Made by a program: the position numbers and the translations under genes
Source of the DNA: Rhodobacter sp.
GTDB taxonomy: Bacteria; Pseudomonadota; Alphaproteobacteria; Rhodobacterales; Rhodobacteraceae
DNA: 29,303 nucleotides
NCBI GenBank assembly: GCA_013824045.1
Contig: PNND01000228.1
Location: forward strand, 1-29,303
Reading direction: 5' to 3'
The notes under the pieces: generated by a model
What the model saw: only the letters and a program-made list of their open reading frames with translations
Databases searched by the model: none
Told to the model about the DNA's origin: nothing
Shown: in pieces, positions 1-29,303 of the stretch
How positions within the stretch are numbered: the first letter of the stretch is position 1
Layout: the number at the start of each line of letters is the position of its first letter

Positions 1-303
1 CTCGGGCTGCGTCACGCGCTGTCGGCCAAGGCCAAGGCGGGTGAACTGGTGATCGTGGACAGCCTGGTGATGGCGGAAGCCAAGACCGCCCTGCTGGCCA
101 AGACCCTGCAGGAACGTGGCTGGAAGCGCGTGCTGATCATCGATGGTGCGGATGTCGACGCGAATTTCGTGCTGGCCGCCCGCAACATCGAAGGGATCGA
201 CGTGCTGCCGACCATCGGTGCAAACGTTTATGACATCCTCAAGCGTGACACTCTGGTGATCACGAAGGCCGGTGTCGAAGCACTGGAGGCTCGTCTGAAA
301 TGA
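1..303 (+). CDS. rplD: 50S ribosomal protein L4, 3' part (cut by window edge)
   Basis: The open frame enters from the window edge and ends at TGA 301-303, giving about the last 100 residues of a protein that is usually near 205. L4 is a primary binder of 23S rRNA whose extended loop lines the exit tunnel. The visible part is the globular C-terminal half, with the family-like stretch [13 protein letters not shown] and an end rich in [16 protein letters not shown]. Its stop overlaps the rplW start (ATGA), so the two are translationally coupled. In E. coli L4 also represses its own S10 operon; whether that holds here cannot be seen because the operon leader lies outside the window. Identity is secure from sequence and context. 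Confidence 0.95.
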
Positions 304-596
304 GCGTGAAACCCGAACATTACGACCTGATCAAGAAGCCGATCATCACCGAGAAAGCCACCATGGCATCGGAGCATGGCGCGGTTGTGTTTCAGGTTGC
401 CATGGATGCGACCAAGCCCGCCATCAAGGAAGCCGTGGAAGCGGTTTTCGGCGTGAAGGTGAAAGCGGTGAACACCGTCGTTACCAAGGGCAAGGCCAAG
501 AAGTTCCGCGGTCGCGCAGGCGAGCGGTCGGACAAGAAGAAGGCCTATGTCATGCTGGAAGAAGGCAACACTATCGACGTTGCCACCGGCCTCTGA
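300..596 (+). CDS. rplW: 50S ribosomal protein L23
   Basis: 98 residues, the normal length for bacterial L23. It binds 23S rRNA at the tunnel exit and forms the docking site for trigger factor and SRP. The N-terminal [15 protein letters not shown] matches the family signature, followed by the basic loop [22 protein letters not shown] that reaches into the rRNA. The ATG overlaps the rplD stop by 4 nt. Unlike the tight rplW-rplB junction of many bacteria, 162 nt with three hairpins separate this gene from rplB. Confidence 0.98.
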
Positions 597-615
597 TATT
601 GAGCCGACGAATCTG

Positions 616-639
616 GCGGCCCCGGTTTTCCGGGGCCGT
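616..639 (+). promoter_or_regulatory. Attenuator-like hairpin between rplW and rplB
   Basis: Perfect 8-bp stem GGCCCCGG (618-625) and CCGGGGCC (630-637) closed by TTTT, extendable by C617-G638 and G616.T639. After a short GGA spacer comes TTTTT at 643-647. This resembles a weak intrinsic terminator or attenuator 20 nt after the L23 stop. Two smaller hairpins follow in the same gap, TTGCC/GGCAA (664-677) and CCGAA/TTCGG (682-701). The structure is directly visible; its function is inferred. Confidence 0.5.
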
Positions 640-758
640 GGATTTTTAAAGAATCCGGTCGTTTTGCCTGCGGGCAACAGGCCGAAATCGGGGATCTTCG
701 GAGCCCTATAACCACGGGACCGCATCTGCGATCCCTTAGCTGACGGAAGACAGAGAGC

Positions 759-1598
759 ATGGCACTCAAGTCGTATAAACCGACGACGCCTGGCCAGCGT
801 GGGCTGGTTCTGATCGACCGTTCGGAGCTGTGGAAAGGACGCCCTGTCAAAGCCCTTACCGAGGGTTTGACCAAGACGGGTGGCCGGAACAACACCGGAC
901 GTATCACTATGTTCCACAAGGGCGGCGGCGCAAAGCGCCTGTACCGCATTGTGGATTTCAAGCGCCGCAAGTTCGACATCGCGGCGACCGTGGAACGGAT
1001 CGAATATGACCCGAACCGCACCGCTTTCATCGCGCTGGTGAAATATGCGGATGGCGAGCTTGCCTATATCCTGGCTCCGCAGCGTCTGGCTGTGGGTGAC
1101 AGCGTGATCGCCGGCGCCAAGACCGACGTGAAGCCCGGCAATGCGATGCCCTTCTCGGGCATGCCGATCGGAACGATCGTGCACAACGTCGAGCTGAAGC
1201 CCGGCAAGGGCGGCCAGCTGGCGCGCGCCGCGGGCACCTATGCCCAGTTCGTGGGCCGTGACGGTGGCTATGCGCAGATCCGCCTGTCTTCGGGCGAATT
1301 GCGGATGGTGCGTCAGGAATGCATGGCGACCATCGGTGCCGTGTCGAACCCCGACAATTCGAACCAGAACCTCGGCAAGGCCGGGCGTCGCCGCCACATG
1401 GGCATCCGCCCAACCGTTCGTGGTGTTGCGATGAACCCGATCGACCACCCGCATGGCGGTGGTGAAGGCCGCACCTCGGGTGGTCGTCACCCGGTGACGC
1501 CGTGGGGCAAGGGGACCAAGGGCAACCGGACCCGTTCGAACAAGCAGACGGACAAGTACATCGTCCGTTCGCGTCACGCCAAGAAAAAAGGGCGCTAA
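759..1598 (+). CDS. rplB: 50S ribosomal protein L2
   Basis: 279 residues, typical for L2, a core 23S-binding protein needed for subunit association and close to the peptidyl-transferase centre. The N-terminal [13 protein letters not shown] and the C-terminal block with [20 protein letters not shown], including the conserved histidine of the [10 protein letters not shown] loop, are unmistakable. The tail is strongly basic (RHAKKKGR). ATG 759 is chosen because the family begins M-A-(L/I)-K. The SD is weak (AGAGAG) and the gene follows a structured 162-nt gap, so its translation may be controlled separately from rplW. rpsS follows 3 nt after the stop. Confidence 0.98.
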
Positions 1599-1601
1599 TC
1601 C

Positions 1602-1880
1602 ATGACTCGTTCTATCTGGAAAGGCCCGTTCGTCGACGCTTACGTCCTGAAAAAGGCCGAGAAAGCACGGGAATCGGGCAAGAACGAAGTGATCAAGATC
1701 TGGTCGCGCCGTTCCACCATCCTGCCGCAGTTCGTTGGCCTGACCTTCGCGGTCTACAACGGGCACAAGCACATTCCCGTCAATGTGACCGAAGAAATGA
1801 TCGGCCAGAAGTTCGGGGAATATTCCCCGACGCGGACCTACTACGGTCACGCCGCCGACAAGAAAGCCAAGAGGAAGTAA
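1602..1880 (+). CDS. rpsS: 30S ribosomal protein S19
   Basis: 92 residues, normal for S19, which sits in the 30S head with S13 and contacts the A-site finger. The start [12 protein letters not shown], the central [16 protein letters not shown] and the [25 protein letters not shown] segment are classic family features. It starts 3 nt after rplB and is followed 3 nt later by rplV, consistent with one co-translated unit. Confidence 0.98.
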
Positions 1881-1883
1881 GCC

Positions 1884-2264
1884 ATGGGTAAGGAAAAGAA
1901 TCCGCGCCGCGTGGCGGACAACGAAGCGATGGCGATTGCCCGGATGCTTCGCACCTCGCCGCAGAAGCTGAACCTCGTCGCCGGTCTGATCCGGGGCAAG
2001 AAGGTGGAAAAGGCGCTTGCCGATCTCACCTTCTCCAAGCGCCGCATCGCGGGTGACGTGAAGAAGTGCCTGCAGTCGGCGATCGCCAATGCGGAAAACA
2101 ACCACAATCTCGACGTTGACAGCCTTGTCGTCGCCGAAGCCTGGGTCGGCAAGAACCTGGTCATGAAGCGCGGCCGTCCGCGGGCGCGTGGCCGGTTCGG
2201 CAAGATCATGAAACCGTTCAGCGAGATCACCATCAAGGTGCGTCAAGTCGGGGAGTCTGCATAA
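1884..2264 (+). CDS. rplV: 50S ribosomal protein L22
   Basis: 126 residues. L22 contacts all 23S domains and its long beta hairpin lines the exit tunnel, where macrolide-resistance changes arise in other bacteria. The [21 protein letters not shown] motif and the hairpin region with [14 protein letters not shown] are recognisable. No deletion is evident in the hairpin. The stop TAA overlaps the rpsC ATG by one base (TAATG), a coupling junction. Confidence 0.98.
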
Positions 2265-2980
2265 TGGGTCAGAAGGTTAACCCCATCGGGATGCGCCTCC
2301 AGGTCAACCGCACCTGGGACAGCCGCTGGTTCGCCGAGTCGAAGGACTATGGCAATCTGCTGCTTGAAGACCTGCGGATGCGCGAGTTCATCCACAAGGA
2401 GCTAAAGCAGGCTGGCATCAGCCGCGTGATCATCGAACGCCCCCACAAGAAGTGCCGTGTGACCATTCACACCGCACGTCCGGGCGTGATCATCGGCAAG
2501 AAGGGCGCGGACATCGAAACGCTTCGCAAGAAGCTGACCGCGTTCACCAAGTCTGAACTGCACCTGAACATCGTCGAAGTTCGCAAGCCGGAACTGGACG
2601 CACAACTGGTGGCCGAGTCGATCGCCCAGCAGATGGAGCGCCGGGTTTCGTTCCGCCGGGCCATGAAGCGGGGCGTGCAGAACGCCATGCGGATCGGCGC
2701 GCTGGGGATTCGTGTGAACGTCGCCGGTCGTCTGGGTGGTGCGGAAATCGCGCGGACCGAATGGTACCGCGAAGGCCGTGTTCCGCTGCACACGCTGCGC
2801 GCCGACATCGACTATGCGCTGTCGGAAGCCGAGACGCCCTATGGGATCATCGGTGTGAAGGTGTGGATCTTCAAGGGCGAGATCCTTGAGCATGATCCGC
2901 AGGCCCATGATCGCCGTCAGGCCGAAGCGCAAGAAGGCGCCGCGCCTCGTGCGCCGCGCCGCGACCGCGAACGCGCGTAA
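2264..2980 (+). CDS. rpsC: 30S ribosomal protein S3
   Basis: 238 residues. S3 lies at the mRNA entry of the 30S head and helps unwind mRNA. The start [20 protein letters not shown], the type-2 KH domain with [17 protein letters not shown] (roughly residues 74-90) and the [21 protein letters not shown] block are diagnostic. The C-terminal tail is a charged [22 protein letters not shown] extension, usual in the group. It overlaps rplV by one base; the SD GGGGAG lies inside the end of rplV. Confidence 0.98.
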
Positions 2981-2994
2981 GGGAGTAGAAGGAA

Positions 2995-3408
2995 ATGCTG
3001 CAACCGAAACGGACCAAGTTCCGCAAACAGCACAAGGGCCGTATCCACGGCGAGGCGAAGGGCGGCTTTCTGCTGAACTTCGGGTCCTTTGCTCTGAAAG
3101 CCACTGAACCCGAGCGTGTGACCGCGCGGCAGATCGAAGCGGCCCGCCGCGCGATCACCCGCCACATGAAGCGCCAGGGTCGCGTCTGGATCCGGATTTT
3201 CCCGGATGTTCCGGTGTCGTCGAAGCCGACCGAAGTCCGTATGGGTAAAGGTAAGGGTTCGGTGGATTACTGGGCAGCCAAGGTGAAGCCGGGCCGCATC
3301 ATGTTCGAGATCGACGGGGTGTCCGAGATCATCGCACGTGAAGCCCTGCGTCTGGGCGCCATGAAACTGCCGGTCACGACGCGCGTTGTCGCGAAGGAAG
3401 ACTGGTAA
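2995..3408 (+). CDS. rplP: 50S ribosomal protein L16
   Basis: 137 residues, usual length. L16 organises the A-site tRNA and helicase-like region of the large subunit and joins late in assembly. [19 protein letters not shown], the [27 protein letters not shown] block and [13 protein letters not shown] are family hallmarks. It is preceded by an AAGGAA SD 14 nt after rpsC and is the last gene before a strong intrinsic terminator at 3442-3470, so it probably closes an S10-type transcription unit here, whereas in many bacteria rpmC follows directly. Confidence 0.98.
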
Positions 3409-3441
3409 GAAGGGCGGGGTAATCCCCGCGCTACAGGATTG

Positions 3442-3470
3442 GCCCCTGCCGGAAACGGTGGGGGCTTTTT
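3442..3470 (+). terminator. Intrinsic terminator after rplP
   Basis: 10-bp stem (3442-3451 with 3456-3465, including two adjacent G.U pairs) capped by a GAAA tetraloop and followed at once by TTTTT. This is a textbook Rho-independent terminator inside the ribosomal cluster, 33 nt after the rplP stop. Some read-through is expected, because a promoter-like sequence follows before rpmC. Confidence 0.85.
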
Positions 3471-3508
3471 CGTTGTCCGGATCAGATGAATAAAGCGGAA
3501 ACTAGCAC

Positions 3509-3537
3509 TTGCCCTTAAAGCCCGCCCCCCGTATAGC
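3509..3537 (+). promoter_or_regulatory. Candidate housekeeping promoter for rpmC (spc unit)
   Basis: TTGCCC (3509-3514), a 17-nt spacer and TATAGC (3532-3537). It sits just after the rplP terminator and about 120 nt before the rpmC ATG, where a fresh promoter is needed. Spacing is ideal and the TTG-type -35 with a G/C-rich spacer fits alphaproteobacterial sigma-70 promoters. Confidence 0.65.
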
Positions 3538-3657
3538 AGCGCATCCACGGCTCCGGGGCGACTCGGAATCGGTGGTTTGTCATTGATCCACCAGGTTCAA
3601 GGTTACCCTGAGACGATTGCAGGGGCCCGCTGGTGATTGAGAAAAGGAAGATGGCGC

Positions 3658-3858
3658 ATGATCGCCAAGGAATTGAAGACAAAGACGCCTGACCAGCTGC
3701 GTGACAGCCTGGTTGCGCTGAAGAAGGAAGCGTTCAACCTGCGCTTCCAGCAGGCCACCGGCCAGCTCGAGAACACCGCCCGCATGAACGCCATCCGCAA
3801 GGACGTGGCGCGCATCAAGACGGTGCTGACGCAAAAAGCCGCTGAAGCCGCGAAATAA
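3658..3858 (+). CDS. rpmC: 50S ribosomal protein L29
   Basis: 66 residues from ATG 3658, the normal size for this small helical-hairpin protein at the tunnel exit beside L23. The frame extends upstream to a TTG at 3637, but ATG 3658 has the AAGGAAG SD 7 nt away and gives the family-like start [18 protein letters not shown]. The [22 protein letters not shown] segment is diagnostic. It is the first gene after the internal terminator and promoter, followed 12 nt later by rpsQ. Confidence 0.96.
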
Positions 3859-3870
3859 GAGGATCACGAC

Positions 3871-4104
3871 ATGCCCAAACGCATCCTGCAAGGTGTTGTG
3901 ACCTCGGACAAGAACGAGCAGACGATCACCGTTCTGGTCGAGCGCCGCTTCAAGCACCCGTTGCTGCAAAAGACCGTCCGCAAGTCCAAGAAGTACCGGG
4001 CCCACGACGAGCATAACAAGTTCAAGGTTGGCGACGCCGTCCGCATCGAGGAATGTGCGCCGATTTCGAAAACGAAACGTTGGACGGTGGTTGTCGAGGC
4101 GTAA
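3871..4104 (+). CDS. rpsQ: 30S ribosomal protein S17
   Basis: 77 residues. S17 is an OB-fold primary 16S rRNA binder important for early 30S assembly. The start [26 protein letters not shown], the basic [20 protein letters not shown] strand and the [19 protein letters not shown] segment match the family. An AGGATC-type SD precedes it. A 79-nt gap with two hairpins separates it from rplN. Confidence 0.98.
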
Positions 4105-4115
4105 GCCGCAACCTC

Positions 4116-4165
4116 CGTTCGACACGAACGAAACCCTGGGACCGTTACGATCATGACGGTTCCCA
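4116..4165 (+). promoter_or_regulatory. Two hairpins in the rpsQ-rplN gap
   Basis: CGTTCG-ACA-CGAACG (4116-4130, 6 bp) is followed by a second stem, TGGGA+CCGT (4137-4145) with ACGG+TCCCA (4156-4165), which has one bulged T. The second ends 18 nt before the rplN ATG. There is no U-tract, so this is not an intrinsic terminator. It could influence rplN translation or mRNA processing; function is inferred. Confidence 0.4.
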
Positions 4166-4183
4166 AAGGTCGGGAGTAAACCA

Positions 4184-4552
4184 ATGATCCAGATGCAGAC
4201 CAATCTGGATGTAGCTGACAACTCTGGCGCGCGCCGGGTTCAGTGCATCAAGGTTCTTGGCGGTTCGCACCGCCGTTATGCTTCGGTCGGCGACATCATC
4301 GTGGTGTCGGTGAAGGAAGCTATTCCGAAAGGCCGTGTGAAGAAGGGGGATGTCCGCAAGGCCGTCGTCGTTCGCACCGCCAAGGAAGTCCGCCGTGAAG
4401 ACGGCACGTCGATCCGCTTTGACCGTAACGCCGCCGTCATCCTGAACAATCAGGGCGAACCGGTCGGCACCCGTATCTTCGGGCCGGTCGTGCGCGAGCT
4501 GCGTGCGAAGAACTTCATGAAGATCATCTCGCTGGCTCCGGAGGTGCTCTGA
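4184..4552 (+). CDS. rplN: 50S ribosomal protein L14
   Basis: 122 residues, standard. L14 binds 23S rRNA and contributes to intersubunit bridges with h14 of 16S rRNA; it is also the docking site for the silencing factor Rsf[28 protein letters not shown] and the [25 protein letters not shown] block are diagnostic. The stop TGA overlaps the rplX ATG by one base. Confidence 0.98.
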
Positions 4553-4857
4553 TGGCTGCGAAACTCAAGAAGGGTGACACGGTCATCGTGCTCACCGGCA
4601 AGGACAAGGGCAAGAAGGGCGAGATTTCCGCCGTCATGCCCAAGGACAACAAGGCCGTCGTCGATGGCGTGAACGTCGCGATCCGCCACACCAAGCAGTC
4701 GGCCTCGTCGCAGGGCGGCCGTCTGGCCAAGGCGCTGCCGGTCGATCTGTCGAACCTGGCGATCGTTGACAAGAACGGCAAACCCACCCGTGTCGGCTTC
4801 CGCATGGAAGGCGACAAGAAGGTGCGTTACGCCAAGTCCACCGGGGAGGCGATCTGA
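4552..4857 (+). CDS. rplX: 50S ribosomal protein L24
   Basis: 101 residues. L24 is an assembly initiator of the 50S subunit with an N-terminal KOW motif, seen here as [21 protein letters not shown] (about residues 5-25). The [33 protein letters not shown] segment matches bacterial L24. It overlaps rplN by one base at its start and rplE by one base at its end, so three genes are tightly coupled. Confidence 0.97.
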
Positions 4858-5417
4858 TGCTTGACCAAGCCACCTATACCCCGCGGGCCAAGGCGGACTA
4901 TGCCACGCGCATCCGCCCCGCGATGAAGGAAGAGTTCTCCTACAAGAACGACATGCAGATCCCCAAGCTCGAGAAGATCGTGCTGAACATGGGCGTCGGC
5001 GAAGCGGTCAAGGACACCAAAAAGGTGAAGCAGGCCGCCGAGGAACTGTCGCAGATTGCCGGTCAGAAAGCGGTCATCACCTATGCAAAGAAGTCGATCG
5101 CCGGCTTCCGCGTGCGGGAAGAGATGCCGCTGGGCTGCAAGGTCACGCTGCGCGGCGACCGGATGTACGAATTCCTGGATCGTCTGATCACGATCGCCCT
5201 GCCGCGCGTCCGCGACTTTCGCGGCGTGAAGGGCACGTCCTTTGATGGCCGTGGCAACTATGCCATGGGCTTGAAGGAACACATCGTGTTCCCGGAAATC
5301 AACTTCGACAAGGTCGACGAAGTTCTGGGAATGGACATCATCATCTGCACCAACGCGAAGACCGACGCAGAAGCCAAGGCGCTGTTGAAGCATTTCAACA
5401 TGCCCTTCACGTCGTAA
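4857..5417 (+). CDS. rplE: 50S ribosomal protein L5
   Basis: 186 residues. L5 binds 5S rRNA with L18 (and L25) and contacts P-site tRNA and S13. [45 protein letters not shown] and the [24 protein letters not shown] block are family signatures. The start overlaps the rplX stop by one base. No anomalies were seen. Confidence 0.98.
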
Positions 5418-5434
5418 CCGCGAGGAACCTAGAT

Positions 5435-5740
5435 ATGGCAAAAAAATCCATGGTGAACCGCGAAGTGAAGCGCGCCAAGCTTGTGAAGCAGCATGCTTCG
5501 AAGCGCGCGGCACTCAAGGCGGTGATCAACGACCAGTCCAAGCCGGTGGAAGAGCGCTTCAAGGCGACTCTGAAGCTTGCCGAACTGCCCCGCAACTCGT
5601 CCGCCACCCGGCTGCACAACCGCTGCCAACTGACGGGCCGTCCCCATGCTTATTATCGTAAGCTGAAACTCTCGCGCATCATGCTGCGGGAACTGGCCTC
5701 GTTCGGCCAGATCCCCGGCATGGTGAAGTCGAGCTGGTAA
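5435..5740 (+). CDS. rpsN: 30S ribosomal protein S14 (long, zinc-independent form)
   Basis: 101 residues, the long form lacking the CxxC zinc pairs of short S14. The protein sits in the 30S head near S3, S10 and S19. [28 protein letters not shown] and the C-terminal [42 protein letters not shown] are diagnostic. GAGGA precedes the ATG. Having only the zinc-independent form in the operon is normal for alphaproteobacteria. Confidence 0.98.
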
Positions 5741-5753
5741 GGGAGGAAGACAG

Positions 5754-6152
5754 ATGTCGATGAACGATCCTCTCGGCGATATGCTGACCCGTATCCGCAA
5801 CGCGCAACAGCGCGGCAAATCCACCGTGGCGACGCCGGCTTCGAAGCTGCGCGCCTGGGTGTTGGATGTGCTGGAAACGGAAGGCTACATCCGCGGCTAC
5901 GAGAAAAAGACGACCGAGAATGGCCAGGGCGAACTGGTGATCTCGCTCAAGTACTTTGAAGGCACCCCGGTGATCCGCGAATTGAAGCGCGTGTCCAAGC
6001 CGGGCCGCCGCGTCTATATGGGTGTCAAGGACATCCCGTCGGTGCGGAACGGTCTGGGTGTTTCCATCGTCTCCACGCCGAAAGGCGTCATGTCCGATGC
6101 AGCAGCACGGTCCGCCAATGTTGGCGGCGAAGTGCTCTGCACCGTGTTCTGA
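5754..6152 (+). CDS. rpsH: 30S ribosomal protein S8
   Basis: 132 residues. S8 is a primary 16S binder (helix 21) and in E. coli the translational repressor of the spc operon. The start [23 protein letters not shown] and the C-terminal [16 protein letters not shown] plus GGEVLCTVF are classic. ATG 5754 is chosen for its GGAGGAAG SD and because it precedes the conserved [13 protein letters not shown]. No obvious S8-target mimic was identified in the mRNA by eye. Confidence 0.98.
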
Positions 6153-6162
6153 GGAGGGTGGT

Positions 6163-6696
6163 ATGTCTCGTATTGGAAAGAAGCCGGTCGAAATGCCCAA
6201 GGGCGTGTCGGCCTCGATCAGCGGTCAGACCATCGAAGTGAAGGGGCCGAAAGGCACCCGCAGCTTCACCGCTGGCGACGACGTGACGCTGACTGTCGAC
6301 GGAACCACCATCAAGGTGACTCCGCGCGGCATGTCGAAGCGCGCACGTCAGCAGTGGGGCATGACCCGCTCCATGGTGTCCAACCTTGTGGTTGGCGTGA
6401 CCGATGGGTTCAAGAAGGACCTGGAAATCCAGGGCGTGGGTTACCGCGCCGCGATGAACGGGAATATCCTGAAGCTGTCGCTCGGCTATTCGCATGAGGT
6501 CAACTTCGAAGTGCCGAAGGGGGTGACTGTCACCTCTCCGAAGCAGACTGAAATCGTTGTGGAAGGTATCGACCAGCAGCTTGTCGGACAGGTTGCGGCG
6601 AACATCCGTGAGTGGAAGCGCCCCGAGCCCTATAAGGGCAAGGGCATCCGCTACAAGGATGAGTACATCTTCCGCAAGGAAGGCAAGAAGAAGTAA
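6163..6696 (+). CDS. rplF: 50S ribosomal protein L6
   Basis: 177 residues from ATG 6163, with GAGGAGGG as SD. The same frame is open much further upstream into rpsH, but [15 protein letters not shown] is the conserved L6 start. L6 is a two-domain duplicated fold next to the GTPase-associated centre. The C-terminal [35 protein letters not shown] is diagnostic. rplR follows 11 nt later. Confidence 0.98.
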
Positions 6697-6707
6697 GGGG
6701 CGCAACC

Positions 6708-7067
6708 ATGGCGAACACGAAAAGAGAGCTGTTCCTCAAGCGTCGCATGCGCGTCCGGAACAAGATCAAGGCGATGTCGAACGGGCGTCTGCGCCTGTCG
6801 GTGCATCGTTCCAGCAAGAACATCAGCGTCCAGCTGATCGACGACGTGAAGGGGGTCACCGTGGCCGCTGCCTCGTCGCTCGAAAAGGATCTGGGCGTGG
6901 TCGGCAAGAACAACGTCGAGGCTGCGGCCAAGATCGGCGCTGCGATTGCAGAACGTGCCAAGAAGGCCGGCGTGGAAGAATGCTATTTCGACCGCGGTGG
7001 TTACATCTTCCACGGCAAGATCAAGGCCTTGGCCGATGCTGCCCGTGAAGGTGGCCTGAAGTTCTGA
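6708..7067 (+). CDS. rplR: 50S ribosomal protein L18
   Basis: 119 residues. L18 brings 5S rRNA to the central protuberance together with L5. [32 protein letters not shown] and the C-terminal [26 protein letters not shown] are diagnostic. The spacing to rplF is short. After it a 115-nt gap with a 7-bp GC hairpin precedes rpsE, wider than the usual few bases. Confidence 0.98.
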
Positions 7068-7074
7068 TATCAGA

Positions 7075-7163
7075 GGGCGGCGCGCAGGTGCCGCCCCGAT
7101 GATCCCGGCCCAGCGCCATGCGCGGTGCACGAGGATTGGCCCATAACGGCGCTTTGCCGCGCC
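7075..7163 (+). promoter_or_regulatory. Two hairpins in the rplR-rpsE gap
   Basis: GGGCGGC (7075-7081) pairs with GCCGCCC (7090-7096) around an 8-nt loop, and GGCGC (7148-7152) pairs with GCGCC (7159-7163) around a 6-nt loop just upstream of the rpsE SD. Neither has a U-tract, so they look like processing, stability or translation-control structures rather than terminators. Function is inferred. Confidence 0.35.
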
Positions 7164-7182
7164 ACGAGTGAAGGAATGCCAT

Positions 7183-7758
7183 ATGGCAGAACGTGACAAC
7201 CGCCGGGAAGGCCGTGGCAATGACCGCCGCGACAACCGCCCGGAAGAAACCCCGGAATTCGCCGACCGTCTGGTCGCGATCAACCGCGTGTCGAAAACCG
7301 TTAAGGGCGGCAAGCGCTTTGGCTTTGCGGCACTTGTCGTGGTCGGCGACCAGCGTGGTCGTGTCGGCTTTGGTAAGGGCAAGGCCAAGGAAGTGCCGGA
7401 AGCGATCCGCAAGGCCACTGAACAGGCCAAGCGCTCGCTCATCCGCGTTCCGCTGAAGGATGCGCGCACGCTGCATCACGATATGGAAGGCCGTCATGGC
7501 GCGGGCAAAGTGGTGATGCGGACGGCTGTTGCCGGTACCGGGATCATCGCCGGTGGTCCGATGCGCGCCGTGTTCGAAATGCTGGGGATTCAGGACGTGG
7601 TGGCGAAATCCATCGGGTCGCAGAACCCCTACAACATGATCCGCGCAACCATCGACGGGTTGAAGCAGGAAACCTCGCCCCGGCAGGTCGCGAATCGTCG
7701 CGGCAAGAAGGTGGCCGAGATTCTGCGCAAGCCCGAAGCTGAAGCAGTGGAGGCGTGA
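7183..7758 (+). CDS. rpsE: 30S ribosomal protein S5
   Basis: 191 residues from ATG 7183. A GTG 15 nt upstream is in frame, but AAGGA lies 7 nt before ATG 7183 and the protein then begins [11 protein letters not shown]5 lies at the mRNA entry, is involved in fidelity (ram mutations) and has a dsRBD-like N domain ([29 protein letters not shown]) and a C domain with [39 protein letters not shown]. The first 20 residues are an R/N/D-rich extension, common in alphaproteobacteria. Confidence 0.98.
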
Positions 7759-7760
7759 TC

Positions 7761-7955
7761 ATGGCAGCCAAGAAAACCATCGTGGTCAAGCAGGTGGCAT
7801 CTGCCGCCCGCCGCCCGGCCGTACAGACCGCGACCCTGAAAGGTCTGGGGCTGAACAAGATGCACCGCACGCGCGAGTTGGAAGACACGCCTTCCGTGCG
7901 TGGCATGGTGCGGTCGATCTCGCATCTTGTGCAGATCGTCGAAGAGCGCGGGTAA
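7761..7955 (+). CDS. rpmD: 50S ribosomal protein L30
   Basis: 64 residues from ATG 7761, with GGAGG (7749-7753) 7 nt upstream; a GTG two codons earlier is less likely. L30 is a small peripheral large-subunit protein. [15 protein letters not shown] and [37 protein letters not shown] are typical. It begins 2 nt after the rpsE stop and is followed by a strong intrinsic terminator at 7983-8012, so the spc unit is interrupted here before rplO. Confidence 0.97.
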
Positions 7956-7982
7956 CTCGCCCTATACGCAACGAAACAAATG

Positions 7983-8012
7983 CGCCCCGGTCTTCCGGGG
8001 CGTTTTTGTTTT
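7983..8012 (+). terminator. Intrinsic terminator after rpmD
   Basis: 8-bp perfect stem CGCCCCGG (7983-7990) / CCGGGGCG (7995-8002) with a TCTT loop, followed by TTTTTGTTTTT. It is a strong Rho-independent terminator 27 nt after the L30 stop and separates the upstream ribosomal genes from the ectC-like gene and rplO. Confidence 0.9.
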
Positions 8013-8099
8013 TGCCGTCCTAGATTGCGAGTAGGGCGCGGTCTTGCGGATGGTCACGTCAGCCAGCAGGATGATCCGGCCGCGCAAGAGGGAACCCCT

Positions 8100-8483
8100 A
8101 TGATTGTCAGAACGCTTGCCTCCATCATCGACACGCCTGCCCATGTGAAAGGCGACGCTTTTGAGAGCCGCCGCATCCTGCTGGCGGCCGACGGGTTGGG
8201 CTATTCGCTGCATGACACGCTGTGCAAGGGTGGGACGGAACAGCGTCTGGAATACCGCAACCACATTGAGACGAATTACATCATCGAAGGCGAGGGCGAG
8301 GTAGAGAACGTCGCCACCGGCGAGGTGTGGCCGCTTGCGCCGGGAACGGTTTACGTGCTGGATCGGCACGAGGCGCATCTGCTGCGCGCCCGGACGGACC
8401 TGCGGATCATCTGCGTCTTTACCCCGGCGCTGAGCGGGCAGGAAAAGCATGATGCCGATGGCAGCTATCCTGCGGTAGGGTAG
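8100..8483 (+). CDS. ectC: Orphan ectoine synthase homologue (EctC, cupin fold)
   Basis: 127 residues from ATG 8100 with GAGG 7 nt upstream; an in-frame ATG at 7980 lies in the terminator and is rejected. The protein matches EctC along its whole length: MIVRTL start, FESRRILLAADGLGYSLHDT, NHIETNYIIEGEGEVE, LDRHEAHLLRA and GQEKHDADGSYP end. Residues recalled from the Paenibacillus EctC structure as iron ligands (Glu57, Tyr85, His93) fall at exactly these numbers, as do Arg25, Thr40, Tyr52, Cys105, Phe107, Glu115 and His117; positions 21 and 38 are Phe and His instead of Trp and Asn. EctC cyclises N-gamma-acetyl-diaminobutyrate to the osmolyte ectoine, but no ectA, ectB or ectD is in the window. 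It may act on imported precursor or on another substrate. Confidence 0.85.
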   Translation: MIVRTLASIIDTPAHVKGDAFESRRILLAADGLGYSLHDTLCKGGTEQRLEYRNHIETNYIIEGEGEVENVATGEVWPLAPGTVYVLDRHEAHLLRARTDLRIICVFTPALSGQEKHDADGSYPAVG

Positions 8484-8499
8484 GGCCGGGTCACCATGC

Positions 8500-8528
8500 T
8501 TGCCAAGGCGGGGTTGGTGGGATAAGGC
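8500..8528 (+). promoter_or_regulatory. Candidate promoter for rplO
   Basis: TTGCCA (8500-8505) followed 16-17 nt later by ATAAGG/TAAGGC (8522-8528), in the 142-nt gap between ectC and rplO. A promoter is plausible here because a strong terminator lies upstream of ectC. The -10 match is only moderate. Confidence 0.4.
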
Positions 8529-8625
8529 CACGCGGTGATCCTTCGGGGGCACAGAATCAACAAGAAATGCCGCGTTGCCCTTCATCCGTCGCAGGTATGG
8601 GCATTCCGGCCAAGGAGTATGCGAC

Positions 8626-9105
8626 ATGAAATTGAATGAACTGCGTGACAATGACGGCGCCGCCAAGAAGCAGAAGCGTGTGGCGCGCGGCCCGGGTTCG
8701 GGCAAGGGCAAGACCGCCGGGCGCGGGATCAAGGGCCAGAAGTCCCGTTCGGGTGTGGCACTTGGCGGGTATGAAGGCGGCCAGATGCCGCTGTACCGCC
8801 GCCTGCCCAAGCGCGGCTTCAACAAGCCGAACCGTCTGGAATTCTCGGTGGTCAACCTCGGCCTGATCGAGAAGTTCATCGGTCTGGGCAAGCTGGACGC
8901 TAAGGCCGAGATCACCGAAGACGTGCTGGTCGCTGCTGGCCTGACCAAGACCAAGCGCGATGGTATCCGCATCCTGGGCAAGGGCGAGATCACGTCGAAG
9001 GTCAAGCTGGTGGTCACCGGTGCGTCTGCCTCGGCCATCGAAGCGGTCGAAAAGGCCGGTGGGTCGATCACTGTGAAGGCATCGGCGGCAGCGGCAGCCG
9101 AATAA
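8626..9105 (+). CDS. rplO: 50S ribosomal protein L15
   Basis: 159 residues from ATG 8626; AAGGAG lies 8 nt upstream and [22 protein letters not shown] is the expected start. L15 is a late-assembly protein with a long glycine-rich basic N-terminal extension ([22 protein letters not shown]) threading 23S rRNA. The C-terminal domain [29 protein letters not shown] is diagnostic; the tail is alanine-rich. It is separated from rpmD by a terminator and ectC, an uncommon interruption, and from secY by a 100-nt gap with two large hairpins. Confidence 0.98.
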
Positions 9106-9110
9106 CGGTT

Positions 9111-9134
9111 GTGAGCGGTCGCAGGACCGCTTAC
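9111..9134 (+). promoter_or_regulatory. 10-bp hairpin after rplO
   Basis: GTGAGCGGTC (9111-9120) pairs with GACCGCTTAC (9125-9134) around GCAG, with one G.U pair. It begins 5 nt after the L15 stop and has no U-tract, so it is more likely an mRNA 3'-end stabiliser or processing element than a terminator. Confidence 0.45.
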
Positions 9135-9152
9135 ATCAGGGCAAGTTTTCCC

Positions 9153-9184
9153 GCGCCGCCGACCGGAAAACGGTTCGGCGGCGC
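9153..9184 (+). promoter_or_regulatory. 13-bp hairpin upstream of secY
   Basis: GCGCCGCCGA+CCG (9153-9165) pairs with CGG+TCGGCGGCGC (9171-9184) with a single bulged T and a GAAAA loop. It ends 21 nt before the secY ATG. There is no U-tract. It could modulate secY translation or separate rplO from secY mRNA; function is inferred. Confidence 0.5.
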
Positions 9185-9205
9185 CTCCATGAAAGAAGTC
9201 TGGGC

Positions 9206-10564
9206 ATGGCATCTGCTGCGGAGCAAATGGCGGCGAACCTGAGTTGGTCCGCCCTTGGCAAGGCGACCGACCTTCGCCAACGCATTTTCTTTACCCTCGG
9301 GTTGCTGATCGTCTACCGGCTGGGGACATATATCCCCGTGCCCGGTATCGACGGGACGGCACTGCGCGAGTTCATGACGGAGGCGAGCCAGGGCATCGGT
9401 GGGATGCTCAACCTGTTCACAGGTGGCGCGATCAGCCGTATGGGCATCTTTGCGCTGGGGATCATGCCCTATATCAGCGCGTCGATCATCGTGCAGCTGA
9501 TGGCGGCGATGGTGCCGAAGCTGGAGCAGTTGAAGAAAGAAGGCGAGCAGGGCCGCAAGAAGCTGAACCAATACACGCGCTATGGCACGGTGGTTCTGGC
9601 GATCTTTCAGGCCTGGGGGATTGCGGTTTCGCTGGAAGCGGGCGGTCTGGCCCATGATCCGGGCCTGTTCTTCAAAGCGGCCTGCGTGATCACGCTGGTG
9701 GGCGGGACGATGTTCCTGATGTGGCTGGGTGAGCAGATCACTGCGCGCGGCATCGGCAACGGGATTTCGCTGATCATTTTCGTGGGGATCGTGGCGGAAA
9801 TTCCGGCGGCGCTGGTGCAGTTCTTTGAACAGGGCCGGTCGGGCGCGCTGTCGACGCCGCTGATCCTCGGCATTATCGTGATGGTGATCGCGGTCATCGC
9901 CTTTGTGGTGTTCATGGAGCGCGCGCTGCGCAAGGTCCATATCCAGTATCCGCGCCGTCAGGTGGGGATGAAGGTTTTCGACGGCGGGTCATCGCATCTG
10001 CCGATCAAGGTGAACCCGGCGGGCGTGATCCCGGCGATCTTTGCCTCGTCCCTGCTCTTGTTGCCGACGACGATCGGCACCTTCTCGGGGTCGGATACCA
10101 ACCCGGTGCTGTCGACGCTGATGGCCTATCTGGGCTATGGCCAGCCGCTTCATCTGTTGCTGATGGCGGCGATGATCGTGTTCTTCTCGTATTTCTACAC
10201 TGCCAATGTGGCGTTCAAGGTGGAAGATGTGGCCGACAACCTGAAGAACCAGCAAGGGTTCATTCCGGGTATCCGGCCCGGCAAGAAGACCGAGGAATAT
10301 CTGGAATACGTTCTGAACCGTGTTCTTGTGCTGGGGTCGGCCTATCTGGCTGCGGTCTGTCTGCTGCCCGAGATCCTGATCGCTGAAGTCGGATTGCCGT
10401 TCTACTTCGGGGGCACGTCGGTGTTGATCGTGGTGTCGGTGACGATGGACACGATCAACCAGATCCAGTCGCATTTGCTGGCGCATCAGTATGAAGGGTT
10501 GATCGAGAAGTCGAACCTGCGTGGCAAGAAGCGTACGGCGCCCAAGGCGCCAGCGCGGCGCTGA
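9206..10564 (+). CDS. secY: Preprotein translocase subunit SecY
   Basis: 452 residues, the usual size for the ten-helix pore subunit of the SecYEG channel in the inner membrane. After a short cytoplasmic start come TM1 ([20 protein letters not shown]), the plug region (ITGGAIS-like [25 protein letters not shown]) and later [38 protein letters not shown] in the cytoplasmic loop that contacts SecA. The basic C-tail ends [16 protein letters not shown] 9206 gives [27 protein letters not shown], usual for alphaproteobacteria. adk follows 13 nt later, the classical secY-adk pair. Confidence 0.98.
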
Positions 10565-10577
10565 TCGCGGGGGGGAC

Positions 10578-11162
10578 ATGGTCAACATCATTCTTCTGGG
10601 CCCGCCCGGGGCGGGAAAAGGAACGCAGGCCAAGCGGCTGGTGGATGAGCGCGGCATGGTGCAACTGTCGACCGGCGACATGCTGCGCGAGGCCAAGACC
10701 AGCGGCACCGAAATGGGCCGCCGCGTCGCCGACGTGATGGCGCGGGGCGAGTTGGTCACCGATGAGATCGTGATCGGGCTGATTGAGGAGAAGCTTGCCG
10801 CTGGCGCGAGCGGCGGTTTCATTTTTGACGGTTTTCCGCGCACACTGAAGCAGGCCGATGCGCTGGGCGCGCTGCTGGAGCGGTTCGGCGCGCGGCTGGA
10901 TGCCGTGATCGAACTGGTGGTGGATGACGAGGCGCTGGTTGGGCGCATCGTCAAGCGGGCCGAAGAGGCGCATGCCGCAGGCCAACCCGTGCGCGCCGAC
11001 GACACGCCCGAAGTCTTTGCCGGGCGGCTGCGTGCCTATTACAAGCAGACCGCCCCGCTGATCGGCTATTATCACGCGAAGGGCGACCTACGGCAGGTCG
11101 ACGGCATGGCCAGTATGGACGCCGTTGCAACCGCCATCGCGGCAGTGCTTGACAAAGCCTGA
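10578..11162 (+). CDS. adk: Adenylate kinase (short-lid form)
   Basis: 194 residues from ATG 10578; the frame is open into secY, but [17 protein letters not shown] with the P-loop at residues 8-15 is the natural start, preceded by a G-run SD. The enzyme interconverts ATP+AMP and 2 ADP in the cytoplasm. LSTGDMLRE (AMP site), FDGFPRT and [15 protein letters not shown] are family motifs. After [19 protein letters not shown] it goes straight to FAGRLRAYY, so the roughly 27-residue LID insertion of long adenylate kinases, including zinc-binding versions, is missing. Short forms are known, so it is probably active. Confidence 0.96.
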
Positions 11163-11180
11163 AAATGGCACCCCGCGCCC

Positions 11181-11209
11181 TTGACGGGCAGGGGAAAAGC
11201 CCATAAAGC
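11181..11209 (+). promoter_or_regulatory. Candidate promoter for rpsM (alpha unit)
   Basis: TTGACG (11181-11186), a 16-17-nt spacer, and ATAAAG/TAAAGC (11203-11209), located 18 nt after adk. It would give a leader of about 135 nt before the rpsM start. The -35 is close to consensus. Confidence 0.65.
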
Positions 11210-11309
11210 ACGGCGTCCCGCAAGGGAATCGTCCGGCCATATTGATGCTTGGCTGGTCAGATCGAATCGGTGGCAAGGGATCGCCCGCGCCGTCGGAGTT
11301 GTGAAAAAA

Positions 11310-11329
11310 GGTTCTGGCATCACGGAACC
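11310..11329 (+). promoter_or_regulatory. Hairpin just upstream of the rpsM ribosome binding site
   Basis: GGTTC (11310-11314) pairs with GAACC (11325-11329) around a 10-nt loop, ending 7 nt before the AAAGGAA SD of rpsM. With the long leader and TTG start it may take part in translational control of the alpha genes. Inferred; modest stem. Confidence 0.3.
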
Positions 11330-11350
11330 GCAACGAAAAGGAACATACGT

Positions 11351-11719
11351 TTGGCACGTATTGCTGGCGTCAATATCCCCACCCAAAAGCGGGTGCCGAT
11401 TGCCCTGACCTACATCACCGGTATCGGCCCGCATAATGCCGAGATCATCTGCACGTCGCTTAACATCGACACCTCGCGTCGCGTGAACCAGCTGTCGGAT
11501 GCCGAAGTTCTGGCGATCCGCGAATTCATCGATGCGAACTTCACCGTCGAAGGCGACCTGCGTCGCGAAGTGTCGATGAACATCAAGCGTCTGATGGATC
11601 TGGGCTGCTATCGCGGCCTGCGTCACCGCAAGGGCCTGCCGGTCCGCGGTCAGCGCACCCACACGAACGCACGTACCCGTAAGGGCCCCGCCAAAGCCAT
11701 CGCTGGCAAGAAGAAATAA
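11351..11719 (+). CDS. rpsM: 30S ribosomal protein S13 (TTG start)
   Basis: 122 residues if started at TTG 11351. The family start [26 protein letters not shown] begins exactly at this TTG, and AAAGGAA (11337-11343) lies 7 nt upstream. No ATG is available nearby, and an in-frame extension to 11249 would add 34 residues not expected for S13. S13 sits in the 30S head and contacts P-site tRNA and L5. The C-terminus [35 protein letters not shown] is diagnostic. In E. coli rpsM also has a non-ATG start (GTG) and is the S4 repression point; here rpsD is absent from the cluster. Confidence 0.95.
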
Positions 11720-11731
11720 GGAGGGGCACCC

Positions 11732-12130
11732 ATGGCACGTGATACCAAGAGCGCCGCGCGCACCAAGAAAAAAGAACGCAAGAACATTGCCGCTGGCGTG
11801 GCACATGTGAATTCGTCGTTCAACAACACCAAGATTCTGATTTCCGACGTTCAGGGCAACGCGATTTCGTGGTCCTCGGCCGGCACGATGGGTTTCAAAG
11901 GGTCGCGCAAGTCGACGCCTTATGCTGCCCAGATGGCCGCTGAAGATGCCGGGAAGAAGGCGCAAGAGCATGGCGTGAAAACGCTGGAAGTCGAAGTGCA
12001 GGGTCCGGGTTCGGGCCGCGAGTCGGCGCTGCGCGCGCTGGCCGCTGTGGGATTCAACATCACCTCGATCCGTGATGTCACCCCGCTGGCACATAACGGC
12101 TGCCGTCCGCCGAAGCGCCGCCGCGTCTGA
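11732..12130 (+). CDS. rpsK: 30S ribosomal protein S11
   Basis: 132 residues with a strong AAGGAGG SD. S11 lies on the platform near the mRNA exit and the SD duplex. [52 protein letters not shown] and the end [23 protein letters not shown] are family hallmarks, including the Asn-Gly of the [10 protein letters not shown] motif, which forms isoaspartate in E. coli. It is followed by a hairpin and 116 nt before rpoA; rpsD, found here in E. coli, is missing. Confidence 0.98.
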
Positions 12131-12146
12131 AACTGTTTGATATGGG

Positions 12147-12172
12147 CGGGCCGTGCCTTTGGGTGCGGCCCG
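12147..12172 (+). promoter_or_regulatory. 11-bp hairpin between rpsK and rpoA
   Basis: CGGGCCGTGCC (12147-12157) pairs with GGGTGCGGCCCG (12161-12172) with two G.U pairs and a small TTTG loop. The downstream sequence is only moderately T-rich (TCTCATCTATTTCTG), so it could act as a leaky terminator or attenuator that sets the S11:alpha ratio. Inferred function. Confidence 0.45.
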
Positions 12173-12246
12173 TCTCATCTATTTCTGATCCTCGGGCGTC
12201 CGCCGCTAACTGGACATGGGCAGCGGGCAAGTATGGAGGCGAAAGC

Positions 12247-13263
12247 ATGATCCACAAGAACTGGCAAGAACTCATCAAACCGACGCAGTTGGTGGTCAAG
12301 CCCGGGGCAGACCCCGCGCGCGTGGCGACGGTGATCGCCGAACCGCTGGAGCGCGGCTTTGGCCTGACGCTGGGCAACGCGCTGCGTCGCGTGCTGATGT
12401 CGTCGCTGCAGGGCGGGGCCATCACCTCGGTGCAGATCGACAACGTTTTGCATGAGTTTTCCAGCGTGGCCGGTGTGCGCGAAGACGTGACCGACATCGT
12501 GCTGAACCTCAAGGGCGTGAGCCTGAAGATGGAAGTCGAAGGGCCGAAGCGCCTGTCGATTTCGGCCAAGGGTCCGGGCGTTGTGACCGCTGGCGACATC
12601 TCGGAATCCAATGGGATCGAGGTTCTGAACAAGGACCACGTGATCTGCCATCTGGATGACGGCGCGGATGTGTTCATGGAACTGACGGTGAATACCGGCA
12701 AGGGCTATGTCGCGGCTGACAAGAACCGCCCCGAAGATGCGCCGATCGGTCTGATCCCGATTGATGCGATCTATTCGCCGGTCAAGAAGGTTTCGTACGA
12801 AGTGCAGCCCACCCGCGAGGGGCAGGTGCTGGACTATGACAAGCTGACGATGAAGATCGAAACCGACGGCAGCCTGACGCCGGATGACGCCGTGGCCTAT
12901 GCCGCGCGCATCCTGCAGGACCAGCTGTCGATCTTCGTCAACTTCGACGAGCCGGAATCGGCCAAGCTGGGCGAAGTGGATGCGGGCCTCGAATTCAACC
13001 CGCTGCTGCTGAAGAAGGTCGACGAGCTGGAGCTTTCGGTGCGTTCGGCCAACTGCCTGAAGAATGACAACATCGTCTATATCGGCGATCTGATCCAGAA
13101 GACCGAAGCCGAGATGCTGCGCACGCCGAACTTTGGCCGCAAGTCCCTGAACGAAATCAAGGAAGTGCTGTCGGGCATGGGCCTGCATCTGGGCATGGAA
13201 GTCGAGGATTGGCCGCCGGAAAACATCGAAGATCTGGCCAAGCGGTTTGAGGACCAGTTCTGA
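12247..13263 (+). CDS. rpoA: DNA-directed RNA polymerase subunit alpha
   Basis: 338 residues from ATG 12247 with GGAGG upstream; an upstream in-frame ATG (12142) lies in the intergenic hairpin and is rejected. The N-terminal dimerisation domain contains [28 protein letters not shown] and [11 protein letters not shown]. The C-terminal domain carries [48 protein letters not shown], with the Arg equivalent to E. coli R265 that contacts UP elements and activators. The dimer nucleates core polymerase assembly. It is flanked by hairpins on both sides, suggesting its dosage is tuned separately from the ribosomal proteins. Confidence 0.98.
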
Positions 13264-13267
13264 GGAA

Positions 13268-13319
13268 TTCGGGACGCGCGCCTTTGGTGCGCGTCCCGAA
13301 AAATGCCCGCGCAGGCGGG
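13268..13319 (+). promoter_or_regulatory. Long hairpin (15 bp) plus small hairpin between rpoA and rplQ
   Basis: Positions 13268-13282 pair with 13286-13300 (TTCGGGACGCGC.. / ..GCGCGTCCCGAA) around TTT, with a single G.U pair. It is followed by CCCGC-GCAG-GCGGG (13306-13319). The first stem starts 4 nt after the rpoA stop. There is no U-tract, so it probably protects or delimits the rpoA mRNA rather than terminating it. Confidence 0.5.
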
Positions 13320-13403
13320 GAATACCTGGGCATTCCGCCCCAACGACGCGGCCTGCACGCACAGGCCGCAACACAAAGCAAAACGAGACGATAGGAGACC
13401 ATC

Positions 13404-13823
13404 ATGCGTCACTCGAACGGCTACCGTAAGCTGAACCGCACCCATGAACACCGCAAGGCGATGTTCGCCAACATGTGCGGCTCGCTCATCGAACATGAAC
13501 AGATCAAGACGACCCTGCCCAAGGCCAAGGAACTGCGCCCGATCATCGAAAAGCTGATCACGCTGGCCAAGCGCGGCGACCTGCATGCGCGCCGTCAGGC
13601 CCATGCGCAGCTGAAGCAGGACATGCATACCGCGCGCCTGTTCGAAATTCTGGGACCGCGCTACAAGGACCGTCAGGGCGGTTACGTCCGCGTGCTGAAG
13701 GCCGGGTTCCGTTATGGCGACATGGCCCCGATGGCGATCATCGAGTTTGTCGACCGTGACACCTCGGCCAAGGGTGCGGCTGACCGCGCCCGCGTCGAGG
13801 CTGAGGACGCCGCCGAGGATTGA
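13404..13823 (+). CDS. rplQ: 50S ribosomal protein L17
   Basis: 139 residues. L17 sits at the bottom of the large subunit near the tunnel exit. [44 protein letters not shown] and the [31 protein letters not shown] block are family signatures; the tail is acidic (EAEDAAED). AGGAGA precedes the ATG. It is the last ribosomal gene and is followed by a strong terminator. Confidence 0.98.
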
Positions 13824-13850
13824 TATCCTGCTGTGAATTGACCACATGAC

Positions 13851-13880
13851 GAAAAGCCCGCCGCATGGCGGGCTTTTCTC
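13851..13880 (+). terminator. Intrinsic terminator after rplQ
   Basis: AAAAGCCCGCC (13852-13862) pairs with GGCGGGCTTTT (13867-13877) around GCAT, ending in TTTTCTC. It is a clear Rho-independent terminator closing the ribosomal super-cluster. Confidence 0.92.
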
Positions 13881-13950
13881 ATTGGCGACGTGGTTTGTCG
13901 GGAAGGTAAGGGATTTCTGCCTTGGCCCCGGCAGGACGCGAAGTTATCGA

Positions 13951-13974
13951 GAAACTACATTTTGCAGATGTTTC
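13951..13974. promoter_or_regulatory. Imperfect palindrome upstream of luxR-type gene (possible lux-box-like operator)
   Basis: GAAAC at 13951-13955 mirrors GTTTC at 13970-13974, with one further matching pair inside. It lies just upstream of a possible weak -35 (TTGTGC, 13978-13983) and -10 (TAGCAA, 14002-14007) and about 75 nt before the luxR ATG. The match to described lux boxes is poor in the centre, so this is tentative. Confidence 0.25.
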
Positions 13975-14046
13975 TTCTTGTGCGAATGCGCGATAAGGGC
14001 GTAGCAATCATAGGTTGAAAGGGGGCGTGCTCGCGCAGAGCTGAAC

Positions 14047-14658
14047 ATGTCGGAAAGAAAGGTTGTTAATCAGTTGCTGGAGGAGCTCGATCAGTTGGCC
14101 CCAATGGGCTATTCCGTCGGGTTGCACATTCGCTACGCAAGTCCTCTGGTTTATAGAAGCACCTATCCGGCGGAATGGACGGAGTTTTACAACAGCCATT
14201 CCTATTATCTGCGGGATCCACTGGTGTTCTGGGGTGTCGGCATTGAAGGCACCACGCGCTGGAGCAGCATCCCCCTGCCTGATCCCTTTAGCGTCATGGC
14301 AAAGGCCGCATCGCACGGTCTGAAATTCGGTGCGGTGTCGTCCTATGGCCCCATCACCTCGCGTTCGATCGTCGGCATCGCCCGGTCTGATCGGGAATTC
14401 GAGGCGACGGAGCTTGAGCAGCTGAAGGAAATCACGATCCGGCTGCACATCGAAGCAAAACCGCCAAGCGAGCTGACGCGGGCCCAGATCGAGGCGCTTC
14501 AATGTCTGGCTGACGGGGATCGCCATGCGGCAGCGGCGGAAAAACTTGGTATTTCGGAAAGTGCTTTGAAGGCGCGGCTTGTTTCCGCGCGCATCCGGCT
14601 TGAGGCACGGACGACCTCTGAGGCGATCAGAAAGGCGCGGGAATACAGGCTGCTTTGA
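14047..14658 (+). CDS. LuxR-family autoinducer-binding transcriptional regulator
   Basis: 203 residues, shorter than the usual 235-250. An N-terminal autoinducer domain keeps Trp44, Tyr48, Asp57, Pro58 and Trp72, whose spacing equals that of TraR Trp57, Tyr61, Asp70, Pro71 and Trp85, so acyl-homoserine-lactone binding is likely. A C-terminal GerE-type HTH begins near LTRAQIEALQCLADGD and continues GISESALKARLVSARIRLEA. The commonly conserved Glu at the start of the HTH is Gln and the rest is divergent. The gene lies 49 nt upstream of a luxI-type gene, a cognate pair. The SD is weak. It probably controls luxI and unlinked targets. Confidence 0.9.
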   Translation: MSERKVVNQLLEELDQLAPMGYSVGLHIRYASPLVYRSTYPAEWTEFYNSHSYYLRDPLVFWGVGIEGTTRWSSIPLPDPFSVMAKAASHGLKFGAVSSYGPITSRSIVGIARSDREFEATELEQLKEITIRLHIEAKPPSELTRAQIEALQCLADGDRHAAAAEKLGISESALKARLVSARIRLEARTTSEAIRKAREYRLL

Positions 14659-14707
14659 CGCGGGCCATCCCTTCACAGGTTTCACCAGCCCTGAGAAGGA
14701 GACCACG

Positions 14708-15295
14708 ATGGAAGTCACGACGCTTTCCTACAACAACCTGCATAGCCATGGCACGCTGTTTGCCGATCTGTTCCGCGCCCGCCACCGCACGTTCATCCGC
14801 AACAACGGCTGGCAATTGCCCGAGGCGGACGGGATGGAGTTCGACCAGTATGACACCCCCGCCAGCCGCTGGGTCGCGGTGCATGTCCGGGGTGAGGTCA
14901 TGGCCGGGGTGCGGCTGACGCCGACGGTGCATCGCTGCGGCATCTATTCCTATATGATCCGCGATGCACAGCGCGGATTGCTGGAGACGATCCCGAGCGA
15001 TCTGCTGAACTTCGAGGCCCCGGTCGACCCGAACATCTGGGAATCCAGCCGGGTGTTCGTGTCGGATCAGGTACCGGCGGTCGATCGGTTGCGGGTGCAG
15101 ATGCGGTTGATCCATGAAATGGTGATGTCGGCCCGCGAATTGGGGGCGGCATCGCTTTTGGGGATCATCCCCGAACATGCGCCGCGTCTGGCGCGGCGGG
15201 TGGGGCTGGATTGCATCCCTGCAGGGCCGGTGATGGATACGGGCGGGATGCGCAGTGTCTGTGTGACAATCAGCATGCAGACACGGATGCATTGA
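14708..15295 (+). CDS. LuxI-family acyl-homoserine-lactone synthase
   Basis: 195 residues from ATG 14708 with AAGGAG 7 nt upstream; the frame is open earlier inside luxR but that part is not LuxI-like. Invariant residues of the family appear at Arg25, Phe29, Trp35, Asp46 and Asp49 (identical numbering to LuxI), then Arg69, and the WESSRVFV motif with Glu111 and Arg114. The enzyme joins an acyl group from acyl-ACP to S-adenosylmethionine to make the quorum signal; the acyl chain cannot be predicted. A 14-bp hairpin follows the gene. Confidence 0.92.
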   Translation: MEVTTLSYNNLHSHGTLFADLFRARHRTFIRNNGWQLPEADGMEFDQYDTPASRWVAVHVRGEVMAGVRLTPTVHRCGIYSYMIRDAQRGLLETIPSDLLNFEAPVDPNIWESSRVFVSDQVPAVDRLRVQMRLIHEMVMSARELGAASLLGIIPEHAPRLARRVGLDCIPAGPVMDTGGMRSVCVTISMQTRMH

Positions 15296-15311
15296 GTGGC
15301 TGCTTGCTGAT

Positions 15312-15343
15312 GGTCTGCGCGGTGCTTGTGCGCCGCGCAGACC
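15312..15343 (+). promoter_or_regulatory. 14-bp hairpin after luxI-type gene
   Basis: GGTCTGCGCGGTGC (15312-15325) pairs with GCGCCGCGCAGACC (15330-15343), with one G.U pair and a TTGT loop. No U-tract follows, so intrinsic termination is doubtful. It may separate the quorum-sensing mRNA from the protease gene. Confidence 0.45.
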
Positions 15344-15354
15344 GGGCGCATATC
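15326..15354 (+). promoter_or_regulatory. Candidate promoter for the Deg-like protease
   Basis: TTGTGC (15326-15331), a 17-nt spacer and CATATC (15349-15354), 27 nt before the protease ATG. It overlaps the 3' arm of the preceding hairpin. The match is moderate. Confidence 0.35.
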
Positions 15355-15380
15355 GGGGTAGCCTCGTCAGGGAGTGACCC

Positions 15381-16763
15381 ATGATCCGCAACCTTTGCCT
15401 TGTGATCGCCTTCGCCTGTGCTTCTCCTGCTTTTGCGCAGACCGTTGTGCCAGAAACAGAGGGCCAGATCGCCCTGTCCTTTGCGCCGGTGGTCAAGGCG
15501 GCGGCCCCTGCGGTGGTGAATATCTACGCGACACGGATCGTGCAGGAACGCAGGTCCCCTTTTGCCAATGATCCCTTCTTCAATCAGTTCTTCGAAGCGC
15601 TGGGGCCAAGCCAGCCACGGGTGCAAAACTCGCTGGGGTCCGGGGTGATTGTCAGCGCGGGCGGGATCGTGGTGTCGAACTATCACGTCGTGGGGCAGGC
15701 GACGGAAATTCGAGTGGTGCTGAACGACCGGCGAGAATTTGCGGCGGATGTTATTCTGGGCGATGAGGCCAGCGATCTGGCCGTGCTGCGCCTGCGCGAT
15801 GCGGCGGAGTTGCCCTTCCTGCCGCTGCGTAATTCGGATGAGCTGGAAGTGGGTGATCTGGTGCTGGCCATCGGGAATCCGTTTGGGGTGGGGCAGACGG
15901 TCTCTTCGGGGATCGTGTCTGGTCTGGCGCGGTCGGCGTTGCAGGTGGCGGATGGGCGGGGGTATTTCATCCAAACCGATGCGGCGATCAATCCGGGCAA
16001 TTCGGGCGGGGCGCTGGTGGATATGCAGGGGCGGCTGGTGGGGATCAACACCGCGATCCTGACGCAGGGCGGCGGATCGAATGGGATCGGTTTCGCGATT
16101 CCGGCCAATCTGGTGCAAAGCATCGTCGCGCAGGCCGAGGCGGGGGCGACGCGCTTTGCCCGGCCTTGGGCCGGGGTGACGGGGCAGGCGATGGATGCGG
16201 CACTGGCCGAGGGGCTGGGTCTGGCGCGGCCGGATGGGGTGCTGGTGTCAGAGTTGCATCCGCAAAGCCCCTTTGCGGCGGCGGGCCTGCAGACGGGGGA
16301 TGTGATCCTGTCGCTGGGTGGTGCGCCGACCAACACGCCGCAGGAGGTGATGTTCCGCCTGTCGGCCTTGGGGGTAGGGGCGGATGCGGAACTGGTCTGG
16401 CTGCGTGACGGGACAGAGCAGCGCGCCATGATGCGGTTGGCCCCGGCGCCGGATGATCCGCCGCGCGACCAGACCACGGTGGTGGAAGATGTGTCGCTGC
16501 GCGGGCTGACGGTGGTGCAGATCAACCCGGCGGTGATGGAGGAGTTGAAGCTGCCCATGCAGGCCGAGGGCGTGGCAGTGTTGCAGGCCGAAGACCTTGC
16601 CGCGCGGGCGGGGTTTCTGCCGGGGGATGTGATCCTTGGGATCAATGGCGCGGCGGTGGCCACGCCTGCCGATGTGGTGGCGCTGGCCGGGATGGAGGCG
16701 CGGGTCTGGGTGATCGACCTGATCCGTGGCGGGCAGGCGATGCGGTTGCGGTTCCGCTTCTGA
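15381..16763 (+). CDS. Periplasmic Deg/Do-like serine protease (HtrA family)
   Basis: 460 residues. A signal peptide (residues 1-19, cleavage after AFA) exports it to the periplasm. The trypsin-like domain has the catalytic triad His102 (SNYHVV), Asp132 (DEASDLAVL) and Ser208 (INPGNSGGALVD). Two PDZ domains follow, about 255-350 (GVLVSELHPQSPFAAAGLQTGDVILSL) and 375-455 (AGFLPGDVILGINGAAV). This is the DegP/DegQ layout for degrading or refolding damaged envelope proteins; which subtype cannot be decided. ATG 15381 has GGGAG upstream. It probably has its own promoter and precedes rarA by 37 nt. Confidence 0.93.
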   Translation: MIRNLCLVIAFACASPAFAQTVVPETEGQIALSFAPVVKAAAPAVVNIYATRIVQERRSPFANDPFFNQFFEALGPSQPRVQNSLGSGVIVSAGGIVVSNYHVVGQATEIRVVLNDRREFAADVILGDEASDLAVLRLRDAAELPFLPLRNSDELEVGDLVLAIGNPFGVGQTVSSGIVSGLARSALQVADGRGYFIQTDAAINPGNSGGALVDMQGRLVGINTAILTQGGGSNGIGFAIPANLVQSIVAQAEAGATRFARPWAGVTGQAMDAALAEGLGLARPDGVLVSELHPQSPFAAAGLQTGDVILSLGGAPTNTPQEVMFRLSALGVGADAELVWLRDGTEQRAMMRLAPAPDDPPRDQTTVVEDVSLRGLTVVQINPAVMEELKLPMQAEGVAVLQAEDLAARAGFLPGDVILGINGAAVATPADVVALAGMEARVWVIDLIRGGQAMRLRFRF

Positions 16764-16800
16764 GCTTTCAAGCAGGCGGTTGCGGGGGTAGGCTGGGCGC

Positions 16801-18114
16801 ATGGGTGATCTGTTCGATACCGCTCCGACGCCGCAAGCAGAGGGTCCGCGCCCGCTGGCCGACAGGCTGCGGCCCAAGCATCTGTCCGAGGTGATCGGGC
16901 AGGGGCATGTGCTGTCGCCCGAGGGGCCTTTGGGGGCGATGCTAGGGGCGAAGAGCCTGTCGTCGATCATCCTGTGGGGGCCGCCCGGGGTGGGCAAGAC
17001 CACCATCGCGCGGTTGCTGGCGGATGAGACGGATCTGGCCTTTGTGCAGATCAGCGCGATCTTTACCGGGGTGCCGGACCTGAAGAAGGTGTTTGAGCAG
17101 GCGAAAATCCGGCGGCAGAACGGGCAGGGGACGCTGCTGTTCGTGGATGAAATCCACCGTTTCAACAAGGCGCAGCAGGATGGATTTCTGCCGCATATGG
17201 AGGATGGGACGATCCTTCTGGTCGGTGCCACGACCGAGAACCCGAGTTTCGAGCTGAACGCCGCGCTGTTGAGCCGGTCGCAAGTCATTGTCTTGGAAAG
17301 GCTTTCCTTGGCCGATCTGGAGCGGATGGCGCAGCGGGCGGAAAAGGAGATCGGCCGCAGCCTGCCGCTGACGGGTGAGGCGCGTGAGGCGCTTTTGGAG
17401 ATGGCGGATGGGGATGGGCGGGCGCTGCTCAATCTGGTGGAGCAGGTGGCGGCTTGGAAGGTGGATCGCCCAATGGACCGGGCGGCGTTGGCGCAGCGGT
17501 TGATGCGGCGGGCGGCCAAGTATGACAAATCGGGGGAGGAGCATTACAACCTGATCTCGGCCCTGCACAAATCCATCCGGGGGTCTGACCCGGATGCCGC
17601 GCTTTATTGGTTCGCGCGGATGCTGGAAGGGGGGGAGGACCCCCGCTTTCTGGCGCGGCGGTTGGTGCGGATGGCGGTGGAGGATATCGGTCTGGCTGAC
17701 CCGCAGGCGCAGGGGATTTGTATCGATAGTTGGCAGACCTATGAGCGGCTGGGCTCGCCTGAAGGCGAGTTGGCGCTGGCAAATGCCGTGGTTTATCTGG
17801 CACTTGCGCCGAAATCGAACGGGGTCTACGTGGCCTATAAGGCGGCGCGCGTCGCGGCGCGCGAGACCGGCAGCCTGATGCCGCCGCGCCATATCCTGAA
17901 CGCGCCGACCAAACTGATGAAAGAGATCGGCTATGGGTCGGGCTATGCCTATGACCATGAGGCAGAGGATGGGTTTTCGGGACAGGACTATTTCCCCGAA
18001 GGCATGAAGCGCCCGGTCTTCTATGCGCCGCCCGAACGGGGGTTCGAGCGCGAGTTGAAAAAGCGGGTGGAGTATTTCGCCAAGCTGCGCGGAAAGCGGC
18101 AGGGCGAGCGTTAA
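16801..18114 (+). CDS. rarA: Replication-associated recombination protein RarA (MgsA)
   Basis: 437 residues, usual length. It is an AAA+ ATPase of the clamp-loader clade acting at stalled replication forks. Visible are the start PLADRLRPKHLSEVIGQ, Walker A GPPGVGKT (60-67), Walker B LFVDE (113-117) followed by IHRFNKAQQD, sensor-1 GATTENPSFELN with LLSRSQV, and the C-terminal tetramerisation region with SALHKSIRGSDPDAALYWFARML and GSPEGELALANAVVYLALAPKSNGVYVAY. It lies 37 nt after the protease gene with no clear SD, and may be co-transcribed with it. A 326-nt gap follows. Confidence 0.97.
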   Translation: MGDLFDTAPTPQAEGPRPLADRLRPKHLSEVIGQGHVLSPEGPLGAMLGAKSLSSIILWGPPGVGKTTIARLLADETDLAFVQISAIFTGVPDLKKVFEQAKIRRQNGQGTLLFVDEIHRFNKAQQDGFLPHMEDGTILLVGATTENPSFELNAALLSRSQVIVLERLSLADLERMAQRAEKEIGRSLPLTGEAREALLEMADGDGRALLNLVEQVAAWKVDRPMDRAALAQRLMRRAAKYDKSGEEHYNLISALHKSIRGSDPDAALYWFARMLEGGEDPRFLARRLVRMAVEDIGLADPQAQGICIDSWQTYERLGSPEGELALANAVVYLALAPKSNGVYVAYKAARVAARETGSLMPPRHILNAPTKLMKEIGYGSGYAYDHEAEDGFSGQDYFPEGMKRPVFYAPPERGFERELKKRVEYFAKLRGKRQGER

Positions 18115-18162
18115 TTTACGTAATCCGGTCAAAGGTTTGGTGCAAAATGGCTGTGCAGCAGC

Positions 18163-18188
18163 GCAGTGCAGACAGGCAGTGCAGACGG
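18163..18188. repeat. 13-nt tandem direct repeat
   Basis: Two adjacent copies of GCAGTGCAGACAG/GCAGTGCAGACGG differ at one base. More TGCA motifs flank them. They may be slippage-derived or binding sites; nothing further can be said. Confidence 0.6.
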
Positions 18189-18405
18189 GTGTGCATACAA
18201 ATTCCGGCAGAGTGATAGGCGCGTTCGTGGTTAATGGTGCGCTGGTGCTGAGGCCCCCCTTCTCCTTGCCCTCCGGTTCCGGGGGAGAAGGAGGGTAGAG
18301 ACCGGAGGCGGTGGTGCCGGGGGCGCGGGCGGAATTGGGTATTTGGGCCAAGATGAAGTGGCAGGGCGGGATTGGGAGCGGCGGGCCTTGGCTGGCCTGT
18401 CGAGG

Positions 18406-18434
18406 TTGACATTCCGGCCCCTTGGCGCAATGCA
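18406..18434 (+). promoter_or_regulatory. Candidate promoter for crcB-rluC-ATP12 operon
   Basis: Consensus TTGACA (18406-18411), a 17-nt spacer and a poor -10 AATGCA (18429-18434). A transcript from here would begin near the ATG at 18441, i.e. possibly leaderless, which fits the lack of an SD before crcB. Confidence 0.35.
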
Positions 18435-18440
18435 GAACGG

Positions 18441-18815
18441 ATGATCATGACCCTTTTCCATGTGGCCGCAGGCGGGGCCATTGGCGCGTGCTTGCGCTAT
18501 CTGACCAATGTCGGGGCGGGCCGCCTGTTCGGCCCCGGTTTCCCCGTGGGCACCATGATCGTGAATGTCGCGGGCTGTTTCGCGATGGGGGTGATCGTCA
18601 CCGTTCTGGCCAAGAAGGGGGGCAACCATCTGGCGCCTTTCCTGATGACCGGGGTGCTGGGCGGCTTCACCACCTTTTCGGCCTTTTCGCTGGACGCGCT
18701 GACCCTGTGGGAGCGGGGACAGGCGGGGGCGGCGGCCATCTATGTGCTTGGTTCGGTCATCCTGTCGCTGGCAGGGATCGTGGCGGGCCTGACCCTTGCA
18801 CGGAGCCTGACATGA
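18441..18815 (+). CDS. crcB: Fluoride ion channel/exporter CrcB (FluC)
   Basis: 124 residues, four hydrophobic segments, as expected for the dual-topology FluC dimer that lets fluoride leave the cytoplasm. Motifs: GGAIGACLRYL near the start, FPVGTMIVNVAGCFAMG (conserved Asn in the pore) and TGVLGGFTTFSAFSLDAL (phenylalanine box). ATG 18441 or 18447 both fit (MIMTLFHV or MTLFHV); longer in-frame starts are not family-like. No SD is evident. The stop overlaps the rluC ATG (ATGA), so they are coupled. Confidence 0.93.
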   Translation: MIMTLFHVAAGGAIGACLRYLTNVGAGRLFGPGFPVGTMIVNVAGCFAMGVIVTVLAKKGGNHLAPFLMTGVLGGFTTFSAFSLDALTLWERGQAGAAAIYVLGSVILSLAGIVAGLTLARSLT

Positions 18816-19855
18816 GCGGTGTGATGACCCTTACGGTATCGGAAGAAGACGGCGAACAGCGGCTTGACCGGTGGTTCAAGAAGCGGTTCCCGCAGGTGAC
18901 GCAGGGCGCGGTGGAGAAGATGTGCCGCACGGGGCAGGTGCGGGTGGATGGCGGGCGGGCCAAGGCATCGGACCGGATCATTCCGGGCCAGACGATCCGG
19001 GTGCCGCCTTTGCCCGAGACAGAAGCGCCGGGTCGACCCAAGGACGGGATCAGCGCGGCGGATGCCAAGATGATTCAGGACTGTGTGCTGTGGATGGACG
19101 ATCATATGATCGTTCTGAACAAGCCCGCCGGCCTGCCCAGCCAAGGCGGCAGCGGGCAGGGTGAGCGGCATGTGGATGGCTTGGCCGAAGCGTTGAAGTT
19201 CGGCTACAAGGACAAGCCCAAGCTGGTGCATCGGCTGGACAAGGATACGTCTGGTTTGCTGATGCTGGCGCGCACGGATCGGGTGGCGCGGAACCTGTCC
19301 GAGGCGCTGCGGCATCGCAACACGCGCAAGATCTATTGGGCGGTCGTGGCGGGTGTGCCGAACCCCAAGAAGGGCAGCATCAAGTATGGGCTGATGAAGG
19401 CCCCCGGCCATGGCAAGCGGGGCGAAGGGGAAAAGATGCAATGCGTGCATCCGGCCAAGATGGCCGAGTTCCCCGATGCCAAGCGGGCGCATACGGATTA
19501 TTTCGTGCTGTGGTTCCTTGGAACGCGGCTGTCATGGATGGCGCTGGAACCTGTCACGGGGCGGACGCATCAGTTGCGCGCCCATATGGCCGAGATCGGG
19601 CATCCGATCATTGGCGACGGGAAATATGGCGGGTCTGATGCCGACAATGAAGGCGATGGCTGGGGCGCGGCGGTGGGTGGCGATATCAGCCGCAAGCTGC
19701 ATCTGCACGCGCGGATGCTGGTGGTGGAGCATCCGGTGTTGAAGACCGAGATGACCTTTACCGCGCCGCTGCCCGACCATATGGCGCGGACGTGGAAGGC
19801 GCTGGACTGGAACGAGAAGGACGTGCCCGCCGATCCCTTCACGGTGTTCAAGTGA
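18812..19855 (+). CDS. rluC: RluC/RluD-family 23S rRNA pseudouridine synthase
   Basis: 347 residues. An N-terminal S4-like RNA-binding domain (GEQRLDRWFKKRFPQVTQGAVEKMCRTGQVRVDGGRAKASDRI) precedes the catalytic domain with VLNKPAGLPSQGG, the HRLDKDTSG motif containing the catalytic Asp143, and PVTGRTHQLRAHMAEIGHPIIGDGKYGG. RluC of E. coli modifies 23S U955, U2504 and U2580; the precise sites here cannot be read, so the symbol is by family resemblance. It overlaps crcB at its start and the next gene at its end (GTGA), forming a three-gene unit. Confidence 0.9.
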   Translation: MSGVMTLTVSEEDGEQRLDRWFKKRFPQVTQGAVEKMCRTGQVRVDGGRAKASDRIIPGQTIRVPPLPETEAPGRPKDGISAADAKMIQDCVLWMDDHMIVLNKPAGLPSQGGSGQGERHVDGLAEALKFGYKDKPKLVHRLDKDTSGLLMLARTDRVARNLSEALRHRNTRKIYWAVVAGVPNPKKGSIKYGLMKAPGHGKRGEGEKMQCVHPAKMAEFPDAKRAHTDYFVLWFLGTRLSWMALEPVTGRTHQLRAHMAEIGHPIIGDGKYGGSDADNEGDGWGAAVGGDISRKLHLHARMLVVEHPVLKTEMTFTAPLPDHMARTWKALDWNEKDVPADPFTVFK

Positions 19856-20559
19856 GCGCTTGGAAGGCGAAGCGGTTCTGGACGGCGGCCGAGGCCGTGG
19901 CCTGTGACGGCGGGTTCACCGTGCGGCTGGATGGCCGACCGGTGAAGACGCCTGCCAAGGCGGCGCTGCTGGTGCCGACACAGGCGATGGCAGAGGCCAT
20001 CGCAGTTGAATGGGATGCCCAGACGGGCGAGGTGAAGCCCGCGACCATGCCAGTGACGCGGGCGGCCAATTCCGCCATCGACAAGATCATTCCGCAGCGC
20101 GACGAGGTGGTGGAGATCATCGCCGCCTATGGGCAGTCTGATCTGCTGTGCTATCGCGCGCTGGGGCCTGCGGTGCTGGTGGCGCGGCAGGCGGCGGGAT
20201 GGGACCCGGTGCTGGACTGGGCGGCCAAGGTGTTGGGCGCGCGGTTGGATGTGACGGCGGGCGTGATGCATGTGGCGCAGCCGCCTGAGGCGCTGGCCCA
20301 GCTGACGGCGCGGGTGGCGGGGATGACGGAGTTCCAGCTGGCGGGATTCCACGATCTGGTGGCGATTTCCGGCTCGCTGGTTCTGGCGCTAGCCGTGACG
20401 GAGCGGCGGTTGAGCGAGGATGAGGCTTGGGCGCTGTCGCGGGTGGATGAGACGTGGCAGATTGAGCAATGGGGTGCGGATGAAGAGGCGGCCGAGTTGG
20501 AGGCCGCGCGCCGTGTCGCTTTCGGTGAGGCGAGTCGATTCTATGCTTTGTGCGGGTGA
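19852..20559 (+). CDS. ATP12-family F1F0 ATP synthase assembly chaperone
   Basis: 235 residues from GTG 19852, which overlaps the rluC stop by 4 nt; upstream in-frame sequence is not family-like. The start SAWKAKRFWTAAEAV, then GFTVRLDGRPVKTPAKAALLVPT, AVEWDAQTGEVKPATMPVTRAANSAID, YGQSDLLCYRA and the conserved end WALSRVDETWQIEQWGADEEAA identify ATP12, which binds unassembled F1 alpha subunit in mitochondria and alphaproteobacteria. The gene is followed by a 9-bp hairpin (20574-20596) with no U-tract. No ATP synthase genes are nearby. Confidence 0.93.
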   Translation: MSAWKAKRFWTAAEAVACDGGFTVRLDGRPVKTPAKAALLVPTQAMAEAIAVEWDAQTGEVKPATMPVTRAANSAIDKIIPQRDEVVEIIAAYGQSDLLCYRALGPAVLVARQAAGWDPVLDWAAKVLGARLDVTAGVMHVAQPPEALAQLTARVAGMTEFQLAGFHDLVAISGSLVLALAVTERRLSEDEAWALSRVDETWQIEQWGADEEAAELEAARRVAFGEASRFYALCG

Positions 20560-20573
20560 CAATCCTGCCTGTT

Positions 20574-20596
20574 TTTCGGGCAAGCCCTGCCCGAAA
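20574..20596 (+). promoter_or_regulatory. 9-bp hairpin after the ATP12-family gene
   Basis: TTTCGGGCA (20574-20582) and TGCCCGAAA (20588-20596) form a perfect stem around a 5-nt loop, 14 nt after the stop. T's flank the 5' side, not the 3' side, so it is not a canonical + strand terminator. The rest of the 249-nt gap to bztA holds a small hairpin (GGCAC/GTGCC, 20734-20749) and a possible promoter. Confidence 0.4.
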
Positions 20597-20658
20597 CGCA
20601 ATCATGGTTAGGCAAATCATTGATTGGGAAGGGATTTCCGTTTCTTTTTGGGTAATGC

Positions 20659-20687
20659 TTGACCTTTCAAACCGCTTCGGAAGAAAC
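20659..20687 (+). promoter_or_regulatory. Candidate promoter for bztABCD
   Basis: TTGACC (20659-20664), a 17-nt spacer and AGAAAC (20682-20687), about 120 nt upstream of bztA. The -35 is good, the -10 weak. No sigma-54 (GG-N10-GC) element was convincing, although nitrogen control would be plausible for such a transporter. Confidence 0.35.
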
Positions 20688-20808
20688 TGGCCGACACTGG
20701 GAGAGGCTCACCTCCTATCAGTTACGCCTTTAGGGCACCGTGGTGTGCCACAGGGGACAAGATAACCGCCGCCCGGGAAATGGGTGGCATACTCAGGAAG
20801 AGGTAAGA

Positions 20809-21828
20809 ATGAACAAATCCGTATTCCTCGGCGTCGTCGCGGCGACCACGATGGTTGCAGGCGTGGCGTCGGCACAAGCGACGCTGGAAGCCGTCAAGGC
20901 ACGGGGCGAGCTGATCTGCGGCTCGAACACCGGTCTGACCGGCTTCGGCGCACCGGATGCGAGCGGCAACTGGGTTGGCTTTGACGTCGACCTGTGCCGC
21001 GCTGTGGCTGCTGCGATCTTTGGCGATCCGACCAAGGTGAAGTTCGTCCCGACGACGGGCGAAACCCGTTTCACGGCGCTGCAGTCGGGCGAAGTGGATG
21101 TGCTTGTCCGCAACTCCACCTGGACCGTCAGCCGTGATTCGGAGCTGGCGCTCGATTTCGTGGCGGTGAACTACTATGACGGCCAGGGCTTCATGGTGAA
21201 GAAGGATCTGGGCGTTTCGTCGGCCAAGGAGCTGGACGGGGCGACTGTCTGCATCCAGACCGGCACCACGACGGAACTGAACCTGGCTGACTTCTTTAAG
21301 CAGAATAACATCAGCTATCAGCCGGTGACCGTGGCCGACGATTCGGAAGCGCAGCGCCAGTATCTGGCCGGTGCTTGCGACGCCTATACCACGGATGCTT
21401 CGGGTCTGGCCGCGTCGCGCGCGACGATGCCCGATGCCGAAAACCACATCATCCTGCCCGAGATCATCTCGAAGGAACCGCTGGGCCCGGTCGTGCGCCA
21501 TGGCGACAACAACTGGGGTGATATCGTCCGCTGGACCTATTACGCGCTGCTGATTGCCGAAGAGAAGGGCATCACCAAGGCGAATATCGAGGAAGTCGCG
21601 ACGTCGTCGACGGATGAGGAAGTGAAGCGTCTGCTGGGCGTGTCCGGCGAGATGGGCGCGAAGCTCGGGCTGGACAATGCGGCGTTCAAGAACGCAATCG
21701 CAGCTGTCGGCAACTATGGCGAGATCTTCTCGGCCAACATCGGCGAAGGCACTGCCATCAACCTGGCGCGCGGTCTGAACGCGCTTTGGACGCAGGGCGG
21801 CCTGCAATACGCACCGGCCTTCCGTTGA
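20809..21828 (+). CDS. bztA: Amino-acid ABC transporter, periplasmic binding protein (BztA/AapJ)
   Basis: 339 residues. A signal peptide of about 22 residues (MNKSVFLGVVAATTMVAGVASA) directs it to the periplasm. The mature protein begins QATLEAVKARGELICGSNTGLTGFGAPD and has the type of family-3 solute-binding protein: GFDVDLCRAVAAAIFGDP, ETRFTALQSGEVDVLVRNSTWT and GATVCIQTGTTTELNLADFF. ATG 20809 has AAGAGGTAAG upstream; an upstream GTG frame is rejected. It delivers glutamate, glutamine, aspartate or asparagine to BztBC, by analogy with Rhodobacter capsulatus Bzt and Rhizobium Aap. A 12-bp hairpin follows. Confidence 0.94.
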   Translation: MNKSVFLGVVAATTMVAGVASAQATLEAVKARGELICGSNTGLTGFGAPDASGNWVGFDVDLCRAVAAAIFGDPTKVKFVPTTGETRFTALQSGEVDVLVRNSTWTVSRDSELALDFVAVNYYDGQGFMVKKDLGVSSAKELDGATVCIQTGTTTELNLADFFKQNNISYQPVTVADDSEAQRQYLAGACDAYTTDASGLAASRATMPDAENHIILPEIISKEPLGPVVRHGDNNWGDIVRWTYYALLIAEEKGITKANIEEVATSSTDEEVKRLLGVSGEMGAKLGLDNAAFKNAIAAVGNYGEIFSANIGEGTAINLARGLNALWTQGGLQYAPAFR

Positions 21829-21839
21829 TCTGAGACTGA

Positions 21840-21869
21840 TCGGGGGCGCCCCTTGCCGGGCGCCCCCGA
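21840..21869 (+). promoter_or_regulatory. 12-bp intercistronic hairpin after bztA
   Basis: TCGGGGGCGCCC (21840-21851) pairs perfectly with GGGCGCCCCCGA (21858-21869) around CTTGCC, 11 nt after the bztA stop, with no U-tract. By analogy with other binding-protein operons it may stabilise the bztA segment so that binding protein exceeds permease. A second stem (21901-21910 with 21915-21923, loop AATA) lies further down the same gap. Confidence 0.6.
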
Positions 21870-21968
21870 CCCAATCCGGGCCTGAGGAAGGCATCCGGAG
21901 GAACACCCGGAATACCGGGGTTCACGTCAAGACGCGCGCGGCGGGCGTGCGAACACAGGGGAAATCAC

Positions 21969-23246
21969 ATGGCTGTGGCCAGCGACGTGCCGAAAGAGTC
22001 CTTTCGGCTCTCAATGCTCATCTATGATACGCGGTACCGGTCGATCACCATTCAGCTCTTTGTGCTGGTGCTTTTTGCGCTGTTTCTGGCATGGCTTCTG
22101 AACAATACGGCCGTGAATCTGGCGACGCGGGGCAAGGAGTTCAACTTCGGCTTCCTGTGGCAGCGGGCCGGCTATGACATCGGGCAGCAACTGATCCCTT
22201 ATACCAATGACAGCACCCATTTCCGGGCGTTGCTGGTGGGGTTGATGAACACGCTGGTCGTGGCGATTTTGGGCTGCGTGCTGGCGACGATCCTCGGGGT
22301 GATCGTGGGCGTGCTGCGGCTTTCGAAGAACTGGCTCGTGAGCCGGTTGATGACCGTTTATGTGGAGATGTTCCGCAATATTCCGCTCTTGCTGTGGATC
22401 CTGCTGTCCTATGTGATCCTGTCGGAAACGACGCCGCAGCCGCGGGATTTCCGGGTGACGGATGAGATGGCGGCGGCGGGCGAGGCCCCGGCGGCCACGA
22501 TGATGCTGTGGGATACGGTGGCGGTGACGAACCGTGGCACCAACATTCCGTCGCCCCTGTTCGACCGGGGGCTGGGCAGCTTGGACATCGGGTTCATGAC
22601 GCTGAACCTGACGACGCTGGCCTATCTTGCGGTGATCTTCGGGTCGATCTGGGTGAACCACCGGATCCTGACCGCCGCGCGGACGCAGCAGGAGACGACG
22701 GGGGATCGTCCTGTCACATGGTGGAAATCGGTGCTGGTGCTGCTTGGCCCGGTGATTGCGTTGAGCGTTGCGCTGGGCCTGCATATGGAAGTGCCGGCAT
22801 TGACCGGGTTCAATTTTCAGGGCGGCATTCTCGTGGCCCATTCCTTTACCGCGCTGGTGATCGCGCTGGCGCTGTACACGGCGGCGTTCATCGCAGAGAT
22901 CGTGCGGTCGGGTATTCTGGCCATTTCGCGCGGGCAATCGGAGGCGGCCTTTGCGCTGGGCCTGCGGCCGGGGCGGACGATGAACCTGATCATCCTGCCG
23001 CAGGCGCTGCGGGTGATCATTCCGCCGCTGATCAGCCAGTATCTGAACCTGACGAAGAATACTTCGCTGGGGATCGCTGTGTCCTATCTGGACCTGCGCG
23101 GCACGCTGGGGGGCATCACGCTGAACCAGACCGGGCGCGAGCTGGAATGCATGCTGTTGATGATGCTGATCTATCTGACCATCAGCCTGATCATATCGGC
23201 GCTGATGAACCTGTATAACACCTCTGTCCAGATCAAGGCGCGCTGA
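21969..23246 (+). CDS. bztB: Amino-acid ABC transporter permease BztB/AapQ
   Basis: 425 residues, close to the reported size of R. capsulatus BztB. Inner-membrane permease of the His/Glu/Gln family: TM segments include IQLFVLVLFALFLAWLLNNT, LVGLMNTLVVAILGCVLATI and FGSIWV-type helices. The ABC-coupling EAA loop is seen as [38 protein letters not shown]. The large region between the first TM and the EAA loop is typical of this subfamily. The SD is AGGGGA. bztC begins 1 nt after its stop. Confidence 0.94.
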   Translation: MAVASDVPKESFRLSMLIYDTRYRSITIQLFVLVLFALFLAWLLNNTAVNLATRGKEFNFGFLWQRAGYDIGQQLIPYTNDSTHFRALLVGLMNTLVVAILGCVLATILGVIVGVLRLSKNWLVSRLMTVYVEMFRNIPLLLWILLSYVILSETTPQPRDFRVTDEMAAAGEAPAATMMLWDTVAVTNRGTNIPSPLFDRGLGSLDIGFMTLNLTTLAYLAVIFGSIWVNHRILTAARTQQETTGDRPVTWWKSVLVLLGPVIALSVALGLHMEVPALTGFNFQGGILVAHSFTALVIALALYTAAFIAEIVRSGILAISRGQSEAAFALGLRPGRTMNLIILPQALRVIIPPLISQYLNLTKNTSLGIAVSYLDLRGTLGGITLNQTGRELECMLLMMLIYLTISLIISALMNLYNTSVQIKAR

Positions 23247-23247
23247 C

Positions 23248-24693
23248 ATGGCATCAGAATTGAGTTTTGTACGGGACAAGATGCTGCCGCCTTCGGCACC
23301 GCCGGTGCGTGAGGCGGGGGCGGTGAAGTGGCTGCGCGAGAACCTGTTTTCGGGGCCGTTCAACACGACGCTGACGATTCTGGGGATCGTGGTGATCTAT
23401 ATGATCATCTCGGCATCGCTGCCGTGGTGGTTGAATTCGGTATGGAATGCCGGGTCGCTTGCGGAATGCCGCGACATCGTAATTGCAAGCGCCGGAGAAG
23501 GCGCGACCGGGGCCTGCTGGGCCATGATCCGCGAGCGGTGGCATCAGTTCATCTTTGGCTTCTATCCGCCGGATCAATACTGGCGGCCGGTGCTGGCCTT
23601 TGGTCTGCTGGTGGCGGCGCTGGCGCCGGTGCTGTTTGCCGGGCAGAAGAAGAATATGTCGATCATCCTTGGCGTCGTGGCTGTGTTCCTGGTGGTGACG
23701 CTGGGCTTGGCCGGTGCGCCAGTGGGGGCATGGATTGCCACGCTGGGCTTGCTAGGCGGGATGCTGGCGCTGGCGCAGGTGCAACCGGGCAAGCTGCTCT
23801 GGTTCACGGCGCTGTTTCCGGCGCTGTGCTTCTGGCTGCTTTGGGGTGGGTCGGTCTGGGTGCCCATTGTGGCGCTGATGGGCTTTGCCGTGATGGGCGT
23901 GGCCTATACGGCGCTGGTGGCGCGGTTGGGGCCGACCGGATCGGCGCTGATCGCGGTGTTTCTGGCGCTGCTGTGGTGGCTGTTCATTGATGTGCCGCTG
24001 ACGCAGGTCATCGACGGGATGATGCCGTGGGGGCTGGTATCGGTGGATTCCGATCAGTTCGGGGGGTTCCTGCTGGCCATCACCATCGGGGTGACGGCGA
24101 TCACCTTCTCGCTTCCCATCGGGATTCTGCTGGCGCTGGGGCGGCAGTCGGACATGCTGATCGTGAAAACGCTGTGCGTGGGGTTCATTGAATTCATCCG
24201 GGGTGTGCCGCTGATCACGCTGTTGTTCACGGCGTCGTTGCTGCTGCAGTACTTCCTGCCGCCGAACACCAATTTTGACATCATCCTGCGGGTGATCATT
24301 CTGGTGACGCTGTTTGCCGCGGCCTATCTGGCCGAGGTGATCCGCGGTGGTCTGGCGGCGCTGCCGAGCGGGCAGTATGAAGCGGCGGATGCGCTGGGGC
24401 TGGATTACTGGCGCGCGCAGCGGCTGATCATCCTGCCGCAGGCGTTGAAGATTTCGATCCCGTCCATCGTTTCCACCTTTATCGGGCTGTTCAAGGATAC
24501 GACGCTGGTGGCGTTCGTGGGCCTGATGGACCCGCTGAAGGGGGTGACCCAAATCGTTCGGGCCGACATCAACTGGAAGGGCATCTATTGGGAGCCCTAC
24601 ATCTTTGTCGGCGCCATCTTCTTTGTCATCTGCTTTGGCATGTCGCGCTATTCGATGCATCTCGAGCGCAAGCTGAAGACCGATCACCGTTAA
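23248..24693 (+). CDS. bztC: Amino-acid ABC transporter permease BztC/AapM
   Basis: 481 residues, longer than I recall for BztC (about 434) and AapM (about 384). It pairs with BztB in the membrane. After TM1 ([21 protein letters not shown]) there are about five extra hydrophobic stretches between residues 105 and 250 (e.g. [55 protein letters not shown]). The conserved permease core follows, with [28 protein letters not shown] and the EAA loop [31 protein letters not shown]. The start is ATG 23248, one base after bztB. Confidence 0.93.
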
Positions 24694-24703
24694 GGATAGA
24701 CCC

Positions 24704-25483
24704 ATGTCAGACGCCGCTATTGACCGTTCGAAAATGCAGATCTCGGATGAGGTTGCGATCCAGATTGCCGGGATGAACAAGTGGTACGGCACGTTCCACG
24801 TGCTGCGCGACATCAACATGACGGTGCAGCGCGGGGAGCGGATCGTGATCTGCGGACCGTCGGGTTCGGGGAAATCGACGCTGATCCGCTGTATCAACCG
24901 GCTGGAGGAACACCAGCAGGGGCAGATCATCGTGGATGGCACGGAGCTGACCAACGATCTGAAGAACATCGACAAGGTGCGGTCCGAGGTCGGGATGGTG
25001 TTTCAGCACTTTAACCTGTTTCCGCATCTGACGATCCTGGAGAACTGCACGCTGGCCCCGATCTGGGTGCGCAAGGTGCCGAAGAAGGAAGCGGAAGAAA
25101 CCGCGATGCATTTCCTGCGCAAGGTGAAGATCCCCGAGCAGGCGAACAAGTATCCCGGGCAACTGTCGGGCGGGCAGCAGCAGCGGGTGGCCATCGCGCG
25201 GTCGCTGTGCATGAAGCCGCGGATCATGCTTTTTGACGAGCCGACATCAGCGCTTGATCCGGAAATGATCAAGGAAGTGCTCGATACCATGATCGAGTTG
25301 GCCGAGGAGGGGATGACGATGCTTTGCGTGACCCATGAGATGGGCTTTGCGCAGGCGGTGGCGAACCGGGTGATTTTCATGGATCAGGGCCAGATCGTGG
25401 AGCAGAACGAACCCAAGGAATTCTTCAACAACCCCAAGAGCGACCGGACCAAGCTGTTCCTTTCGCAGATCCTGGGCCACTGA
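24704..25483 (+). CDS. bztD: Amino-acid ABC transporter ATP-binding protein BztD/AapP
   Basis: 259 residues. All ABC-ATPase motifs are intact: Walker [10 protein letters not shown] (51-59), Q-loop Gln101 in [12 protein letters not shown], signature LSGGQ (154-158), Walker B IMLFDE (Asp178, Glu179) and switch His211 in CVTHEMGFA. It closely resembles polar-amino-acid importers (GlnQ/AapP). It energises the BztBC permease at the inner face of the membrane. AAGGA precedes the ATG, 10 nt after bztC. A strong terminator follows. Confidence 0.96.
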
Positions 25484-25499
25484 TCTTTTGGACAGAGCG

Positions 25500-25529
25500 A
25501 AAAGGGGGTGCCGGTTGGCACCCCCTTTT
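25500..25529 (+). terminator. Bidirectional intrinsic terminator after bztD
   Basis: AAAAGGGGGTGCC (25500-25512) pairs perfectly with GGCACCCCCTTTT (25517-25529) around GGTT. The A/T arms give a U-tract in both directions, and it lies between convergent bztD and the minus-strand sixA-like gene, so it can serve both. Confidence 0.9.
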
Positions 25530-25581
25530 GGTTTGTGGCTGGCGGGAGGCGTGGTTCGCGCCAGAGATGGTTAAGGGTTTG

Positions 25582-26085
25582 TCAGGCGACGATTTCGCTG
25601 GGGATGATGAAATCATCCACCACACCCGTGCCGAAGATCACGTCTTCCCAGTTGGTGACGTTGAAATCGGCCACCAGCGTGGCCCCGGTGGGGTAGCGGT
25701 TGAATTCCGGGTTCTGGGGCGCGTGGGCGACCAGACGGGCGGCAAACTCGGCGATGCCGGGGTTGTGGCCGATCATCATCACCGTGTCGCCCTTGGCATG
25801 GCGCAGGACGGCCAGCATCACATCGGGGCCTGCGTGATAGAGCGCTGGTTTGAGTTCCAGCACGGGCGTGCCGGGCAGGGCGGGGGCGATCCCGCTCCAT
25901 GTCTTGCGGGTGCGCAGGGCATCGGAGCAAAGCACCTCATCCGGGACATAGCCGCGCGAGGCGAGCCATTGGCCCAGATCTGCGGCGGCGGCCTTGCCGC
26001 GTTCGTTCAAGGGGCGGTCGTGATCCGGGGTGAGCGGGTCATCCCAGCTGGATTTCGCATGACGTGTCAGGATCAGCCGCTTCAT
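25582..26085 (-). CDS. SixA-type phosphohistidine phosphatase (histidine phosphatase superfamily)
   Basis: 167 residues from ATG at 26085. Phosphoglycerate-mutase-like fold with the catalytic RHAKSSW motif (His9) near the start, LNERGKAAAADLGQWL, CSDALRTRKTW and the second histidine in MMIGHNPGIAEFA. It resembles SixA, which in E. coli removes phosphate from phosphohistidine on ArcB or PTSNtr; its real substrate here is unknown. Its start overlaps the end of the upstream gene by 4 nt (26082-26085), so it is co-translated as the third gene of the argB operon. An in-frame start at 26202 is rejected. Confidence 0.88.
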   Translation of the reverse strand: MKRLILTRHAKSSWDDPLTPDHDRPLNERGKAAAADLGQWLASRGYVPDEVLCSDALRTRKTWSGIAPALPGTPVLELKPALYHAGPDVMLAVLRHAKGDTVMMIGHNPGIAEFAARLVAHAPQNPEFNRYPTGATLVADFNVTNWEDVIFGTGVVDDFIIPSEIVA

Positions 26086-26744
26086 CGTGGTGTTTGCCCC
26101 CCGTGGAATCGGCGCATGTGATAGGCCGACTGTTCCGCAAGTCTTGCATAGCGTTGTGACAGGGGGCAAGCGCGGCGGACGATGCAGCCCGATTCCATGC
26201 AATCGGCTCCGGCGGCGGTGTCGAGGAAGCTGTGGCAGGCGGGGACGTCATAGCCATTGGCAGTAAGGGCCTGTGTGGGGCAGGCCGTCAGGCAGGGCTG
26301 GGCGCAGGTGTCGCAGGGTTTGGGCGGCGGCGGGGGCAGATCGAGGCGGTCTTTCAGGGCGAGCGCGCCACGGAAGCTGACCATCAGGCCCTGGTCTGCG
26401 TGGACGAGCAGGCGGACGGGGCTATCCCATGTGCGGCCTGTGCGCAGCGCCCATTTGTAGAAGGGGTGGTAGGGTGGGCCGCCGAAGGGAAACAGCGCCT
26501 TGGCCCCCAGATCGCAGGCGAGGCGGCCGATCACGCGGCGCGACCAGCGGTCGACGGGATCGGGGTTGCCGTCCAGCCATTCGGGCTGCGCGGTGAGATG
26601 AGGCCAGAAGCCCGGCTCGGCCGGGCCGAGGAGGAGGAGGGTCTGCGTGCCGGGGGGCGTGGCATCATCCGCGCCCGTATGAAAGCCGCCCAGCACGGTG
26701 AGGTGATGGGTGGCGAGGGTGGGCTGAAGATCGTCCAGCGTCAC
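26082..26744 (-). CDS. Uncharacterised 8-cysteine Fe-S (ferredoxin-like) protein
   Basis: 220 residues from GTG at 26744, which overlaps the argB stop (GTGA). The last third has a CX2CX3CX3CP motif (Cys144, 147, 151, 155), then Cys170, Cys182, Cys187 and Cys193-Pro, enough for two [4Fe-4S] clusters. The region resembles the C-terminal ferredoxin part of epoxyqueuosine reductase QueG, but the N-terminal 140 residues are shorter and not QueG-like in what I can recognise (e.g. [22 protein letters not shown], then [19 protein letters not shown]). No signal peptide or TM was seen. Function unknown; a small redox enzyme or electron carrier is the best guess. Confidence 0.75.
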
Positions 26745-27640
26745 CGCTTTACGCGCGGTTTGATGCGGGGTTCGGTGGAGCGGATCTGCGAGCCTGCGCC
26801 ATGGTCGGTGAACAATTCCATCAGGCAGGCATTGGGGACGCGACCATCGAGGATGGTGACTGCGCGGACGCCTTCGGCCAAGGCTGCGAGCGCGGTTTCC
26901 GTCTTAGGGATCATGCCGCCCGCGATCACGCCATCGGCTGTCATCTGGCGGACTTCCTCGGGGGTGATCTGGGTCATCACTTCGCCCGCCGCGTTCTTGA
27001 CACCCGCGACATCGGTGAGCAGGAGCAGGCGGTCGGCCTTGAGCGCACCGGCGATGGCACCGGCGGCGGTGTCGCCGTTGACGTTGAAGGTTTCGTTATC
27101 GGCCATACCGGTGGCGACGGGGGCCACGACGGGGATGATGCCCGCGTTGTAGAGATCGCGCAGGACCTGCACGTTCATCTCTACCGGGCGGCCGACGAAG
27201 CCCAGTTCGGGATCGTCGGCCTCGCAGACCATCAGATCGTCATCCTTGCCGGAAATGCCCACGGCGCGGCCGCCTGCATCCATGATGGCCTGCACGATGC
27301 GCTTGTTCACCAGACCCGACAGGATCATCTCGACCACCTGCACGGTGGCCTTGTCGGTGACGCGTTTGCCCCGCACGAAGTTGGATTTGATCCCAAGCTT
27401 ATCAAGCATTTCGTTGATCATCGGGCCGCCGCCATGCACCACGACGGGGTTCACGCCGACCTGCCGCATCAGCACGATGTCACGGGCGAATTCGGCCATG
27501 GCGGCATCGTCGCCCATGGCGTTGCCGCCGAACTTCACCACCACCACGGCATCGGCGTAGCGTTGCAGGTAGGGCAGGGCTTCGGACAGCATCTTGGCGG
27601 TGTTGGCGGCGTCGGACATGGTGCTCGTCTGCAGTTTCAT
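26741..27640 (-). CDS. argB: Acetylglutamate kinase
   Basis: 299 residues from ATG at 27640 (AGAGG upstream on that strand); a second ATG at 27619 ([11 protein letters not shown]) is also possible, and a longer frame to 27811 is rejected. It phosphorylates N-acetylglutamate, the second step of arginine synthesis, in the cytoplasm. Motifs: [66 protein letters not shown] and [12 protein letters not shown]. It is the first gene of a 4-nt-overlapping trio with the Fe-S protein and SixA-like genes. Confidence 0.97.
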
Positions 27641-27757
27641 GGGGGCCTCTGGCGCGGGTTGCGTCTTGGTAATGCGTGGCGACGCGCCTGCCAAGCGGCA
27701 ATGGCTTTCCGCCGCCAAAGCGGCGAAGATGGGTGCAACGAACAGGTGGTGAATCGG
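27641..27757. promoter_or_regulatory. Divergent region argB / SDR with candidate argB promoter
   Basis: On the minus strand TTGGCA (27694-27689) and TACCAA (27671-27666) are 17 nt apart, a fair promoter for argB. The elements form a long dyad, CTTGG (27665-27669) and CCAAG (27691-27695), with an inner GCGT-GGCG-ACGC (27674-27685). A further hairpin CGCCGC-CAAA-GCGGCG (27710-27725) lies toward the SDR gene. No clear plus-strand promoter was recognised. Confidence 0.4.
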
Positions 27758-28489
27758 ATGACAGAACAGAAAACCCTCGTGTTGACAGGGGCTTCGCGTG
27801 GGATCGGACATGCGACGGTGAAGCGGTTCTCAGCCGAAGGGTGGCGGGTGCTGACCTGTTCGCGCCATCCGTTTGATGAGCGCTGCCCGTGGCCGGGGGG
27901 CGAGGAAAACCATATCCAGATCGATTTGGCCAGCCCCGACAAGACCATCGCCGCCATCGAGACGATCAAGGCCAAGATCAATGGGCGGTTGCATGCGCTG
28001 GTGAACAACGCGGGGATCAGCCCGAAAGGGGAGGGTGGCAAGCGGCTGAACACTTTGGAAACCGATCTGCGGACATGGGGGCAGGTGTTCCATGTGAACT
28101 TCTTTGCGTCGATCGTGCTGGCGCGGGGGTTGCAGGCGGAACTTTCGGCGGCGAAGGGATGTGTGGTCAATGTGACCTCTATCGCCGGAAGCCGGGTGCA
28201 TCCTTTTGCGGGGGCGGCCTATTCCACATCGAAGGCGGCGCTTGCGGCGCTGACGCGGGAAATGGCGCATGATTTCGGGCCGTTAGGCGTGCGGGTCAAT
28301 GCCATTGCGCCCGGCGAGATCGAGACGGCGATCCTTTCGCCGGGGACAGACAAGATCGTGGAGGGACTGCCGATGCAGCGGCTGGGACAACCACGCGAAG
28401 TGGCGGATGCGATCTGGTTCCTGTGTTCGGATCAGTCGTCCTATATCTCGGGCGCGGAGATACAGGTGAACGGCGCGCAGCATGTGTGA
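27758..28489 (+). CDS. SDR-family NAD(P)-dependent oxidoreductase
   Basis: 243 residues from ATG 27758; the frame is open far upstream antisense to argB but the SDR fold starts at [17 protein letters not shown]. Classical short-chain dehydrogenase: TGxxxGIG coenzyme motif (residues 10-17), NNAG (83-86), catalytic Ser141, Tyr155 and Lys159 (AYSTSK), PGEIETAI and the C-terminal [17 protein letters not shown], like FabG-type enzymes. The Arg14/Ser36-Arg37 pattern suggests NADP(H), uncertain. The substrate is unknown. Divergent from argB. Confidence 0.92.
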
Positions 28490-28500
28490 GCGGTTGACGA

Positions 28501-28965
28501 ATGCGCAAACATTTACCTCAAAATCTTCCCCATCATTTCTTCTTCGATCGCACTCTCGGCGGAGAAGCCGATTTCACTCAGATAGCCATAGAGGCTGCCT
28601 CCGGCGAAGGCCTCCGTCTCGCCGATTTCGTTGTTCTCGATGCTCAGAGTGGAGCGATCCTTACCGAGAAAGCAGAGGGTCAAGACCCGACAGCTGTAAT
28701 TGAGTTCATGCAAGCTGCAGTGCAGGGTATCGAGGTTTTGGGCGTGTCCATTGTTGGAAGGAAACGAAACTGGTATCTGCACCAAGAGAACCCGGTTTCT
28801 CTCGGGATCGTTGGTTCGACACGGAGCGATGCAAACTCAAGAACCGACGATTTCGTATCGTGTGAAAACATCAAGGGCTGGGATACGCAGCGGATCAAGT
28901 ACTTTGATCTGTTCTATGGCGAAGGCGCTTACCGATCAGTCATTTCCCTGTACTGTTCCTGTTGA
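28501..28965 (+). CDS. Hypothetical protein in a low-GC patch
   Basis: 154 codons open from ATG 28501 with no recognisable SD. The base composition is visibly lower in GC (two 60-base lines counted at 45-48%, against 68% for a line in the SDR gene), and codon use favours A/T third positions. The predicted product has a HHFFFDRTLGGEADF start, ADFVVLDAQSG, VSIVGRKRNWYL and ends in CSC; no family was recognised. A 90-codon frame on the other strand (28513-28785) is an alternative reading with a more host-like third position in part. Likely recently acquired or a gene remnant; coding status is uncertain. Confidence 0.45.
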   Translation: MRKHLPQNLPHHFFFDRTLGGEADFTQIAIEAASGEGLRLADFVVLDAQSGAILTEKAEGQDPTAVIEFMQAAVQGIEVLGVSIVGRKRNWYLHQENPVSLGIVGSTRSDANSRTDDFVSCENIKGWDTQRIKYFDLFYGEGAYRSVISLYCSC

Positions 28966-29020
28966 GCCGCACTCAACTGAGACAAGATAGGTTTTCGAAA
29001 GCCCCCGCTAGACCAATACT

Positions 29021-29303
29021 TTATTCCAACGTGGCGATGATGGCGCGCAGGGTTTCGATGCCGTCGCCCTTTTCCGAGGAGGTGACCACAATCTCGGGAT
29101 AGGCGGCGGGGTGTTTGGCGAGTGCGGCCTTGACCTGTGCGATGGTGGCCTCGCGGGTTTCTGCATTCACCTTGTCGGCCTTGGTCAGCACGCATTGGAA
29201 GGTGACGGCGGAGCGGTCGAGGAGGGTGAGAATCTCCTCATCCACCGCTTTGACCCCGTGGCGGGTGTCGATCAGCACGAAGGCGCGGCGGAGCGTCTGG
29301 CGG
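29021..29303 (-). CDS. engB: Ribosome-assembly GTPase EngB (YsxC/YihA), 3' part
   Basis: The frame runs from the window edge (29303) to TAA at 29023-29021, about 93 residues, roughly the C-terminal half of a protein near 200-220. It reads RQTLRRAFVLIDTRHGVKAVDEEILTLLD, the G4-type motif TKADKV and the G5-like SSEKGDGIETL, all characteristic of EngB, a GTPase needed for late 50S assembly. In related genomes engB is, from memory, often directly followed by argB on the same strand; here an oppositely oriented SDR gene and an orphan ORF intervene. Confidence 0.95.
   Translation of the reverse strand, partial: RQTLRRAFVLIDTRHGVKAVDEEILTLLDRSAVTFQCVLTKADKVNAETREATIAQVKAALAKHPAAYPEIVVTSSEKGDGIETLRAIIATLE

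Follow-up and report, generated by a model that had tools for sequence, protein, structure and literature searches.

A solitary ectC gene lies in the gap between the two halves of the spc ribosomal protein cluster of a Rhodobacter sp., and its sequence supports a functional EctC-type Fe(II) cupin as the product; that this enzyme acts on an amide other than the ectoine precursor we consider an evenly balanced proposition. The gene (8100–8483, + strand) is an intact ORF of 127 aa in a 29,303-nucleotide stretch of DNA (hereafter, the window). It is placed between rpmD (L30; 7761–7955, + strand), the last gene ahead of the break in the spc cluster, and rplO (L15; 8626–9105, + strand), the first gene past it, and the ribosomal cluster in the window is otherwise standard. 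By its residues, the product is a putative EctC-type Fe-cupin of a clade that mostly carries phenylalanine at position 21 (the Phe21 clade).

Fold, recurrence, and phylogeny of the solitary EctC

The initial annotation had proposed a complete EctC homologue between rpmD and rplO, and both the ORF call and the profile scores bear this out: the product scored 171.1 bits against Pfam PF06339 (cut-off of 27), which assigns it to the EctC family, and 170.9 bits against NCBIfam NF009806 (cut-off of 128). Its closest relatives among solved structures are ectoine synthases, from P. lautus and S. alaskensis, the nearest by sequence being P. lautus EctC (5onn; 140.5 bits). An AlphaFold2 model (mean pLDDT of 91.3) predicted an EctC-like cupin fold, and the top eight PDB matches of this predicted structure were all ectoine synthases (best 5onm to 5bxx). 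Also as annotated, the alignment has the iron ligands Glu57, Tyr85 (Tyr84/85), and His93 (His92/93) in place, together with Phe21 and His38; of the residues that contact the substrate, only one departs if His38 is counted as normal for the family. Compared with EctC proteins from ectABC clusters (P. lautus 5onm/5onn/5ono and S. alaskensis 5bxx/5by5), the window EctC has the same predicted fold, length, and iron ligands and has Ser23, Arg25, Thr40, Tyr52, Cys105, and Phe107 in common with them, but it carries Phe21 rather than Trp, falls in a separate clade, and comes with no ectA or ectB over the cut-off.

Related genomes share the gene order. We found rpmD-ectC-rplO at 18 distinct loci in Rhodobacter relatives, by a search of the family Rhodobacteraceae, GTDB contigs, and a genus survey together, and the three genes are co-stranded in all 30 records of these loci (duplicates included). 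The named near relatives of the source genome are Rhodobacter ruber CCP-1, Tabrizicola, and Pseudotabrizicola. A protein search of 394 genomes of the family gave EctC matches in 127; the top ten (65–100% identity) belong to one clade, and six of these ten lie in the rpmD-rplO gap. Two loci (L036 and L044) read ectC-rplO-secY, lacking an rpmD upstream within the sequence read, and there it seems as if the spc cluster had been broken apart at the rpmD-rplO gap.

One could take the gene for the remnant of a lost ectABC cluster, no longer functional, or for a gene that landed in the gap by chance and is drifting there. The absence of ectA and ectB over the cut-off would suit such a reading, as would a patchy presence at the genus level, where 4 of the 19 genomes carry ectC between rpmD and rplO. 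However, the catalytic residues are kept, and the dN/dS of 20 genes (L036 and L044 included) had a median of 0.144 and a maximum of 0.32; these figures cover the 123 pairs, out of 190, for which 0.05 < dS < 1.5, the other 67 being dropped. By this measure, the ectC of the gap is under purifying selection, and because of this signal we regard a remnant as very improbable. The window ectC is also the sole PF06339 match in its own genome (83% complete, 512 contigs), and the selection signal does not fit the decaying duplicate considered in the initial annotation.

The phylogeny also speaks against a remnant, the Phe21 clade not being nested within the main ectB-linked EctC clade of the family. 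In a tree of 55 rows, the 20 EctCs from the gap or adjacent to rplO group with four others (L007, L008, L010, and L011) as a 24-row clade with support of 99/97, and 13 of the 14 ectB-linked EctCs of the family form a separate clade (100/100), in an unrooted reading of a tree with an unsettled bootstrap, several long branches, and weak deep branches. The fourteenth (L014) and P. lautus EctC sit elsewhere on weak branches. The window protein thus belongs to a distinct clade within the EctC family.

Pathway partners, position 21, and the substrate

In the accessible text of two surveys of orphan EctCs (PMC5924519 and PMC6344544), the role of solitary EctCs is described as unresolved, and there is no mention of an ectC lying between rpmD and rplO. 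Like the orphans described in that text, the window EctC is without ectAB and keeps most iron and substrate residues. The Phe21 clade lends itself well as a test case, combining carriers that have no ectA or ectB over the cut-off, a marked change at a residue held to drive catalysis, and a recurrent genomic address.

We searched 36 genomes for the partner genes. ectB scored over the cut-off in five, as did ectA in the same five (in G302 only just). Neither did so in any of the 17 distinct genomes with ectC before rplO; these stand for 18 carrier handles, G135 and G405 giving identical coordinates, and for carriers other than L041, L035, and L039, which the search omitted. The source genome (G000) is among the 17, and its EctC therefore stands alone, as annotated. 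Taken by itself, the absence from G000 is weak because that genome is 83% complete; ectA and ectB over the cut-off are also missing from G178, G135, G299, and G036, which are 99–100% complete. One genome (G375) has ectA and ectB plus a member of the Phe21 clade outside the gap (L011). The suggestion in the initial annotation that ectoine is imported or broken down found little support: EhuB, which stood for ectoine uptake in this search (TeaABC and UehABC were left out), scored over the cut-off in 2 of the 17 distinct carriers, EutD/DoeA did so in 5, and G000 has neither.

We checked 17 active-site or nearby positions in the 120 homologues listed of 819, and found 15 invariant, one (position 112) departing once, and position 21 variable. 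Among these 120 of 819, S23, R25, T40, Y52, H55, E57, Y84, H92, C104, and F106 (P. lautus numbering) are identical and position 38 is always His, while position 21 is occupied by F in 110, by Y in 8, and by W in 2. In the 24-row clade, it is Phe in 22, Tyr in 1, and Leu in 1. All 14 ectB-linked EctCs read from the family have Trp21 and His38. Further columns mark the 24-row clade against the ectB-linked EctCs (Asn59, Tyr35, Leu33, and Ala110, among others), and some of these also occur in other orphan EctCs. A tandem ectC pair at L051 (5035–5809) has a divergent site in its first copy (Val38, Phe40, and Phe84; P. lautus numbering).

It had been proposed that two substitutions, at positions 21 and 38, might alter the substrate. 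His38 was ruled out as a substrate switch, being carried by 14 of 14 ectB-linked EctCs of the family, where it is usual in place of Asn38. Position 21, with Phe in 22 of the 24 rows, is distinctive. In the portion of PMC6344544 at hand, Trp21 is fully conserved in 437 EctCs from clusters and is conserved, sometimes shifted by two residues, in 145 orphan EctCs; unlike those 145, the homologues here have Phe21 in 110 of the 120 listed. The same portion reports that Trp21 touches the substrate and that P. lautus Trp21Ala retains 9.7% activity, and the equivalent Trp21Ala of S. alaskensis EctC has 26% activity in the excerpted text of PMC4795551. As far as these two texts extend, the mutants on record at position 21 are to Ala only; Phe for Trp may be a conservative aromatic swap that leaves ectoine synthesis intact.

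From its family membership, we infer that the window EctC performs the EctC class of reaction. In such a reaction, a small amino-acid derivative would be reversibly dehydrated, its alpha-amino group closing onto its side-chain amide to form a cyclic amidine. More weakly, we infer that its natural substrate is probably not N-gamma-ADABA made de novo but a related amide, because the residue credited with pushing N-gamma-ADABA into the pocket, Trp21, is replaced (by Phe in 22 of 24 rows) and because the carrier genomes searched encode no enzyme that makes N-gamma-ADABA. The best reading of these residues is that the pocket of the Phe21-clade EctC has been remodelled. A more specific form of this proposal, that the clade is a new cyclodehydratase or amidine hydrolase with the EctC fold acting on a common cellular amide (glutamine, say, or an N-acyl diamino acid), we put forward as a long shot; in bacteria without ectoine synthesis, such an enzyme could, for example, clear a cyclic by-product. 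If it is true, the substrate of the Phe21 clade would give solitary EctCs an established role.

Two other roles keep closer to the known chemistry. The protein could be an ordinary ectoine synthase that salvages N-gamma- (or N-alpha-) ADABA from outside or from neighbours, closing it to ectoine as has been proposed for P. syringae, and we hold this to be possible but on balance doubtful. The active site is almost complete, EctC is reported to accept N-alpha-ADABA too (excerpted text of PMC4795551), and the solitary ectC of P. syringae gave ectoine in an H. elongata ectC mutant, although the passage at hand of PMC5924519 rates the P. syringae data as not yet conclusive. Moreover, position 21 is altered throughout the clade, and 15 of the 17 distinct carrier genomes, G000 among them, are without EhuB over the cut-off.

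The enzyme might instead act as a hydrolase that opens the ring of ectoine, or of some other cyclic amidine, for nutrient use or by-product clearance. This we judge unlikely. According to the available passages of PMC5924519, H. elongata EctC hydrolyses homoectoine and DL-DHMICA and its glutamine/ADPC reaction is reversible, but ectoine itself is negligibly hydrolysed. Distant solitary EctCs adjoin a caprolactamase-like hydantoinase/oxoprolinase pair (L047) and a dimethylargininase-like gene (L048), both below the NCBIfam cut-offs, which would agree with hydrolysis; against it, just 5 of the 17 distinct carriers have EutD over the cut-off, and G000 is not one of them.

Outside the gap, the neighbours of ectC vary. 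At L047 (4797–9244), a solitary ectC is followed by the hydantoinase/oxoprolinase pair, whose first subunit resembles caprolactamase alpha (under the cut-off) and which may point to chemistry on lactams or cyclic amidines. L048 has its dimethylargininase-like neighbour and L050 an aconitase. A PhnM-like gene lies upstream of the non-slot Phe21-clade ectC at L052 and L055, and an ornithine-cyclodeaminase-like gene at L054; at all three (the loci of L007, L010, and L011), a different GFA gene lies just downstream and convergent. We dropped the neighbours of non-slot ectC genes as a guide to the substrate, since PhnM-like, ornithine-cyclodeaminase-like, caprolactamase-like, dimethylargininase-like, and aconitase genes share no pathway.

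The rpmD-rplO gap and transcription of ectC

The initial annotation took rpmD and rplO to be normally adjacent, which fails for the family. There were 141 family genomes with an rplO match, from which 90 loci were read (51 genomes unread); 60 of the 90 were counted, and the remaining 30 were excluded for want of both rpmD and rplO in the right order. Of these 60 readable loci, 19 have a gap of at most 300 bp, 4 one of 301–600 bp, and 37 one of more than 600 bp. In 43 of the 60, a terminator hairpin with a T-rich tail starts no more than 100 nt from rpmD, compared to a mean of 0.36 and a maximum of 2 in mononucleotide shuffles. Split by gap length, it is present in 36 of 41 gaps longer than 300 bp, in 5 of 6 at 176–300 bp, and in 2 of 13 up to 175 bp. 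From the gap lengths and the terminators, we conclude that the spc cluster is often divided in this family, physically and probably also transcriptionally. The contents of the long gaps were checked for two genes only: ectC lies in the gap at 2 of the 60 readable loci and a GFA-family gene at 5.

In the window, an intrinsic terminator (7982–8013, + strand) with a 9-bp stem, 8 G-C pairs, and a T-rich tail lies between rpmD and ectC. One is found at this place in 16 of the 18 distinct loci, the window included; L005 and L045 have none under the rule used. Because a terminator lies between the two genes, simple read-through from the spc operon into ectC is doubtful, and ectC is probably transcribed separately from rpmD. 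The ribosomal neighbours would then be a landing place for ectC rather than a functional partner. No sigma-70-like promoter was found ahead of the window ectC, and no obvious shared promoter in the regions upstream of the 18 gap ectC genes, which leaves room for some transcription to pass the terminator from rpmD. Coupling of ectC to growth rate via the ribosomal operon, as the initial annotation had it, was set aside on the terminator evidence; rplO, moreover, has its own conserved leader downstream.

A GFA-family gene of about 145 aa (PF04828, tested on L086 and L041) occupies the same gap on the same strand, alone or ahead of ectC, at L003/L059, L035, L039, L041, L085, L086, L096, L098, L168, L170, and L178. 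The two genes occur together at L003, L035, L039, and L041, with GFA upstream. In a 1.5 Mb genome (L087), the gap holds just a short partial GFA match, apparently decayed.

A candidate structured leader of rplO

Directly ahead of rplO, adjoining ectC but not part of it, lies a putative covarying leader (8567–8625, + strand; model match 8567–8628). Its P1 stem (8569–8572/8607–8610, + strand) encloses an inner hairpin. We collected 116 distinct records of this element (L001–L181), in which GCCG...CGGC surrounds the hairpin and is followed by the ribosome-binding site, a short tail, and ATG. A covariance model built from 30 leaders gave one match in each of 100 loci (26 of which were model seeds), all ending at the rplO start; with an E threshold of 0.1, the 355,739 bases searched held no other match. 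The model matched 119 of 121 genomes of the order, two of them twice and all in the same family, in a count of matches whose sites were not individually checked against rplO. In a class-wide draw of 142 genomes, it matched only two family members and two unrelated places; the latter (G527 and G532, outside the family) were taken as false, as no ribosomal query protein matched nearby.

Rfam gave no hit over the gathering score on the gap of the window and six relatives, and none on the leader; literature searches returned no paper on an rplO leader by title. Table 1 of PMC7247131, in the part of that paper available, has an archaeal eL15 motif and no bacterial rplO motif. Like the 20 ribosomal-protein leader motifs of that part, the rplO element is structured, covarying, and directly ahead of a ribosomal gene, but it lacks a counterpart in Table 1 and in Rfam, a comparison that stops short of the supplement on older leaders. 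On these sequence grounds, it is possibly a new ribosomal-protein leader. If it gives feedback, it would be a control of bacterial L15 of a kind that our Rfam and literature searches did not find.

The inner helix covaries. We counted 119 two-sided changes against 47.7 in shuffles, nearly all of them in the inner helix, and a covariation score of 0.313 against 0.124 in shuffles and at most 0.065 with slid partners, on an alignment fitted to the model and with cells that count sequences rather than events. Variation in the outer stem is slight, and three of the inner pairs are broken in 24–36 sequences. The minimum-energy fold of the window leader is no better than that of shuffles (z of −0.36), and the best energy fold differs from the comparative structure; hence the case for a leader RNA rests on covariation.

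The hairpin loop GTCGCA (8588–8593, + strand) is complementary to TGCGAC (8620–8625), directly before the ATG. At least five Watson-Crick pairs between loop and tail are possible in 115 of the 116 sequences, as compared to a mean of 16 and a maximum of 29 with shuffled loops, and a mean of 81 and a maximum of 93 with swapped tails. Comparison across the leaders makes a loop-to-start pseudoknot likely, and such a pseudoknot, we propose, would control rplO translation. On the other side of the GCG core, the pairs form in 93 (maximum of 94) and 70 (maximum of 70) sequences, with no excess over shuffles that ignore kinship among the sequences. By the same shuffles, the pair next to the core forms in 114 of 115 sequences (maximum of 84) and the pair beyond it in 69 (maximum of 63).
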